Origin: Gammaproteobacteria bacterium
GTDB lineage: Bacteria > Pseudomonadota > Gammaproteobacteria > Steroidobacterales > Steroidobacteraceae
NCBI GenBank assembly: GCA_025359565.1
Contig: JANYFY010000009.1
Location: 496,001 to 560,000 of the forward strand
Direction: 5' to 3'
DNA: 64,000 nt
Shown here: positions 1 to 64,000 of the stretch, piece by piece
Layout: the number at the start of each line of letters is the position of its first letter
Numbering within the stretch: position 1 is the stretch's first letter
The notes under the pieces: model-generated
Told to the model about the DNA's origin: nothing
The model's database searches: none
Seen by the model: only the letters and a program-made list of their open reading frames with translations
Position numbers and translations under genes: made by a program

Positions 1-1956
1 TGTTTGAGCCAAGCTTTTTTTAGTTTAGGCGGCGCATGGAAAGGCAATGTCGGCTGGATGTCGGTCGCACGACCTGCGGTGGCGGGACAATTTGTGTTTG
101 TGGTGCTGGCGTTTGGTTGCCTGGTGTATTCCTTCGTCAACAATGATTTTTCAGTGCTGTACGTCGCACAGCACTCTAACTCGCATCTGCCAATATTTTA
201 TCGAGTGGCCGCTGTTTGGGGTGGCCATGAGGGTTCGTTGCTGCTGTGGATTTTGATACTGTCGATTTGGAGTCTTGCGGTGGCGGCCTTTAGTCGCCAA
301 CTGCCGGAGACTTTTGCGACGCGTGTCATAGGCGTTATGGGCCTGGTGAGTAGCGGCTTTATGTTATTTACCTTGTGGACATCAAGTCCTTTTATGCGGC
401 TGATTCCTGCGGCGGCTGACGGCGCTGACTTGAATCCAGTATTGCAGGATTTTGCGCTCGCGATACATCCGCCGATGTTGTACACCGGATATGTGGGATT
501 CTCGGTGGCTTTTGCCTTCGCAATAGCGGCGATGTTAGAGGGTCAATTGGATCAGACCTGGGCCAAGTGGACCCGGCCATGGACCTTGTTTGCCTGGCTA
601 TTTCAGACCATGGGTATTGCGCTGGGGAGTTGGTGGGCCTATTACGAATTAGGCTGGGGTGGGTGGTGGTTCTGGGATCCGGTAGAGAACGCGTCGTTTA
701 TGCCGTGGTTGGTGGGTACCGCGTTGGTGCACTCGTTGAGTGTTACCGAGAAGCGAGGCATCTTTAAGAGCTGGACTCTTTTGCTCGCCATTTTTGCGTT
801 TTCATTGAGTTTAGTGGGAACCTTCTTAGTGCGCTCTGGCGTGTTGGTGTCGGTGCATTCGTTTGCCACCGATCCTACTCGCGGGTTTTATATTTTAGGA
901 TTTTTGTTGGTGACTATTGGCGGCTCGTTAACGCTGTATGCCTGGCGAGCCCCCAAACTCTATGTGCCAGGCGGTTTTGAATTGTTTTCACGAGAATTTT
1001 TTCTGCTTGTGAACAATGTGGTTTTTGTCGCGGTGGCGGGTTTGGTGCTGTGGGGAACCTTATCTCCTCTGGTGTATGAGGTTTTAGGTTTGGGCAAGAT
1101 TTCGGTGGGACCGCCGGTATTTGCCGTGATGTTCCTCGTACCCGTTTTGCCGCTGATGGTGTTTATGGCCGTAGGAATGCACTCCGCCTGGCGGCGGGGA
1201 AAATTAACGGTGACTGCCAAACCTATTTGGTGGTTGTTGGGACTCGCCATTTTACTCTCGGTCCTAATACAAGGACTAGTATTCCGCGATTTTCATCCTT
1301 TAGGTCTCGTCGGATTTAGTTTTGGATTTTGGGTGATGTTCTCATCAATCCTCGAACCCTGGCATCGTTGGCGTAACGGGCAATTGCTCACTGGCGGGAT
1401 GCTCGGCATGGCGATTGCCCATTTCGGTATTGGGATGTTTGCGATTGGTGCCAGTGGTGTCGAGAGCTACAAGATTGAAAAAGATGTATCGTTAAAACCA
1501 GGCGCGACTTATACGATCGCCGGTTACGATTTTAAATTCGTCAATTCCATGGATGTGCGCGGACCTAACTATGACGCGGTCGAAGCGCGGGTCGAAGTGA
1601 CCCGTAAGGGTCAGCAAGTGACCACCCTTAGACCTCAAAAACGACATTTCTGGGCTCAACAAACCGACAATAGTAAGGCGGCAATATCGGTCAATTGGGC
1701 GCGTGATCTGTTCGTCGCCTTGGGAAATCCTTTGGGCGAGGGAGCGTGGAGCATGCGTATTCAATACAAACCTTTCGTGCGCTACATTTGGTTAGGCGCC
1801 TTTGTGATGGCTCTGGGTGGTTTTGTAGCGGCAACGGATCGGCGCTATCGTGTTCGTGTCACAGTGCGCTCTGCCGATTCGCTTGGCGCACCTGATACGG
1901 ACTCGCCGACGCCGGTACCGACTCCAGCACCGGTGCCTAGCGCAGGTACCGCGTAA
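1..1956 (+). CDS. ccmF: Cytochrome c heme lyase subunit CcmF (5' end cut by window)
   Basis: Membrane subunit of the system I cytochrome c synthetase, which attaches heme to apocytochromes on the periplasmic side. The visible protein has about 650 residues and many hydrophobic segments. It carries the tryptophan-rich heme-handling WWD motif encoded around 652-681 (GWGGWWFWDP) and the family motif GGHEGSLLLW near residue 75. The frame is open to base 1, and the first visible residues match a point about 20 residues inside the usual CcmF N-terminus, so the true start lies outside the window; the TTG at 4 is not the start. The tail from about residue 625 is rich in Pro, Thr and Ala. The stop overlaps the ccmG start as TAATG, which indicates translational coupling. 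Confidence 0.96.
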   Translation, partial: CLSQAFFSLGGAWKGNVGWMSVARPAVAGQFVFVVLAFGCLVYSFVNNDFSVLYVAQHSNSHLPIFYRVAAVWGGHEGSLLLWILILSIWSLAVAAFSRQLPETFATRVIGVMGLVSSGFMLFTLWTSSPFMRLIPAAADGADLNPVLQDFALAIHPPMLYTGYVGFSVAFAFAIAAMLEGQLDQTWAKWTRPWTLFAWLFQTMGIALGSWWAYYELGWGGWWFWDPVENASFMPWLVGTALVHSLSVTEKRGIFKSWTLLLAIFAFSLSLVGTFLVRSGVLVSVHSFATDPTRGFYILGFLLVTIGGSLTLYAWRAPKLYVPGGFELFSREFFLLVNNVVFVAVAGLVLWGTLSPLVYEVLGLGKISVGPPVFAVMFLVPVLPLMVFMAVGMHSAWRRGKLTVTAKPIWWLLGLAILLSVLIQGLVFRDFHPLGLVGFSFGFWVMFSSILEPWHRWRNGQLLTGGMLGMAIAHFGIGMFAIGASGVESYKIEKDVSLKPGATYTIAGYDFKFVNSMDVRGPNYDAVEARVEVTRKGQQVTTLRPQKRHFWAQQTDNSKAAISVNWARDLFVALGNPLGEGAWSMRIQYKPFVRYIWLGAFVMALGGFVAATDRRYRVRVTVRSADSLGAPDTDSPTPVPTPAPVPSAGTA

Positions 1957-2495
1957 TGTGGAAGTTTCTGGTCCCCTTCGCGGCCTTCGTGGTGATGGTC
2001 GTGGTGTTCGCTTTTGGCCTCGATCCGAAACGCGATATTAGAGCTTTACCTTCACCGTTGATCGGAAAACTGGCGCCCATTTTTAATCTTACCGATGTCA
2101 TGGATGCCAATCGCAAAGTCAGTAATGCAACTCTTAAGGGCCAGGTTTACGTATTCAACGTCTGGGGCACGTGGTGCTCGGCGTGTCGCCAGGAACACGA
2201 GGCGCTATTGACCATTTCCAAGCAAACCTCCGTTCCCATTATTGGGCTCGACTATATGGATGAGCGCCAAGATGGCCAGGCTTGGCTTTGGCAATTGGGC
2301 AATCCTTACGCGGCGGTTGCCTTTGATCACGAAGAGCGCACCGCCATCGAATGGGGTGTTTATGGCGCGCCGGAGACTTTTTTAGTCGATGCCAAGGGCC
2401 AAATAATATTTAAATTTATCTCGCCGATGACTTTAGATGTGTGGGAGAAGGAATTTTTGCCGCGTATCGCGGCGGCGCAGCGGAGCGGCGCTTGA
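1956..2495 (+). CDS. ccmG: Thiol:disulfide interchange protein CcmG/DsbE
   Basis: Membrane-anchored periplasmic thioredoxin-like protein that reduces the apocytochrome c CXXC before heme ligation. It has 179 residues: an N-terminal signal anchor (about residues 3-22), then a thioredoxin fold with the active site WCSAC, Cys74 and Cys77. The cis-Pro loop GAPETFLVD and the central GLDYMDERQDG stretch are typical of the DsbE subfamily. The ATG shares one base with the ccmF stop and the end overlaps the ccmH start, so the gene sits inside a translationally coupled ccm operon. Family assignment is firm. Confidence 0.95.
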   Translation: MWKFLVPFAAFVVMVVVFAFGLDPKRDIRALPSPLIGKLAPIFNLTDVMDANRKVSNATLKGQVYVFNVWGTWCSACRQEHEALLTISKQTSVPIIGLDYMDERQDGQAWLWQLGNPYAAVAFDHEERTAIEWGVYGAPETFLVDAKGQIIFKFISPMTLDVWEKEFLPRIAAAQRSGA

Positions 2496-2938
2496 AGACT
2501 GTGTTGCGTTCAGGGGTACTATCGTTACTAGTAGTATTCGGTTTATGGGGTAGTGGGCGCTCGCATGCACTCGATGAATTCGGACAAATTGAAGACCCTA
2601 AAATAATGGCGCGTTACGATCGCATTACCCATGAGCTGCGTTGTGTGGTGTGCCAAAATAATTCTATTGCCGATTCTAACGTGCAACTCGCCAAGGACTT
2701 GTGTCGCCAGGTGCGCGAACTATTATTGGCGGGCAATAGCGATGAGGCGGTATTCGATTTTATGACGGCACGTTATGGAGAGTTCATTCGTTTCAAGACG
2801 CCTTTAGAGGGTAAAACCCTTTTCATTTGGGGTGCCCCATTCTTTATGCTCTTGCTGGGTGGTACGATCGTGTTCCGTATTGTGCGGCAACGCTCGCGCA
2901 TGCCGCTGGATGACACGCCGGCGGCCGGGCCGGCATAA
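2492..2938 (+). CDS. ccmH: Cytochrome c-type biogenesis protein CcmH
   Basis: Periplasmic, membrane-anchored thiol oxidoreductase of the heme ligation complex. The diagnostic motif LRCVVCQNNSIADSN places the redox pair at Cys51 and Cys54 if translation starts at the TTG at 2492. A signal peptide precedes the motif and a C-terminal membrane helix lies near residues 107-127. I chose the TTG at 2492 because it overlaps the ccmG stop as TTGA and directly precedes the signal peptide; a GTG at 2501 is an alternative, and a longer reading from 2441 would add an unneeded leader. This is the short CcmH form; the CcmI part is a separate gene just downstream. Confidence 0.9.
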   Translation: MKTVLRSGVLSLLVVFGLWGSGRSHALDEFGQIEDPKIMARYDRITHELRCVVCQNNSIADSNVQLAKDLCRQVRELLLAGNSDEAVFDFMTARYGEFIRFKTPLEGKTLFIWGAPFFMLLLGGTIVFRIVRQRSRMPLDDTPAAGPA

Positions 2939-2961
2939 TTTTAAGAGATCGTCCTAATTAA

Positions 2962-4014
2962 ATGAATGTATTCCTCGTTATCGCAAGCCTGATGGCTGCG
3001 ATTGCTGCTGCGGCTGTGGTTTGGCCCCTTCTACGATCCCATCGAGTATTGGAAGGCGGCATTGCTGCGTTGGTGGTGCTCGGGCTGTCGGCGGGGTTAT
3101 ATCCGCTGTGGTCAAATTGGAACTGGAACGCACCACCTCCCGGACCCGATGTCAGTGGCATGGTCACGAAGCTGGAAAAGCATTTGCAGGAGGTTCCCGA
3201 TGACACCAAGGGTTGGGTCATGATGGGCCGCTCGTATCTTGAGTTGCAGCGCTTTGATGATGCTGTGACGGCCTTTGAGCACGCAAAGCAACTCGATGGC
3301 AAAAATGTCGACGCTATGCTTGGTTTGGGCGAGGCCTTAAGTATGCGCTCGGGCTCGCAAATCACCCCTGAGGCCGCAAAACTATTTGAAGAAGCGCTGA
3401 CGCTGGAGCCGCAGAATCCACGTGCCATGCTTTACGGAGGATTTGCGGCGGCGGTTAGAGGAGATGTGTCTTTGGCACGGACTCGCTGGCAAACGCTTAA
3501 AGCATTGCACCCTCCTGCGGAGCTTGAAAAAATGTTGGATGCGCGTTTGGCGGAGCTTTCGAGCATGCCGGGCGGAGCGTCTGGAGCAGGTGTCGGCGCG
3601 AGTGCGAGTGAGACCGCGCCGAGCACGGGGGGTGAGACTAGCGCCGGCGGCGCCGGTGCCAGCAGTGCTGTGGCGGAAGCGCGCGTCAATATCTCAATTG
3701 CACCGGCTCTTAAAAATCGTCTCAAAGAGGGGGCCTTGCTGTTTGTGTTCGCGCGCAATCCCGGCGGTGGCGGTCCTCCTTTGGCGGCTAAGCGCTTGAC
3801 GGTTGCCCAGATTGGCACTGAGGTGACTTTATCGGCTGCTGATTCGATGATACCGGGAAGGGCTATCGCCGCCGGTCAGCAAGTACAGGTGATGGCACGC
3901 GTGTCATTTAGCGGCCAACCGACTCCGGTGGCTGGCGATTTGTATGGTGAACTTACCTACAATGTAGGTCTCGATAAAACACGTGAACTCGTGATTGACC
4001 GAATAGCCGAATAG
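2962..4014 (+). CDS. ccmI: CcmI, apocytochrome c chaperone with TPR domain
   Basis: Binds the C-terminal helix of apocytochrome c and presents it to the heme lyase. The protein has 350 residues: two N-terminal membrane helices (about residues 3-22 and 31-48), a TPR region (about 70-205, for example the repeat around FDDAVTAFEHAKQLD), a Gly/Ala/Ser-rich linker (about 210-240) and a C-terminal beta-rich domain typical of proteobacterial CcmI (about 243-350). It lies 23 bases after ccmH. The stop codon lies inside an 8-bp tandem repeat (3999-4043), so repeat slippage could change the C-terminus. Confidence 0.9.
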   Translation: MNVFLVIASLMAAIAAAAVVWPLLRSHRVLEGGIAALVVLGLSAGLYPLWSNWNWNAPPPGPDVSGMVTKLEKHLQEVPDDTKGWVMMGRSYLELQRFDDAVTAFEHAKQLDGKNVDAMLGLGEALSMRSGSQITPEAAKLFEEALTLEPQNPRAMLYGGFAAAVRGDVSLARTRWQTLKALHPPAELEKMLDARLAELSSMPGGASGAGVGASASETAPSTGGETSAGGAGASSAVAEARVNISIAPALKNRLKEGALLFVFARNPGGGGPPLAAKRLTVAQIGTEVTLSAADSMIPGRAIAAGQQVQVMARVSFSGQPTPVAGDLYGELTYNVGLDKTRELVIDRIAE

Positions 4015-4043
4015 CCGAATAGCCGAATAGCGGAGCCGAATAG
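3999..4043. repeat. 8-bp tandem repeat spanning the ccmI stop codon
   Basis: Four head-to-tail copies of CCGAATAG occupy 3999-4030. After five bases (CGGAG) a fifth copy lies at 4036-4043. The ccmI stop codon is the TAG at the end of the second copy. Because the unit is not a multiple of three, gain or loss of a copy upstream of the stop would change the reading frame, although each unit carries a TAG that may limit the extension. No gene lies between this and the RND adaptor start at 4112. Confidence 0.9.
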
Positions 4044-4111
4044 AAACTTTTTGGACGGCCACGGGTATTAAGGGTGCTCGGTTCGTCAAATTGTCTGGCA
4101 GGGGATGTGAC

Positions 4112-5257
4112 ATGAATATTGAACCCTGGCTATCGGGAAAACGAGGGTGGGGACTCGTCATTGCGTTAGCCTTGTTACTGGGTGGCGGTTTGGCCTTAAG
4201 GCTTGTGCAGGCCACCACACCTAAAGATCCCAATGCCGGGAAAGCGGCTATTCCTACCGTATCAGTCACGGCGGTGACCTCAAGTTTAGCGCCGACTCTC
4301 GTGAGTATCGTGGGAACCATTGCTGCTCGATACGACATGCCCATCGGTGTGGAAGGAGATGGCGGGCGGGTTGCCGCTATTTATGTCGAGGCGGGCGATC
4401 ATGTGAAGCGGGGTCAGGTTCTGGCAAGACTTAATGTTTCAGTGCTACAGCCGCAAGTGGGGAGCCTATCGGCGGCTTTAGAGCAGGCACGGGCCGAGGA
4501 GGCGCTCGCGGAGGCAGAGTACAAACGGGCCGAAAAAGTGGGGGCGTCAGGCGCCTTGTCGACTGAGGAAACCGAGCGTCGCCGCTCTACGGCCCTCACG
4601 GCGGCGGCTAAAGTAAAAGTGGCGGGCGCTCAGCTTACCGAAGCCCAGGCTCGACTTGCGCGCACAGATGTTCGCGCGCCGGCTGATGGGCTTATATTGA
4701 CGCGCAGTATCGAAGTGGGTCAAACCGCGATGCCTGGTAGCGAAGTGCTGTTTCGTTTATCGCAGGGTGGGGAGGTGGAATTGCGCGGTGAAGTCGCGGA
4801 GCAAGACTTACCGCTATTGACCTTAGGCCAGTTAGTGAATGCACATCTGACCGGGGTCGCGCAAGTCTTCCCCGGACATGTACGTCTGTTAGGGGCGGTC
4901 ATTGATCCTAAGACTCGTCTCGGCAGCGTACGGATTGCGTTGAATTCAGATCCCAACTTAAGACCGGGTGCCTTTGCGCGAGCCGAAGTGACCATCAGCA
5001 ATGCGGCACGCGCGGTATTGCCGCAAACTGCCGTACTCACCGATGATAGGGGCAGTTATGTTTTGATCGTTAATGCGCAAAACAAAATTGAGCGTCGCCC
5101 GGTGAGGGTGTCAGGTATCGTAGCCAATGGTGTGACCATCGCTGACGGGTTGACCGGTGCAGAAACAGTCGTGACAACCGCGGGCGCGTTTCTGCAAGTA
5201 GGCGAGGTGGTGAGACCGCAAACCCGAGTAGACGCCGGTGCGGGCGGGGAGTCATGA
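4112..5257 (+). CDS. RND efflux periplasmic adaptor (membrane fusion protein)
   Basis: HlyD/AcrA-type adaptor linking an inner-membrane RND pump to an outer-membrane channel. It has one N-terminal membrane anchor (about residues 12-30), a lipoyl-like half motif (VAAIYVEAGDHVKRGQVLARL), an alpha-hairpin rich in Ala, Glu and Arg (about 110-185), the second lipoyl half (DVRAPADGLILTRSIEVGQ) and the beta-barrel and membrane-proximal domains. The ATG at 4112 is preferred over an in-frame TTG at 4091 because AGGGGA lies six bases upstream of it. The stop overlaps the pump start as ATGA. No outer-membrane factor or local regulator is present in the window. Confidence 0.9.
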   Translation: MNIEPWLSGKRGWGLVIALALLLGGGLALRLVQATTPKDPNAGKAAIPTVSVTAVTSSLAPTLVSIVGTIAARYDMPIGVEGDGGRVAAIYVEAGDHVKRGQVLARLNVSVLQPQVGSLSAALEQARAEEALAEAEYKRAEKVGASGALSTEETERRRSTALTAAAKVKVAGAQLTEAQARLARTDVRAPADGLILTRSIEVGQTAMPGSEVLFRLSQGGEVELRGEVAEQDLPLLTLGQLVNAHLTGVAQVFPGHVRLLGAVIDPKTRLGSVRIALNSDPNLRPGAFARAEVTISNAARAVLPQTAVLTDDRGSYVLIVNAQNKIERRPVRVSGIVANGVTIADGLTGAETVVTTAGAFLQVGEVVRPQTRVDAGAGGES

Positions 5258-8200
5258 AAAATATTTCCGCGTGGGCCATTCGTAATCCAATTCTTCCCAT
5301 CGTGTTTTTTGTAGTGCTGTTTTTTTTAGGGGTTGTAGCTTTTATTCGGCTGCCAATTAATCTTGAACCGGACGTTTCGTTTCCAATCGTGCGTGTCAAT
5401 GTCTCCCAGCCCGGTGCAGCGCCTACCGAGATGGAAACCCAGATCGCTCAAAAAGTGGAAGGATCTATCTCCAATATCGGCAATGTTCATAAGATGACTA
5501 CCTACATTGTCGAAGGGCAAGTCGGGATTTTTTTGGAATTTCAGATCGGTACCCCGATTGATCGTGCGGTCACGGATGTGCGCGACGCGTTGGCGCGAGT
5601 TCGTAATGAATTACCTTCCGGTATTATGGAACCCCAGGTGGAGAGGGAGACTATTGACGGCGGGCCTTTTTCATACTATGGGGTCACTACCACGCAGATG
5701 ACGCCCGAGCAACTGAGTTGGTTTATCGACAACACCGTAACCAAGCGATTACTGAACGTACCCGGGGTGGCCCAGGTTTCACGTTATGGTGGGGTGGATC
5801 GTGAAATTCGCGTGGAGCTCAATCCGAATAGATTGCAAGCCTTGGGGATTACAGCTTTCCAGGTCAACGAGCAATTGCGCTCGCTCAATTTAGACGCGAC
5901 GGGTGGTAGAGCCCAGGTGGGCGGCGGTGAACAAGCCATTCGAGTGCTGGGTGGTGCCCGCAGCGCCGAGGCTTTAGGCGATACTCAAATTATCGCGGGA
6001 GACGCCAAAACCGTGCGCTTGCGCGACCTGGCGGATGTGCATGATGGCGTCGCTGAGGTGCGCAGTATTGCAAGGCTCAACGGACGACCGGCAACCACGT
6101 TCGGCGTCTTTAAAGCCAAGGGCTCGTCCGATGTCGCGGTGGCCGCGGAAGTCGCCAAGGCATTGGAGAAAATCCATACCGAAAATCCCGCAGTGCAGAT
6201 TGTCACGACCTTTACGACGGTTGAACACACGCTCCAGAGTTATGATTCGGCAATCGGCGCGTTGGTGGAAGGTTCACTGCTCGCCGTTGCGGTGGTGTGG
6301 GTATTTTTACGCAATTGGCGCGCCACGCTTATTTCGGCTTTGGCCATCCCGCTTTCCGCTGTTTGCACATTCGTTTTTATGCAGTGGATGGGTTTCACCC
6401 TGAACAATATCACATTGCTGGCCTTATCATTAGTGGCGGGCATCTTAGTCGATGATGCAATTGTTGAAATTGAAAATATTGTCAGGCATATGCGCATGGG
6501 CAAGAGCGGCTTTCAAGCCGCAATTGACGCAGCTGATGAAATTGGACTTGCGGTGGTGGCCACGTCGTTCACGATTATCGCGGTATTTTTGCCGGTGAGT
6601 TTTATGAGTGGTATCACCGGTCAGTACTTTAAGCAGTTCGGCCTCACCGTAGCCGCTGCCGTGTTTATCTCCTTGTTGGTGGCACGATTAATTACGCCAG
6701 TGTTGGCGGCGTACTCACTGCACGGTGATGCGCTGCTTGTGCATCATGAAGATGGACCTATTATGAGGCGTTATTTGCAATGGTTACGCTGGTGTGTAGC
6801 GAATCGCTGGAAAACCATCGCAGGTGGTGCATTGTTCTTTGCGGTATCTATCGGCTGCTTTGCAATTTTACCGACAGCATTATTTCCACCGGATGATTTC
6901 TCTAGTTCGCAACTGGATATTGAGCTACCGCCGGGAGGTAAATTAGCGGACACCGCGCGTGTATCGGCTGCGGCGACTAAAATTTTGCTTAAGTCGCCTG
7001 AAGTCAGCGATGTGATCGAGTCCATTGGTGGTGACAACGGCGAGATTCGAAATGCTAGTTTGTATGTCACCTTGGTGCCGCGTGCAAAACGCAGCATAAG
7101 TCAGAAGGTTTGGGAGCAGAAAATGATGCCGCTGCTAGAGCAAGTGCCCGATGGGCATTTGAATTTCTCAAATAATAGCGGCGCCGGCGGGCGTGACGTA
7201 CAGTTGTATTTGACCGGCGATAATCCTGTTTTACTGGAAACTACCGCGCATCAGCTGCTCGCTGAAATGCAAGGTTTGCGCGAGATACGAGCGCCGCGGA
7301 TTAGGGGCGATATGCCACGTCCGGAGATTGTGGTTAAACCACGCTCGGATATCGCAGCTCAATTGGGAGTGACCGTTGAGAGTATCAGTCAGACGATTCG
7401 CATTGCTACTTTGGGTGATTTACCTCAGTACGGCGCCAAGTTTGCACTGGTTGACCGTCAAATTCCGATTCGCGTGAGTTTGGCGGAGAGTGCCAGAGGC
7501 GATCTTGCCACGCTTGAAAATCTTCCCGTGCCGACGGCCTCCGGGGGCAGTGTGCCGTTAAAATCCGTGGCGGAACTGAAATTCGGTCAAGGTCCCTCGG
7601 CGGTGCGACGCTATAACCAAAGTCGACGGGCATTTGTAGAAGCGGATTTGTCACCCGGTATCGAATTGGGCACTGCGACTAAGAAGATTTATGCGCTACC
7701 CACTTTGAAGAAACTCCCCGAAGGCGTGCATTTAGTCGAAACTGGCGACACAGAAATCATGAAAGAATTATTTGATAATTTTTTAGTGGCTATTGGTGCC
7801 GGAGTGCTCACGGTCTTTGCTGTGCTAGTGTTATTGTTCGCGCGAGTGTTTCAACCGATTACCATATTGTCGGCGTTACCCTTATCTCTAGGCGGCGCGG
7901 TGCTAGCGCTGATTCTCACCAATCATCCCTTTTCCATGCCGGTAGTGATTGGCATTTTAATGCTCATGGGCATTGTCGCCAAGAACTCCATATTGTTAGT
8001 GGACTTCGCTATTGTAGAGATGCGTGCGGGCAAACCTCGCTTGGAAGCTATTTTGGAGTCCGGGCACAAGCGTGCGCGACCCATCGTGATGACCACGGTC
8101 GCCATGGTGGCGGGCATGTTGCCGGCGGCGATCGGCTTCGGAGGGGGTGGCGATTTTCGCGCGCCCATGGCGATTGCGGTGATCGGTGGTTTGGTGACTT

Positions 8201-8340
8201 CGACGCTGTTAACGTTAGTGATTGTACCGGCGGTGTTTACGGTATTTGATGATATTGAAGGTTGGTTGGCACCGAAGGCGGAGCGACTGTTGGGAGCGTC
8301 AGCGCAATTATCACCAATACAGACCAAGCCCAGCGCGTAG
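5254..8340 (+). CDS. RND efflux transporter, inner-membrane pump
   Basis: Proton-driven pump of the AcrB/MdtB (HAE-RND) superfamily. It has 1028 residues, the usual length, with twelve predicted membrane helices and two large periplasmic loops. The proton-relay acidic pair is visible as Asp400-Asp401 in GILVDDAIVEIENIVRH, and the second half carries GIVAKNSILLVDFA. It starts inside the adaptor stop codon, so the two genes form a coupled pair. Substrates cannot be predicted from sequence. Its 3' end overlaps the apparent start of glcD. Confidence 0.93.
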   Translation: MKNISAWAIRNPILPIVFFVVLFFLGVVAFIRLPINLEPDVSFPIVRVNVSQPGAAPTEMETQIAQKVEGSISNIGNVHKMTTYIVEGQVGIFLEFQIGTPIDRAVTDVRDALARVRNELPSGIMEPQVERETIDGGPFSYYGVTTTQMTPEQLSWFIDNTVTKRLLNVPGVAQVSRYGGVDREIRVELNPNRLQALGITAFQVNEQLRSLNLDATGGRAQVGGGEQAIRVLGGARSAEALGDTQIIAGDAKTVRLRDLADVHDGVAEVRSIARLNGRPATTFGVFKAKGSSDVAVAAEVAKALEKIHTENPAVQIVTTFTTVEHTLQSYDSAIGALVEGSLLAVAVVWVFLRNWRATLISALAIPLSAVCTFVFMQWMGFTLNNITLLALSLVAGILVDDAIVEIENIVRHMRMGKSGFQAAIDAADEIGLAVVATSFTIIAVFLPVSFMSGITGQYFKQFGLTVAAAVFISLLVARLITPVLAAYSLHGDALLVHHEDGPIMRRYLQWLRWCVANRWKTIAGGALFFAVSIGCFAILPTALFPPDDFSSSQLDIELPPGGKLADTARVSAAATKILLKSPEVSDVIESIGGDNGEIRNASLYVTLVPRAKRSISQKVWEQKMMPLLEQVPDGHLNFSNNSGAGGRDVQLYLTGDNPVLLETTAHQLLAEMQGLREIRAPRIRGDMPRPEIVVKPRSDIAAQLGVTVESISQTIRIATLGDLPQYGAKFALVDRQIPIRVSLAESARGDLATLENLPVPTASGGSVPLKSVAELKFGQGPSAVRRYNQSRRAFVEADLSPGIELGTATKKIYALPTLKKLPEGVHLVETGDTEIMKELFDNFLVAIGAGVLTVFAVLVLLFARVFQPITILSALPLSLGGAVLALILTNHPFSMPVVIGILMLMGIVAKNSILLVDFAIVEMRAGKPRLEAILESGHKRARPIVMTTVAMVAGMLPAAIGFGGGGDFRAPMAIAVIGGLVTSTLLTLVIVPAVFTVFDDIEGWLAPKAERLLGASAQLSPIQTKPSA

Positions 8341-9794
8341 CTCGTCAGTTCGAGATTATAAAGGCACTAGGCCGGGTACTCTCTGCTGACGCTATTCTTT
8401 TTCGCCATGAAGATACCGCACCGTATGAGTGTGACGGCTTAACGGCGTATCGAGAGTCGCCGCTGGCGGTGGTTATGCCGCAGACCGAAGCGCAAGTCGC
8501 TGCGGTGCTGGTGGCCTGTCATGAATTGGGTGTGCCGGTGGTTGCCCGTGGGGCAGGCACGGGTCTATCGGGCGGAGCAACACCGCATCGTTTTGGGGTT
8601 ATTTTGTCGCTGGCGCGATTTAATCGAGTCATCCGTGTAGACCCTTTAAATTGCCTCGCCGTCGTGGAATGCGGCGTACGGAATCTTAGCATCAGCGAGG
8701 CGGCAGCTCCCTTCGGACTTTATTATGCCCCTGACCCCAGCAGTCAAATCGCGTGTACCATTGGCGGCAATATTGCGGAAAATTCAGGGGGCGTACACTG
8801 TTTGAAATACGGGCTGACCTTGCACAATGTACTCAAGCTCCGAGGTTTTACCGCGTCGGGGGAACTCATTGAATTCGGTAGCGAGGCACTGGATTCGCCC
8901 GGTCTGGATCTGCTGAGTATTGTGGTGGGCAGCGAAGGCATGCTCGCAGTGATTACGGAAGTTACCGTCAAGCTGATTCCTAAACCACCGGTGGCGCGCT
9001 GTCTATTGGCTAGCTTCGCCGATTTGGAAGCGGCAGGAAATGCGGTGGCCGCAGTGATTGCCGCCGGGATTATCCCTGCAGGTCTAGAATTGATGGACCG
9101 ACGCATGACCGCTGCCGTCGAGAGCTTTGTTCACGCAGGCTACGACCTTAATGCTGCGGCGATATTGCTGTGCGAAAGCGATGGCACCTGTGATGAAGTA
9201 GAAGAAGAGATTGGACACATGGGCGCAGTGCTTAAAAGCTGCGGTGCTACGCGCTTGAGCGTAAGCCAGGATGAGGCCGAACGGCTTAGATTCTGGAGCG
9301 GCCGTAAGAATGCCTTTCCCGCATCGGGGCGCATCAGCCCTGATTATATGTGCATGGACTCCACCATCCCGCGCAAGCGCATGGCCGAAATGCTCCGAGC
9401 CATCGAGGCGATGGAGCTCAAATATGATTTACGCTGTGCCAATGTGTTTCATGCCGGTGATGGCAATTTACATCCATTAATTCTTTTTGATGCTAACGAT
9501 CCGGATCAGCTACGTCGGTGTGAACTGTTCGGAGCTGAGATTCTAGAGGCCAGCGTACACCTGGGCGGCACTATTAGTGGGGAGCATGGCGTTGGGTTAG
9601 AGAAACTCAATTCAATGTGTGTGCAGTTTTCACCACTCGAACGACAACAAATGATCGCGGTGAAACGTGCTTTCGATCCAAAGGAGATACTTAATCCTGG
9701 TAAGGTGATTCCCACTCTGCATCGCTGTGCGGAGTATGGAAAGATGACCGTACACCGCGGGCTCTTACCGTTTGCTGAGTTGCCGAGATTTTAA
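8262..9794 (+). CDS. glcD: Glycolate oxidase subunit GlcD (FAD-binding)
   Basis: Catalytic flavin subunit of glycolate oxidase, which converts glycolate to glyoxylate at the membrane and passes electrons to the respiratory chain through GlcF. Collinear with E. coli GlcD, including PYECDGL, ARGAGTGLSGGA (PCMH-type FAD-binding), YYAPDPSSQIACTIGGN and ISGEHGVG. The start is uncertain. The only standard start codon before the conserved region is the TTG at 8262, which overlaps the RND gene by 79 bases. An ATT at 8307 preceded by GGAG is an unusual alternative, given the likely ATT start at 21396. First gene of glcDEF. Confidence 0.93.
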   Translation: MVGTEGGATVGSVSAIITNTDQAQRVARQFEIIKALGRVLSADAILFRHEDTAPYECDGLTAYRESPLAVVMPQTEAQVAAVLVACHELGVPVVARGAGTGLSGGATPHRFGVILSLARFNRVIRVDPLNCLAVVECGVRNLSISEAAAPFGLYYAPDPSSQIACTIGGNIAENSGGVHCLKYGLTLHNVLKLRGFTASGELIEFGSEALDSPGLDLLSIVVGSEGMLAVITEVTVKLIPKPPVARCLLASFADLEAAGNAVAAVIAAGIIPAGLELMDRRMTAAVESFVHAGYDLNAAAILLCESDGTCDEVEEEIGHMGAVLKSCGATRLSVSQDEAERLRFWSGRKNAFPASGRISPDYMCMDSTIPRKRMAEMLRAIEAMELKYDLRCANVFHAGDGNLHPLILFDANDPDQLRRCELFGAEILEASVHLGGTISGEHGVGLEKLNSMCVQFSPLERQQMIAVKRAFDPKEILNPGKVIPTLHRCAEYGKMTVHRGLLPFAELPRF

Positions 9795-9796
9795 GA

Positions 9797-10897
9797 GTGT
9801 CGAACGATGCTCAATTGCACCAGCTGGTTGAGCAGATTCACGCAGCGCGTGAACGCCGTGCGCCGCTCAACATTTGCGGCGGCGGCAGCAAAATATTTTA
9901 TGGTGGAATGCCACGCGGTGACGCTTTGCATGTGGGTTCGTTGGAGGGTATTAGTAGCTACGAACCCACTGAATTGGTAGTCACTGCGCGTGCGGGTACT
10001 AAGCTTGTAGAATTAGAAAAAATTTTGGTGCAAAAAAACCAGTATTTAGCCTTTGATCCGCCGCAATTTTCCGCTAGCGCTACTGTAGGGGGAATGGTTG
10101 CCGCGGGACTGGCAGGACCCGCTCGCGCCAGTGTGGGCGGCGTGCGCGATTACGTACTCGGCGTCGCCTTGCTCAATGGGCGCGGCGAACTGATGCGTTT
10201 CGGGGGCCAAGTGATCAAGAATGTGGCGGGCTACGACGTGTCTCGGTTAGCGGTAGGCTCGATGGGTGTGCTCGGGGTGATTTGCGAGGTATCGCTTAAA
10301 GTATTACCCCTGCCCGCCGTAGATGCGACTTTGCAGTGGGAGATTGGCGCTAACGAGGCGCTGGAGAAAATGAACCAATGGCGAGGGCAGCCTTTGCCGA
10401 TTAATGCCACCAGCTGGTTTCAAGGTCGCTTGCGCCTGCGACTGCGAGGCTCTCGGGCAGCGGTACAAGCAGCATCAGATTTATTGCGCGGGAGCAGCGT
10501 AGAGGCTAATGAGGGAACCCAGTGGTGGACAGAGTTACGCGATCATCGCCAGGCTTTTTTTAAGGTGGACGCCCCCTCAATTGCCCGGGACCAATCCCTG
10601 TGGCGTCTTTCAGTGCCCGCAACCGCACAGCTTATGATGCCGAGCGAGGAGGTGCTGATCGAGTGGGCAGGCGCTCTACGATGGTGGCGCACTTCACTGT
10701 CCGCGGAGACGGTACGCAACTACGCGACGCAAGCTGGAGGACACGCCACATTGTTTTATGGGGGCGATAAGTCCTTTGCTAAGTGCACACCGTTCGCTCC
10801 TTTAAGCGAGGCTTCAATGCGTATCCATCGCAATTTGAAAACAGCATTTGATCCTGATAATTTATTCAATCCGGGGCGACTGTGTGCCGATTTTTGA
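9797..10897 (+). CDS. glcE: Glycolate oxidase subunit GlcE (FAD-binding)
   Basis: Second flavin-binding subunit of glycolate oxidase. It has 366 residues with a PCMH-type FAD domain: N-terminal APLNICGGGSK, SASATVGGMVAAGLAGPARAS, and GQVIKNVAGYDVSRLAVGS, which is typical of GlcE. The C-terminus carries AFDPDNLFNPGRL, the usual end of FAD-linked oxidase family proteins. A GTG start two bases after the glcD stop gives the expected N-terminus. It sits between glcD and glcF in the standard order. Confidence 0.93.
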   Translation: MSNDAQLHQLVEQIHAARERRAPLNICGGGSKIFYGGMPRGDALHVGSLEGISSYEPTELVVTARAGTKLVELEKILVQKNQYLAFDPPQFSASATVGGMVAAGLAGPARASVGGVRDYVLGVALLNGRGELMRFGGQVIKNVAGYDVSRLAVGSMGVLGVICEVSLKVLPLPAVDATLQWEIGANEALEKMNQWRGQPLPINATSWFQGRLRLRLRGSRAAVQAASDLLRGSSVEANEGTQWWTELRDHRQAFFKVDAPSIARDQSLWRLSVPATAQLMMPSEEVLIEWAGALRWWRTSLSAETVRNYATQAGGHATLFYGGDKSFAKCTPFAPLSEASMRIHRNLKTAFDPDNLFNPGRLCADF

Positions 10898-10909
10898 GAT
10901 TATGTTTTA

Positions 10910-12142
10910 ATGCAAACGAACCTAAGTCCTGAATTTAGAGGCACTCAACAAGGAGCAACAGCGGAAGCGATTTTGCGCAAATGCGTGCATTGTGGTTTTT
11001 GTTTAGCGACCTGTCCTACCTATCAATTGCTAGGCAATGAGTTGGACGGACCGCGCGGCCGCATTTACTTAATCAAGCAAGTGCTTGAAGGCGCCACCGT
11101 GACGCGTAGTACTCAACAACACCTTGATCGTTGTTTGACTTGCCGTTCTTGCGAGACCACTTGTCCCAGCGGGGTGGATTACGGTCATCTAATCGATATC
11201 GGCCGTCAAGTGATTGACGAACGAGTCGCGCGTCCCACGCGTGAAAAGTTCGTGCGTTGGCTGCTCAAAGTAGGACTCACGTCTTCGTTCTTCGGACCGG
11301 CAATAAAACTGGGGGCTTTGCTGCGGCCTATGCTGCCGAAGACGTTGCAAAATAAAGTACCGCTGCCGTCGGACATTGAGTCGGGAAGTTGGCCGACCCG
11401 GATCCATGCGCGCAAGGTGCTTTTATTAGCGGGCTGCGTGCAACCTTCTATCCGACCCAACATCAATGCGGCGACCGCGCGCGTGCTGGACGCCGCGGGC
11501 ATTCAATCGTTGGTCGCGGGTAAGGCAGGGTGCTGTGGCGCGATAAGGGTGCACCTCAATGATCGTCCAGGCGGACTTAACGACATGCGGCGAAATATCG
11601 ACGCATGGTGGCCCACCATTGAAAGTAACGCGATAGACGCGATCATCATGAACGCCTCTGGATGCGGCGTGATGGTTAAGGACTACGGGGCGGCGCTCGC
11701 TGCTGATGCTTCGTATGCAAAAAAAGCGGCGCGCGTTAGTGCCTTGACGATGGACTTAAGTGAGCTATTACCGGACTTGGTGTCCGCACTGCGGACTCGT
11801 GTCATCGCGAGTTCACAGCAACTCATGGCGTTTCATTCGCCGTGCACTTTACAACATGGCCAGCGATTGTTGGGTGGAGTTGAGAGACACCTGCAATCGC
11901 TTGGATTTAAGGTAGAAGTCACCTTAAGCGAAAATCATCAGTGTTGTGGATCCGCAGGCACTTATTCAGTACTTGAACCTAAGATCGCCTATCAATTGCG
12001 AGATCGTAAACTAGCGGAGATAGGACGGTTAAAACCACGCTGCATTATTTCTGCCAATATTGGCTGCATTCAACATCTCCAATCAGGTACATCGATCCCG
12101 GTTAAACATTGGATAGAAATTTTGGATCAGGCAATAGTTTAG
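10910..12142 (+). CDS. glcF: Glycolate oxidase iron-sulfur subunit GlcF
   Basis: Iron-sulfur subunit that takes electrons from GlcDE to the quinone pool. It has 410 residues, close to E. coli GlcF. Two 4Fe-4S motifs are visible near the N-terminus, CVHCGFCLATCP and CLTCRSCETTCP. Two CCG-type cysteine motifs follow in the C-terminal half, AGCVQPSIRP...GCCGA and HSPCTLQHG...CCGSAG, as in heterodisulfide reductase-like subunits. It starts 12 bases after glcE. No glcC-type regulator or glcB lies in the window. Confidence 0.94.
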   Translation: MQTNLSPEFRGTQQGATAEAILRKCVHCGFCLATCPTYQLLGNELDGPRGRIYLIKQVLEGATVTRSTQQHLDRCLTCRSCETTCPSGVDYGHLIDIGRQVIDERVARPTREKFVRWLLKVGLTSSFFGPAIKLGALLRPMLPKTLQNKVPLPSDIESGSWPTRIHARKVLLLAGCVQPSIRPNINAATARVLDAAGIQSLVAGKAGCCGAIRVHLNDRPGGLNDMRRNIDAWWPTIESNAIDAIIMNASGCGVMVKDYGAALAADASYAKKAARVSALTMDLSELLPDLVSALRTRVIASSQQLMAFHSPCTLQHGQRLLGGVERHLQSLGFKVEVTLSENHQCCGSAGTYSVLEPKIAYQLRDRKLAEIGRLKPRCIISANIGCIQHLQSGTSIPVKHWIEILDQAIV

Positions 12143-12144
12143 TT

Positions 12145-12163
12145 GATACCGGAACGGGGTATC
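12145..12163 (+). terminator. Short hairpin after glcF (weak terminator candidate)
   Basis: GATACC (12145-12150) pairs with GGTATC (12158-12163) across a seven-base loop, just after the glcF stop; one further T-A pair can extend the stem. There is no T-tract after it, so intrinsic termination is doubtful. Confidence 0.3.
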
Positions 12164-12211
12164 ATTACGCACTTGCGAGTACCTTTAATCAATTTTAATT
12201 TGGAGTAGTCT

Positions 12212-13105
12212 ATGCGCTCATTAGTTGCCTTAGCCGCTGTTGTCGGCATTGGATGTTCCTGGCTTGCACAAGCGGATGAGGGTTTTGGCCCTGCCTCAAG
12301 TCCTCCGGCCGCACAAGCATTTAAAGTGGGCGCTTTGCATTTAATTGCCTTGAGTGATGGCAAATTTATTGCGCCTAACGACGGATCGGTGTTTGGCGTC
12401 GATGCGGGAAAACCTGCTGTCAGTGAATTCTTGAAAGCTAAGGGCCTACCTCAAGATCGCATTTCGTTGAGCGTCAATGTGTTACTCGTGCGTACGGCGA
12501 AGCACGCGATATTGCTTGATACTGGACTGGGCCCTAAGGCAAATGCGAGCCTCATCGCAAGTCTCAAGGAAGCTGGAATCTCACCTGCCGAAATTACCGA
12601 TATTGCGATCACGCATACACATGGCGACCATGTTGGCGGACTTGTGGATGCGAGTGGCCAACTCGCCTTCCCAAAAGCCACGATTCGAATGGCTGCCGCT
12701 GAATGGGCTTGGATGAAAAGCCAACCCGGGTCGGCAGAGCTTGTAAAGACGATAGAGACTCATGTGAAAACGTTTACACCGGGTGACTCGATTGCCCCGG
12801 GCGTAAAGTCAGTAGTGCTGGCGGGACACACACCGGGTCATGTCGGTTATGAGATTGTCTCGGGTCACCATCGATTGCTGGATATTGGCGACCTTGCGCA
12901 TAGCTCGGTACTGTCGCTACAAAAGCCAGAGTGGACCATGGGTTTTGATAGCGATTCGGTGCAGGCTAAGAGCACCCGTCGATCGACTCTTGCACGACTC
13001 GCCAAGGATCAGGAGTGGATATTTTCGACGCACTTTCCGTATCCCGGCCTAGGGCATATCGCTGCCGATGGCGACGCATTTGCTTGGCAGCCTGGTACCC
13101 CTTAA
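12212..13105 (+). CDS. Exported metallo-beta-lactamase-fold hydrolase
   Basis: Metal-dependent hydrolase of the MBL superfamily, probably periplasmic. An N-terminal signal peptide (cleavage near residues 19-22, after LAQA) is followed by the MBL fold with the zinc motif THTHGDHVGG at residues 134-143, a second metal histidine in AGHTPGHVGY, and LLDIGDLAHSS as the bridging Asp region. The C-terminal FSTHFPYPGLGH matches the last metal-binding His. The ATG is preceded by GGAG. The substrate is unknown: the fold also covers lactonases and other hydrolases. It is monocistronic and convergent with crcB. Confidence 0.85.
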   Translation: MRSLVALAAVVGIGCSWLAQADEGFGPASSPPAAQAFKVGALHLIALSDGKFIAPNDGSVFGVDAGKPAVSEFLKAKGLPQDRISLSVNVLLVRTAKHAILLDTGLGPKANASLIASLKEAGISPAEITDIAITHTHGDHVGGLVDASGQLAFPKATIRMAAAEWAWMKSQPGSAELVKTIETHVKTFTPGDSIAPGVKSVVLAGHTPGHVGYEIVSGHHRLLDIGDLAHSSVLSLQKPEWTMGFDSDSVQAKSTRRSTLARLAKDQEWIFSTHFPYPGLGHIAADGDAFAWQPGTP

Positions 13106-13155
13106 CTCTTAAGGTAAGTCCCAGGGCACGCTAGGTAGCAACAAAGCCTGACGAT

Positions 13156-13188
13156 TAAGCGCCTGATTGCCAAGCATTCAGGCGCTTA
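13156..13188. terminator. Perfect 11-bp inverted repeat between convergent genes
   Basis: TAAGCGCCTGA (13156-13166) and its exact reverse complement (13178-13188) flank an 11-base loop. The right arm overlaps the last codons and stop of crcB. The placement between convergent genes fits a bidirectional hairpin terminator, but neither side has a clear T-tract. Confidence 0.5.
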
Positions 13189-13558
13189 GCCAAACGACGG
13201 TGGCAATTCCGGCGAAAGTCATGACTAAGGAACCCACTAAGTGAACTGCCGCCTCCGCAAAGGCCCACATTAGTCGACCCGATTGCATCAGCGTAACTAT
13301 TTCCGCTGAAAAAGTTGAAAAAGTTGTGAGTCCGCCGCAAAACCCCGTCGTGAAAAATAGCCGCCACTCGAGTGGTACCAGCGGCAAAGCCGCGAATAGT
13401 GCCAAGCAGATTCCGATAATGTAGCAACCAAGGAGATTGGCGGCCAAAGTACCGGGTGGAATCGTTGGAAAATAGCGATTTAAGAGTACGGCTAAACCCC
13501 AGCGTGCCAGACAGCCCAGCATGCCGCCTATCGCTACGCTTAAGAAGGATCGCCACAT
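13178..13558 (-). CDS. crcB: Fluoride ion channel CrcB/Fluc
   Basis: Small inner-membrane fluoride exporter that acts as a dual-topology dimer. It has 126 residues with four predicted helices. Family motifs are GGMLGCLARWGLA at the N-terminus, GTLAANLLGCYIIG in helix 2, and GFCGGLTTFSTFSAE, which carries the pore Phe and Thr/Ser residues. The ATG at 13558 is immediately upstream of the family N-terminus. It is divergent from the substrate-binding protein gene with about 54 bases between starts; I see no fluoride riboswitch in that space. Confidence 0.95.
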   Translation of the reverse strand: MWRSFLSVAIGGMLGCLARWGLAVLLNRYFPTIPPGTLAANLLGCYIIGICLALFAALPLVPLEWRLFFTTGFCGGLTTFSTFSAEIVTLMQSGRLMWAFAEAAVHLVGSLVMTFAGIATVVWLSA

Positions 13559-13612
13559 TAATAGAGAATGCTAGTCGACTTAGAGGTCTCTCGCAATGGT
13601 AAAATTTTGAAT

Positions 13613-14761
13613 ATGAAATCCGCGCGAGATTCAGTAATACGACTGGGAATAATATTACGTGTGAGCGCGTTTCACATTGTGCTTGCGAGCGTCGTCCTGA
13701 CCGCTGCGGCAGCGGCCTCCGATTCAGCCTCGAACGCTGACAAACGCCTGTATATTTACAATTGGACTGATTTCATTGGTCGAAATACCATCGCTCGCTT
13801 CGAGCGCCTCACTGGATTTAAAGTTATTTACGACGTATACGACGCAGAGGAGACCATGGAAGCGCGCCTCATGGCGGGAAGTTCTGGATACGATGTCGTG
13901 GTCGCCTCCACAAATTATTTTAGTCGTGAAATTAAAGCGGGAGTCTACCAACCGCTGGACAAGCAAAAGCTCACCGGTTGGAAAAATATTGACCCGCATA
14001 TACTGGCTATTCAAGCTCAGTATGATCCGGGGAATAAGCATGCAGTGCCGTACTTACACGCCATCAATGGTTTCGCTTACAACGTGGATATGATTCGTGC
14101 ACGGATGCCGAACGCTCCGGTTAACAGTCTCGATATGATTTTTAAGCCTGAAGTAGTGGCTAAATTTGCGGATTGCGGCGTCACATTTCTGGATTCGGCA
14201 GAGGACACTTTGCTATTGGCATTAAAATATTTAGGAATTGATCCGAATACGACCCGTGCGGAAGACTTTAAAGCCGCCGAAGCGTTGCTGCTCAAGGTGC
14301 GGCCCTATGTGCGCGCGTTTGATTCCGCCGAATACTTGAATGGGCTCGCCAACCAGGAGTTGTGCCTCGTCATGTCATGGTCGAGTGACTATGCAATGGC
14401 ACAGGTACGCGCTAAGGCTGTGGGGGTCAATGTAAACCTTCGCTTTACGGTGCCTAAGGAAGGGGCCAACCAAAATTTTACCGGACTCCTGATTCCAGTG
14501 GGCGCACCGCATCTTGAAGCCGCACATCAATTTATTGATTTTATCTTACGGCCCGATGTGATTTCGGAGATCACCAATGAAATTTATTATGGCAATGACA
14601 ATATCGCGGCAAGGCCACTTATTCATACCAATATATTGAATGATCCCACTTTGTACCCGACCCCCCAAATAGAAGCGCGCCTGTATCGCACCCGTGAGGC
14701 AAGTGCTGCCACTGAGCGAATCAGAACGCGTATTTGGACACGAATTAAGACGGCGGATTAA
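13613..14761 (+). CDS. Pot-type ABC transporter substrate-binding protein
   Basis: Periplasmic binding protein of the PotD/PotF family (spermidine/putrescine-type). After a signal peptide ending near AAAAAS, the mature protein begins with the family signature LYIYNWTDFIG, then DVYDAEETMEARLMAGSSGYDVVVAS. The ATG at 13613 puts the signal peptide at the N-terminus; an ATG at 13568 would add 15 residues before it. It is separated from its permeases, which are on the other strand at 15309-17042, and from its ATPase at 25741. The ligand could be a polyamine or another cationic amine. The stop overlaps the next start at A14761. Confidence 0.9.
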   Translation: MKSARDSVIRLGIILRVSAFHIVLASVVLTAAAAASDSASNADKRLYIYNWTDFIGRNTIARFERLTGFKVIYDVYDAEETMEARLMAGSSGYDVVVASTNYFSREIKAGVYQPLDKQKLTGWKNIDPHILAIQAQYDPGNKHAVPYLHAINGFAYNVDMIRARMPNAPVNSLDMIFKPEVVAKFADCGVTFLDSAEDTLLLALKYLGIDPNTTRAEDFKAAEALLLKVRPYVRAFDSAEYLNGLANQELCLVMSWSSDYAMAQVRAKAVGVNVNLRFTVPKEGANQNFTGLLIPVGAPHLEAAHQFIDFILRPDVISEITNEIYYGNDNIAARPLIHTNILNDPTLYPTPQIEARLYRTREASAATERIRTRIWTRIKTAD

Positions 14762-15342
14762 TGCAAAAAAAAACAGTCAGTTTTCAGCGGATGGAAGACG
14801 GTACCCGCGAGGATTATGCGCTCTTGGATGATTCCGAGCGTAAGTACGCGCTGAGACTTCCCGATACGATTCTGGCAGCGCTTGGCAAATTGGATCATAC
14901 GTTATGGGGTTATCCTTTAAGTCGCCTACAACATTCTTTACAGGCAGCGACTCGCGCGCGTAATTCCGGCGCCGATGATGAGCTAGTACTCGCGGCGCTA
15001 GTGCATGATATCGGTGACGAGCTTGCTCCCTATAATCACACCGAAATTGCGGCGGGCGTTATAAGGCCTTACGTGCGGAATGAAGTAACGTGGATCGTGC
15101 AGCAGCACGGTCTGTTTCAAAATTTCTATTACGTGCATCATTTTGGTGGCAATCGAAATGCGCGCGATCAATTTCGCGATCATCCCTGGTTTGAGGCGTG
15201 TCGGAGTTTCTGCGAAAATTGGGATCAATGCTCATTTGACCCCAATTTTCCGACCGATTCTCTCGCGTCGTTCGAGCCTTTAGTGCGTCAGATTTTCAGC
15301 CGCACGGCTCATGATCCCCGATACGTATCCACTACTCGTTGA
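14761..15342 (+). CDS. HD-domain protein of the PhnZ/TmpB-like group
   Basis: A 193-residue HD-domain protein (COG4341-like, often labelled HD phosphohydrolase). Candidate metal ligands are His58, His82-Asp83 (VHDIGDE), His93 (NHTE), His116 (QQHGLF) and an Asp near 155-160 (NWDQCSFD). This H-HD-H-H-D set fits two-metal HD proteins, including the mixed-valent di-iron oxygenases PhnZ and TmpB, which act on phosphonates; TmpB acts on a trimethylammonio-ethylphosphonate derivative. Oxygenase function here is inference, supported only by the onium-type surroundings. It is coupled to the binding-protein gene upstream, and its 3' end overlaps the convergent permease gene by 34 bases. Confidence 0.8.
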   Translation: MQKKTVSFQRMEDGTREDYALLDDSERKYALRLPDTILAALGKLDHTLWGYPLSRLQHSLQAATRARNSGADDELVLAALVHDIGDELAPYNHTEIAAGVIRPYVRNEVTWIVQQHGLFQNFYYVHHFGGNRNARDQFRDHPWFEACRSFCENWDQCSFDPNFPTDSLASFEPLVRQIFSRTAHDPRYVSTTR

Positions 15343-16136
15343 CGTTCATTGCGGCGCATCAAGTAGCCGGCCAATATAACGCATGCACCCACTGCGCCTA
15401 TCATGATACTGGCTAATGCATTCACATCCGGACTGAGGCCCAATTTCACTTTTGAGAATATGATCATCGGTAAAGTGCTGGCACCAGGACCCGATACAAA
15501 ACTGGAAATCACTAAATCATCGAGCGACAGGGTGAAGCTCAACAGCCAGCTAGAGGCGAGGGCGGGAGCGATCAGCGGCAGCGTCGTGTCTAGGAAGGCT
15601 CGTAGGGGACCCGAACCTAAATCCATGGCGGCCTCTTCAAGTGAATGATCCGTACTCACTAGACGCGATTGTACGGTGATGGTGACGTAGGCAGTACAAA
15701 ACACTACATGAGCAATTACGATGGTGACGAATCCCCGGTGCGGCCAGCCCAACAAATGCAGCATGGATACAAACAGCAGCAGTTGAGTAATTCCCGTAAT
15801 AATTTCCGGCATGACTAAAGGTGCATTGACCATGCCGGTGAGTAAAAATCGGCCGTAAAAGACCTTAAAGCGCACTAATGCAATAGCCGCTAGAGTGCCG
15901 AAAATAACGGCCGCCGTGGAGACGAGCATGCCTATTTTTAAGCTTAACCATGCGGCGTCGAGAATTTGTGGATTGTGCAGTAGCTCGCCGTACCAGGCGG
16001 TTGAAAATCCACCCCAAACGGTGACCAATGCCGAGGCATTAAAAGAGTAGGCTATCAATACCAATATCGGGATATAAAGTACGGCAATCCCTACGCAAAG
16101 CATTGATATCAGAAAGGGAGAAATTCGACTATCCAT
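15309..16136 (-). CDS. Pot-type ABC transporter permease (PotI/PotC-like)
   Basis: Inner-membrane permease with about six helices. The EAA loop that contacts the ATPase is visible as LEEAAMDLGSGPLRAFLDTTLP. The second permease of a PotFGHI-type importer usually follows the first directly, as here: the start at 16136 is adjacent to the stop of the upstream permease. Its 3' end overlaps the convergent HD gene. The substrate is probably the one bound by the protein encoded at 13613-14761. Confidence 0.92.
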   Translation of the reverse strand: MDSRISPFLISMLCVGIAVLYIPILVLIAYSFNASALVTVWGGFSTAWYGELLHNPQILDAAWLSLKIGMLVSTAAVIFGTLAAIALVRFKVFYGRFLLTGMVNAPLVMPEIITGITQLLLFVSMLHLLGWPHRGFVTIVIAHVVFCTAYVTITVQSRLVSTDHSLEEAAMDLGSGPLRAFLDTTLPLIAPALASSWLLSFTLSLDDLVISSFVSGPGASTLPMIIFSKVKLGLSPDVNALASIMIGAVGACVILAGYLMRRNERQRVVDTYRGS

Positions 16137-17042
16137 TTAAGTCACTATTTGCCGACTAGAGTAGTGCTGATAGATTGCGATGGGGCCGACCAGCAATATT
16201 AAGAACACCACCGCGACGGCGGACGCCACGGGCCAGTCGCGATTGCCGAAAAATTCATCCCATAACACTCGACCAATCATCAAACTATCCGGCCCACCGA
16301 GCAGCGTAGGAATCACAAATTCACCCACCGCGGGAATAAACACGAGCATACATCCTGCGATAATGCCCGGCATTGCAAGGGGCAAAGTAATGTCGATAAA
16401 TATACGCCAGGGTGGGCTGCCTAAATCGGCCGCAGCCTCGCGCAACGAGTGATCCAATTTCTCGAGCGTTGCGTACAGCGGCAAGACCATAAACGGAAGG
16501 TACGAATAGACAATCCCCAAATAGACCGCGAAATTGGTGCGCATCATGTGAAGCGGGTGATGGATAAACCCTAACCAAAGTAGAGTTTGGTTAATTAGCC
16601 CCGTGTCTCGAATAATTCCTTCTAACGCGTAGACGCGCAGTAAAAACGAAGTCCAAAAAGGCAGGATAATAATCAGTAAGAGTAGACTTTGAGTAACTCT
16701 TGAGGTGCGGGCAATCGCATACGCCATCGGAAAACCTAAGCCTAAACAAATTAGGGTTGAAAAAAATGCGGTTCGAATGGAATAAAGATAAGCCAGTCCG
16801 TAGACGGGATCCGTGAATAAATACCGGAAATTGTCGAAGTGCGGGCTGAAATGAAGGTGACCATTGGCATTAATCGATAGAATTTCGCTAAAGGGCGGGA
16901 CTCGCACCGCTGTTTCTGCCAAGCTAATTTTAAGGGCAAAAGCAAATGGAATCAGGAAAAATACTAATAAGTATAATAAGGGCGGCAAAATGATGAACCA
17001 TTTGCCGTTGCGTTGTATCCAGGGTCGTTGGGATTTTTTCAA
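16137..17042 (-). CDS. Pot-type ABC transporter permease (PotH/PotB-like)
   Basis: First permease of the Pot-type importer, 301 residues, with about six helices and the EAA loop LREAAADLGSPPWRIFIDITLP. The start is a TTG at 17042; no ATG lies between it and the first conserved residues (WFIILPPLLYLLVFFLIPF). It is transcribed divergently from the TetR-Rieske fusion with only 17 bases between starts, so each promoter must overlap the other gene or lie within it. The two permeases form their own small operon. Confidence 0.92.
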   Translation of the reverse strand: MKKSQRPWIQRNGKWFIILPPLLYLLVFFLIPFAFALKISLAETAVRVPPFSEILSINANGHLHFSPHFDNFRYLFTDPVYGLAYLYSIRTAFFSTLICLGLGFPMAYAIARTSRVTQSLLLLIIILPFWTSFLLRVYALEGIIRDTGLINQTLLWLGFIHHPLHMMRTNFAVYLGIVYSYLPFMVLPLYATLEKLDHSLREAAADLGSPPWRIFIDITLPLAMPGIIAGCMLVFIPAVGEFVIPTLLGGPDSLMIGRVLWDEFFGNRDWPVASAVAVVFLILLVGPIAIYQHYSSRQIVT

Positions 17043-17059
17043 TTGGGGTGCGTTTTTTT

Positions 17060-18730
17060 ATGAGTTTGCTTAAGAAAATCCCACGCTCCAGAAGTATTAA
17101 CAATCGTCAGCGCCAGCGTCTGATCGATGCGTGCATCTCGGCTCTGCATGTTTTTGGACCTTCGCGTACCACCGTCGAGAAAGTAGTTGCCATCGCCAAA
17201 ATGTCTCCTGGCATTGTTAGGTTCTACTTCGATTCTAAAGCCAGTATGCTGGTCGCGTCATTGCAATTTCTCGCCACGGAGTTTGAGGAGCAAGTTTTGG
17301 TTCCGGTCGCGCAGCTTAAGAACGCGCCGGTGTTGGCGGTAGAATCATTAGTGCGTTTGTATCTCGATCCTGCCATTGCTAGCACTCGGAAAGTCTCGGT
17401 TTGGTATTCGTTTTGGGGCGAGGCGAGTTCACGTCAAGAATATTACGACATTTGTGGACAGAAAGACGAGAGCTTTGCGATTTTGGTACACGAACTTATC
17501 CAGCGTCTCATTCAGGAGTCGCAACAAACTCACCTAGATGCCGATGCCATTAGCCTAGGACTTATCGGCGTCTTGGAAATTTTGTGGCAAAATTTCGCGT
17601 TTCAGGCTGAGAAAAATATTGATCGAAGCAGCGCGCATAAACGTGCGATGGCGTATTTGAGTTCAGTCTTCCCCAGCCAGTTTGCGGCCTACCCACACCC
17701 GTCTGATCCTAGTGGTGGGGCCTTAGGAACACCGCGATGGCCCAAGGCCTTTAGCAGTGATCGCCTTTTTGAGATGGAAAAAGACCAGTTGTTTCGCCCA
17801 AGTTGGCAAATCGTGGGACTTAAGTCCACTTTAAGGCGTCCGGGAGATTTTTTTAATGTGGACCTCGGAACTGAGCGTGCCTTGGTTCTTAAGGATCAGC
17901 ACGATAGCGTACAGGCATTGCGTAATTGCTGCCCCGTAACCCCGCACACCTTAACTTTGGGAAGTGCTGGACGGCTTGAAGGTGTTATTCGTTGTCCCGT
18001 GCATAATCTTACCTTTGAGCTCGACGGTAAGTCATATGATAAACAGCGCCATTTAGATTTGTTTAAACTCGAATTACAAAGTATGGATCCTTTTGTTGCA
18101 ATCGGTTCGAGCACCACGAATGCGGCGGCTTTCGCGACCCGCAAATGGGTTGCTGAGTGGATTCCAGCGGGTTTGCGATCATTAGGGGCTACTTGCGAAT
18201 ATACAATTGAGGCGGACTGGAAAATTGTCGTTGAGGATTGGTTGGCTGTTGAAGGGGGAATAATTTTTAAGAACTTCCATCTTGCAGTGGATCCCGTTTC
18301 AAATACTATGACTTGGACGATTAGTCTTAAGCCCTTGCAACAAGGCAGCGTAAGGCTCTACAGGAAGATAGTGGGTAACACAACGAATAAGTTCTATCGA
18401 TTCTTTGCTTCTCCCAATCAATTATTTGAGCTTGGGCCCGACGGTCTTTCTATTGCTCAGGTCAGACCCACAACGCTGGGGAATTGCAATATCCGAGTAA
18501 TGAATTTCACGCGACTCGAGATATCCAGGCAGCGCGAAGCGCGCATCGCCCGCTATTTGGCCACCCGTCTAAGCGCCACGTTGTGCGTCGGCGCCCGGCG
18601 GCGCGCGCACTCGACACAAGATGCAGTCGTCGAGTTTGGTTACCCCTTGCGATCGGAAAATGTCAGCCAAGCTGTCGCGGCATTTAGACGATACTTAAGC
18701 CAAAATATTCCCGACACTACGCATCCTTAG
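17060..18730 (+). CDS. TetR regulator fused to a degenerate Rieske oxygenase-like domain
   Basis: Single open frame of 556 residues. Residues 1-205 are a TetR/BetI-like repressor with its helix-turn-helix around RTTVEKVVAIAKMSPGIVRFYF. After a short linker (about 206-223), residues 224-556 align end to end with the neighbouring Rieske oxygenase alpha subunit (shared PSWQIV, PGDF/Y, CPxH, ADWKI/VDWKI). The enzyme parts are broken. The first Rieske motif CxH reads C291-P-V293 while the second is kept as C312-P-V-H315. The catalytic stretch NYLESYH-x4-H is replaced, with Ala396, Gly399 and Lys404 where the bridging Glu and both iron His would be. Catalysis is therefore unlikely. I infer a ligand-sensing pseudoenzyme controlling the island. 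The ATG at 17060 is preferred over the GTG at 17048. Confidence 0.88.
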   Translation: MSLLKKIPRSRSINNRQRQRLIDACISALHVFGPSRTTVEKVVAIAKMSPGIVRFYFDSKASMLVASLQFLATEFEEQVLVPVAQLKNAPVLAVESLVRLYLDPAIASTRKVSVWYSFWGEASSRQEYYDICGQKDESFAILVHELIQRLIQESQQTHLDADAISLGLIGVLEILWQNFAFQAEKNIDRSSAHKRAMAYLSSVFPSQFAAYPHPSDPSGGALGTPRWPKAFSSDRLFEMEKDQLFRPSWQIVGLKSTLRRPGDFFNVDLGTERALVLKDQHDSVQALRNCCPVTPHTLTLGSAGRLEGVIRCPVHNLTFELDGKSYDKQRHLDLFKLELQSMDPFVAIGSSTTNAAAFATRKWVAEWIPAGLRSLGATCEYTIEADWKIVVEDWLAVEGGIIFKNFHLAVDPVSNTMTWTISLKPLQQGSVRLYRKIVGNTTNKFYRFFASPNQLFELGPDGLSIAQVRPTTLGNCNIRVMNFTRLEISRQREARIARYLATRLSATLCVGARRRAHSTQDAVVEFGYPLRSENVSQAVAAFRRYLSQNIPDTTHP

Positions 18731-18746
18731 CCGCCAACGTGAGACC

Positions 18747-19898
18747 CTAGGCCAGAGCTTGGGGGGCAAAAGAGTGCGGCGCGGCCGCAAGTCGTACTTC
18801 TGGAATCTGCGCTCGTAATAGATTGTGGAGCTCCCACATCCATCCCTCTAGGCTGGAAAGAGGTCCGGGCTGGTAGCTACTCGATGCTAACCCCCGTTGT
18901 ACGCGGCCACAAAGCCATTTGTCCTCGTTGTTCACTTGCGTATTGATACGATTACTTAGGTACCGCATCGTCCGCATATCGCGGCGCGCATCGGGAAGCC
19001 CAAATAGTGCTGAACGAATCACGCATCGGCCGGGGCCACTCGGAAGCACCTGAAAGAAATCCATTTGATCAGGGAATACGTCGATCCCTAAATTGGGCAG
19101 AACACTGTAGAAACGCCAACAGCGGCGTAACTCTAGGGGTAAATGCGTGGCTACTTTGCCAATCCAACGCTGGTACATTCGCTCCGACCAACGAGAGGAC
19201 TCGTGCTCACGCAAAAAGCTTTGACCTCGGGCAATTCCCGGGACGGAGGCCTGATCTTCATAATCCGGCGTGAACATTCTATTTAGCCCCGGATGACCTA
19301 TGGGCACGTGATAGGACTCAAGATAATTGTCCATGGCAATTTTCCAATCCACATTCCAGGTCTCATAACTGATGGGTCCTAGCGGAAGCATGTTTTCGAA
19401 CCCGTAGGGAGCGAGTTCTTGCGCTAAAGACCCCCACATTTGTGCCACTGGCGGCGGATTACCCGCAAGACAGACAAACACAAAACCGAAGGCTTGATCA
19501 AGCCTCACTGGGTTCAATCCATATTGAGCGCGGTCGAGGCTCGCAAAACTATCCTTAACCGGCACTCCAATCAGTGCGCCGTCGGCACGATAAGTCCAAC
19601 CGTGGTACGGGCATGTAATACTCGGGCCACAGTTGCCAGTAGCCTCTAAAAGCCGCGCTCCGCGATGTCGACACGCATTGTGAAAGCCACGAATTACACC
19701 GTCCTTATCGCGCAGCACGATAACGCTTTCGGGTCCTAAGTCAAAAGTAGCGTAGTCACCGGCATTCGGAATAGTGTTGATATGACAAACAATTTGCCAG
19801 CTGGGCAGCAAAATTCGTTCTGTTTCGAGCCTAGTCATCTGCGCATGGTTGTAAACCCAGGCTGGCAACGCGTGCCTTAACTTTTCAGGGTTCGTCAT
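18747..19898 (-). CDS. Rieske non-heme iron oxygenase, alpha subunit (onium-type)
   Basis: Terminal oxygenase of the ring-hydroxylating superfamily, in the branch that includes glycine betaine, carnitine and stachydrine oxygenases. It has 383 residues. The Rieske cluster ligands are Cys76, His78 (CRHRG), Cys96 and His99 (CPYHGW). Mononuclear iron ligands are His197 and His202 in NYLESYHVPIGH, with Glu194 at the intersubunit bridging position as reported for CntA. The ATG at 19898 follows GGAGAG; a longer reading from 20006 would run through the promoter and operator region and is rejected. No reductase partner gene is present nearby. The likely reaction is N-demethylation or C-N cleavage of a quaternary amine; substrate unknown. 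Confidence 0.9.
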   Translation of the reverse strand: MTNPEKLRHALPAWVYNHAQMTRLETERILLPSWQIVCHINTIPNAGDYATFDLGPESVIVLRDKDGVIRGFHNACRHRGARLLEATGNCGPSITCPYHGWTYRADGALIGVPVKDSFASLDRAQYGLNPVRLDQAFGFVFVCLAGNPPPVAQMWGSLAQELAPYGFENMLPLGPISYETWNVDWKIAMDNYLESYHVPIGHPGLNRMFTPDYEDQASVPGIARGQSFLREHESSRWSERMYQRWIGKVATHLPLELRRCWRFYSVLPNLGIDVFPDQMDFFQVLPSGPGRCVIRSALFGLPDARRDMRTMRYLSNRINTQVNNEDKWLCGRVQRGLASSSYQPGPLSSLEGWMWELHNLLRAQIPEVRLAAAPHSFAPQALA

Positions 19899-19915
19899 GG
19901 GGCTCTCCAAAAGAT

Positions 19916-19931
19916 TTATACAACCGTATAA
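19916..19931. promoter_or_regulatory. Candidate TetR operator, copy 1
   Basis: Perfect inverted repeat TTATAC-AACC-GTATAA lying 17 bases upstream of the oxygenase start. A near-identical copy lies at 19999-20014. The position, close to a possible minus-strand promoter (TTGCCA then TAACTT), fits repression of the oxygenase gene. Confidence 0.65.
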
Positions 19932-19993
19932 GTTACACTTAAAACCCATTGATTGGCAATAAAAACCTGTGTAAAACCTCGTTCCAGTGATAC

Positions 19994-20014
19994 TATAATT
20001 ATACAACCATATAA
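19994..20014 (+). promoter_or_regulatory. TATAAT -10 box overlapping candidate TetR operator, copy 2
   Basis: A consensus TATAAT (19994-19999) runs directly into TTATAC-AACC-ATATAA (19999-20014), which differs from copy 1 by one base. No good -35 is visible. The site covers the expected transcription start of the aminotransferase operon (start 20042), so binding should block it. Confidence 0.65.
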
Positions 20015-20041
20015 ATTAGTCGATAACATTAGGGGTGTGCC

Positions 20042-21400
20042 GTGGCGAGAAACTTAACTAAGAGCAACGCCCATTTTCAGCAAGCGGTTAAACGGTTACC
20101 GCTTGGCGTTGCTTCAAATTTTCGCTACTGGGGCGAGGAGCGCACCATCTATGTAAAGCACGGCAAGGGCGCGCGTATTGTCGATATCGACGATAACAGC
20201 TATGTGGACTACCGTATGGGGTATGGACCCGCCATTTTGGGTTACGCCGATGCGCGAGTGGATAAAGCGGCGCGCGAAGGCATGGAAATCGGCGGCGTAT
20301 TTGCGCTTTCTACTGTGCGTGAGCTCACCGTCGCCGAACGAATTTCGAAAATGGTGCCGGCCGCGGAGTTAGTGCGTTTCTCCAATTCAGGCACTGAAGC
20401 CGTGATGGCTGGCCTAAGGTTAGCTCGCGCGTTTACCGGAAAAGATGATTATGTGTTGCTGGAGGGTGGTTATCACGGTTTATTCGACGCCGCGATGTGG
20501 TTCACGCCAATGGATAAGTGGTCTATGGTGGGCGAACCCGAAGTGCGACCTTACAGCGAAGGTGTACCGATTAGCACACGGAGCTTCGCACATTTCGTGC
20601 AAGCTAATGATGCTAATCAATTGGAAGAAGTACTCAAGAAGCACTCGCATCGGATCGCCTGTCTATTGATTGAGCCTATCATGGGCAATTGTTTAGGCAT
20701 TGCCGCTGAGCCTGCTTATTTGCGCGCGGCGCGCGAGCTCTGTGATAAATATGGTGTGGTATTGTTCATCGACGAAGTGAAGACCGGTTTTAGAGTGGCG
20801 CGAGGCGGTGTCCAAGAGTTATACGGCGTCAGCGCCGACCTTTGTACCTTTGCCAAGGCCGTCGCCAATGGATATCCGATTTCGATACTTGCAGGGCGGG
20901 AAGCCATTATGCGTAAAATCGGCAAAGGAGTTGCCCATGGCGGAACCTATACGGCACATTCCGTCTCGCTCGCAGCGGCGGAGGCTACCTTGCAAATCTT
21001 GGATGAAACGGATGCCTTAGAGCGCATCGCTGCTTACGGCACGCGCTTGCGCCAAGGAATGCATGCGTGTTTAAGCGCACGTGGTATTGCGCACAGTTTC
21101 GTGGGACACCCGTCCATGAGCGGTTTGTATTTTTCGGCGAAGCCGCCGCGTAACTATCGCGACTGGAAAGGCAGCGATTATTCTTTCTATGATGCGATGG
21201 CTAGAGTGCTGCATGATGCGGGAGTATTGTGTGAACCCGATTCTCGCGAGCCTTGGTTCGTGTCAGCAGCACACGACGACTCCTGTTTGAACGATACTCT
21301 GGCGGCATTTGAGTTCGCGGTGGATACAACCCTTAAAACCCAGGGACCTACAAAAAATCAAGGACCCGCGAAAGCTCAAGGGTTAGGAGCCAGCCATTGA
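20042..21400 (+). CDS. Class III PLP-dependent aminotransferase
   Basis: Fold-type I aminotransferase of the class III/glutamate-1-semialdehyde aminomutase-like family, 452 residues. The family blocks NSGTEAVMAGLRLARAFTG, LIEPIMGN and LFIDEVKTGFR precede the PLP lysine Lys272 in CTFAKAVANGYP. A GTG start follows an AGGGG sequence. The last 20 residues are a loose repeat (KTQGPTKNQGPAKAQG). It opens a plus-strand operon running to the ABC ATPase at 26883. It probably removes or transfers an amino group during catabolism of the imported compound; the exact substrate cannot be told from sequence. Confidence 0.88.
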   Translation: MARNLTKSNAHFQQAVKRLPLGVASNFRYWGEERTIYVKHGKGARIVDIDDNSYVDYRMGYGPAILGYADARVDKAAREGMEIGGVFALSTVRELTVAERISKMVPAAELVRFSNSGTEAVMAGLRLARAFTGKDDYVLLEGGYHGLFDAAMWFTPMDKWSMVGEPEVRPYSEGVPISTRSFAHFVQANDANQLEEVLKKHSHRIACLLIEPIMGNCLGIAAEPAYLRAARELCDKYGVVLFIDEVKTGFRVARGGVQELYGVSADLCTFAKAVANGYPISILAGREAIMRKIGKGVAHGGTYTAHSVSLAAAEATLQILDETDALERIAAYGTRLRQGMHACLSARGIAHSFVGHPSMSGLYFSAKPPRNYRDWKGSDYSFYDAMARVLHDAGVLCEPDSREPWFVSAAHDDSCLNDTLAAFEFAVDTTLKTQGPTKNQGPAKAQGLGASH

Positions 21401-22973
21401 CGCCATTGTTGTGGGGGCCGGGCACAATGGTCTAGTGGCGGCCTGTTACCTGGCGCGCGCGGGATTAAAGGTAATGGTGCTGGAGCGTAACTCGTACATC
21501 GGTGGTGCTGCCGTCAGTCGCAAACTCTACGAGGATTTCACTTACTCAAATTGCTCCTACGTATGTAGCTTATTACGGCCCGAAATCATTCGTGCACTGG
21601 AATTGCCGAAATTCGGTTTGCAAATTATTCCATATGAAGGTGGCTGCACTTTCATGCAAGGCGGCGGACATTTAGCTCTTTACGACAATCACGATGCATT
21701 GCGACGTGAAATTTCACGACACTCGAAGCGTGATGCGGAAAGTTATGATCGCTATTCGCGCGACGTCATGCGTCAGTGTAAATTTATTAAGCCCTTACTC
21801 ATGCGTACCCCGCCGGATCCGACATCTTTTAAACCTCGGGATATTCAAGAATTACTGTATTTAGGCAAGCACTTTCACGCTCTCGGTGAGCAGCGAATGT
21901 ATGACACCTTGCGTTTTTGGACCATGAGTGCGGCCGATTTTCTCGACGAGTATTTTGAGAGCGAAATTGTTAAAGCGCATTTTGCGGGCAGCTCCATTAT
22001 TGGCACCGCATTAGGACCTCGTTCACCGGGGACTGCGTACGTATTGTTGCACCATTATATGGGCGATATTGATGACACCGTCGGGGCCTGGGGCTTTGCA
22101 CGCGGTGGGATGGGATCCATCAGCAACGCACTGGGAGCGTCTTTTCAAGCGAGTGGCGGGACAATAAGAAGCACGGCGCCGGTCGCCAAGATTTTGGTGA
22201 AGTCGGGTCGTACCACCGGCGTGCAGCTGGAAGACGGTGAAGAAATTTGCGCGCCGTTAGTAATCTCTAATTTGGATGTTCGTCGTACCTTTCTCGAAAC
22301 CATGTCGGCGGATGATTTACCCGATGAATTTATTACTCAAGTCAAGAATTTTAAAATACGCGGATCATCGGGCAAATTAAATATTGCTCTAGATGCACTG
22401 CCTAGTTTCCCCGCCATACCTGTAGGGGCACCTTGTATTCGCGGCGATATGCATGTCACGGATACGCTTGAGATGATGGAGCGCGCCTATGATGATTGGA
22501 AGGATGGTCGTTGGTCGCGCTCTCCCTATATTGACATGCTAATCCCGTCGCAAATTGACCCTACCATGGTTCCCGATGGCAAACATTATATGTCGGTGTT
22601 CGTTCAATACTGTCCCTACGAGTTGGCCGAGGGTGCGTGGACCGCGGATAAACGCCAGGCGTTTGGCAACACCGTCATTAATACCATTGCCGAACATAGC
22701 CCAAATTTTAAGGATCTGATATTGCATGCGGAAATCCGTACGCCGTGGGATATCGAAAACGAAGTGGGATTGACCGAGGGAAACATCTTCCAGGGTGAAC
22801 TGACCATGGATCAACTTTTGTTCAATCGTCCTATTCCAGGTTTCGCTCAGTATCGGGCGCCGGTGAAGGGCATGTACATGTGTGGCTCAAGCACTCATCC
22901 GGGTGGTGGTGTGATGGGAGCGCCGGGAGCGAATGCGGCACGCGAAGTTTTGCGTGATTTAGGCAAAACGTGA
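21396..22973 (+). CDS. FAD-dependent oxidoreductase, COG1233 type (first copy), likely ATT start
   Basis: Flavin oxidoreductase of the phytoene desaturase/PYROXD2-like group. The N-terminal Rossmann motif DAIVVGAGHNGLVAA and the C-terminal GMYMCGSSTHPGGGVMGAPGANAA bind FAD. No ATG, GTG or TTG lies between the in-frame TAG at 21384 and the Rossmann strand, except a GTG at 21411 that would cut the first beta-strand. The ATT at 21396 restores the usual N-terminus, sits six bases after AGGAG (21385-21389) and overlaps the previous stop as ATTGA. I therefore place the start there. It is paired with a second copy downstream; a heterodimer is possible. Confidence 0.87.
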   Translation: MDAIVVGAGHNGLVAACYLARAGLKVMVLERNSYIGGAAVSRKLYEDFTYSNCSYVCSLLRPEIIRALELPKFGLQIIPYEGGCTFMQGGGHLALYDNHDALRREISRHSKRDAESYDRYSRDVMRQCKFIKPLLMRTPPDPTSFKPRDIQELLYLGKHFHALGEQRMYDTLRFWTMSAADFLDEYFESEIVKAHFAGSSIIGTALGPRSPGTAYVLLHHYMGDIDDTVGAWGFARGGMGSISNALGASFQASGGTIRSTAPVAKILVKSGRTTGVQLEDGEEICAPLVISNLDVRRTFLETMSADDLPDEFITQVKNFKIRGSSGKLNIALDALPSFPAIPVGAPCIRGDMHVTDTLEMMERAYDDWKDGRWSRSPYIDMLIPSQIDPTMVPDGKHYMSVFVQYCPYELAEGAWTADKRQAFGNTVINTIAEHSPNFKDLILHAEIRTPWDIENEVGLTEGNIFQGELTMDQLLFNRPIPGFAQYRAPVKGMYMCGSSTHPGGGVMGAPGANAAREVLRDLGKT

Positions 22974-24529
22974 GCTACGATTGCATCGTTGTCGGTGCTG
23001 GCCACAACGGCTTGGTATGCGCCACTCTGCTGGGTCGCGCCGGCAAGAAAGTTCTCGTCGTAGAGGCCGCCGAACAAGTAGGGGGTTCGGCAATTACTCG
23101 CGAATTTCATCCAGGTTTTCGAGTGTCGGCGGGTGCACATTTATTTTATGCCATGCCAAACTCGCTGTTGCGCGATTTAAAGCTTGAACACTACGGATTG
23201 CAATGGGCTGCTCGTGCGATGCGAACCACCGTGCTACAGCTCGATAAAGGGCCACTGTCGCTGGCGGTCGGTGTCGCCGATGAAGAGACACCAGGACTAG
23301 GCGGGTCGGAGGGCTTGGCGCTGGCGAGTTACCAGGCTAAGCTACAACGCTTTGCGAAGGCGTTAGTGCCGATGCTCGCCGCTATACCGCCGCGCCTCGG
23401 CACCGAGGACTGGTCGAACCGACTTAAGTTCCTTAAACTCGCCTGGCAGGTACGCAAGTTGGGGCGCCACGACATGCGTGAGTTCCTGCGCATTATCGGC
23501 ATGAACGTTTACGATTTATTGCAAGAAAATTTCTCATCCTCTGCAGTCAAGGGTGCGCTAGCCTTTGACGCAGTATTGGGCACTAATTTTGGTCCTCGCT
23601 CGCCCGGCTCGGTTCTGACTCTATTGCATCGAATGGCGGGGCTGCAGGCGACCGGGCAAAACGCAATCGCGCAACCGCAAGGAGGCATGGGTGCCGTATC
23701 TGAAGCCTTGGCAAAAGCAGCGCAGGGTGCCGGAGTCTCGATCAAGACTGGCTTAGCAGTGCAAAAAATTTTGGTCGATCAAGATCGCACCAGTGGAGTA
23801 CAACTGCAGTCGGGTGAAAAAATTGGCGCAAAATCAGTAATCTCCAATGCCGATCCTAAAACGACATTCTTGACTCTACTGGGAACAGAATATCTCGATA
23901 CGGAGTTCGTCAGGCGCGTGCAACATATTCGCACCCAAGGGCTCGCCGCAAAAATACATCTGGCACTTAACTCAGCCCCTTGTTTTACACAAATTTCAGC
24001 AGAAAGCTTGGCCGGTAGACTGATTATCTCGCCATCAATGGAATATCTTGAAAAGGCTTTTAATCATTCTAAGTACGGTGAATACTCAACGGCACCTGCA
24101 ATTGAAATCACAGTGCCCACTATCAATGATCCGGCGTTGGCATCGCGAGGGCATGTGCTCTCCGGTGTAGTTCAATATGCTCCTTACGCCCTCAAGGGCG
24201 GATGGGAGAATCAGCGGCAACGTTTTATGGAAACCGTCATTGATACTTTGGAGGCGTACGCGCCGGGTTTACGCAAATCAATTGTGGGCGCCGAGTTGCT
24301 CACGCCGGTTGATATTGAACGCGAATTTCGCATGACGGGTGGCCATTGGCATCATGGTGAGTTGGCGTTTGATCAATTCATGATGGTCCGTCCGGTGCCG
24401 GGCGCGGGGCAATATCGCACGCCCATGCCAGGCTTATTTCTGTGCGGGGCCGGCAGTCACCCCGGCGGTGGTGTCGCAGGTCTAGCCGGTCGCAATGCGG
24501 CGCTACAAGTCGTGGCGGAGGACTCCTAA
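22970..24529 (+). CDS. FAD-dependent oxidoreductase, COG1233 type (second copy)
   Basis: A 519-residue relative of the preceding gene, with the same N-terminal FAD motif (DCIVVGAGHNGLVCATLL) and C-terminal GLFLCGAGSHPGGGVAGLAGRNAA. Shared internal blocks include LGPRSPG/FGPRSPG and a QGGMGAVSEAL-type stretch. The GTG start overlaps the previous stop as GTGA. Tandem copies that have clearly diverged suggest two steps or a two-subunit enzyme oxidising a C-N or C-C bond. Substrate not known. Confidence 0.88.
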   Translation: MSYDCIVVGAGHNGLVCATLLGRAGKKVLVVEAAEQVGGSAITREFHPGFRVSAGAHLFYAMPNSLLRDLKLEHYGLQWAARAMRTTVLQLDKGPLSLAVGVADEETPGLGGSEGLALASYQAKLQRFAKALVPMLAAIPPRLGTEDWSNRLKFLKLAWQVRKLGRHDMREFLRIIGMNVYDLLQENFSSSAVKGALAFDAVLGTNFGPRSPGSVLTLLHRMAGLQATGQNAIAQPQGGMGAVSEALAKAAQGAGVSIKTGLAVQKILVDQDRTSGVQLQSGEKIGAKSVISNADPKTTFLTLLGTEYLDTEFVRRVQHIRTQGLAAKIHLALNSAPCFTQISAESLAGRLIISPSMEYLEKAFNHSKYGEYSTAPAIEITVPTINDPALASRGHVLSGVVQYAPYALKGGWENQRQRFMETVIDTLEAYAPGLRKSIVGAELLTPVDIEREFRMTGGHWHHGELAFDQFMMVRPVPGAGQYRTPMPGLFLCGAGSHPGGGVAGLAGRNAALQVVAEDS

Positions 24530-25735
24530 ATGCTCAGTCAAACGAGCGTGCCGCATTTTCAGCAACCTCTGCTTAAAACTCCGTTCCACGAGCGAGCGCG
24601 TGCCTTGAGTCAAGTAGATAGTTTTGTAGCCTGGTCCGGTTACACCACGGTGGATGTTTTCACCACGGTCGAGCAAGAATATTTTGCGATTCGCAATGCC
24701 GCCACGCTGTATGACCTGACGCCCATGGTGAAGTACCGCATCGCGGGGATTGATGCGATAGCGTATCTCAATCATTTAGTTACCCGTGATGTGACCAAAT
24801 TGAAACCCAATCGCGTCATGTACTGTGTATGGTGTAATGATGCTGGCCATTTAATTGATGATGGAACATTGTTTCGTTTAGGGTCAAACGAATATCGCCT
24901 ATGCACGGCTGATCGGCAAATTGATTGGTTGCTCGCCTCCGCGATTGGATTCGAGGTTCAGATTACGGAGGTGACCGATGAAATCGCAGCGCTAGCGCTG
25001 CAAGGACCCACTTCCTATGCTGTGTTAAAAGCCTTAGGTCTTACGGATATTGGCAAGCTAAAACCTTTTGAGCTGGATAGTTTTCTCTTGACCGGGGTTC
25101 CCGTTACGATATCACGCACCGCGTTTACCGGTGATCTAGGCTATGAGTTGTGGGTGTCGCCCGATGCGGCACTGGGCGTTTGGGATAATTTAATGGCTGC
25201 CGGGCGCTCCCGCGGAATCCGTGCCGTCGGCTCCAAAGCCTTAAATATCGCGCGGCTTGAAGCGGGTTTCATCAGTCCGCATGTGGATTTTATATCGGCT
25301 GAACATACTGTGCGAGTGGGAACTGAGCGTTCACCGTTGGAGTTGGGTCTTGGATGGTTGGTGGATTTTGATAAGGGACATTTCACCGGAAGGCGGGCAC
25401 TGCTCGCGGAGAAAGTCCGAGGGCCTAAACGCCAACTCGTGGGACTCGAGATTGTGGGCAATAAGCCCGCTCACAATGCCCTTCTCTACAGCGATGTTAA
25501 GGGGAGGGCGCTAATCGGTAACGTCACCTCGGCTACCTGGTCACCCACTTTGAAGCGTAACATTGCCCTTGCCATGATTGACGCACCGTATTTTTCGACG
25601 GGTATTAGCCTATGGGCCGAGATTTACCTCAACAGAGAGTTGCAGTGGCAGCGCCGCATGTCACGCGCTGAAGTCGTTTTGCGTCCGTTCTATGCACCAC
25701 AGCGCCGTCGTGCCACACCGCCGGCAGACTTCTAA
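24530..25735 (+). CDS. GcvT-like aminomethyltransferase family protein
   Basis: Tetrahydrofolate-dependent protein of the glycine cleavage T-protein superfamily, which also includes DMSP demethylase and the C-terminal parts of sarcosine and dimethylglycine dehydrogenases. It has 401 residues. The N-terminal block around LYDLTPMVKYRIAG, the acidic GHLIDDGTLFRL, the block FTGDLGYELWVSP and the C-terminal barrel (GLEIVGNKPAHNALLY) are typical. It probably accepts one-carbon units released by amine oxidation onto tetrahydrofolate. It starts directly after the previous stop and is part of the aminotransferase operon. Confidence 0.87.
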   Translation: MLSQTSVPHFQQPLLKTPFHERARALSQVDSFVAWSGYTTVDVFTTVEQEYFAIRNAATLYDLTPMVKYRIAGIDAIAYLNHLVTRDVTKLKPNRVMYCVWCNDAGHLIDDGTLFRLGSNEYRLCTADRQIDWLLASAIGFEVQITEVTDEIAALALQGPTSYAVLKALGLTDIGKLKPFELDSFLLTGVPVTISRTAFTGDLGYELWVSPDAALGVWDNLMAAGRSRGIRAVGSKALNIARLEAGFISPHVDFISAEHTVRVGTERSPLELGLGWLVDFDKGHFTGRRALLAEKVRGPKRQLVGLEIVGNKPAHNALLYSDVKGRALIGNVTSATWSPTLKRNIALAMIDAPYFSTGISLWAEIYLNRELQWQRRMSRAEVVLRPFYAPQRRRATPPADF

Positions 25736-25740
25736 TCAGC

Positions 25741-26883
25741 GTGCTCACCGCGCAGGTAAAAGCAGTTGATAAACCTTGGCTTGATCCGACTGCCAAGCCG
25801 CAAATTGTTATTGAAAATGTCCGGAAAACCTTTGGTGCCTTTACGGCCGTTGATAATGTATGCCTGCAAATTTACACAGGAGAAATGTTTGCCTTGGTAG
25901 GTGCATCGGGCTGCGGTAAGACTACGTTGTTGCGAATGTTAGCGGGGTTTTCCCATCCCAGCAGCGGAAGAATCGTCATCGAAGATGCCGACATGACCGA
26001 TGTGCCGCCGTACGAGCGGCCCGTGAATATGATGTTTCAATCCTATGCTTTGTTTCCACATATGACGGTTGAACACAATGTGGGATACGGATTGCGTCGC
26101 CTAGGGTTAGAGCGTTCAATCTTGCATAAGCGCGTTCAAGATGCGCTGGAAATGGTGCAGTTGGGCGATCTTGCGAAGCGTAAACCGCATCAATTATCCG
26201 GCGGCCAAAGACAACGAGTGGCGCTGGCTCGAGCACTGATTCGTAGGCCGAAAGTTTTATTGCTGGACGAACCATTGAGTGCATTAGATAAAAAATTACG
26301 CGAACAGACGCAATTTGAACTCATGAACATTCAGGCCCAGGTGGGTATCACATTCGTTTTCGTCACGCATGATCAAGACGAGGCGATGGCCCTATCCACA
26401 CGGATTGCGGTAATGGATCACGGTTGCGTGCTGCAAGTGGGCGAGCCCGCCGCTATCTACGAGTTTCCCAGAAGTCGGTTTGTAGCGGATTTCGTCGGCA
26501 CCGCTAACTTATTTGAAGGCACGGTGGTGGGCGGAGACTTGGGGTTTATTAATGTTCATAGCAACGAGGCGGGATGTCGATTGCAGGTAGATCGGCAGGG
26601 CGATTTTGCCGACCAACAACGGGTCTGGGTGGCCCTGCGGCCCGAGAAAATTCGCGTGAGTAAAACTCCGGTTTCTGCGGAGGGGATTAATCAAATAAAA
26701 GGGGTGGTTTGGGAACTGGGTTACTTAGGGAATCGATCGACGTATAGGATCAAGACGACACTTGGCAAAATTGTGACTGTCTTTTCTCAGAACGAGCGCC
26801 GTACTTCGGACTGGACAATTGACTGGAGCGATGAGGTGTACTTAAGCTGGGCCGCCAACAGTGCGGTGTTATTACGGGAATAA
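25741..26883 (+). CDS. Pot-type ABC transporter ATP-binding protein (PotA/PotG-like)
   Basis: ATPase of the Pot-type importer, 380 residues. Walker A is GASGCGKTT, the signature is LSGGQRQRVALARAL, Walker B is VLLLDEPLSALD, and the switch His lies in VFVTHDQDEA. A C-terminal TOBE-like domain follows (about residues 255-375). The GTG start lies six bases after the GcvT-like gene. It is the only ATPase of this kind in the window, so it probably serves the permeases at 15309-17042 and the binding protein at 13613. Confidence 0.92.
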   Translation: MLTAQVKAVDKPWLDPTAKPQIVIENVRKTFGAFTAVDNVCLQIYTGEMFALVGASGCGKTTLLRMLAGFSHPSSGRIVIEDADMTDVPPYERPVNMMFQSYALFPHMTVEHNVGYGLRRLGLERSILHKRVQDALEMVQLGDLAKRKPHQLSGGQRQRVALARALIRRPKVLLLDEPLSALDKKLREQTQFELMNIQAQVGITFVFVTHDQDEAMALSTRIAVMDHGCVLQVGEPAAIYEFPRSRFVADFVGTANLFEGTVVGGDLGFINVHSNEAGCRLQVDRQGDFADQQRVWVALRPEKIRVSKTPVSAEGINQIKGVVWELGYLGNRSTYRIKTTLGKIVTVFSQNERRTSDWTIDWSDEVYLSWAANSAVLLRE

Positions 26884-26898
26884 TAATACGACATAAAT

Positions 26899-26919
26899 AA
26901 AGCGATCTGCAGCTTTTTT
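26899..26919 (+). terminator. Weak intrinsic terminator after the ABC ATPase
   Basis: AAAGC (26899-26903) pairs with GCTTT (26912-26916) across eight bases and is followed by a run of T. The stem is short, so efficiency is uncertain. The position is right, between the ATPase and the next promoter. Confidence 0.4.
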
Positions 26920-26923
26920 ATAT

Positions 26924-26944
26924 TATAATTGTAACATTACAATT
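26924..26944 (+). promoter_or_regulatory. TATAAT -10 box overlapping an inverted repeat (TetR operator candidate)
   Basis: TATAAT (26924-26929) runs into the 18-bp inverted repeat AATTGTAA-CA-TTACAATT (26927-26944), 25 bases before the dehydrogenase start. The downstream operon encodes a TetR regulator at 28475, so autoregulation is likely. The layout copies that at 19994-20014 but the operator sequence differs. Confidence 0.65.
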
Positions 26945-26969
26945 GTGTGGGTTATAAGGTTAAGTCGGA

Positions 26970-28454
26970 ATGCGCACGGTTAAGACAATGGGCTTATTAG
27001 GAACTGGTGTTATTGGCGGCGGTTGGGCTGCTCGTGCGCTGCATTTTGGAATCGATGTTATTGCGGCGGATGTCAAACCTGAAATGGAGTCGTGGATTCG
27101 CGGTGCTGTCGCCAATGCCGAGCCAGCGTTGGCGCGATTGACCTTTGCGCCGCTGCCCGCCAAGGGCGAGTTATCTTTTACCACCGATCTTCGCGTAATG
27201 GCGGAGCGTGCGGATTTTATCCAGGAAAATATTCCGGAGCAATTGAGCCTTAAGCAAAAAATGCTTGCCGAGGTGAGTAAAATTGCACCAGCAGACGTCA
27301 TTATTGCTTCGAGTACTTCGGGGCTTACTCCTACTGATTTGCAGCGTGACATGCTTATCCCGGAGCGTTTCTGTGTGGCGCATCCATTCAACCCGGTGTA
27401 CTTGTTACCGTTGGTCGAGCTTGTCGGTGGAGCGAAGACGACTCAAGCGACCATTGACGCAGCGGCACTTTTTTTCACCTTCATCGGTATGCATCCCTTG
27501 CATGTGCGGCGTGAGGTACCAGGACATTTGACGGACCGCTTGCAGGAAGCTTTATGGCGCGAGATTTTGCATATTGTTAACGATGGGATTGCGAGCACGG
27601 GTGAATTAGACGATGCCATTATTTATGGCCCCGGACTGCGGTGGGCCGCCATGGGGACCAATATGATTTATCACCTGGCGGGAGGCGAGGCCGGAATGCG
27701 GCATATGTTGGCGCAGTTCGGACCTTGCCTCAAATGGCCGTGGACCAAATTAGAGGCGCCGGAACTGACCGAGAGTCTCATTGACCGCATGGTCGAGGGA
27801 ACTTCGGAGCAGGCTGCGGGCCGATCTATCCGCGATATCGAACGCCTCAGAGATGACTACCTCGTCGCGATCCAGCAAGTCCTAAGGCAATTCAATATTG
27901 GGGCCGGGTCAACTTTGCGTGCTCTTGAGGAGCGCCTGTATCAGGATGCGGACACCGGGGAATCGACATCTAGCTCGCTGACTGCGGCACTGCCCTTGCG
28001 ACTTGTGACGACTGCCGTGCGTCCGGAATGGGTGGACTATAACGGGCATATGTCGGATTTTCGTTATGGTCAGCTGTTTGGTCAGGCGATGGACGCACTA
28101 TTTCGGAAGATCGGCGTGGATGCTGATTATCGCGCTTCAGGGCATATGTACTACAACGTCGAAAGTCGGGTAATGCATTTTGCTGAAGCTAAGGTTAACG
28201 AACCTTTGTATGTGACAACCCAAATTCTCGCTGCTGACGAGAAGAAGCTGCAAGTGTTTCACAGCATGCACCGCGTGCACGATGATTTTCAAATAGCCAT
28301 CGGTGAGCAGCTATATTTACATGTGGATAGCGGCGCGGCTAAAGCATCGTCGGCGAAATCGAGTGTCATCGCCAAAATTGAGACCTTACGTAAGGCTCAT
28401 GCGGTGCTATCGCTGCCGGAACAAGCGGGGCGTATTGTGGGAGCGAGACGCTAA
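26970..28454 (+). CDS. lcdH: L-carnitine 3-dehydrogenase fused to a hotdog thioesterase
   Basis: Two-domain protein of 494 residues. The N-terminal part is a 3-hydroxyacyl-CoA dehydrogenase-like NAD enzyme with GTGVIGGGW at residues 11-19, ASSTSGLTPTDLQ, and AHPFNPVYLLPLVELVGG, as in carnitine dehydrogenase. The C-terminal part (about 342-470) is a 4HBT hotdog domain with VRPEWVDYNGHM. This fusion is known in carnitine degraders: the dehydrogenase makes 3-dehydrocarnitine and the thioesterase releases glycine betaine from betainyl-CoA. The BKACE cleavage enzyme needed between the two steps is not in this window. It is first in an operon with a TetR regulator and an acyl-CoA dehydrogenase. A related hydroxy-onium substrate is possible. 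Confidence 0.87.
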   Translation: MRTVKTMGLLGTGVIGGGWAARALHFGIDVIAADVKPEMESWIRGAVANAEPALARLTFAPLPAKGELSFTTDLRVMAERADFIQENIPEQLSLKQKMLAEVSKIAPADVIIASSTSGLTPTDLQRDMLIPERFCVAHPFNPVYLLPLVELVGGAKTTQATIDAAALFFTFIGMHPLHVRREVPGHLTDRLQEALWREILHIVNDGIASTGELDDAIIYGPGLRWAAMGTNMIYHLAGGEAGMRHMLAQFGPCLKWPWTKLEAPELTESLIDRMVEGTSEQAAGRSIRDIERLRDDYLVAIQQVLRQFNIGAGSTLRALEERLYQDADTGESTSSSLTAALPLRLVTTAVRPEWVDYNGHMSDFRYGQLFGQAMDALFRKIGVDADYRASGHMYYNVESRVMHFAEAKVNEPLYVTTQILAADEKKLQVFHSMHRVHDDFQIAIGEQLYLHVDSGAAKASSAKSSVIAKIETLRKAHAVLSLPEQAGRIVGARR

Positions 28455-28474
28455 TTGCATAGGCGGAGATCGAA

Positions 28475-29089
28475 ATGCCAAAAGTAGTGGATCACGAAAA
28501 ACGTCGCGATGAAATTGCGCTGGTTGCGTGTAAGGTTGTTGCAAAATATGGATTTGAGCGCTCCACGATGGCGCGCATCGCCCGTGCATCGGGCTATACC
28601 ACCGGAATGGTGGCGCACTATTATAAATACAAGCACGATATAATCCTCGCCTCGCTACGGCTCATATTGCGGCGTATTGATCAACGTTTAACTCGCCAGC
28701 GTGAACAGGGTGAAAGTAATTTACTGATCATTTTATCGGAGGCATTGGCGCTGGACACACAGCGATTTGCCGAGTGTGCTTTTTGGATGGCTTTTTGGGG
28801 GCAAGTGTCTACGCATAAAAGACTCAAACAATTGAATGTTTGGGTGCACGGTGAATATATGAGGTTATTCGAGCGTTGTTTTACTGATCATTGGCCGGAA
28901 TGGAAAACCTTGAAGGCCGAAGTACGGGATCAGGTAGTACGGTCGGTGGTGACCACCATCAATGGACTCACGGCGAGTGCCGTCACCAGTCGGCGTGATT
29001 GGCCGGCCACAAGGCAAGTCGCACAATTGCAATTTCAGTTAAGGCTAATAGAGGGTTGGGTAAAAAAAAGCGGTCGCAAGGAGATGTAG
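28475..29089 (+). CDS. TetR/BetI-like transcriptional regulator
   Basis: A 204-residue repressor. The N-terminal helix-turn-helix (about residues 25-50) includes RSTMARIARASGYTTGMVAHYYKYK, resembling BetI, the choline/betaine regulator. The C-terminal half is all-helical with an AFWMAFWGQV segment typical of the BetI ligand domain. The ATG follows GGAG by seven bases. It lies between the carnitine dehydrogenase and acyl-CoA dehydrogenase genes, so it probably controls this operon through the inverted repeat at 26927-26944. Unlike the protein at 17060-18730 it has no fused domain. Confidence 0.9.
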   Translation: MPKVVDHEKRRDEIALVACKVVAKYGFERSTMARIARASGYTTGMVAHYYKYKHDIILASLRLILRRIDQRLTRQREQGESNLLIILSEALALDTQRFAECAFWMAFWGQVSTHKRLKQLNVWVHGEYMRLFERCFTDHWPEWKTLKAEVRDQVVRSVVTTINGLTASAVTSRRDWPATRQVAQLQFQLRLIEGWVKKSGRKEM

Positions 29090-30253
29090 GTGGATTTTTC
29101 CCTGAGTGATGAGCAGCAACTGATCGTTAAAACGACCCGCGATTTTGTGCGCAACGAATTATATCCCCATGAACACGAAGTCGAATCGACTGGAGTATTG
29201 CGGGATGAACTCCAGCGGGAATTGAAGGCTAAAGCCATTGATGCAGGTTTGTACGCAGCTAACATGCCTTTGGAAGTGGGTGGCGGCGGATTGGATACGG
29301 TTTCTTGGGTACTATATGAGAAGGAATTAGGTCGTACCAATTATGCGTTGCATTATTCCTGTGTCGGTAGGCCGTCCAATATTCTGCTGGCGTGTGTTGG
29401 GGCTCAGCGCGATCAATATTTATTGCCCACGGTTAAGGGCGATCGAACTGAATGCCTGGCAATGACCGAACCGAGTGCAGGCTCTGACTTGCGCGGTATG
29501 AAAACCACTGCAGTCCTTGCGGGCAATGATTTTTTGATTAATGGCACTAAACATTTTATCAGCCACGCCGATCACTCCGACTATGTAATCCTATTTGCAG
29601 CCTCCGGGGAGGAGAGCAGCGGCAAAACCAAGCGCAAGCTCATGACCGCATTTTTAATTGATCGCGATCATCCGGGTTTTGTCATACGGCCTGGGTATAC
29701 CAACGTTTCGCATCGCGGATACACGAATAGCATCCTGGAATTCAATAATTGCCGCGTGCCACAATCGGCGGTACTCGGTGAGGTACATCGCGGATTCGAG
29801 GTCGCTAATACTTGGCTGGGTGCGACTCGGCTGCAAGTGGCCGCAACCTGCCTCGGGCGCGCTGAACGCGCTTTGGAATTGTCGACGCAGTGGGCGGTCG
29901 ACCGGGTGCAATTTGGGCAGGCTATCGGGAAGTTTCAGGGTGTGAGCTTTAAACTGGCGGACATGGCGGTTGAACTGCGCGCCGCGGAACTGCTGGTGCT
30001 CGAAGCGGCGTGGAAACGGGACCATAAGCGCGATACGGATATGGACATGGCGATTGCCAAATTGAAAGCGACTGAGATGCTCGCCATGGTCGCGGATGAA
30101 GCCTTGCAAATACATGGGGGCATGGGTCTCATGAGCGACTTACCGCTGGAGCGAATTTGGCGCGATGCGCGTATTGAACGTATTTGGGACGGCACCAGTG
30201 AGGTCCAACGGCATATTATTTCGCGGAGTTTATTGCGCCCCCTAGGAGGATAG
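29090..30253 (+). CDS. Acyl-CoA dehydrogenase
   Basis: FAD-dependent acyl-CoA dehydrogenase, 387 residues, normal family length. Motifs are MTEPSAGSDLRGMKT (substrate/FAD loop), DRVQFGQAIGKFQ and QIHGGMGLMSD. The C-terminal block reads RIWDGTSEVQRHI, with Asp367 where many members have the catalytic Glu. The GTG start is directly after the TetR stop. In this setting a betaine-type acyl-CoA such as gamma-butyrobetainyl-CoA is a reasonable guess, but no CoA ligase or CoA transferase is present nearby to make it. Confidence 0.9.
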   Translation: MDFSLSDEQQLIVKTTRDFVRNELYPHEHEVESTGVLRDELQRELKAKAIDAGLYAANMPLEVGGGGLDTVSWVLYEKELGRTNYALHYSCVGRPSNILLACVGAQRDQYLLPTVKGDRTECLAMTEPSAGSDLRGMKTTAVLAGNDFLINGTKHFISHADHSDYVILFAASGEESSGKTKRKLMTAFLIDRDHPGFVIRPGYTNVSHRGYTNSILEFNNCRVPQSAVLGEVHRGFEVANTWLGATRLQVAATCLGRAERALELSTQWAVDRVQFGQAIGKFQGVSFKLADMAVELRAAELLVLEAAWKRDHKRDTDMDMAIAKLKATEMLAMVADEALQIHGGMGLMSDLPLERIWRDARIERIWDGTSEVQRHIISRSLLRPLGG

Positions 30254-30254
30254 G

Positions 30255-31472
30255 TTGATTGCCTGCTCGCATCGTCCGCCATGCCCGGGATGCCCACGGT
30301 TTGGTGAGCCTGGTATCGCTCCTAACGCACACGCCTCGCTCGATGAGCTCGCAAGGGTTTATAAGCTACCTAAGGTTGTGGTGATTTCGGGTTCGATGAT
30401 GGGTTTTCGACACCGGGCGCGATTAGCGATTCGTGGACGCTTAGGATCTCCAAAAGTCGGATTATTTGAGTTAGATACTCACCATGTCGTGCATATCCCG
30501 CACTGTAGTATTCAACACCCCTTGATCAATCGCGTCGCAAGCATCGTGCGACTTGCGCTGGTTGAGGCTCGCGTGACTTGTTATTCGGATAAGGCTCATC
30601 TAGGAGTCGCTCGCTACTTGCAAGTGGTGATAGAGCGTCACTCGCAAACTGCTCAGGTTGTCATGGTGGCTAATTGCACCGACGTTGATCCCTTGGTGCC
30701 ATGCTTTGAATTGATTCGCGAACGGCTGGGTAGCGATCTGCATAGCCTGTGGTTTAATTCTAAATGTGATCGATCTAACACCATCCTCGGTCCTGACTTT
30801 CAAAATTATTGTGGGCCAGCCAGCGTGGTCGAACATTTCGGTGGTACCGCAATACACTATCCGCCGGGTGCATTCGGACAGAATAATCTTGATATTGCTC
30901 AAACGATTATCGAGCATGTCCGTGCTCAGATTCCAGAAGGCGCTCAAGTTACCGAATTTTATGCGGGGGTGGGTGCGATCGGACTATCGGTGTTAGATCG
31001 AGTCAGCGCGCTCTCGATGAACGAACTTAACCTGCATTCCTTATGCGGACTCGAACTGGGACTCGCTGAGCTTGATGCCGAAAGCCGCCAGAAAGCCACT
31101 GTGGTCCCGGGATCGGCGGTCGCTGCATGCCGAGCGGCACGCGCGCCGGTGGGCGTGACGGTTAGCATGGCTGCGTCCGCGCAGGTGGTCATTGCCGACC
31201 CACCCCGCAAGGGGCTCGACGGTGAACTTGCTACGCACTTAAGCGATTACCCTCCACAGCAATTTATTTATATTAGTTGCGGACTAGAGTCTTTTATTCT
31301 AGATGCTGCTCGCCTGACAGCAAATGGCACGTTGCGCCTCAGCGCGCTGACCGCTTTTAATCTAATGCCTTACACCGAGCATGTTGAAACCGTAGCGCGA
31401 TTTGAGCGGGTGGAGACCTATGCCGCAGGTTCTCCTCCCTCTAACCAATTGTCGATAGTCAATCCCGAATAA
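30255..31472 (+). CDS. TrmA/RlmC/RlmD-family RNA m5U methyltransferase
   Basis: SAM-dependent uracil-5 RNA methyltransferase, 405 residues. An N-terminal 4Fe-4S motif is visible as Cys4-x5-Cys10-x2-Cys13, with a distant fourth cysteine in HIPHCSIQHP. The SAM-binding motif is EFYAGVGAIGLS, the motif IV analogue is ADPPRKGL, and the catalytic nucleophile is Cys342 in YISCGLESF. No TRAM domain is evident. It starts at a TTG two bases after the acyl-CoA dehydrogenase, with AGGAGG just upstream. The target base is unknown. Its placement at the end of a catabolic operon is odd. Confidence 0.85.
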   Translation: MIACSHRPPCPGCPRFGEPGIAPNAHASLDELARVYKLPKVVVISGSMMGFRHRARLAIRGRLGSPKVGLFELDTHHVVHIPHCSIQHPLINRVASIVRLALVEARVTCYSDKAHLGVARYLQVVIERHSQTAQVVMVANCTDVDPLVPCFELIRERLGSDLHSLWFNSKCDRSNTILGPDFQNYCGPASVVEHFGGTAIHYPPGAFGQNNLDIAQTIIEHVRAQIPEGAQVTEFYAGVGAIGLSVLDRVSALSMNELNLHSLCGLELGLAELDAESRQKATVVPGSAVAACRAARAPVGVTVSMAASAQVVIADPPRKGLDGELATHLSDYPPQQFIYISCGLESFILDAARLTANGTLRLSALTAFNLMPYTEHVETVARFERVETYAAGSPPSNQLSIVNPE

Positions 31473-31771
31473 TTCTTAAAATCGCTTCCGTTGCACCAGT
31501 TGTGGTTACGCCAGTTTCTGATTGATAAGGATTGGTAATCTCGACGACTCCATTCCTATTTCTCCGGCAGAATTGCAATGCGCGTACGAATTAAAACCGC
31601 CCCTTTTTTGCAGCGCAAATTTGAGCCTTTGGGAAGGGTTGAGCGCTTGAGCGCTACTATTCATGCAACTTCAAGTTATCGACAATGACCGATAGCCGCC
31701 ATAGCCTAACGTGAGACCCTTGCGACGCGCCGAATAGTGGTAACGCTGACACCGGTTTGCTCAGTTAATTG
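31473..31771. other. Non-coding stretch before the metX promoter
   Basis: I see no credible coding frame on either strand. It holds a small hairpin AGCGC-TTGA-GCGCT at 31642-31655 and, at 31693-31720, two blocks (TAGCCGCCA and AACGTGAGACCCT) that also occur in the same order at 18728-18748. The rest shows no recognisable element. Confidence 0.6.
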
Positions 31772-31800
31772 TTGACGAGCGCAGGCGCACTGCCTACTAT
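31772..31800 (+). promoter_or_regulatory. Sigma70-type promoter of the metX-metB transcript
   Basis: TTGACG (31772-31777) and TACTAT (31795-31800) are separated by exactly 17 bases. Transcription would begin near 31807, just at the 5' edge of the SAM riboswitch, so the transcript would carry the whole aptamer. Confidence 0.8.
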
Positions 31801-31808
31801 TCTCGCTA

Positions 31809-31927
31809 GTCTATTTAGACCGGCTGAGGGAAAGGCCCTTAGAAGCCGGGGCAACCATCCTTAAGAACAAATAAGGAACGGTGCCAACTCCTGCGGAACG
31901 CGCTTATGTCGTTTCCGATAGATAGAC
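31809..31927 (+). ncRNA. SAM-I (S-box) riboswitch
   Basis: S-adenosylmethionine-sensing leader of metX. P1 is formed by GTCTAT (31809-31814) and ATAGAC (31922-31927). P2 is CCGGCT/AGCCGG with the internal GAGGGAAAGGCCC core. GCAACC follows, then P3 TCCTTA/TAAGGA, the conserved GGTGCCAACTCCTGC block, and P4 CGGAA/TTCCG. These elements in this order are the S-box consensus. It lies between a good promoter and a methionine biosynthesis gene. Confidence 0.94.
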
Positions 31928-32026
31928 GGCCAATTGGCAGCTCATTGATGGCAATAGCGGCCTTATTATTGGCTTAAAGCGCTTTGGCGCTCCGCAGGGG
32001 TTTTTGTGAATCCTTTAGGAGTGCGA
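31928..32026 (+). promoter_or_regulatory. Expression platform and metX ribosome binding site
   Basis: About 100 bases follow the aptamer. GCCAAT (31929-31934) can pair with ATTGGC (31968-31973). A small hairpin AGCGC-TTTG-GCGCT lies near 31978-31991. The ribosome binding site AGGAG (32017-32021) lies in a mini-palindrome TCCT-TT-AGGA and is also complementary to ACTCCT inside the aptamer (31887-31892). No strong T-tract terminator is seen, so control of translation is more likely than attenuation. Confidence 0.5.
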
Positions 32027-33043
32027 ATGTTGGCTGAGCGTATCGATTCAAGTGGATTAACTCCCGGTGGAACGCAAGTGCGTGACGAAGTGCTAGCTTT
32101 GTCCACGCCGCATCGCCTGTATTTTGGGGACGAGCTTGCTGATGCACACGTTGCCTTTCGGCTCGAAGGACCTGCTAACGCGCCGGTTGTTGTGGCCCTC
32201 GGCGGAATTTCGGCTCATCGAAAAGTGACTGAGCCTGGAGTCGGTTGGTGGAGTGGGGTGGCAGGAGCGGGCCTTGGCATCGATACGCAGCGTTATCGAG
32301 TTTTGGGTATCGATTATATCGGCAGTGGCGGAGCCAGTTCTGGACCTGCCATCGGCACTCAATTTCCCCCCATCAGTGCCTTCGATCAAGCGAATGCTCT
32401 GCACGAGATATTACTGCACCTGGGCTTGGAATCGTTTCACGCCATCGTTGGTGCCTCGTATGGCGGCATGGTGGCGCTGTGCTTCGCGGCTCGATTTCCT
32501 TTGTTAGTGAACCGTATCGTAGTACTGAGCGCTAGCGATAAGGCTCATCCCTTATCCACTGCCTGGCGTAGCGTGCAACGCCAAATCGTGCGCGAGGCGA
32601 TTGCTCGCGGGGATGGTGCCGCCGGACTTAAACTGGCTCGCGCTTTGGCGATGGCGACTTATAGAAGTTCGACGGAATTTGTACTGCGGTTTAGTGGAGC
32701 GCCAGTGCGAGGTGCGGATGGGTTTCGCTTTCCTGTTGAGGAGTACTTATTCGCGCGGGGCGATGACTATGTGCAGAAATATCGCGCTGAATCATTTTTA
32801 TGTTTAAGTGAGTCGATTGATTTGCATGCGGTGGACGCGACGTTGATTGATACGCCGGCAACATTCATTGCGGTGCGTGAGGATCAATTGGTGCCCTTCG
32901 ATGATATGGAATCCTTGGCTAAACGTCTTAAGGGAGCCAGTCAACTGGTCGCGATGAATTCGATTTTCGGTCACGATGCATTTTTGAAGGAAAGCGCTGC
33001 ACTGACTTCTATTATTACTTGTGCGCTTGGGAGTAGAACATGA
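32027..33043 (+). CDS. metX: Homoserine O-acyltransferase MetX
   Basis: Alpha/beta-hydrolase-fold enzyme that acylates homoserine at the start of methionine synthesis. The catalytic triad is Ser144 (GASYGGM), Asp286 (REDQLVPF) and His316 (GHDAFL). The ATG at 32027 has AGGAG five bases upstream; a GTG at 32006 would add seven residues and also has a possible ribosome binding site. MetX-fold proteins may use acetyl-CoA or succinyl-CoA, and relatives in xanthomonads use succinyl-CoA, so I leave the acyl group open. The gene is preceded by a SAM riboswitch and overlaps metB as ATGA. Confidence 0.93.
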   Translation: MLAERIDSSGLTPGGTQVRDEVLALSTPHRLYFGDELADAHVAFRLEGPANAPVVVALGGISAHRKVTEPGVGWWSGVAGAGLGIDTQRYRVLGIDYIGSGGASSGPAIGTQFPPISAFDQANALHEILLHLGLESFHAIVGASYGGMVALCFAARFPLLVNRIVVLSASDKAHPLSTAWRSVQRQIVREAIARGDGAAGLKLARALAMATYRSSTEFVLRFSGAPVRGADGFRFPVEEYLFARGDDYVQKYRAESFLCLSESIDLHAVDATLIDTPATFIAVREDQLVPFDDMESLAKRLKGASQLVAMNSIFGHDAFLKESAALTSIITCALGSRT

Positions 33044-34215
33044 AAAATAGGACAATAGCCACTCGTACGGTTCGGGCGGGTCTTGAATCGGACGCGCAAT
33101 TTGGCGCAGTGGTACCACCCATTTATTTATCGTCGAATTTTGCCTTTGACGGTTTTCGTAAGCAACGGAGCAAGTATGATTACACGCGTTCTGGCAATCC
33201 CACTCGTGATCAACTGGGCGCTGCGCTGGCTGATTTAGAGGGCGGTGCGGGCGCGGTGGTGACCTGCACGGGCCTTGCGGGCATTACGTTGATTGTGGCG
33301 ACCTTACCCTGTGGTTCGCGAGTGCTGATGCCGCACGATTGTTATGGCGGAACGCATCGCTTATTGACAGCCCTCCACAAACAGGGAACTTTGGTGGTTG
33401 ATTTTGTTGATCAGGGGAACCCGCAGGCATTAAAGGCGGCACTCGCGGCCAATCCTCGTTTGGTATGGATTGAAACGCCGAGTAATCCGTTGCTGCGCAT
33501 TGTGGATATTCGAGAGATTGCAACGGCAGCGCATGCGGTGGGGGCAATGGTGGTGGTCGACAATACTTTCCTGTCGCCCGTGTGGCAACAACCTTTGAAA
33601 TTAGGCGCTGACTTAAGTTTGCATTCGACCACTAAATATTTGAATGGCCACAGCGATGTGGTGGGCGGTGTTGTGATTGCTGCAACGCTTGAGCGGCATC
33701 AGAATTTGTGCTGGTGGGCCAATGCGATCGGCGTTACGGGAGCGCCCTTTGATAGCTTCATGACTTTGCGGGGTGTGCGTAGCCTACACGCCCGGATGCG
33801 GGTCCACGCGGAGAATACCGGGGCCGTTGTGGAGGCCCTCAAGTTACATACGACGGTTGCGAAGGTGTATTACCCCGGGCTGGTCGATCATCCGGGACAC
33901 CAGATTGCGCAACGTCAACAATCGGGTTTTGGCGCCATGGTGAGTTTCGAGTTACGCGGCGGTGAACCTGCGGTAGAGGCTTTTCTCGCGGGATTGGAAT
34001 GTTTTACGCTCGCCGAATCCTTAGGCGGGGTCGAGAGCCTCATCGCGCACCCTGCGACTATGACCCACGCAGGCATGGATGAGACCGCACGCGTACGGGC
34101 GGGTATCGGCTCGGGGTTGTTGCGTGTCTCGGTGGGCATTGAAGACGCAGTTGATTTAGTCGACGATCTTAATGCTGCGCTCGGTCGCGCTGCGGGGATT
34201 GCTGGGGCGGCGTAG
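33040..34215 (+). CDS. metB: Cystathionine gamma-synthase family PLP enzyme
   Basis: Trans-sulfuration enzyme that joins O-acylhomoserine and cysteine to give cystathionine. It has 391 residues. The substrate-phosphate region carries YDYTRSGNPTRDQL, and the PLP Lys199 lies in HSTTKYLNGHSD, the Cys/Met metabolism signature. ESLGGVESLIAHPA near the C-terminus is typical of gamma-synthases and gamma-lyases. The overlap with metX and the SAM riboswitch upstream support a role in methionine synthesis. A role as O-acylhomoserine sulfhydrylase or gamma-lyase cannot be excluded by sequence alone. Confidence 0.9.
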   Translation: MKNRTIATRTVRAGLESDAQFGAVVPPIYLSSNFAFDGFRKQRSKYDYTRSGNPTRDQLGAALADLEGGAGAVVTCTGLAGITLIVATLPCGSRVLMPHDCYGGTHRLLTALHKQGTLVVDFVDQGNPQALKAALAANPRLVWIETPSNPLLRIVDIREIATAAHAVGAMVVVDNTFLSPVWQQPLKLGADLSLHSTTKYLNGHSDVVGGVVIAATLERHQNLCWWANAIGVTGAPFDSFMTLRGVRSLHARMRVHAENTGAVVEALKLHTTVAKVYYPGLVDHPGHQIAQRQQSGFGAMVSFELRGGEPAVEAFLAGLECFTLAESLGGVESLIAHPATMTHAGMDETARVRAGIGSGLLRVSVGIEDAVDLVDDLNAALGRAAGIAGAA

Positions 34216-34221
34216 CCGCTG

Positions 34222-35286
34222 TCACCCCAGCGCCGCTATCACCGCATCACCCGCCGCTTGAGTCGATGCGGCCGGCATCCCGGGCGCACTTAAATCCGCG
34301 GGCAGCACCCCCGCGACAATACTATCGGACACCGCTTTTTCTAAGGCCAACGCTTCGGTCTCAAGGTGGAAGGAATAGCGCAGCATAAGGGCGGCACTCA
34401 AAATGGCGGCAAAAGGGTTTGCGGTACCGCGACCGGCAATATCGGGCGCGGAGCCGTGAATCGGCTCGTACAGTCCCCCTCGAGCAGTTTCCCCCAGCGA
34501 AGCGGAGGGAAGCAATCCTAGTGATCCCGCCAACATCGAGGCTTCGTCGGTGAGAATATCGCCGAACATGTTTTCAGTGACAATCACGTCAAAATCACGC
34601 GGCTTGCGAATCAAATGCATGGCAGCCGAATCCACTAACATATGTTCAAAGGTAAGCCCAGGAAATTCAAGTGGCAGTATCCGATCAACGGCCGATCGCC
34701 ATAGGCGCGAAGTCTCCAGCACATTGGCTTTATCGACGGAAGTGAGTTTGCCACGGCGTTTGCGCGCCAAGTTTGCGGCGAGTCGTACCACCCGCTCAAT
34801 CTCTACCAGCGTATATCGACACACATCGGTAGCTTCGGTAGCACTTCTCTGTTTATCGCCAAAATAAATTCCGCCGGTCAGTTCACGCACCACCATGATA
34901 TCGACGCCCTGCAATAACTCAGCCTTGATGGGCGAGGCATGCAGTACCGCTGGATGCGGCGCCACAGGTCTTAGGTTTGCGAATAATCCCAATGCCTTGC
35001 GGAGCCCAAGCAGACCTTGTTCAGGTCTCACCGTAGCATCGGGCTGCGACCACTTAGGACCACCCACCGCGCCTAAAAGAATGGCATCGGCGCGCTGACA
35101 AAGCGCGAGTGTTTCAGCGGGTAGCGGCTGGCCACTCGCATCAATGGCGGCGCCACCGATGAGGGCCTGCTCGAATCTAAACGTATGACCGAATCGGGAG
35201 GCAATTTTCGTCAATGCACGCACGGATTGTGCGGTGACTTCGACGCCGATGCCATCACCGGGCAGGACCGCGATGAGCGCGTTCAA
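34222..35286 (-). CDS. leuB: 3-isopropylmalate dehydrogenase
   Basis: NAD-dependent decarboxylating dehydrogenase of leucine synthesis, 354 residues. Motifs are [10 protein letters not shown] at the N-terminus, the substrate loop [36 protein letters not shown], and the metal and NAD site [11 protein letters not shown] with [15 protein letters not shown]. It starts at a TTG that overlaps the leuD stop as TTGA. Its stop faces that of metB six bases away, with no visible terminator between them. It is the last gene of the minus-strand ilvC-leuC-leuD-leuB operon. Confidence 0.96.
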
Positions 35287-35864
35287 ACAGCCGCTCGGGC
35301 TATTTCGTAGCGCTCTATGTCGGCTATTTTACTGCGCAGAAAGCCCAGTTCATCGACCCCATTAATCAAACAGTGACGCGCAAACGCCTCGAGGGGGAAA
35401 GCTACTGATACGCCGGTGGGTAACGTCAAACGAGTTGTATGCAAATCAATCTCGACCTTGGCACCGGGATGCGCAATCAACCATTCATGAGTAGGAGCAT
35501 CGACGACGACAGGCACCAGGCCGTTTTTAAGCGAATTATTTTTAAAGATGTCCGCAATTTCGGTGCTGATCACCGCCTTAAACCCATAATCTAGCAGCGC
35601 CCACGGAGCATGCTCGCGCGATGAACCACAGCCGATATTTCTCCCCGCCACCAGCACTTCGCATCCAATCGCTTCGGGTTTGTTAAGGATGAAATCAGGG
35701 TTGGGTGTGCCGTTGGCGGTATAACGCCAGTCAGCGAATAATTGTTTGCCCAGACCTACTTTGGTAGTCGTGGTTAAAAACCGCGCTGGGATGATTTGAT
35801 CGGTGTCGATATTCGAGGACGCGATGACCACCGTAGTGGACCGTACTCGGAGCAATGGTTCCAT
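35283..35864 (-). CDS. leuD: 3-isopropylmalate dehydratase small subunit
   Basis: Small (swivel-domain) subunit of isopropylmalate isomerase, 193 residues. Motifs are [13 protein letters not shown], the substrate-recognition [15 protein letters not shown], and [13 protein letters not shown]. The ATG shares one base with the leuC stop (TAATG), so equal expression of both subunits is expected. The family assignment is firm. Confidence 0.96.
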
Positions 35865-37348
35865 TAGAATGGCTCTAACGGCGGGGTGCCAGGCCCCGGC
35901 AGCGTGCCGCGCGGCGTCAACATCTCGCGCGGATCGGTAACGACCCCACGGATCGCGCTCGCAGCAGCGGTAAAGGGGCTGACGAGTAAAGTGCGCGCAC
36001 CGACACCTTGTCGCCCTTCGAAGTTTCGATTACTGGTACTAATGGCATATTGGCCGCTGGCGACGGTGTCACCGTTCATGCCTAAACACATCGAGCATCC
36101 GGATTCGCGCCAGTCCGCACCGGCCGATTTAAATATATCAGCCAGTCCAAGCGCTTCGGCTTCGCGTTTAACTTGTTGCGACCCTGGCACAATCAGCAAG
36201 TGCACGCCCGCCGCTATTTTACGACCCTTGAGAACACTGGCAGCCGCCTGCAAGTCTTCTAGACGACCGTTAGTGCAACTCCCAATGAACGCTACATTGA
36301 TTGGTTTGCCTAACATGGCATCGCCCGCGTTAAAGCCCATGTACTTAAGCGCCTTATCGTGGACCGTATCGTTATCAGGCTTAGGAATGGAATCTCCGAT
36401 GGCAACCACCATGCCGGGGTTGGTGCCGTAGGTGATCATGGGTTCCAATTTAGACGCATCGATATCGATGGACGTATCGAAGCACGCATCCGTGTCTGAG
36501 ACCAATGTGCGCCAATGCGCTACGGCAGCCTCCCATCCACTGCCTTGTGGTGCGCGAGGTTTTCCCGCCAGATAGCGAAAAGTAGTGTCATCGGGCGCGA
36601 TTAGGCCCGCTCGTGCGCCGGCCTCGATCGACATATTACACACCGTCATGCGTTCTTCCATGGATAGAGAACTAATGGTATTGCCCCGATATTCCAATAC
36701 GTAACCGGTGCCGCCGGATACGCCGATTTTACCAATGATACTTAAGATCAAATCTTTAGCGGTCACCCCGCGAGGTAGTATCCCGTTGACATTGACCGCA
36801 AAAGTTTTCGGTTTACGCTGCAAAAGACACTGCGTCGCAAACACATGGCCGACTTCGGTGCTACCAATACCAAACGCGAGCGCCCCGAAAGCGCCATGCG
36901 TGCTGGTATGACTGTCACCGCAAACAATCGTCATGCCCGGTTGGGTACTCCCAAGTTCTGGTCCAATCACATGCACAATCCCGCGCCGCGCATCCTGCAT
37001 GCCAAATAATTCAATACCAAATTCTTTTGCGTTAGCTTCCAGCTGGCGTACTTGCAAAGCAGCGGCGTCGATTTTTATCGGCACCCCGCCGAAAGCGGCC
37101 ATTGGCGTCGTAGGGGGCATCGGCGTGTTGCGGGCCATCGGGGTGGTGGGGGTCGAATGATCCATGGTGGCCAGGGTTCGCTCAGGGCACCTCACGGGTA
37201 ATTTCAAGCTTTTAAGCCACGCAAACGCCTGAGGTGATGTCACCTCATGGATCAAGTGTAGGTCAATGTACAGAACCGCTGGTGTATCCGCAGTTTCGGG
37301 CAGCACCTGATGTGCTGCCCAAATCTTGTCGAACAATGTACTCGGCAC
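35864..37348 (-). CDS. leuC: 3-isopropylmalate dehydratase large subunit with low-complexity insert
   Basis: Aconitase-family 4Fe-4S subunit of isopropylmalate isomerase. The cluster cysteines are visible in GSCTNGR and CSMCLGMN, and [21 protein letters not shown] is invariant. The GTG at 37348 (AAGGA eight bases upstream) gives the family start [12 protein letters not shown]; an upstream reading to 37492 would overlap ilvC and has no family match. The length is 494 residues, longer than E. coli LeuC. Much of the excess is a Pro/Thr/Met-rich insert after MDHSTPTT, at about residues 70-88. It lies 11 bases after ilvC. Confidence 0.94.
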
Positions 37349-37359
37349 AATCAAAGTCC

Positions 37360-38352
37360 TTAGGCCGTACCCGACTCGAGCCACGGCATACGGGCCCGCA
37401 GTTGTGCACCCACTTTTTCGATCGGGTGAGCGAGATCGGCTTTCATGAGCTTGTTGTATTTGCGCCGACCCCCCTTGTTCTCCGCAATCCATTGACGCGC
37501 GAAAGTACCCGCTTGAATTTCCGCGAGAATCTTGCGCATTTCCTTCTTGGTAGCCTTATTAACGATGCGCGGTCCGCGCGTCAGATCGCCGTATTTAGCC
37601 GTCTCGCTGATGAAACGATGCATCTTGGTAATGCCGCCTTCGTGCAGTAAGTCGACAATCAATTTCAGTTCGTGCAAACATTCGTAATAGGCCACCGCGG
37701 GCTGGTAACCGGCTTCCACCAGGGTCTCGTAACCTTTCACCACCAATTCCGTGGCTCCACCGCACAACACTGCCTGTTCACCGAATAAATCGGTTTCAGT
37801 CTCTTCTGCAAAAGTTGTTTCTAGGACGCCACCGCGTGTGCCACCGATGCCATCCGCATACACCAGCGCTTTAGCTTTCCCTTGTCGGGAAGGGTTTTGG
37901 GCTACGGCGATAAGGCAGGGTACGCCGCGACCTTGCTGGTATTGACGTCGCACCAAGTCACCCGGGCCTTTGGGCGCGATCAGCACTACGTCTAAGTCCT
38001 TACGCGGCTTAATTTGCTTAAAATGAATATTAAATCCGTGCGCGAACAATAGCGTGGCGCCTTTTTCAAACACTAACTCTAGCTCTTTGTAGAGCGCTTT
38101 TTGGGTCAAATCCGGCACTAACATTGCAACCAAGTGCGCGCCTTTTACAGCCGCTTTAGGCTCAAGCACCGTGAGCCCGTCTTTTTTGGCTTTGTTCCAG
38201 CTAGGACCTTTGCGCACGCCAACGACCACGTCGAAACCGCTGTCTTTTAAGTTCAGCGCGTGTGCGCGACCCTGACTACCGTATCCTAGTATTGCAATGC
38301 GAGCTCCGCGTAGGGCTTGCTTACTGACATCTTTCTGGGAATATAAACGCAT
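37360..38352 (-). CDS. ilvC: Ketol-acid reductoisomerase
   Basis: NADPH-dependent enzyme that converts acetolactate to dihydroxyisovalerate. Short class I form, 330 residues. The Rossmann motif is [19 protein letters not shown]. The C-terminal knotted domain carries the metal ligands around [12 protein letters not shown] and [13 protein letters not shown]. The ATG at 38352 is preceded by AGGAG at seven bases; an upstream reading to 38379 lacks a ribosome site. It is the first gene of the ilvC-leuCDB operon and is divergent from the aminopeptidase gene by 47 bases. Confidence 0.96.
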
Positions 38353-38399
38353 CACTAATCTCCTGTTAATCAGCCGCAAATAGCAACATAGAATCTCTT

Positions 38400-39824
38400 A
38401 TGATGCAAGACCATATGAATAACGAAATGACAATTGCAAATACCGCAAGGCTGCCTCTCTGGCTTTTTTATGAGGATGAAATAGAGCCTTGGTTGAACGC
38501 GCAACCCGCCTTTACTCAAGCGTGGATCGCCGCACAGGCCTTCAAGGCGGAGAAGTACCGCGTGATTCTCCTGCCAAACGCTAGGGGTGCGGTGGCTGCG
38601 GCCATCGCCGGATTAGGTCGGCGACAGCAAAGTCTATCGATGTGGCATTGCACCGGGTTGCCTGAGCGGCTACCGCCGCTAGATTTTCAACTGGCGCAAA
38701 AATTTAACGCAGCGGATGCCACGCAAATAGCACTTGGCTTTGCCAATGGGCTGTACCATTTCGAGCGCTATCGCGTGCTGAAACATGAAAAACACGCTAC
38801 TTTGAGCCTAGCACCTAATGCCAATGCACACTATGTGGAGCTTGCGGCGCAAGCTTCTGCATGGGCTCGGGATTGGATCAATACCCCCGCGGCCGATTTT
38901 GGGCCGAGTGAACTGGCGGCCGCGGCGGTCCAAATTGCGGAGCGTCACGGGGCTCGTTATCACGAATGGGTGGGCGATGATTTGCTGACCGCAAATTTTC
39001 CAGCCATCCATGCGGTCGGACGAGCTAGTAGCCAGGCACCGCGGTTGATTGACATCGCTTGGGTGCCCCCCGGTGGACTTCAGTATCCAAAGTTAACTCT
39101 GGTAGGGAAGGGCGTTTGCTTTGATAGCGGCGGGCTCGACATCAAGCCCGGAGCGGGCATGGCGCTGATGAAAAAAGACATGGGAGGCGCCGCGGTCGCA
39201 CTAAGTCTAGCGCATATGGTGATGTCAACTGGTTTGCGCGTGCAACTTCGCGTGTTAATTCCGGCAGTGGAAAATTCGATCAGCGCAAATGCATACCGTC
39301 CCGGTGACGTGTTGGCAACGCGCAAGGGATTGAGTGTGGAGGTGGGAAACACGGATGCGGAAGGTCGCTTAGTGCTATGCGATGCACTAGCCTTGGGCGA
39401 CGAAGATAATCCAGATTTGATTATTGATTTTGCAACCTTGACCGGTGCAGCAAGGGTGGCGCTGGGTCCTGAGTTACCTGCATTGTTTGGTAATGATGAG
39501 GCCTTGGTTGCCGAATTAGCGAAGACTGCAACGCTTGAACATGATGCGCTTTGGCCTATGCCATTGTGGAGCGCTTATGAGGATGAACTCGGCAGTAAAA
39601 TTGCCGATTTGAATAACATAGCAGCCTCAGGTTTTGCGGGCGCGATTTTCGGCGCGTTGTTCCTGAAGCGCTTTGTCAGCGACACTGTGCGCTGGATGCA
39701 CATTGATTTGTACGCGTGGAATTCTAAAGAGCGTCCGGGTCGTGGGATTGGGGCGGAGGCGCAAGGCTTACGTGGCACTTATCGATTTTTGCTCGACAGA
39801 TATGGCGTTTGCAATTTAAAGTAA
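38400..39824 (+). CDS. Leucyl aminopeptidase family protein (M17)
   Basis: Two-metal cytosolic aminopeptidase of peptidase family M17, 474 residues. The catalytic domain carries GKGVCFDSGGLDIKPGAGMALMKKDMGGAA (first Lys and Asp ligands) and the signature NTDAEGRLVL, followed by DFATLTGAARVALG. The N-terminal domain (about 1-170) is more variable, as in the PepB/PepA-like side branch. Several ATGs lie close together at the start (38400, 38403, 38415); I keep the first. It is divergent from ilvC, so their promoters share a 47-base region. Confidence 0.9.
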   Translation: MMQDHMNNEMTIANTARLPLWLFYEDEIEPWLNAQPAFTQAWIAAQAFKAEKYRVILLPNARGAVAAAIAGLGRRQQSLSMWHCTGLPERLPPLDFQLAQKFNAADATQIALGFANGLYHFERYRVLKHEKHATLSLAPNANAHYVELAAQASAWARDWINTPAADFGPSELAAAAVQIAERHGARYHEWVGDDLLTANFPAIHAVGRASSQAPRLIDIAWVPPGGLQYPKLTLVGKGVCFDSGGLDIKPGAGMALMKKDMGGAAVALSLAHMVMSTGLRVQLRVLIPAVENSISANAYRPGDVLATRKGLSVEVGNTDAEGRLVLCDALALGDEDNPDLIIDFATLTGAARVALGPELPALFGNDEALVAELAKTATLEHDALWPMPLWSAYEDELGSKIADLNNIAASGFAGAIFGALFLKRFVSDTVRWMHIDLYAWNSKERPGRGIGAEAQGLRGTYRFLLDRYGVCNLK

Positions 39825-39827
39825 AGC

Positions 39828-41513
39828 ATGACAAAAAAACTGGTTCCTGAAATGCGCTCATTTTCCCGACTAGTGGTGGATGGGATTAAACAATCGGCTG
39901 GCCGCGCGATGCTTCGTGCGGTGGGCTTCAGTGATGCGGATTTCGCCAAGTCCCAGGTGGGGATTGCATCGACCTGGAGCAATCTTACGCCCTGCAATAT
40001 GCATATCGACGAGCTAGCGCGTTTAGCGGCGGCGGGGGTCGAGCAAGCGGGTGCAAAGCCCGTAACCTTCAATACCATTACCGTTTCTGATGGCATTTCG
40101 ATGGGAACTCCAGGTATGCGTTACTCGTTGGTGTCGCGTGAAGTTATCGCTGATTCCATTGAGACCGTGGTCGGTGCCCAAGGATTTGACGGGGTGGTTG
40201 CAATAGGCGGCTGCGATAAAAACATGCCGGGCTGTCTGATTGCGTTGGCACGCCTCGATCGACCGGCGGTATTTGTTTATGGCGGTACTATTCGTCCCGG
40301 TGTCAACAAGAGTGATGTTATTTCGGTTTTCGAAGCCATCGGAGGCTATGCGAAAGGTACGGTAACCGAACAGCAATTAAAGTACGTGGAGCGTACCGCG
40401 ATACCGGGTCCGGGGAGCTGTGCAGGGATGTACACCGCAAATACGATGGCCTCGGCGATTGAGGCACTCGGCATGAGTTTGCCCAATAGCTCGGCACAAG
40501 AGGCCATTTCTGCCGATAAGCGTGATGACTGCACACGTGCAGGCGCGGCAGTCGTCAATTTATTGAAGCTTGGATTGCGGCCACGCCAGATTATGACGCG
40601 TAAAGCTTTTGAAAATGCCATCACGGTTAGCATTGCGCTGGGTGGTTCAACCAACGCGGTGCTGCATTTACTAGCCATTGCCTCAGCCGCTGAAGTGAAA
40701 CTAAAGTTAGATGATTTCACGCGAATCGGAAAGCGCGTGCCCGTGCTGGCAGACTTGCGTCCCAGTGGGCGCTTCTCGATGTCCGATTTGGTAGCGATCG
40801 GCGGAATACAACCGTTAATGAAAACTTTGCTGGATGCCGGTCTGTTGCATGGTGAGTGTCTTACAGTAACCGGCACCACCTTGGCTAAAAACTTGGAAGA
40901 CGTCGCGCCTTACCCTGAGGGTCAAGAAATTATTCGACCCTTAGCTCAGCCGATTAAGAAAAATAGTCATCTGATTATCATGTACGGCAACCTGGCGCCC
41001 GAGGGCGCAGTCGCAAAAATTACCGGTAAAGAAGGTCTGAGCTTTAAGGGTAAGGCGCGAGTATTTGATTCGGAGGAGACCGCTCTGAAAGGTATTTTAT
41101 CGGGGAAAGTACGGGCAGGCGACGTGGTCGTGATTCGTTATGAAGGACCTAGAGGCGGGCCTGGCATGCGCGAGATGTTAAGCCCTACGGGTGCCATTAT
41201 GGGTCGGGGTCTGGGAAGTGAAGTGGCATTGATTACTGACGGGCGATTTTCCGGGGGTAGTCATGGATTTGTGGTGGGACATATTTCGCCGGAGGCGGCG
41301 TTGGGTGGTCCGATAGGCTTGATAAAATCCGGCGATGAGATCACGATTGACGCAGAGCGGCGAGAAATAAGCGTAGCGGTGAGCATCGTAGAACTGAATC
41401 GCCGTCGCAAAGCTTGGAAAGCGCCGCTTCCCTTTGCTAAACGCGGGGCCTTGGCAAAATATTCAAAATCGGTTAGTAGTGCATCCTTAGGCGCGGTGAC
41501 TGATCTCGAATAA
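39828..41513 (+). CDS. ilvD: Dihydroxy-acid dehydratase
   Basis: Iron-sulfur dehydratase that forms the 2-keto acids of valine and isoleucine, 561 residues. Cluster and metal motifs are TPCNMH, GGCDKNMPGCL, and GPGSCAGMYTANTM; the C-terminal half carries GPRGGPGMREML and ALITDGRFSGGSHG, a signature of IlvD/Edd. It starts four bases after the aminopeptidase stop and completes the branched-chain genes ilvC-leuCDB across the divergent region. leuA and ilvBN are not in the window. Confidence 0.96.
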   Translation: MTKKLVPEMRSFSRLVVDGIKQSAGRAMLRAVGFSDADFAKSQVGIASTWSNLTPCNMHIDELARLAAAGVEQAGAKPVTFNTITVSDGISMGTPGMRYSLVSREVIADSIETVVGAQGFDGVVAIGGCDKNMPGCLIALARLDRPAVFVYGGTIRPGVNKSDVISVFEAIGGYAKGTVTEQQLKYVERTAIPGPGSCAGMYTANTMASAIEALGMSLPNSSAQEAISADKRDDCTRAGAAVVNLLKLGLRPRQIMTRKAFENAITVSIALGGSTNAVLHLLAIASAAEVKLKLDDFTRIGKRVPVLADLRPSGRFSMSDLVAIGGIQPLMKTLLDAGLLHGECLTVTGTTLAKNLEDVAPYPEGQEIIRPLAQPIKKNSHLIIMYGNLAPEGAVAKITGKEGLSFKGKARVFDSEETALKGILSGKVRAGDVVVIRYEGPRGGPGMREMLSPTGAIMGRGLGSEVALITDGRFSGGSHGFVVGHISPEAALGGPIGLIKSGDEITIDAERREISVAVSIVELNRRRKAWKAPLPFAKRGALAKYSKSVSSASLGAVTDLE

Positions 41514-41545
41514 AAAATGCGTTGCATTTAAGCTTGCAGTTCGGC

Positions 41546-41561
41546 TGTGATATGTGTCACG
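41546..41561. promoter_or_regulatory. CRP/Clp/Vfr-type binding site upstream of tonB
   Basis: TGTGA-TATGTG-TCACG matches the TGTGA-N6-TCACA consensus at nine of ten defined positions. It lies about 90 bases before the tonB start and 60 bases before a TTGACA at 41607-41612 that has no good -10 at the normal distance. No CRP-family gene is seen here. Confidence 0.55.
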
Positions 41562-41649
41562 CTCGTAACTTGAGCGATGAAGGGTGATCGCGCGAGTTTA
41601 AGTGCGTTGACATTCGGTAACAAATTAGGGGCAAGGTCAGTTAAGACTT

Positions 41650-42285
41650 ATGTATAACTACGAAGAGCCGTCACTATTTTCCGGGAAGAGGGGCCTGGCC
41701 TTTCTTGCAGTTATTTTCTTTCATCTCATTGTGGGTTATGGATTTTATACGGGCTTAGCCAGGCGTATTGTCCAGACGATTATTCCCCCGGTCGAAATTG
41801 CCCAAATTGATAAACCTAAAGACCTGGACAAGCCGCCCCCGCCGCCGCCTAAGCTCGAAGAAGTAAAACCCTATGTTCCACCCCCTGAGTTTGTGGATAT
41901 ACAAGCTCCGCAAGTGGTGACGAATGCGATTACGGAGACCAGTCAGGTAAGAGCGCCCACCCCGGTGATAGCACCTCCTGCGCCGCCCAAGGCGGCGGGC
42001 ACCCGAATGGGCGTGGACCCTAAGCACCCTTTGCATATTGGTGAGGATTATTATCCTGACGCCTCCAAACGGGCGAATGAAGAAGGTCGGTGTATCGTGC
42101 AGCTGACCGTAGGGGTCGATGGGCGCATCATCGATCAAAGCATTAAACAGAGTTCGGGATTTCCGCGGTTAGATGAAGCCTGCATAAAGGGGGTGAAGGG
42201 CCTACGTATGAAGCCTGCGACCGAGGATGGAAAGCCGGTTCAGTCGACGGGAGATTTGCCCATCGTTTGGAAATTGAAGAATTAG
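41650..42285 (+). CDS. tonB: TonB-family energy transducer
   Basis: Couples the proton-driven ExbBD motor to outer-membrane receptors. It has 211 residues: one N-terminal membrane helix (about 16-36, containing the usual His in FFHLIVG), a periplasmic Pro-rich linker with KPPPPPPK, and a C-terminal TonB domain (about 125-211) with YYPDASKRANEEGRCIVQLTV and GRIIDQSIKQSSGFPRLDEA. Followed by exbB and two exbD genes, the usual arrangement. A CRP-like site lies upstream. Confidence 0.93.
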   Translation: MYNYEEPSLFSGKRGLAFLAVIFFHLIVGYGFYTGLARRIVQTIIPPVEIAQIDKPKDLDKPPPPPPKLEEVKPYVPPPEFVDIQAPQVVTNAITETSQVRAPTPVIAPPAPPKAAGTRMGVDPKHPLHIGEDYYPDASKRANEEGRCIVQLTVGVDGRIIDQSIKQSSGFPRLDEACIKGVKGLRMKPATEDGKPVQSTGDLPIVWKLKN

Positions 42286-42344
42286 GTATTGCCTAGTAAA
42301 GTGTTGATCATTAATTAACTAGTCTACGTAGAGGAAATCGGTCC

Positions 42345-43088
42345 ATGGCAGAGACAGTAGTTGAAAATCCGTATGGTCTTGGTGCGCTCATCGCCCAAGG
42401 TGACCTTGTTGCCCGGACAACCCTGGTCATTTTGTTGGTTATGTCATTATTGACGTGGTTCATTATGATCACCAAGTTTTTTGACCAGAGAAAGTTGCGT
42501 GCGCAAGCGGGTGATGCAGACAAAGGGTTTTGGTCGTCCTCAAGTCTTACCGATGCGGTCGGTAAATTGAAGGGTGATTCCAATCCTTTCCGGGCATTGG
42601 CCGAAACCGGTAAACACGCGTTTGAGCATCATGAGGCGAATAAAGCCCGTTTGTCAGGCGCCATTGATACCAGCGAATGGATTACCCAATCGCTGCAACG
42701 AACGGTAGATGGTATAAGCCAGCGTATGCAGTCGGGATTGCCCGTCCTGGCGTCCATCGGTTCTACGGCGCCGTTCGTGGGTCTTTTCGGCACCGTGTGG
42801 GGTATTTATCATGCCTTAATCGCCATCAGTTTGGCGGGTTCGGCCTCGATCGATAAGGTCGCAGGTCCGGTGGGAGAAGCGCTGATCATGACCGCTATTG
42901 GTTTGGCGGTCGCGGTACCTGCGGTATTGGGTTACAACGTTCTTTTGCGCCGCAACAAGTCCGTGCAAGAACGCGTAAGTAATTTCACGCATGAGTTGCA
43001 CGCTTACTTGATCTCGGGTGCAAAGATGGGCTTGGGAATGGATGTTAAGGCAGCACCCGGCGTCAAACCTGTTCCGGCTGCACGCTAG
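42345..43088 (+). CDS. exbB: ExbB/TolQ/MotA-family proton channel protein
   Basis: Membrane motor subunit of the TonB system, 247 residues. Three predicted helices are present: about residues 22-43, then a pair near 138-160 and 180-200. The signature region is PVLASIGSTAPFVGLFGTVWGIYHALI and GPVGEALIMTAIGLAVAVPAVLGYN. The ATG follows AGGAAA. Gene order tonB-exbB-exbD-exbD and length support ExbB over TolQ. Confidence 0.93.
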   Translation: MAETVVENPYGLGALIAQGDLVARTTLVILLVMSLLTWFIMITKFFDQRKLRAQAGDADKGFWSSSSLTDAVGKLKGDSNPFRALAETGKHAFEHHEANKARLSGAIDTSEWITQSLQRTVDGISQRMQSGLPVLASIGSTAPFVGLFGTVWGIYHALIAISLAGSASIDKVAGPVGEALIMTAIGLAVAVPAVLGYNVLLRRNKSVQERVSNFTHELHAYLISGAKMGLGMDVKAAPGVKPVPAAR

Positions 43089-43100
43089 GAAGCAATCGCT

Positions 43101-43532
43101 ATGGCGCTCAATACGAGTGGAAAAGGCGAAGGCGAAGTGATGTCGGACATCAATGTCACGCCCCTAGTGGACGTGATGTTGGTGCTCCTCATTATTTTTA
43201 TCATCACTGTTCCGGTGATCGTGGCGCAGGTAAAATTAGACCTTCCGAAGGCTACCAATTTACCGACTCAGACAAAACCTGAGAACATCACAATCTCGGT
43301 CGATAAAGGTGGTGACCTCTACTGGAACACCAAGCGCTTGGCGGATCAGGATGCGCTGTATGCTGAGCTTCGAAAAATCGTCCGACAAGATCCGCAGCCC
43401 GAAGTACATATTCGCGGCGATTCGGCGTCGCGGTACATGTATGTAGGACAAGTCCTGGTGGCAGCGCAGAAAACTGGCATTCGTAAAGTGGCCTTTCTGA
43501 CTGAGCCTGATCACTTTGTTGCTGCGCGCTAG
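43101..43532 (+). CDS. exbD: ExbD-family protein, first copy
   Basis: Biopolymer transport protein of 143 residues with one N-terminal helix containing the proton-carrying Asp (DINVTPLVDVMLVLLIIFIIT) and a periplasmic domain ending with VLVAAQKTGIRKVAFLTEP. It starts 12 bases after exbB. A second, shorter ExbD-type gene follows, so the motor may use two different ExbD chains or two assemblies. Confidence 0.93.
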   Translation: MALNTSGKGEGEVMSDINVTPLVDVMLVLLIIFIITVPVIVAQVKLDLPKATNLPTQTKPENITISVDKGGDLYWNTKRLADQDALYAELRKIVRQDPQPEVHIRGDSASRYMYVGQVLVAAQKTGIRKVAFLTEPDHFVAAR

Positions 43533-43541
43533 GAGTTAATT

Positions 43542-43961
43542 ATGTCGATGAATGTAGGTGGGGGCGGCGAGGGCGAGTCATATTCAGACATTAATATGAC
43601 CCCATTGATCGACATCATGTTGGTGTTGCTCATTATTTTTATCATTACAATCCCGGTGATGACGCACGCGGTAAAAATAGATAATCCCTTACCTCCGCCG
43701 CCGAATTTTGTACCACCACCGCCTCCAGAGGTCATTAATTTGGGCATTGACTTCGACGGAACAATTACTTGGAATGCTGCGCCCGTGGATCGCAAAACGC
43801 TGCAGGGTTATATTGGACAAGAGTCCAGCAAAGAGCCCCAACCTGAAGTGCACATCTCTGTGGATAAGTTTGCCAAGTATGAGACCGTTGCTCAGACTCT
43901 CGCAGACTTGCAAAGTCACGGTTTGAAGAAAATTGGATTTGTGAACAATAACTTGTTCTAA
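43542..43961 (+). CDS. ExbD-family protein, second copy
   Basis: A 139-residue ExbD relative with the same helix motif (DINMTPLIDIMLVLLIIFIIT) but a Pro-rich stretch (NPLPPPPNFVPPPPPEV) where the first copy has charged residues. The C-terminal LADLQSHGLKKIGFVNN matches the family end. A Gly/Glu-rich N-terminus (VGGGGEGESYS) precedes the helix. Paired ExbD genes are common in TonB clusters of xanthomonad-like bacteria. Confidence 0.92.
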   Translation: MSMNVGGGGEGESYSDINMTPLIDIMLVLLIIFIITIPVMTHAVKIDNPLPPPPNFVPPPPPEVINLGIDFDGTITWNAAPVDRKTLQGYIGQESSKEPQPEVHISVDKFAKYETVAQTLADLQSHGLKKIGFVNNNLF

Positions 43962-43983
43962 CTAGGATTTAAGGTTTGTCGAT

Positions 43984-44033
43984 ACGGCGTGTTGGGCCCT
44001 TATGATTGTGGGGACTTACGCGCCGTTTCTTTT
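43984..44033 (+). terminator. Hairpin with T-rich tail between exbD and the TPR gene
   Basis: ACGGCG (43984-43989) pairs with CGCCGT (44021-44026), followed by TTTCTTTT. The interior also allows CCC-GGG pairing. It may attenuate transcription into the TPR gene rather than stop it fully. Confidence 0.4.
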
Positions 44034-44066
44034 ATAAAGATTCAAGCTTAACGAGGATAGACGATA

Positions 44067-45314
44067 ATGAAACAATTCCTTAAATTCGGCGCCCCTGCAC
44101 TTAGCGTTAGCCTATTTGCGGCCGTGCTGTTAATCACCGTCATACCAGGGCAAGCCTTTGCGGACAAGGGCCAACAGATTAGCCGGTCCATCGGCACTGA
44201 GATGAGCGCTGCACAAAAGGCCTTGAAAGAAAGTAAGTGGCAGGAAGCCATTCAGCACTTGGATACGGCGGCGGCCAAAGACGGATTAACCGCTTTCGAC
44301 AAGAAAACGATCTATGATTTCAAAGGCTTCGCCTATACTCGTTTACAAAACTATAAGGCGGCTGAGCAAGCTTACGAGCAGGCCTTGGCTACGGGCTTAT
44401 ACACCGCGGAAGAAAGCTCGCGCACCGAACGAATGTTGTTCCGGATGTCGGTAAGCAACCAACAATACGGCAAGGCACTTGAGTATGGAAAAAAAGTCGC
44501 TGAAAGCGGTGCGGCGAGCGCGGATGACTACGCGCTAATGGCACAAACATACTATGTGAGTAAGGATTGCAAGAATACGGCGGTGTGGGCCGATAAGGCA
44601 GTGGCGGCTGCGCGGCGTGCAGGCGAGACTCCCAAGGAAGGCCTGTACCAGTTTAAGTTGCAATGCGCTTTTGACTCTAATGATACCCCGGGAACTATTG
44701 TGGCTCTCGAGGATTTGGTGCGTTTAACGGGTAAGACGGATTACTGGAACAAACTGTTGCGCTTTGATCTGCAAGACAAGTTGGACGACCATAACTTGCT
44801 GATGGTGTTCCGGGTAATGTACAACACGGGTGCCATGAGCGAAGGTAGCTATTACATGGAAATGGCGCAGTTATTAGGCGATGCGGCACTGCCGGGCGAG
44901 GCTCAGGCGGTGATCGAGAAAGGCAAGACCAGCGGTGTGTTTAAAGACGCCGAGAAAGATCGTACCAATCGATTACTCACTTCCACCACTGCGCGTGCGG
45001 ATACCGATCGTAAGGGCCTTAAGCAGCTCGAGGCAGAAGCTGCCAAAAATTCGGCGGGCGAACTTAGCAGCAAACTTGGCGAAGTATATTACGGCTTCGG
45101 CGACTATCAGAACGCGGTGACTGCGATTACGGCCGGTTTGCAAAAGGGTCAGGTTAAGCATCTGGATGAAGCCTATGTGTATTTGGGATTGGCTCAGGTG
45201 CAATTAAAGAATAATGCCGAAGCCAAGAAAGCGTTCGTGAAGCTAAAAGAGATTCCGAACGTGAATCCGAAGATATTAAAGTTGTGGGAACTGTACGCCG
45301 ATAAACTCGGTTAG
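44067..45314 (+). CDS. Periplasmic TPR-repeat protein next to the TonB genes
   Basis: Exported protein of 415 residues. An N-terminal signal peptide ends near GQAFA. The rest is helical with TPR-like repeats, clearest near YKAAEQAYEQALATGLY, DYALMAQTYYVSKDCKNTAVWADKA and the last repeat VYLGLAQVQLKNNAEAKKAF. Its position after exbD matches TonB clusters in related bacteria, so a role in supporting the TonB complex in the periplasm is likely but unproven. The ATG follows GAGGATAGAC. Confidence 0.82.
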   Translation: MKQFLKFGAPALSVSLFAAVLLITVIPGQAFADKGQQISRSIGTEMSAAQKALKESKWQEAIQHLDTAAAKDGLTAFDKKTIYDFKGFAYTRLQNYKAAEQAYEQALATGLYTAEESSRTERMLFRMSVSNQQYGKALEYGKKVAESGAASADDYALMAQTYYVSKDCKNTAVWADKAVAAARRAGETPKEGLYQFKLQCAFDSNDTPGTIVALEDLVRLTGKTDYWNKLLRFDLQDKLDDHNLLMVFRVMYNTGAMSEGSYYMEMAQLLGDAALPGEAQAVIEKGKTSGVFKDAEKDRTNRLLTSTTARADTDRKGLKQLEAEAAKNSAGELSSKLGEVYYGFGDYQNAVTAITAGLQKGQVKHLDEAYVYLGLAQVQLKNNAEAKKAFVKLKEIPNVNPKILKLWELYADKLG

Positions 45315-45325
45315 GAGCGATCAAA

Positions 45326-45808
45326 ATGAGCATTAAAGTCGGCGATAAAATGCCTGCGGGAACATTCACCCATATGACCAAGGATGGTCCACAAAAAATT
45401 TCCACAGAGCAATTGTTTGCGGGGAAGAAAGTCGTGTTGTTTTCAGTCCCGGGCGCGTTTACGCCGACCTGCGATGCCAAACAATTGCCGGGTTTCGTCG
45501 AATTGGCAGATAAGTTTAAAGCTAAGGGTGTGGACACTCTTGCTTGTACAGCGGTCAACGACGTGTTCGTGATGAATGCCTGGGGCAAACACGGCAATGT
45601 AGGAGACAAAATATTGATGCTCGCCGACGGTAATGCGGAGTACGCAAAAGCGTTGGGACTTGAGCTCGATGCTAGCGGTTTTGGCATGGGCACTCGTGGG
45701 CAGCGGTTCGCCTTGGTGGTCAAAGACGGTGTCGCTACGCATGTCAACGTGGAGGCGGCTGGCGAGTTTAAAGTGTCTGCAGCTGCGTCCGTGCTTGCTC
45801 AACTATAA
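45326..45808 (+). CDS. Peroxiredoxin (Prx5/PrxII type)
   Basis: Thiol peroxidase of 160 residues. The peroxidatic Cys49 lies in PGAFTPTCDAKQLPGF. The later blocks CTAVNDVFVMNAWGK and FGMGTRGQRFALVV are typical of the Prx5 subfamily, which uses glutathione or glutaredoxin/thioredoxin. No fused glutaredoxin domain is present. It starts 11 bases after the TPR gene, with AGGAG upstream of the ATG. Confidence 0.94.
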   Translation: MSIKVGDKMPAGTFTHMTKDGPQKISTEQLFAGKKVVLFSVPGAFTPTCDAKQLPGFVELADKFKAKGVDTLACTAVNDVFVMNAWGKHGNVGDKILMLADGNAEYAKALGLELDASGFGMGTRGQRFALVVKDGVATHVNVEAAGEFKVSAAASVLAQL

Positions 45809-45864
45809 AGTAAGGCAATTCGCGATTCGATAGGCACTTTTGGCTAGTTATTAATCAGCTTTGG

Positions 45865-46809
45865 TTAGGCTTTAAGAAGCCGTTCTAATTCGGGCACAAT
45901 CTGGAACAAATCGCCGACCAATCCAAGGTCGGCGACTTCGAAAATCGGTGCTTCAGAGTCTTTGTTGATGGCGACAATAGTGCGCGCATCTTTAATCCCG
46001 GTCAGATGCTGGATCGCACCGGAAATACCAATGGCAATATAGACCTCGGGTGAAATAATCTTGCCAGTTTGACCCACTTGCATTTCATTGGGCGCGTAAC
46101 CTGCATCTACGGCGGCACGCGAAGCGCCTACCGCAGCACCGAGCTTATCCGCCAGGCTATACAACAATTTAAAATTATCAGCACTACCTAAGGCGCGTCC
46201 GCCTGAGATCACCTTAGAGGCGGTTTGCAAATCCGGACGTTCGGTAGAACCGGACTTCGCACCGACATAACGAGTGTGTGTCGGAAGGACCACGTTGAGC
46301 GACTTGGATTCAATGGTGGCACTGCCTCCGGCCGGTGAGGCCTCGAAGGAGGCAACTCTTACGGTTGCTACCAATTTTCGAGTGGCGGATGCTTCAACAG
46401 TGATGATCGCATTACCCGCGTATATAGGACGCCTAAATCGATAGGGCGTTTCCACGGCCATCAGATCACTCACTTGGGCTACTCCCAACAGCGCCGCGAC
46501 TCTCGGCATTAAATCTTTACCAAAACTCGTGGTGGGGCCTAATACATGGGTGAAATCCGCCGCTACAGCCACCACTTGGGGTGCAAATATTGCCGCCAGC
46601 GGGTGAGCGTTCTCGGCGCGATCTACCCGGAGTACTGTTTTGACGCCAGATACCGCTGCAGCCTGAGACGCGACGCTCGCAGTGTCCGCTCCGAGCAGCA
46701 ACACGGTGATTTCAGCGTCCGCGATTGATTTGGCGCAGGTGATGCACTTGGCGGTTGCCGGGTTCAATACTTTGCCGTCATGTTCACCAATAATAAGGAT
46801 CTTGTTCAT
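45865..46809 (-). CDS. etfA: Electron transfer flavoprotein alpha subunit
   Basis: FAD-carrying subunit of ETF, which takes electrons from acyl-CoA and amine dehydrogenases to the quinone pool. It has 314 residues. The C-terminal FAD domain carries [48 protein letters not shown] and [23 protein letters not shown]. It overlaps etfB by four bases (ATGA). It could serve the acyl-CoA dehydrogenase at 29090 and possibly other dehydrogenases of the island. Confidence 0.96.
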
Positions 46810-47558
46810 GATATGAGACCTTTCTTTTTCAAAGCATCGACCAGCTCTGCCACGTCCTTCACCATAACGCCTTTCAAACGTTGGGCTGGCGCCTCAGTTT
46901 TTAGCGTGGTTAGCAAAGCTTCCGCGCTCACACCCAACGCATCGAAAGTGGTGACATCCAGTGTTTTTTTCTTCGCCTTCATGATGTCTGGGAGTTTAAC
47001 GTAGCGCGGCTCGTTTAAGCGCAAGTCCACGGTAATCACGGCGGGAAGATCGACTTCAATAGTTTCCAGTCCCGCATCGACTTCGCGCGTTACGCTGGCG
47101 ACGTTTAAATTTAAATCCACTTTGGATGCATAAGTGGCTTGCGGTCGATCCCAAAGCGCCGCTAGCATTTGTCCGGTTTGGTTAGCGTCGTCGTCGATAG
47201 CCTGTTTGCCGAGGAAGACTAGATCCGGCGCTTCTTTCTTGACTAAAGCCAGAAAAGTTTGCGCGGCCGTCAAAGGTTCCACGGCTTTGTCAGTCTGCAC
47301 AAGAATGGCGCGATCCGCGCCCATTGCGAGCGCCGTGCGCAATTGCTGTTGTGTGTCGAGTATTCCGATGCTCACCGCGATCACTTCGATCTGGGTACCG
47401 CGCTCCTTTACGCGTAGAGCTTCTTCAAGAGCAATTTCATCAAAAGGATTGATACTCATCTTAACGCCGTCGAGCATTACGCCACTGCCATCGGGTTTCA
47501 CACGGACTCGCACGTTGTAATCCACGACGCGCTTGATACAAACCATGATTTTCTGCAT
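46806..47558 (-). CDS. etfB: Electron transfer flavoprotein beta subunit
   Basis: AMP-binding subunit of ETF, 250 residues. The N-terminus MVCIKRVVDYNVRVRVKPDG, the segment NPFDEIALEEALRVKE and GKQAIDDDANQTGQMLA are diagnostic. The ATG at 47558 lies five bases after GAGGAG. It is divergent from the opp permease gene with about 80 bases between starts, where both promoters must lie. Confidence 0.96.
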   Translation of the reverse strand: MQKIMVCIKRVVDYNVRVRVKPDGSGVMLDGVKMSINPFDEIALEEALRVKERGTQIEVIAVSIGILDTQQQLRTALAMGADRAILVQTDKAVEPLTAAQTFLALVKKEAPDLVFLGKQAIDDDANQTGQMLAALWDRPQATYASKVDLNLNVASVTREVDAGLETIEVDLPAVITVDLRLNEPRYVKLPDIMKAKKKTLDVTTFDALGVSAEALLTTLKTEAPAQRLKGVMVKDVAELVDALKKKGLIS

Positions 47559-47641
47559 TTCCACTCCTCAACTCCAATGCAGCAGTTTATGGACTGGATC
47601 ACAGCTTGTCCATCGCGCGCGCTATCGATACACTCATTCTG

Positions 47642-48565
47642 ATGAGTCGCTATCTTTTCAAGCGTTTGAGCGCTGCCATACCCACGCTTTTTATCATTAT
47701 TACAGCGGCTTTTTTTTTAATTCACGCCGCTCCCGGCGGCCCCTTTGATCAAGAACAGCGCCTACCTTCCCAGATTGTAGCGAACCTTGATACCGCGTTT
47801 GGACTGAATCAACCCTTAAGCGTGCAGTACGTTCGTTACATGGTTGCGCTGGCGCATGGTGATTTTGGACCTTCATTTAAATATAAGGATTATTCGGTCA
47901 CAGAACTGATTGTGCAGGGCCTGCCCGTGACCGCTACCCTCGGTGTTCTAGCTATGCTAGTAGCCTTAAGCTTTGGCGTGATGATGGGTACCTTTGCTGC
48001 GCTTCGACATAATACGGCGCCGGATCAAGCGACTATGCTATTAGCCGTTATCGGGATTGCTGTGCCAAGCTTTGTGCTGCTGCCATTTTTGGGACTAATT
48101 TTTGGCATTTATCTGCACTGGTTGCCAGTTGCCGGTTGGGAGAGTGGTTCCATTCGACATCTAATATTGCCGGTCTTCGCCTTAGCCTTACCGCCGATGA
48201 GCGCCATCGCGCGATTGACCCGCAGCAATATGTTGGAAGTTCTCCGCACACCGTATGTACGTACCGCGTTCGCCAAGGGTTTACCGAGGTATCTTGTGAT
48301 CATTCGTCACGCGCTAAAACCAGCTCTAGTACCGGTGGTAGGTTTTTTAGCGCCGGCGGTCGCCAGCATTCTAACGGGATCATTGGTCGTAGAGTCGATC
48401 GCAGGGCTGCCCGGAATCGGTCGATATTTAGTACAAGGGGCGCTTAATCGCGATTACAGCTTGGTGCTGGGTATGGTGATTCTGTATTCAACTGTACTAA
48501 TTCTAATGGGGTTGGTAGTTGATTTGCTTTACGCCTGGTTGGATCCTCGTGTGAGGCTTAACTAA
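47642..48565 (+). CDS. oppB: Oligopeptide ABC transporter permease OppB
   Basis: First permease of a peptide importer, collinear with E. coli OppB (shared AAPGGPF region, LAHGDFGPSFKYKDYSV and RHALKPALVPV), 307 residues with about six helices. The ATG at 47642 matches the family N-terminus; a TTG at 47606 would add 12 residues. It heads oppBCDF. No oppA gene lies upstream or downstream in the window, so the binding protein must be encoded elsewhere. Confidence 0.93.
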   Translation: MSRYLFKRLSAAIPTLFIIITAAFFLIHAAPGGPFDQEQRLPSQIVANLDTAFGLNQPLSVQYVRYMVALAHGDFGPSFKYKDYSVTELIVQGLPVTATLGVLAMLVALSFGVMMGTFAALRHNTAPDQATMLLAVIGIAVPSFVLLPFLGLIFGIYLHWLPVAGWESGSIRHLILPVFALALPPMSAIARLTRSNMLEVLRTPYVRTAFAKGLPRYLVIIRHALKPALVPVVGFLAPAVASILTGSLVVESIAGLPGIGRYLVQGALNRDYSLVLGMVILYSTVLILMGLVVDLLYAWLDPRVRLN

Positions 48566-49417
48566 GTGGTTTTACCTGGTATTTGGGCGGACGCCGCGCG
48601 GCGCTTTCAATCGGGTGTGGCCGCAAAGGCTGGCTTAGTCGTAATCTTTAGTCTGGCGCTGCTAGCGATAGTCGGTCCTTGGATTAATCCCAATCGGTTT
48701 GATGCTTTGGATTGGGCGAATGTGGCTGTCGCACCTACCTTTCAGCATGCACACTGGTTCGGAACCGACCGGTTAGGGCGCGATTTGTTTGTGCGCGCTC
48801 TTGCGGGTACGCGCGCCTCATTGTTAATCGGATTATTTGCGAGCGCCATCAGTATCATTATTGGCATTAGTTATGGAGCGGTAGCAGGCTACTTAGGCGG
48901 ACGGATTGATAATTTGATGATGCGTAGCGTCGAAATACTGAGTGGTTTACCGTTGGTATTCTTTGTCATTTTTGTAACGGTGTTATTTGGGCATAACCCG
49001 TATTGGCTGTTCGTATCGATCGGCGCAGTAGGATGGTTGACCATGGCGAGAATTGTTCGGGGACAAACTTTAAGTCTTCGGCAAAGGGAATTTATTGAAG
49101 CCGCCATCGCTTCGGGCGCCAGCACCGGTCGCATTATCTATAAACATGTGATCCCCAATCTCTTAGGTCCCGTCATCGTCTACGCGACTCTGACAGTTTC
49201 ACAAACTATTCTTTTTGAAAGTTTTTTGAGTTTTTTGGGCCTAGGGGTGCAGGAACCGCAGGCGAGTCTCGGGACCCTAATTTCAGCAGGTGCCGGTGAG
49301 ATGGAATCGGCGCCGTGGATATTAATGATTCCGGGTATTATTTTGGCACTGTTATTGACGTCGTTGAATTTTTTGGGCGATGGTTTGCGTGATGCACTGG
49401 ATGTTAAAGAGCGGTAG
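48566..49417 (+). CDS. oppC: Oligopeptide ABC transporter permease OppC
   Basis: Second peptide permease, 283 residues. Motifs include HWFGTDRLGRDLFVRALAGTR and the EAA loop EAAIASGASTGRIIYKHVIPN, with SFLGLGVQEPQASLGTL near the C-terminus. A GTG start follows directly after the oppB stop (TAAGTG). Confidence 0.93.
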   Translation: MVLPGIWADAARRFQSGVAAKAGLVVIFSLALLAIVGPWINPNRFDALDWANVAVAPTFQHAHWFGTDRLGRDLFVRALAGTRASLLIGLFASAISIIIGISYGAVAGYLGGRIDNLMMRSVEILSGLPLVFFVIFVTVLFGHNPYWLFVSIGAVGWLTMARIVRGQTLSLRQREFIEAAIASGASTGRIIYKHVIPNLLGPVIVYATLTVSQTILFESFLSFLGLGVQEPQASLGTLISAGAGEMESAPWILMIPGIILALLLTSLNFLGDGLRDALDVKER

Positions 49418-49420
49418 TCC

Positions 49421-50416
49421 ATGCAGCCAGTACTGAATATCAAGCAACTAGACGTTAAGTTCAAACAATCTACGGGCGTCGTGCATGCGGTCCGTCAAGT
49501 GACTTTGAGCCTAGGCTTGGGCGAGTGTTTAGGCGTGGTTGGGGAGTCAGGATCGGGTAAGACTCAAGCGTTCATGGCCGTGATGGGCATACTTGAGAAA
49601 AATGCTTTAGTGCAAGGCAGTATTCAGTTTGAAGGTCGCGAAATTTTAGGCGCAAGTCCCACCACATTAAATCGAATCCGTGGTGCGAAATTGACCATGG
49701 TATTTCAAGACCCGATGAGTTCCTTAACGCCGCACCTGACTATCGGTACACAAATGGCTGAAGTCTTGGTCGTGCACCAAAAGGAATCTTGGGGCAATGC
49801 CGAGCGTGCAGCCTTACAGATGTTAGATCAAGTGCGGGTTCCTGAGGCTGCACGTAGACTCAAGTGTTACCCGCATGAGTTGTCGGGTGGAATGCGCCAG
49901 CGTGTGATGATCGGCATGAGTCTATTGTGCAAGCCGTCAGTGCTCATTGCCGATGAACCGACTACAGCATTGGATGTGACGGTCCAAGCTCAGATAATCA
50001 AGTTATTGCAGGAAATGCGCGCTGAGTTGGGTTTAAGCTTAGTGCTCATCAGCCATGACCTTGCGATAGTGTCAGGGTTAGCGGATACGATTGCCGTGAT
50101 GTATGCAGGGCGTATCGTAGAGCAATCAAGTGGCGGCAATATTTTTCAACACGCAAAACATCCCTACACCGTTGCACTATTAAAATGCACCTCGGATTTG
50201 GCATCGCCACGCCTCGATCGGTTGCCGACATTGCAAGGGTTTCCTCCGGATTTAACCCAAGAGTTACCAGGTTGTGATTTCGCGGCTCGATGTTCAAGGG
50301 CGAGCGAAATTTGTCGTAGGGTAAGACCGGAATTAAGCGCCGCGACGTTCGAATATCGCAGTCTGGACGCGCAGTCAGCCCACCCCGTGGCCTGTCATCA
50401 CCCGTATGAGAGTTAA
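49421..50416 (+). CDS. oppD: Oligopeptide ABC transporter ATPase OppD
   Basis: First ATPase of the peptide importer, 331 residues. Walker A is GESGSGKTQ, the signature [15 protein letters not shown], Walker [13 protein letters not shown], and the switch His lies in LISHDLAIV. The C-terminal oligopeptide-specific region with clustered cysteines ([17 protein letters not shown]) is present, which in relatives can hold an iron-sulfur cluster. It starts three bases after oppC. Confidence 0.94.
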
Positions 50417-51208
50417 GTGATCCATAGCCCCTTGTTACAGGTCAGCGATTTGTGTGTCCAGTTCGGTGCATTCACTGCTGTCAACCCGGTGAGTTTTGAT
50501 TTGAATGAAGGTGAAACGCTCGGCCTCGTGGGCGAGTCCGGTTCGGGAAAATCCAGTCTTGCTCGAGCGATCCTACGTCTAGTGCCGGCAACCGGAGTAG
50601 TGCTGTGGAAGAGCGAGAATATATTAGCGTGTAGCCATCAAAGACTGCGCCGATTACGTCGTGACTTATCCATCATTTTCCAAGATCCGCTTGCCAGTTT
50701 AAATCCGCGTATGCAGGTAGGTGATCTGTTAGCAGAACCACTGCATATTTTCGAACCGGCACTCTCTCACAACGAACGGCAACGACGTATATTAAAAATG
50801 TTAGACCGCGTCGGCCTGCATGCCAATATGCTGACTCAATATCCCCACGAATTTAGCGGAGGACAATGCCAACGGATTGGCGTTGCCCGCGCGATGATGT
50901 TACAGCCACAACTATTGGTTTGCGATGAACCGGTCAGTTCCTTAGATGTCTCAATCCAGGGTCAGATTGTGAATCTACTCGTGGATTTACAGATAGAATT
51001 TAACACGGCAATGTTATTTATTAGTCACAATATGGCCGTCGTGCGTCATATTAGTGATCGAGTGCTGGTGATGTATCGAGGTCAACTGGTTGAAAGTGCC
51101 TCTTGCGACACCTTATTCGCTGCTCCCGTACATCCCTATACTCGGGCCCTTCTCGCAGCAGTGCCGGTGATCGGCGCGACAGCCGCTAGACCATCGGCTA
51201 TGCTCTAG
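50417..51208 (+). CDS. oppF: Oligopeptide ABC transporter ATPase OppF (short form)
   Basis: Second ATPase, 263 residues. Walker A is GESGSGKSS, the signature FSGGQCQRIGVARAM, Walker B LLVCDEPVSSLD. It is shorter than usual OppF (about 330 residues) and ends soon after HPYTRALLAAVP, so it lacks the C-terminal cysteine-containing extension found in OppD. The GTG start follows the oppD stop (TAAGTG), as in oppC. Function should still be intact because all nucleotide-binding motifs are present. Confidence 0.92.
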   Translation: MIHSPLLQVSDLCVQFGAFTAVNPVSFDLNEGETLGLVGESGSGKSSLARAILRLVPATGVVLWKSENILACSHQRLRRLRRDLSIIFQDPLASLNPRMQVGDLLAEPLHIFEPALSHNERQRRILKMLDRVGLHANMLTQYPHEFSGGQCQRIGVARAMMLQPQLLVCDEPVSSLDVSIQGQIVNLLVDLQIEFNTAMLFISHNMAVVRHISDRVLVMYRGQLVESASCDTLFAAPVHPYTRALLAAVPVIGATAARPSAML

Positions 51209-51210
51209 CA

Positions 51211-53871
51211 TTGCCCCAGTCTTTAGCCGAATTGAGGAGTCGCTGGATTCACGCGCGTTTTAATCCGGAATTGTTGGCGACTTTAAATATAGGTTGCACG
51301 GTGCTTGCGCCGAATACCGAAATTGCTGCGCTGATCACGGATGCCGTTGAGCGTTTCCATTGTGATTTGGGTCACGAGCTGTGGCCAACCCCTAAGATAC
51401 GTGAGTTTAGCAGTTGGTTGCGGGAGCGACATGCATTAGATTATTTAGAGTCCAGTAACCCACGCTGTCTTTTAGAGCTTGAGGAGCGAGAATTATGGCG
51501 CTCCGTAGTCCTCGAGAGTTCTCAGGGATTCGACTTATTGGAGCCGCAGGGCGCTGCCCGGGTTGCACAACGCGCTTACCGCGCCTTGCATGAATACGCA
51601 ATTCCACTGCCCGCTGTCGCGCAATTCGCGACTGATGAGTCGCAATGTCTGGTGGAATGGATTATGGCATTCGAGCGACGTTGCAGTTCTCTCGGCTGTA
51701 CGACTATCAGCCAATTGCTGGTTGAGGAGCCGCGAGAGATTGCAGCCATTGTCTGGATTGAAAGCCCGCAGTGGCGCCCGGTGGCGCGGCGCTGGTTACA
51801 GACGCATGTAAAGCAGATTTTGACTCCACAGGCGTTACCTACGCGTAATATTCGTCATCTGCATGCGCCCTCCGCCGCTGCAGAATTTGCGGCGATTGCC
51901 GATTGGGCACGTCTCAATACCCTTGAGCAAAAAGATTTTCGTACTTGGATTTGCATTCCTGATCTTAATACCTGTCGTAATGATGTCATCGACGCCTTTG
52001 ATGCAGCTTTGATGCCGCAGCGCTATGCGTTAGGCGCTGAAGGGGGCTTGGATGCAAGTACTTCCCCCTACGCCATCGCGGGCGGTACACCGCTCGCCGA
52101 ATACGCATCGGTACGTTGTGCACTAGGTGCGCTGACCGCGACTGTGGATCGTGTGCCTTTCGAGCAATTCAGTAGGCTTTTACTGGCGGCCGAGTTTCAG
52201 GCATCGACCTTGGATAGAAGTAGTGCAACCTGTTTGGACTTAACGCTACGGCGCCGAACACCCAGCGAAGCGACCTTAAAAGTCTGGTTGGAATTATCCC
52301 AACGGTTAACGCACACGGAAAAATTACGGCCAGTCGCCGCTCTTGCTCGACTGACAAGTTTTTGGAATAGCCTCAGTGAATTGCAGGGTGCTCACGCGTT
52401 GAGTCAGTGGATCCCAATCTGGGGCAAAGCGTTTGAAGCTGGGCCGTGGGCGTTGCGTGCACGTTGGTCGAGTATCGAGTATCAAGCGGCGGAGCGCCTA
52501 CGCGATTTAATGAGTACGTTGGCCGCCTCCGATCAGTTACTAGGGACTCATTCTGGAAAATCTGCCGTTCAATTGTTAAAGAGAGCCGCACAAGAGACGG
52601 CTTTTCAACCACAAACGGGCGTTCCTGCGGTGTGGATTACCCAACAAATCCAGGATCCATGGCTAAATTATGACGGACTTTGGGTGAGTGGACGCGATGA
52701 GCGAGGCTGGCCGGCGGCGGTAGATCCAATTCCATTGATTCCCGTCGCATTGCAAAAACGCTATGGAGTCGTTGCTGCGGACGCACAAGCACAAATGGGA
52801 GCGGCCCTTGATTTGCAAAAACGCTGGGCCTCGCGAGCGGTTGAAAGTGTGTTCAGTTTTTCCGATTCAAGCGACAATCACAATCGTCCGAGTCGATTGC
52901 TGACAACCGAGCTGATGAATGTGGTGGCCGTAGCGCAACCTCACTGGCATTTTGCACGGCATAAAGTAGTGGAGTTCGAGCAATTAGTGGACGATCACGG
53001 ACCTGCCTTCACTTCTGGTGAGCGTACCCGTGGAGTTGCTACTTTAAAAGCGCAGTCGCGGTGCGCCTTTAGAGGTTTTGCCGAAACACGCCTCGGCACC
53101 GACGTAATTGACAAGCCAGTTCCAGGGTTTAACGATCGTGAACGGGGTGATTTAATTCACTATGCGCTACAGCAATTGTGGGCTACGCTCGGCAATTTCG
53201 TCGCGCTTTGCGCCTTAACCGCTGAGGCGCAGACCGAGCTTATCCAAGCCAGCATCACTCGCGCGCTTGAGCACCAATGTTTGAAGCGTGATCCGGGTGC
53301 TCGCTGGCAAAGGCGCGAAGCGGTGCGCATGGCGGCAGTACTGCATAAATGGTTAGCAGTGGAAGCAACGCGCGAACCTTTTGTCGTGGACCGATTGGAA
53401 TATGCCAGCCAGTGGATTTCGGCTGCTGGTCCGAAATTTGAAGTCCGCATAGATCGCATTGATCAGCTCGTAGCGGGAGGACGGGTCTTGATCGATTACA
53501 AAAGCGGCATGGCCTCGGCCGACTGGCGAGGGGATCGACCTGACAATCCTCAACTACCTTTTTATGCGCTACTACAGCCCCTGGAATTGCGGGCAGTGGC
53601 TTACGCCCGAGTGAATGCCGCTGAATGTACTTTTGTTGCGGAGAGTGAACAAGTCGGGATATTTTGGCCTAAAAGCGCCCGTAGTTCTTTGGAAGGCCAA
53701 GCAAATCTCGAATCTCTCGTCAGTATTTGGGGCACGCGACTTGAAAAATTAGCGCAGGAGTTTGCTCAAGGGGAGGCCGTGGTTGCGCCTACCTTAACCG
53801 CCTGTCAGTCTTGTCATTTGCAGGGTTTTTGTCGAGTGTTGGGCGTTCATGAGAGCGCTGACGATGAGTGA
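51211..53871 (+). CDS. AddB-like PD-(D/E)XK nuclease DNA repair protein
   Basis: Large protein of 886 residues resembling the AddB-like 'probable DNA repair protein' family found beside a UvrD-type helicase. The C-terminal third holds a PD-(D/E)XK nuclease with FEVRIDRIDQL and VLIDYKSG. Four cysteines, one in QSRCAFRGF and three in CQSCHLQGFC, fit the iron-sulfur staple of AddB-type nucleases. The N-terminal two thirds look like an inactivated helicase with no clear Walker A. The TTG start is two bases after oppF and has no evident ribosome site. It overlaps the helicase gene and probably forms a complex with it. Confidence 0.84.
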   Translation: MPQSLAELRSRWIHARFNPELLATLNIGCTVLAPNTEIAALITDAVERFHCDLGHELWPTPKIREFSSWLRERHALDYLESSNPRCLLELEERELWRSVVLESSQGFDLLEPQGAARVAQRAYRALHEYAIPLPAVAQFATDESQCLVEWIMAFERRCSSLGCTTISQLLVEEPREIAAIVWIESPQWRPVARRWLQTHVKQILTPQALPTRNIRHLHAPSAAAEFAAIADWARLNTLEQKDFRTWICIPDLNTCRNDVIDAFDAALMPQRYALGAEGGLDASTSPYAIAGGTPLAEYASVRCALGALTATVDRVPFEQFSRLLLAAEFQASTLDRSSATCLDLTLRRRTPSEATLKVWLELSQRLTHTEKLRPVAALARLTSFWNSLSELQGAHALSQWIPIWGKAFEAGPWALRARWSSIEYQAAERLRDLMSTLAASDQLLGTHSGKSAVQLLKRAAQETAFQPQTGVPAVWITQQIQDPWLNYDGLWVSGRDERGWPAAVDPIPLIPVALQKRYGVVAADAQAQMGAALDLQKRWASRAVESVFSFSDSSDNHNRPSRLLTTELMNVVAVAQPHWHFARHKVVEFEQLVDDHGPAFTSGERTRGVATLKAQSRCAFRGFAETRLGTDVIDKPVPGFNDRERGDLIHYALQQLWATLGNFVALCALTAEAQTELIQASITRALEHQCLKRDPGARWQRREAVRMAAVLHKWLAVEATREPFVVDRLEYASQWISAAGPKFEVRIDRIDQLVAGGRVLIDYKSGMASADWRGDRPDNPQLPFYALLQPLELRAVAYARVNAAECTFVAESEQVGIFWPKSARSSLEGQANLESLVSIWGTRLEKLAQEFAQGEAVVAPTLTACQSCHLQGFCRVLGVHESADDE

Positions 53872-56800
53872 TTTAAACATGCCGAACGATCATCTTGCAC
53901 GACATCGAGCCGTGATGAGCCAGCATTCGGTGTTGGTGCAAGCACCGGCGGGTTCGGGTAAAACAACGTTATTGACGCAGAGATATTTACGGCTGTTGGC
54001 GAACGTAACAGCCCCAGAAAATATTCTAGCGCTCACGTTTACGCGGCGTGCGGCTGCTGAGATGCGCGAGCGTGTGTTACAGGCATTGCACTGGGCGACC
54101 CAGGATTGTTGCCCACCCGATTTAAATATAGAGACCTGGCAACTGGCGGTTGCGGCCAAGCAGCATTTATCGTCGCAGCAAATAGAGGTTGAGCGCTATC
54201 CTGGACGTTTGCGCATCGAGACCATCGACGCATTTAATGCTTGGTTGGCTAAACAGCTTCCGATTACTGCTGGGGTGGGTACTGGTCTGCGATTGATGCA
54301 AGATGCGAAATCGCTTTATCAGGAAGCGGCACGGCGTGCCTTAGGGTATGAGGGTTTGGATCGCTATGGAGGTGCTATCGAGCGCGTACTTGAGATGGAT
54401 GACCAACGCTGGCAGAAACTTGTGAACTTGATTGCGACTCTATTACCGAGCCGTGAACGCTGGCTACCGCTACTCGTGGGCTCGCTACACGCCGCCTCAA
54501 GCCTAAGTGACATTCAGTTAATCAAGCTTAGACAGCAATTTGATCAAGATCTAGCGATAGTAATAACACGTGTATTGGCGCAAGCCTATGACCTACTCGG
54601 TGAGAAGATCGCGGTCATTGCAGAATTAGTACATCGAGCGGCCCTGCGCCTTGGGCCTGATCGCGGTGGTTGTCTGGCATGGCGCGAGACTGCCAGCTCC
54701 TTGTGCGAAGATATTTCGGATATCGCGCGTTGGCGTTCGCTCGCTAATTTTTTCCTGACTGGTAAAGGCGAGTATCGTAAACGATGGACTGTAACCGAAG
54801 GGTTTCCCCCAGGCTGTGCCGATAGGACGTTGGTGTTAGACCTCTTGATCGAGCTTGAACGGGATGCTCGAATATTGCCGGCGCTGCTTGAGCTGCGGGC
54901 TTTACCCGATCCCATCTATAGCGATGATCAATGGGCGCGGGTACGCGATGTGGCTCAAGTACTGGTATTTGCTGCAGCACAGTTGACCGCAGTGTTTCGT
55001 GAAGCGGGTGCAGTCGATTTTCCGGCGATCGCTATCGCCGCCCAGAACGCGCTCGGAACCTTGGAGTCACCCAGTGACCTAGCGCTACGCCTGGATTATC
55101 GCTTGCAGCATATCTTAGTGGATGAGTTCCAAGATACGTCTGGCGGCCAGCTTGATTTGCTAAAACTTCTCACGGTAGGTTGGCAGCGCGGTGATGGGCG
55201 TACTTTGTTCTGCGTTGGCGACCCTATGCAATCAATCTATGGGTTCAGACAGGCAGAGGTTCGCGCCTTTCTGGAATTGGCGGAGGAAGGCATCGGTGAC
55301 ATACGCTTTGAAGTCGAGCGCTTGACCCATAATTTTAGATCCGCGAGATCTGTCGTTGCCTGGATCAATACGTGTTTCGCCAGAGTTTTACCGAAAGTTG
55401 ATAATCGAGAGCGAGGTGCCATTGCCTTCCGACTCAGCGAGTCACAAGGCTTAAGCGCTCTACAAGAAGGTTCTTCGAGGACAGGGGTGACTTTAATAGG
55501 TTACGCCACGCGACGCGATGAAGCGCGGGCGATCGCGGACATGGTGGCCGAGAATACTCGTCTCGAGCCCCAGCAGCGAATCGCAATATTGGTGCGGGCT
55601 AAATCGCATGCACTCGAAATAGCGCGTGCATTGCGGGGTCTTCAAGTAAGTTTTCACGCAGTTGACATTGAGCCATTAGAAGATCGGGCCCTAGTGCGCG
55701 ATCTGATTATGCTCACGCGTGCATTGCTCCATTGGGGCGATAGAATCGCCTGGTTGGCGCTGCTGCGCTCGCCAATGGTGGGTTTGGAATTACAAGACTT
55801 GCTTAAAATTTCCCGTGCCACTCCGATAATACGCGAGAGTCTGGGGGACGAATTAACTTTAAACTCTCTCACTGAGTCCGGCCGAATGCGTTGTCAGTCG
55901 CTAAACCAGGCTCTAGAGATTGCCTACCGCGTGCGCAATGAACACACCCTTGCACGCTGGGTGGAAAATGTTTGGCTGAATTTGGGCGGTGCCAATACCG
56001 CTGTCGATGATAACGATCTATTGCATGTGCAAGCCTTACTGGCGCGAGTGCGAGATCTTGAGGCACGGGGTATGCCGGATGCCGCGGATATCGTTGCCAG
56101 TTTTGAGGGTTTGTACGCACAAAATACTGGCCATGCATTGGTGGAAATCATGACCGTGCATAAAGCTAAGGGTTTAGAGTTTGACATGGTGATTCTCCCT
56201 AGCTTAGATCGTTATATCCCGCGCTATCGAGACCATCTGCTGCTTGCACATCAGTTCGCGCGGGATGGCCGCGAGGGGATGGTGATGGCGGCACATACGG
56301 CCGTCGGCACCGACCGCGATTCTTTGTTTGAATTTCTGCGACGCAGGTCGATGGATGAAGCGAGTTTAGAGGCGCAACGACTATTGTATGTCGCATGTAC
56401 CCGAGCAAAATCGCGCTTAGTCTTGACTGCCCAGGTTAGCGCCCGCGAAAAGCCCGGAGCCTTTAAGCCCAGGAGCGGGAGTTTGTTGTCGGTTCTGTGG
56501 CCCTACTACAGTGCCGAGTTTTCGCCCCTTACAATAGTGGATCGCAAGGCTCCTGAAGCGCCCCGCGCGGGTACTCTATATCGGCTGCCGGGCGGTTGGC
56601 AGACCTCGTTTGAGGCTGCTGCAGCCGGCACTGAAGTGCTACTAGCGAGCAATAAAACACGCACCGATGCGTTGATTTTTGATTGGGCTAGTGAAACGGC
56701 ACGCCGGGTGGGGACGTTGATCCATAGTGAACTTCAGGTCATGCAACTCGCTTGCGACGCGACCTGGGTTCGCGAGCGTGAGCCTCGCTATCAGCGTTGG

Positions 56801-57199
56801 CTCGCCGCCGCAGGGGTGCCTCCCAACCGGTTGAAGGAGGCGGTTGTCCGAGTGAGCGGTGCCTTGATTTCGGTACTCAGTGATGAACGCGGACGCTGGA
56901 TATTGCAAGAACATCAGGCCTCGGTGCGCGAGTATGCCCTTTCAGCATTTTCGCAGGGTGAAGTGGTGCGAGTTATTTTTGATCGTAGCTTTATTGATCG
57001 CGGTATAAGGTGGGTACTCGACTACAAGACTAGCCAGCACACGGGAGGCGGACAAGCGGAATTCTTAGATCGCGAAGTGGAACGGTATCGCGCTCAAATG
57101 CAACGTTATGCTGTGTTAGCGCGCAGGATGGGGCCGGAGTCCGTGCGTGTCGGATTGTATTTTCCCTTGATGCGCGCTTGGCGCGAATGGGTGCCTTAG
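53864..57199 (+). CDS. AddA-like UvrD/Rep-family helicase-nuclease
   Basis: Superfamily 1 helicase of about 1111 residues. Walker A is APAGSGKTTLL, motif Ia LTFTRRAAAEMRERV, Walker B HILVDEFQDTS, motif III GDPMQSIYGFRQAEV, motif V IMTVHKAKGLEFDMV, and motif VI YVACTRAK. A RecB-like nuclease module at the C-terminus has WVLDYKTSQ. With the AddB-like neighbour it probably processes double-strand breaks in the manner of AddAB or RecBCD. The start is uncertain: ATGs at 53849, 53864 and 53879 are in frame, and I use the middle one, which follows GAGAG by eight bases. The 3' end overlaps gspN by four bases. Confidence 0.88.
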   Translation: MSDLNMPNDHLARHRAVMSQHSVLVQAPAGSGKTTLLTQRYLRLLANVTAPENILALTFTRRAAAEMRERVLQALHWATQDCCPPDLNIETWQLAVAAKQHLSSQQIEVERYPGRLRIETIDAFNAWLAKQLPITAGVGTGLRLMQDAKSLYQEAARRALGYEGLDRYGGAIERVLEMDDQRWQKLVNLIATLLPSRERWLPLLVGSLHAASSLSDIQLIKLRQQFDQDLAIVITRVLAQAYDLLGEKIAVIAELVHRAALRLGPDRGGCLAWRETASSLCEDISDIARWRSLANFFLTGKGEYRKRWTVTEGFPPGCADRTLVLDLLIELERDARILPALLELRALPDPIYSDDQWARVRDVAQVLVFAAAQLTAVFREAGAVDFPAIAIAAQNALGTLESPSDLALRLDYRLQHILVDEFQDTSGGQLDLLKLLTVGWQRGDGRTLFCVGDPMQSIYGFRQAEVRAFLELAEEGIGDIRFEVERLTHNFRSARSVVAWINTCFARVLPKVDNRERGAIAFRLSESQGLSALQEGSSRTGVTLIGYATRRDEARAIADMVAENTRLEPQQRIAILVRAKSHALEIARALRGLQVSFHAVDIEPLEDRALVRDLIMLTRALLHWGDRIAWLALLRSPMVGLELQDLLKISRATPIIRESLGDELTLNSLTESGRMRCQSLNQALEIAYRVRNEHTLARWVENVWLNLGGANTAVDDNDLLHVQALLARVRDLEARGMPDAADIVASFEGLYAQNTGHALVEIMTVHKAKGLEFDMVILPSLDRYIPRYRDHLLLAHQFARDGREGMVMAAHTAVGTDRDSLFEFLRRRSMDEASLEAQRLLYVACTRAKSRLVLTAQVSAREKPGAFKPRSGSLLSVLWPYYSAEFSPLTIVDRKAPEAPRAGTLYRLPGGWQTSFEAAAAGTEVLLASNKTRTDALIFDWASETARRVGTLIHSELQVMQLACDATWVREREPRYQRWLAAAGVPPNRLKEAVVRVSGALISVLSDERGRWILQEHQASVREYALSAFSQGEVVRVIFDRSFIDRGIRWVLDYKTSQHTGGGQAEFLDREVERYRAQMQRYAVLARRMGPESVRVGLYFPLMRAWREWVP

Positions 57200-58029
57200 A
57201 ACGTGAATTCAACGTCCACCGGAACTCCCCCCTGCGCGTCTCGTCCCCGCATCTGGGCTAGACGTTGAATTTCTTCTTGCAGGCTCGCAGGCGCGTCGCT
57301 ACGGGCTTTGACAGTGCCTGTAAGAGTGGCAGTGTGTTCCGTCATTACGAGTTTCACCGAAGCTTTCGCTTCCACAGGTCCTCCTAAATCAGTGAGCGAT
57401 AGGTTGATAATATCGCTTGCGTCGACGGCGCTACCGCCAAGGGGCGTGCTATTAGAGGGGTCCAAGTTATTCGGAAAATGTAAATTGTAGCCGCCCAGAG
57501 ATGTGCCATTGGCGATTTGCGCAGAGGCGATTTGCTCAACCTTAATATCACCGGACACGCGAGTTATGCGGGTGAAAGTCCCGGCGACAGGGTTTAAGTG
57601 GATATCCGCTTGTCCAATCCAACCGCTAGGTACGCCAAAGTCACGGAGATCTTCAATAGGGCCATTCCCCCGCAAATTATGAATCTCAAAATTCGACTTA
57701 TCCAGCACAATACTGCCATCAATTTGCACACCTGATTTAACCCAGTGGAGATCGGCGACTAGCTTGAAATATAACAGCCCACTAGGATGGAGCACCCATT
57801 CCACTGATCCGCTATCGCGCCCCTCCACCCGTAATTTTTGAGCTGAGCCGTGCCACAGAGTGCCCGATAATTCCTCTAGCTTTACGGTATCCGGCAAAAA
57901 ATGCGTCAACACAGAAGCGGGTAATACCCATAAGATTACCGCCGTCGCCGCGGCGAGACCCATGAGTACAAAAGCCCTGTAGGAATGGAGCGATTGATTA
58001 ATGCGACTGGGCGAAGGTGACACTGGCAT
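57196..58029 (-). CDS. gspN: Type II secretion protein GspN
   Basis: Inner-membrane-anchored periplasmic component of the type II secretion system, 277 residues. One N-terminal helix (about 20-40) ends in VLPASVLTHFLP, then a beta-rich domain begins LEELSGTLWHGSAQ, which is typical of GspN. The segment LGGSAVDASDIINL and the C-terminal charged VDVEFTF match the family. It overlaps gspM by 32 bases. Last gene of the gspG-N operon; convergent with the helicase gene. Confidence 0.88.
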   Translation of the reverse strand: MPVSPSPSRINQSLHSYRAFVLMGLAAATAVILWVLPASVLTHFLPDTVKLEELSGTLWHGSAQKLRVEGRDSGSVEWVLHPSGLLYFKLVADLHWVKSGVQIDGSIVLDKSNFEIHNLRGNGPIEDLRDFGVPSGWIGQADIHLNPVAGTFTRITRVSGDIKVEQIASAQIANGTSLGGYNLHFPNNLDPSNSTPLGGSAVDASDIINLSLTDLGGPVEAKASVKLVMTEHTATLTGTVKARSDAPASLQEEIQRLAQMRGRDAQGGVPVDVEFTF

Positions 58030-58483
58030 TCACGACTCCGGGCTTGGCGGTCCGATCTATCGTGACTGATTCGATCATCAAAGCGTGCTGCTGCTCTAAG
58101 GTGGCAAGCCATGCCATTAACGTATCGAATACGGCAGCTTCCAATTGAACGCGAACGCCGGCGGTGCCACTGGGGCCGGTACCGCGTAAGGCGCTGCCTA
58201 GGCCTGCCTCACGAGCGACTCGATCCACGAGCACCATGGGAGGCTCGCCGGTATCCACGGGAAGTTGAGTGCTTCCCGTTAAAATGCTTTGCTGATTGGC
58301 GCGCATCCACTCAAGGTCGGCACGCTTTGTGTCGACTTTTTTGGTCGCCGTCGATACAGCCGACTGCAACGGCACTAGAATGGCGCCGAATAGAATGAGA
58401 ATAGCCAGGGCTGCGCCACCGCCGGCGACCACCCGTTGCTCACGCTCTGTTAAATTTTCGTACCACTGACGTAATTTATTCAT
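57998..58483 (-). CDS. gspM: Type II secretion protein GspM
   Basis: Assembly-platform protein, 161 residues. The N-terminus WYENLTEREQRVVAGGGAALAILILF contains the single membrane helix. The rest is a small ferredoxin-like periplasmic domain with a coiled segment. It overlaps gspL (ATGA) and gspN, as expected for a coupled gsp operon. Confidence 0.9.
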   Translation of the reverse strand: MNKLRQWYENLTEREQRVVAGGGAALAILILFGAILVPLQSAVSTATKKVDTKRADLEWMRANQQSILTGSTQLPVDTGEPPMVLVDRVAREAGLGSALRGTGPSGTAGVRVQLEAAVFDTLMAWLATLEQQHALMIESVTIDRTAKPGVVNASVTFAQSH

Positions 58484-59742
58484 CGCGCAGCCCCATTATT
58501 ATGCAGCTGTACATGGGCTTCGACGCCATTAGCGGTGGGTGTGGAGGACTGAATTTCGGTTTGCATCCCCTGACTAGCGACGGCCTGACTTAATTTAGAA
58601 AGTGCATCAAGACTGGGGGCGGACATTTTCATATCCAGCGTGTTCTCTCTAAAACTTAAAGACTCAATGCTGGTATTGGGCGTGTTTGCTAAGGATGTGC
58701 TTAAGGCTTGCATGGCGTGTAAAAAAACTTGTGGGCCCACTGAGGTTTTACGAATACGATCCAGCCGTGTTTGCATTTGCTGGCGAGCATCTAGCATTTT
58801 CTCACCAGGCATCGCAGCGTTAAATACCTGGAACATTTCTCCATCCAACGCACTTGCTTGACGATGCGCCTTGCGGATTTGCAATCCTTGGGCGAATAAA
58901 TGCGCCACCAACAGCCCCACACTTAAATATGCAACCACACGCCATCGCTGCCAACGCGCACTATAATCCGTAGATCTTGCAAACTCACCTTGGAGCAGGT
59001 TCACCGCCTCTGAGCGATGTTGCTCACGCCCTAACCATGGTAACGGTCCGTCCGCTAAGATCTGGATTTTAAGAGACTCAAATCGGTCGCTGAGGCCTTC
59101 CAATTCTGCTTTGATCGTGACCCAATCCTCACGCGTTGCAAACAAAATAATATTTTCTAAAGGTTTTGGTTCGGCAGTCTCATCGTGCGGGTCGGCAATC
59201 ACACCGGCCAAAACCAATGCATCGACTAGCGGCGTTAATTCCACAAAAAACGGCAACGATGCGGGTCGGCGCACTCCCAATCGGCCGTCCTCATACCACA
59301 ACATAGTAGCCCCTGGATTATCGGGCATCAGAGCAAGGTCGACATACAGCGCACTAGGCTCAATGCCCGCGCTCTTAAGGGTACTCATCCAAGCTTTCAT
59401 TACCTGACGCGAGACTACCGCCACCGGAGTGCCGCCTGTTTCGCGACGACGGCCTAGTGCGAAATACAGATGATCAATCTCTTCGGTGAGCTGTTCCTCT
59501 AAGGCAAATGGTACGGCACGAGCGAGCTTGGCACCGTTGCCGGGAGGAAGTTCGGGTTCTGCCATCAAAACTTCCGATGCAGGAACCAAAACCACCACTT
59601 TGGCGCTGTGAGCCACCGCCGCCGCGAGGCTCAAAGGGCCACGTTGACGCACGCTACCCTCCGAGCCGATTTCACCCAGCGAGAGCCATTCACAGTCCGC
59701 TTCGTGCGCGTGCGGAAGTCGTAAAAAAAGGGTGTTAGGCAT
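58480..59742 (-). CDS. gspL: Type II secretion protein GspL
   Basis: Assembly-platform protein that recruits the GspE ATPase. About 420 residues: a cytoplasmic actin-like domain (about 1-250; blocks LARAVPFALEEQLTEEIDHLYFAL), a membrane helix near 270-290 (VVAYLSVGLLVAHLFAQG) and a periplasmic domain. The ATG at 59742 gives MPNTLFLRLPH as N-terminus; an upstream reading to 59838 overlaps gspK and is not expected. It starts four bases after the gspK stop. Confidence 0.92.
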   Translation of the reverse strand: MPNTLFLRLPHAHEADCEWLSLGEIGSEGSVRQRGPLSLAAAVAHSAKVVVLVPASEVLMAEPELPPGNGAKLARAVPFALEEQLTEEIDHLYFALGRRRETGGTPVAVVSRQVMKAWMSTLKSAGIEPSALYVDLALMPDNPGATMLWYEDGRLGVRRPASLPFFVELTPLVDALVLAGVIADPHDETAEPKPLENIILFATREDWVTIKAELEGLSDRFESLKIQILADGPLPWLGREQHRSEAVNLLQGEFARSTDYSARWQRWRVVAYLSVGLLVAHLFAQGLQIRKAHRQASALDGEMFQVFNAAMPGEKMLDARQQMQTRLDRIRKTSVGPQVFLHAMQALSTSLANTPNTSIESLSFRENTLDMKMSAPSLDALSKLSQAVASQGMQTEIQSSTPTANGVEAHVQLHNNGAAR

Positions 59743-59746
59743 ATTT

Positions 59747-60760
59747 TTAAAGGGTTCCAAAACTGCGTAGCAATGGCGTAATCTTGCCACCCGTTCCACG
59801 ATGTAAAAGACTGTACAAGGTGAATTGGGTGGTGCCAAGGGTTACGTGGGTGGTTAAGCGAAAAAAATCACTAGTCTCGACAATTTGACCTTGAACTTGG
59901 CTCCAATCGGCTGGCGGCATCATATTTTTAATTGTTTCTTTATTCGGAAAGCAACCGGTTTTTCGCCCCGCCTCAAGAACCTTGGGATTGGTAAAATTGC
60001 CGTGCAGGTCCTTAGTCAAACTTTCAAGCACTAGTGCGGGTGCAGTGCAAACATTTAGCTTTGTCGAAATCGGTAAAACTGTGACGTAGGGCGCAATTTT
60101 TCGATAGCGCTCGATTCCGAACCCTGGCAGGTTCATCAACTCGGTTGGGCTCAGCATCGGGAAATTACCGGTTAAATACGGCGGATCCAGTGCGGTGTAG
60201 ATGCTGTCTTCTGCGCCGTTGGGGCCGGGGAGGTTATCGGGGTCGATCCAGTCACGGGCGATTTGTGCCCATTTAGTCTCAAGACCAATTGATATTAACA
60301 GTTGTTCAAATTGTGCTAGTGGAAAAGGGTCTGGTTCAAGCTTTTGCGTCGTGGCATTTCGCAGCACTGTTCCCAGATTATTTAAATTAAAACGGCCTTG
60401 TAAATCTTCCAGCGCACCTTCAACCGTACCGATAGGCTCGCCCTCGGCGTCATTAGGTGGCGTAATCGGAAAGGGAGGAATGGGCTGGGCCCACGCGTCT
60501 GCGAGAGTGACCTGAGCACCCTGCTTGCCGCCTTGTTGAGCGCTTTGCATTAGTCCATCGGCCGCCAACGCTTCAGCACCGAGGCTGAAATGTAGTGCCT
60601 GCTCAGCCCCGAGAATAGCGACGGTTCTTTGCCGTTCAAGATAGCCGTCAAAAGTAATCTTGGTCGCCAGAATGGTCGCAAGCGCCACCAATACTAAGGC
60701 GATGATCAGCGCGACGCCGCGTTGAGTTTGACTCTGGCCCTGCGGACTCTGGCAAATCAT
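59747..60760 (-). CDS. gspK: Type II secretion minor pseudopilin GspK
   Basis: Largest minor pseudopilin, placed at the pseudopilus tip, 337 residues. The prepilin-like N-terminus QRGVALIIALVLVALATIL has G-V at the expected cleavage site, as usual in GspK. The inserted alpha-domain includes DLQGRFNLNNL and ARDWIDPDNLPGPNGAEDSIYT, and LMNLPGFGIERYRKIAPYVTVLP is a strong family match. It overlaps gspJ by four bases. Confidence 0.94.
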   Translation of the reverse strand: MICQSPQGQSQTQRGVALIIALVLVALATILATKITFDGYLERQRTVAILGAEQALHFSLGAEALAADGLMQSAQQGGKQGAQVTLADAWAQPIPPFPITPPNDAEGEPIGTVEGALEDLQGRFNLNNLGTVLRNATTQKLEPDPFPLAQFEQLLISIGLETKWAQIARDWIDPDNLPGPNGAEDSIYTALDPPYLTGNFPMLSPTELMNLPGFGIERYRKIAPYVTVLPISTKLNVCTAPALVLESLTKDLHGNFTNPKVLEAGRKTGCFPNKETIKNMMPPADWSQVQGQIVETSDFFRLTTHVTLGTTQFTLYSLLHRGTGGKITPLLRSFGTL

Positions 60761-61449
60761 CCCGCTACCTCGATCAGCCGGCGCACTTTACCCCAGTCCT
60801 TGAATTCCACCACAATCTCAACTGCGACAGGGCGCGTCCAGAAACTGATCGGTGGCCCTAACGAAGGGGGTGGCCATTGATTGCTCCACACTTGATTGTT
60901 GTCTAAAAAACGCAGCTGCACGCTTTTGACCTGGGTCAATAAATCCTGCACCACCGGCTTCGCATTGGTCGTCGCATCTAAGGCGCTTTGGTAGCTGCGC
61001 TTTAACACCTCGTCAACCAATTGGTACGACACCCGTTGCAGGGTGCTGCGCTGTTGTCCGGCAGTATTCGACCAGCCAGCGCGAGTCAAGTCGATCAGCG
61101 ATACGGTGGACGAGCTCAAGCCAATACTGTTACTGCCGGCACCCGTCTCGCTTGCGCGCAAGGCGGGCACAGTAGGAGTCGCTGTTAGTCCTAATGGGTC
61201 GCGCACGGGTCGGGGTACCAATTGTGAAAAATCTTGTACTAGCATGCGCAACCCGAATTCGATTTCACGAGTGCGCATCAATGATTCTGAGGTACGCTCG
61301 GCAGAGATACGTGCAGCGCGATAAGTGCCATAGCCAAGCGCTGACATGATGCTTAAAATCAATAATGCGACCAGTATTTCGATGAGCGTAAAACCCCGCA
61401 TGGCGAGCACGCGCGATTTAGCGAGGCCACCTGCACTGGGTAATTTCAT
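60757..61449 (-). CDS. gspJ: Type II secretion minor pseudopilin GspJ
   Basis: Minor pseudopilin of 230 residues. The prepilin peptidase site is RG-FTLIEILVAL. The ATG at 61449 overlaps the gspI stop as TGATG and follows AGGAG; an apparent upstream extension to 61614 lies inside gspI and is low-complexity shadow. GLRMLVQDFSQLVPRPVRD and the C-terminal AVEIVVEFKDWGKVRRLIEV are typical of GspJ. The leader before the cleavage site is long, about 17 residues. Confidence 0.92.
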   Translation of the reverse strand: MKLPSAGGLAKSRVLAMRGFTLIEILVALLILSIMSALGYGTYRAARISAERTSESLMRTREIEFGLRMLVQDFSQLVPRPVRDPLGLTATPTVPALRASETGAGSNSIGLSSSTVSLIDLTRAGWSNTAGQQRSTLQRVSYQLVDEVLKRSYQSALDATTNAKPVVQDLLTQVKSVQLRFLDNNQVWSNQWPPPSLGPPISFWTRPVAVEIVVEFKDWGKVRRLIEVAG

Positions 61450-62042
61450 CACTCTCCTGTGCCTCCCGGATTGGGAATCGTCCCGCCGGGTGGGGGAGGA
61501 CCCGGGTTTCTCCCGGAGCCGGGGGAGCCGGGCACCGGCGCGGCAGCGCCCCCCGGGGCTCCCGCCCCGCCCGGAGTGAGCGCTCCGGTAGAAAAAGTGC
61601 TGATGGCAGACCAATCACCGATGGCCGGAATATTAGAGCTGCCTGCGGGCATCAAAGCAGAACCCAGGAAAGTACTGGACTCCGCCAATGGGTTACCCGT
61701 AGCCTTAACGTCGCCCGCCCAGACTCTCACCACCACACGGCGCATCGTGGCATTGCTGGTATCGAAATAACGAGTGTCATAGTGCCAGTGGCGATTGGCA
61801 TATTCCAGTTCGGCCGCATCGGCGTACAAGCCCGATTGCTTAAGACTCAAGCGTACTTCGACTAAGCGATTAAGCGCAATCCACTGCGCAAGCGCCTTTT
61901 CGCGCAAATAGCCGCTTGAGCGGGCGGAGCTACTGATGGTTATCATTAACGCGGTAAGGCCCAACGCCACAATTACCAATGCGACTAAAACCTCCACCAA
62001 CGTAAAACCACGAACCACGATTATACGACCACCGTGCTTCAT
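61449..62042 (-). CDS. gspI: Type II secretion minor pseudopilin GspI with Gly/Pro-rich tail
   Basis: Minor pseudopilin with the cleavage site RG-FTLVEVLVALVIVALG and the family segment REKALAQWIALNRLVEVRL. It has 197 residues, while GspI is usually about 120-130. The final 42 residues or so (encoded 61452-61577) are almost only Gly, Pro, Ala, Ser and Thr, with runs such as GPPPPGG. This tail follows the normal globular end and is unusual for a tip-complex protein. It overlaps gspH and gspJ by four bases or fewer. Confidence 0.9.
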   Translation of the reverse strand: MKHGGRIIVVRGFTLVEVLVALVIVALGLTALMITISSSARSSGYLREKALAQWIALNRLVEVRLSLKQSGLYADAAELEYANRHWHYDTRYFDTSNATMRRVVVRVWAGDVKATGNPLAESSTFLGSALMPAGSSNIPAIGDWSAISTFSTGALTPGGAGAPGGAAAPVPGSPGSGRNPGPPPPGGTIPNPGGTGE

Positions 62043-62590
62043 GGCTTTTTTCCGGCAGATCTGTCCGCAATGCGTGAAGTATTCTCGCGTGCAATTTTCC
62101 CCAGCGTATCGCCAGTGACACTGGTTTTGATCTGGGTAGCGTCGCGTTGCAAAATCAATCGAAAGGGCGTTCCTTCGCCACTTGCGGCTACCGTAATTTG
62201 CGGAGGGTTCGGTTGATCACTCGCGAATGTTTTTTCCACTTTTTTTAGCACCACGGTACGGGCGTCCAGTTGCAATTGAATACTCAGCCCTACGGGTAAA
62301 TCGCGGTGCCGAAATTGAGATTCGTGATCCATAGCAAACCAACGATCGCGCCTTGTTTCATATTCCAAAAACTCGTATGAGGTGGGCGCTACCCTTAAAC
62401 CAAAATCGCGGCCTTCGAGTAACGCACGCTCATGTAATAAGCTTAGTAACCCTTCGATGCGCCGACTTTCGTCGTCCAACTGAGTGTCGCGTCCCGTAAC
62501 GTTAATCGAAAGCACTGCGAATGAAATGACGATGGCGATAATGACCACAACCACTAAAATTTCGACGAGGGTAAAGCCCTTGCTGCGCAT
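62039..62590 (-). CDS. gspH: Type II secretion minor pseudopilin GspH
   Basis: Minor pseudopilin of 183 residues with the cleavage site KG-FTLVEILVVVVIIAIV. RRIEGLLSLLHERALLEGRDFGLRV and the block with WFAMDHES fit GspH. The ATG at 62590 directly precedes the short leader RSKG; an upstream reading to 62725 runs into gspG. It begins 28 bases after gspG. Confidence 0.91.
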   Translation of the reverse strand: MRSKGFTLVEILVVVVIIAIVISFAVLSINVTGRDTQLDDESRRIEGLLSLLHERALLEGRDFGLRVAPTSYEFLEYETRRDRWFAMDHESQFRHRDLPVGLSIQLQLDARTVVLKKVEKTFASDQPNPPQITVAASGEGTPFRLILQRDATQIKTSVTGDTLGKIARENTSRIADRSAGKKP

Positions 62591-62618
62591 CAGAGCTCTT
62601 GCCGACCGCAAGGTCGAG

Positions 62619-63053
62619 TTATTTTTGATCGAGCGTTGCCGTCGAGATATCCGCGTCGTAACCCTCACCACCCGGCTTTCCGTCGCGTCCGAAGGATACA
62701 ATCTCGTAGTCTCGACCATCAGCACCTGGACTCACATATTGATAGGGTTTGTTCCAGGGGTCTTTCGGTAGTGCGGGTAAATACCCACCCGATCGATAAT
62801 TTGTGATGGTAGGGTCGATAGGCTGTTTAACTAAGGCCAGTAATCCTTGTTCGGTAGTGGGATATTTAAAGTTATCTAAGCGATACAAATCCAATGCGGT
62901 TTGGATCGCGCGGACATCGCTTTGAGCGCGCGTAACCCGCGCCTTATCGACATTCTCTAAAATTTTTGGTACGACAAGTGCTCCAAGCACTGCCAAAATA
63001 ACCACGACGACCATGATTTCGATTAGAGTAAAACCATATTGACGTTTGCGCAT
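62619..63053 (-). CDS. gspG: Type II secretion major pseudopilin GspG
   Basis: Major pseudopilin of 144 residues. The cleavage site is YG-FTLIEIMVVVVILAVLGALVVPKI, with the conserved Glu5. DLYRLDNFKYPTTEQGLLALV and the C-terminal calcium-loop region (DPWNKPYQYVSPG, DYEIVSFGRDGKPGGEGYDADI) are textbook. The ATG at 63053 is preceded by GAGG. It heads the gspG-H-I-J-K-L-M-N operon. gspC, gspD, gspE and gspF are not in the window. It is divergent from the rhombosortase gene with about 19 bases between starts. Confidence 0.96.
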   Translation of the reverse strand: MRKRQYGFTLIEIMVVVVILAVLGALVVPKILENVDKARVTRAQSDVRAIQTALDLYRLDNFKYPTTEQGLLALVKQPIDPTITNYRSGGYLPALPKDPWNKPYQYVSPGADGRDYEIVSFGRDGKPGGEGYDADISTATLDQK

Positions 63054-63072
63054 AATAACCTCGGTTGACCTT

Positions 63073-63687
63073 ATGAATGATACCAAAATAGCGCGTCTAG
63101 CGCCGATTACTACAGCGCTGCAATGGGACCGCGGTCGTGGCATTTTACTGATCGGTTTATTACTTTTATTACATTTACTGTTGGGATTGGGCGACAGTAT
63201 TGCGGCATTGTTGCGCTATGACCGGGGTGCTATCGCGGCCGGCGGGTGGTGGCGCCTATTGACAGCACATGCAGTGCATCTAGACCTGCATCACTTAATT
63301 CTCAATGAATTAGGGTTGGTACTGATTTGGAGTCTTTTTGCTGCGGATTTTAATGTGGTGGAATGGTGTGTGGTGGTGCTCTTAAGCGCGTTGGCTATCA
63401 GTTCGGGTATGTGGTGGGGTAGTCCCTATGTCACTTGGTATGTAGGTGCTTCCGGAGTTCTACATGCGGTGATGGCGGCGGGCGCTGCTCGGCATTGGCT
63501 AACGGGTCAATGGGATCGTTGGATTTTGCTGAGCGGTCTGGCGGCGAAATTAATTTACGAGCGCGGATTTTCCCAGCCAGGACCCATGATTGTTATCGAT
63601 GCTCATCTGTATGGGGTACTGGCGGGATTCGTCATAGGTGTCGCTCTAACCTTGAGGATGGCTATAATGCGTAAAGGCTCATTTTAG
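63073..63687 (+). CDS. Rhombosortase (rhomboid-type protease for GlyGly-CTERM proteins)
   Basis: Inner-membrane serine protease of the rhomboid superfamily, 204 residues with about six helices. The catalytic Ser127 lies in the GASG motif (WYVGASGVLHAVMAAG) and His178 in VIDAHLYGVLAG. The N-terminal WWRLLTAHAVHLDLHHLILN corresponds to the rhomboid loop 1 region. Small size, no extra domains and a location beside gsp genes fit rhombosortase, which processes GlyGly-CTERM substrates of type II secretion. The ATG at 63073 avoids overlap with gspG; an ATG at 63046 is less likely. Confidence 0.86.
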   Translation: MNDTKIARLAPITTALQWDRGRGILLIGLLLLLHLLLGLGDSIAALLRYDRGAIAAGGWWRLLTAHAVHLDLHHLILNELGLVLIWSLFAADFNVVEWCVVVLLSALAISSGMWWGSPYVTWYVGASGVLHAVMAAGAARHWLTGQWDRWILLSGLAAKLIYERGFSQPGPMIVIDAHLYGVLAGFVIGVALTLRMAIMRKGSF

Positions 63688-63703
63688 GATTTAAAGGATT
63701 TTT

Positions 63704-64000
63704 ATGTCGCTTGCGATGGTGTTTCCGGGACAGGGTTCGCAAAGTTTGGGCATGATGAGCAAGTTAAGCCAAGTTGCACCCCAAATTGAGGCGACGTTTG
63801 CCGAGGCGTCAGAGGTCTTAGGGTATGACTTGTGGAAAATCTGCCAGCAAGGACCCATTGAGTCGTTAAATGCCACTGAATGCACCCAACCCGCTATGTT
63901 GGCGGCCGGCGTGGCGACCTTCCGGCTGTGGTGCGCACGCGGTGGCGCAAATCCCACAATGATGGCAGGTCATAGTCTGGGCGAGTTTTCCGCGCTGGTT
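63704..64000 (+). CDS. fabD: Malonyl-CoA:ACP transacylase FabD (3' end cut by window)
   Basis: Loads malonyl groups onto acyl carrier protein for fatty acid synthesis. The first 99 residues are visible. The N-terminal FPGQGSQSLGMMS and the nucleophile elbow AGHSLGEFSALV with Ser91 are diagnostic. The ATG follows AAAGGA. It lies 16 bases after the rhombosortase gene and continues beyond the window edge. Confidence 0.95.
   Translation, partial: MSLAMVFPGQGSQSLGMMSKLSQVAPQIEATFAEASEVLGYDLWKICQQGPIESLNATECTQPAMLAAGVATFRLWCARGGANPTMMAGHSLGEFSALV

Follow-up and report, generated by a model that had tools for sequence, protein, structure and literature searches.

Gene content of the locus

The window, that is the whole stretch of 64,000 nucleotides analysed here, carries a gene whose 556-aa product combines a BetI-like TetR regulator with a Rieske oxygenase domain of the CntA-like (quaternary-ammonium) kind. 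It belongs to a cluster (Table 1) with the order PotF, HD, PotI/PotH, fusion, oxygenase, aminotransferase, two CrtO-like genes, GcvT-like gene, PotG and carnitine 3-dehydrogenase. Several relatives add a gene of 499 aa, which we take, from its sequence read by eye, to resemble an aldehyde dehydrogenase. The HD-domain protein of the window is encoded at 14761-15342. In one relative (L033:2891-4039), the same cluster includes a gene that presumably, again judged by eye, resembles a gamma-butyrobetaine-type dioxygenase. Since a PhnZ/TmpB-like HD gene and this dioxygenase-like gene share the cluster in L033, they suggest a TmpA/TmpB-like pair for a trimethylammonium compound.

Table 1. Features of the locus, with positions in the window
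Feature	Position	Strand	Basis
PotF-like, HD-domain, PotI-like and PotH-like genes (polyamine-type uptake; PhnZ/TmpB-like HD)	13568..17042		domain matches
TetR::Rieske-oxygenase fusion gene (556 aa)	17060..18730	+	frame, Pfam, alignment to neighbour, recurrence in genomes
BetI-like TetR part (HTH and ligand-binding domain, residues 1-205)	17060..17674	+	TetR_C_6 (E 1.4e-9); 72% mean identity in 51 members
Rieske-like domain (residues 225-345)	17732..18094	+	Pfam Rieske (E 1.7e-9); dN/dS 0.10-0.79 in the 44 listed window-type pairs
C291-x4-H296, one half of the invariant set (Val replaces canonical H293)	17930..17947	+	51/51; H at 293 in 7/51
C312-x2-H315, other half of the invariant set	17993..18004	+	51/51
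Shortened, degenerate catalytic domain that has lost its iron ligands (residues 375-551)	18182..18712	+	sequence comparison
Intact CntA/GbcA-like Rieske oxygenase (pathway enzyme)	18747..19898	-	domain matches, intact motifs
Palindrome TTATACAACCGTATAA, candidate operator	19916..19931		
Palindrome TTATACAACCATATAA, candidate operator	19999..20014		
Class-III aminotransferase (GntE/GSAM-like)	20042..21400	+	domain matches
Two CrtO-like FAD oxidoreductases	21411..24529	+	domain matches
GcvT/TMAO-demethylase-like protein	24530..25735	+	
PotG-like ATPase and carnitine 3-dehydrogenase-like gene	25741..28454	+	

A candidate operator

The gap between the oxygenase and aminotransferase genes contains two near-identical palindromes; they match TTATAYNNNNRTATAA exactly, and nothing else in the 3.14-Mb genome does. 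The pattern TTATAY-N4-RTATAA is matched at 11-12 of its 12 positions in 45 of 48 oxygenase/aminotransferase gaps (window included) and at 10 positions in the other three, while dinucleotide shuffles of the same gaps reach at least 11 positions in 5 of 960 cases; this comparison is not blind, because the pattern was derived from the window and these very gaps. In 61 stretches between PotH and TetR no more than 9 positions were matched, a weaker control than the shuffles because these stretches are shorter (median 107 versus 255 bases) and three of them span the TetR gene. Five orthologues consist of TetR alone; four of them have a scorable gap, and the palindrome is present at 11 of 12 positions in all four. 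TTATAY-N4-RTATAA is thus the likely operator, and the TetR half of the fusion would bind these palindromes. In three of the TetR-only loci (L114, L116 and L117), the TetR gene lies directly downstream of the oxygenase gene and shares its strand with oxygenase and PotH, unlike in the window, where the TetR and oxygenase genes converge.

A TetR regulator and an oxygenase domain in one reading frame

The frame 17048/17060-18730 (+) is free of stop codons up to its end and the fusion recurs in many separate genomes, in agreement with the uninterrupted frame described in the earlier note. Because the identical single-frame layout is found across so many genomes, a sequencing or assembly artefact is very unlikely. 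The genome of the window holds one full-length copy of the fusion.

Two Pfam models, TetR_C_6 and Rieske, match the protein above their cut-offs (Table 1), and two stay below, namely TetR_N (22.0 versus 24) and Ring_hydroxyl_A (16.7 versus 24.9). BetI models match the TetR part below cut-off, with 67.1 of the 201.3 bits needed for the BetI equivalog. The architecture of a TetR HTH followed by TetR_C_6 is present, and the conserved positions are distributed over residues 10-205. The closest sequence relatives in the PDB are chains of CntA carnitine monooxygenase. The oxygenase domain had been called full-length, and it does align with the neighbouring oxygenase over 322 columns (25% identity, pairwise E 5e-20); its iron-ligand segment, however, is reduced to 65 residues versus 83, and to 20 in some relatives.

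Distribution and loss of the fusion

Some match was present in 49 of 60 relatives searched (TetR-only and oxygenase-only matches counted) and, at E 1e-20, in 69 of 200 genomes of the same family (TetR-only and type-B matches counted, see below). In a search across the class, 8 of 369 genomes gave a match at E 1e-22, the genome of the window among them. A phylum-wide search with the TetR part of a type-B fusion matched 18 of 398 genomes at E 1e-20, with 19 matches listed. Apart from the query's own, all fall in frames 208-344 aa long, with the exception of G1026 (607 aa, stop within the match), and G1026 and G776 are the long frames among them. The G1026 match (C43:93652-94239, one stop within it), from the same phylum and, as listed, another class, may represent a further fusion, and its TetR part alone entered the TetR tree. 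Among 72,556 plasmid records, none had a single place covering 80% of either the window fusion or a type-B fusion, and among viral contigs no relative was confirmed for the fusion alignment or for the type-B TetR.

For the window-type fusions (type A), 62 TetR sequences were aligned, the window included; one split over two contigs (G084) and one fragment at a contig end (G014) had been excluded before counting. A PotH-like gene is located within 800 bases of the TetR start in 60 of the 62 (59 and the window), the exceptions being L054 and L105. The Rieske region is kept in 51 of the 62 sequences, no two of which are identical, and most type-A members have a single open frame. The other 11 comprise five TetR-only forms, four truncated ones, one with a partial deletion (L109) and one with a frameshift (L119), which indicates that the module is dispensable in some lineages. 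In the TetR tree the TetR-only forms are nested at two or more points within the type-A clade. Two of the 51 (L097, which carries an in-frame stop, and L104) stop or leave their contig before the C-terminal part, so that 49 were scored for the iron site.

Loss of the catalytic centre and retention of a C-x4-H / C-x2-H set

The iron site of the fused domain is gone. Both iron-binding histidines together occur in none of the 49 members that reach the C-terminal part, the first being present in one and the second in three. The segment from DWK to PN, which holds the iron ligands in intact enzymes, measures 82-83 residues in five type-B fusions and the oxygenase of the window, and 20-75 in type A (20 in 14 members, 65 in the window). 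Given the missing histidines and the shrunken segment, a normal oxygenase function can be excluded, and the protein is a genuine TetR-oxygenase fusion that is catalytically dead, as the earlier note had proposed. Its assignment of Val293, Ala396 and Gly399 to the positions of the first Rieske His, the bridging Glu and the first iron His is borne out by the alignment; Lys404 takes the place of the second iron His if the block is aligned gap-free, but MAFFT opens a gap there.

The canonical [2Fe-2S] ligands C-x-H ... C-x2-H are likewise incomplete in the window. At the position of the first His, 7 of 51 members have H and the others R, Q, V, E, A, N, S or I. In contrast to this drift, five of the 282 columns of the appended part (those with a residue in 70% or more of the 51 members) are invariant in all 51, namely C291, H296, L298, C312 and H315, and P295 is kept in 50. 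The C-H-C-H residues are not alone in this, since L334 (50 members), A385 (49), W387 (49), P470 (48) and F542 (45) are also invariant when gaps are set aside. H296, located five residues past Cys291 and absent from the earlier reading, may be an inherited structural residue, because CntA and all eight type-B fusions have a His at +5 as well, beside the canonical one. Taken together, the invariant cysteines and histidines and the drifting canonical His indicate that the C-x4-H / C-x2-H set was kept while the catalytic centre was discarded; the four-residue site with its shifted His would be under selection, and catalysis would not.

Mean identity across the 51 members falls from the TetR part, with 86% in the HTH and 68% in the ligand domain, to 41% in the Rieske part and 35% in the C-terminal part. 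Nei-Gojobori dN/dS values were listed for the 45 pairs of lowest TetR dS, one of them type B and one including the frameshifted L119. In the 44 window-type pairs, values are 0.07-0.48 for TetR; those computed for the C-terminal part are 0.25-0.94, and together with those of the Rieske-like domain all stay below 1. Both appended parts exceed 0.4 in most listed pairs, and in the close pair L099/L100 they already reach 0.50 and 0.49; values of 0.10-0.32 come from the pairs whose appended parts are most alike (L080/L095, L049/L053, L110/L111, L088/L093). As judged from these figures, constraint on the appended part appears real, if looser than on TetR.

These data bear on the view that the appended domain is a functionless relic decaying under loss. 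It would explain the 11 losses and breakages among 62 sequences, the in-frame stop of L097 and the fast evolution. Against it stand the single open frame of most members, the dN/dS below 1 in every listed window-type pair and, above all, the invariant C-H-C-H set, which unconstrained decay would not have left behind; we therefore regard a relic as unlikely, if the strongest of the competing views.

Predicted structures agree with a group V Rieske oxygenase fold, which is the best fold match of both models calculated, a result favoured by the presence of intact oxygenases in the alignments behind them. In the window model (mean pLDDT 58.7), the ten-residue blocks of residues 231-350 are predicted at 75-87 except for 62 in block 291-300 with C291 and H296, the TetR blocks stay below 60 and residues 398-442 below 50. 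Its best Foldseek match is CntA (E 1.9e-15, TMt 0.67), so that the Rieske and catalytic-domain fold is recognisable with modest confidence. The model of L034 is better (mean pLDDT 68.5, blocks 231-350 at 76-95, first-Cys block 90), and its best matches are stachydrine demethylase and CntA.

Origin of the fusion

Besides type A, two kinds of fusion with an intact oxygenase were found, type B with eight members (L059, L060, L124-L126, L147, L149, L152) and type C with one (L151); in both, the motifs of the Rieske first loop and of the iron histidines are complete. Two type-B fusions (L147:5111-8289, L149:6669-10064) have as neighbour another oxygenase gene, which is separate and lies on the same strand.

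The oxygenase tree was built from 66 domains, comprising 20 of type A, 12 of the 49 cluster oxygenases, eight of type B, one of type C and 25 others. Type A forms one clade (100/100), types A and B fall on one side of a branch (98/90), and type C is placed elsewhere. The tree provides moderate evidence, because type A is a long branch (1.41 for the oxygenase part of the window fusion). The earlier note had regarded the fused domain as a duplicate of the neighbouring oxygenase. A clade of type A with the cluster oxygenases alone is rejected (p-AU 0.0058), which argues against such a copy; with the L035 oxygenase added, the grouping is not rejected (0.126).

In the TetR tree the fusions form a set (95/98) that includes L035, L142 and L153, and after addition of alphaproteobacterial regulators the fused sequences and L153 separate from the rest (82/63). 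Grouping A, B and C together gives p-AU 0.313, and grouping A and B 0.413. The TetR trees thus agree with a single fusion stock for all types, neither proving nor rejecting one. On the best tree, which falls short of proof, the C-terminal half probably descends from a CntA-like oxygenase that was fused to TetR while still active.

Unfused arrangements are also found. One Shinella and one Rhizobium plasmid record carry the cluster with a standalone TetR and a separate oxygenase, and in L035 (7049-8925, -) TetR and the Rieske oxygenase are encoded by two genes that share four bases (ATGA), an arrangement from which a fusion could plausibly have arisen. At the other extreme, L153 (2318-3220, -) and the TetR tails of L058 and L115 end in a similar beta remnant of 75-90 residues lacking the metal residues, matched by eye through a W..GH strand, a VLVR-type strand and a DGFVFLRP-type strand. 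Two distant lineages seem to have reduced the fused oxygenase to this same remnant.

Proposed role of the fusion protein

The interpretation we favour, with slightly less than an even chance of being right, is a pathway repressor that would rely on its own TetR ligand sensing and retain the dead oxygenase as a non-catalytic metal module. Such a protein would repress a cluster for quaternary-ammonium or methylated-amine catabolism. Its BetI-like TetR half would bind TTATAY-N4-RTATAA between the divergent oxygenase and aminotransferase genes, and its own ligand domain would sense a pathway compound. The C-terminal half, taken over from a CntA-like Rieske oxygenase, no longer has the mononuclear iron site and has shed much of the segment around it, while the C-x4-H / C-x2-H set could hold a metal, as an Fe-S or Zn site in which the His ligand is shifted. 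This module may tune or stabilise the repressor and possibly couple it to the oxygen, redox or iron state, which would suit a pathway whose enzyme needs O2, iron and electrons. A more specific and rather less probable version is that the shifted His re-ligates a Rieske-type site and makes the protein a Rieske-fold transcription factor, in which a captured, non-catalytic oxygenase would act as redox, oxygen or iron switch of an oxygenase pathway.

A different function for the appended domain would be that of a scaffold which packs head-to-tail with the intact oxygenase or reductase and so ties repressor activity to enzyme level. The head-to-tail trimer of CntA, as given in the consulted part of its description (PMC7948474), would be in line with this, as would the presence of an intact oxygenase gene close to the fusion in 13 of the first 18 window-type relatives drawn (in the other five, some at contig ends, none is seen nearby). 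The rejected clade with the cluster oxygenases (p-AU 0.0058) shows that the fused domain is not close to its presumed partner, and we consider this function improbable.

A similarly low probability is assigned to the degenerate oxygenase as a substrate sensor that still binds the compound of the enzyme, as the earlier note had suggested. A kept pocket would be in line with the Trp found in 39 of 49 members at the position of the pi-cation Tyr203 of CntA and with an acidic residue, E or D, in place of the bridging Glu in 36 of 49, and BzdR offers a precedent (PMC3602430, consulted in part). Yet the former active-site segment is the least kept part of the domain, the ligand domain of TetR is intact and better conserved than either appended part, and the four TetR-only orthologues with a scorable gap retain the palindrome. 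Synteny and the candidate operator do place the fused repressor over a pathway with an intact oxygenase; it is the use of the dead oxygenase as sensor that lacks support. A metal or redox module is the likelier role of this fused part.

Relation to known systems and significance

In the titles and beginnings of abstracts returned by full-text searches of open-access papers, no TetR/Rieske fusion regulator was described, which agrees with the novelty assumed in the earlier note; two of the papers returned, PMC2922099 and PMC12857756, contain all the terms of a search. PutA-like trigger enzymes combine regulator and enzyme in one chain. The type-B fusions would likewise unite both; the folds differ from PutA, and the protein of the window lacks the residues of an active enzyme. 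From BetI-type TetR repressors, with whose models and TetR_C_6 it matches, the window fusion is set apart by its score below the equivalog cut-off and by about 350 extra C-terminal residues. CntA and the stachydrine demethylase Stc2 (group V) are among its best sequence or fold matches and share the quaternary-ammonium context (for the biology of CntA, the consulted parts of PMC7948474 and PMC10952381), but the fusion lacks the first Rieske His and both iron histidines, has a shortened active-site segment and carries TetR in front.

The nearest precedent found is BzdR, in which an HTH-XRE is fused to an inactive shikimate-kinase-like domain (PMC3602430). According to the part of this source consulted, both proteins join a DNA-binding part to an enzyme-derived domain without catalysis in the control of a catabolic pathway. 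HTH and enzyme families are different, and BzdR depends on its kinase-like domain for its effector, whereas the window fusion retains the ligand domain of TetR and conserves a metal-type residue set.

Within one kind of pathway, the forms described here can be arranged in a series from enzyme to regulator part, beginning with separate genes (rhizobia and L035) and continuing with types B and C, the window type and the remnants of L058, L115 and L153 to TetR alone. Of the new findings, the strongest is that a domain stripped of its catalytic centre carries an invariant C-x4-H / C-x2-H set. As a natural experiment, this family can show if the displacement of a histidine is tolerated in a Rieske site. 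Its reshaped metal-type site, unchanged across dozens of species, suggests a new kind of sensor or of structural addition in gene regulation and possibly the first regulator with a Rieske fold.
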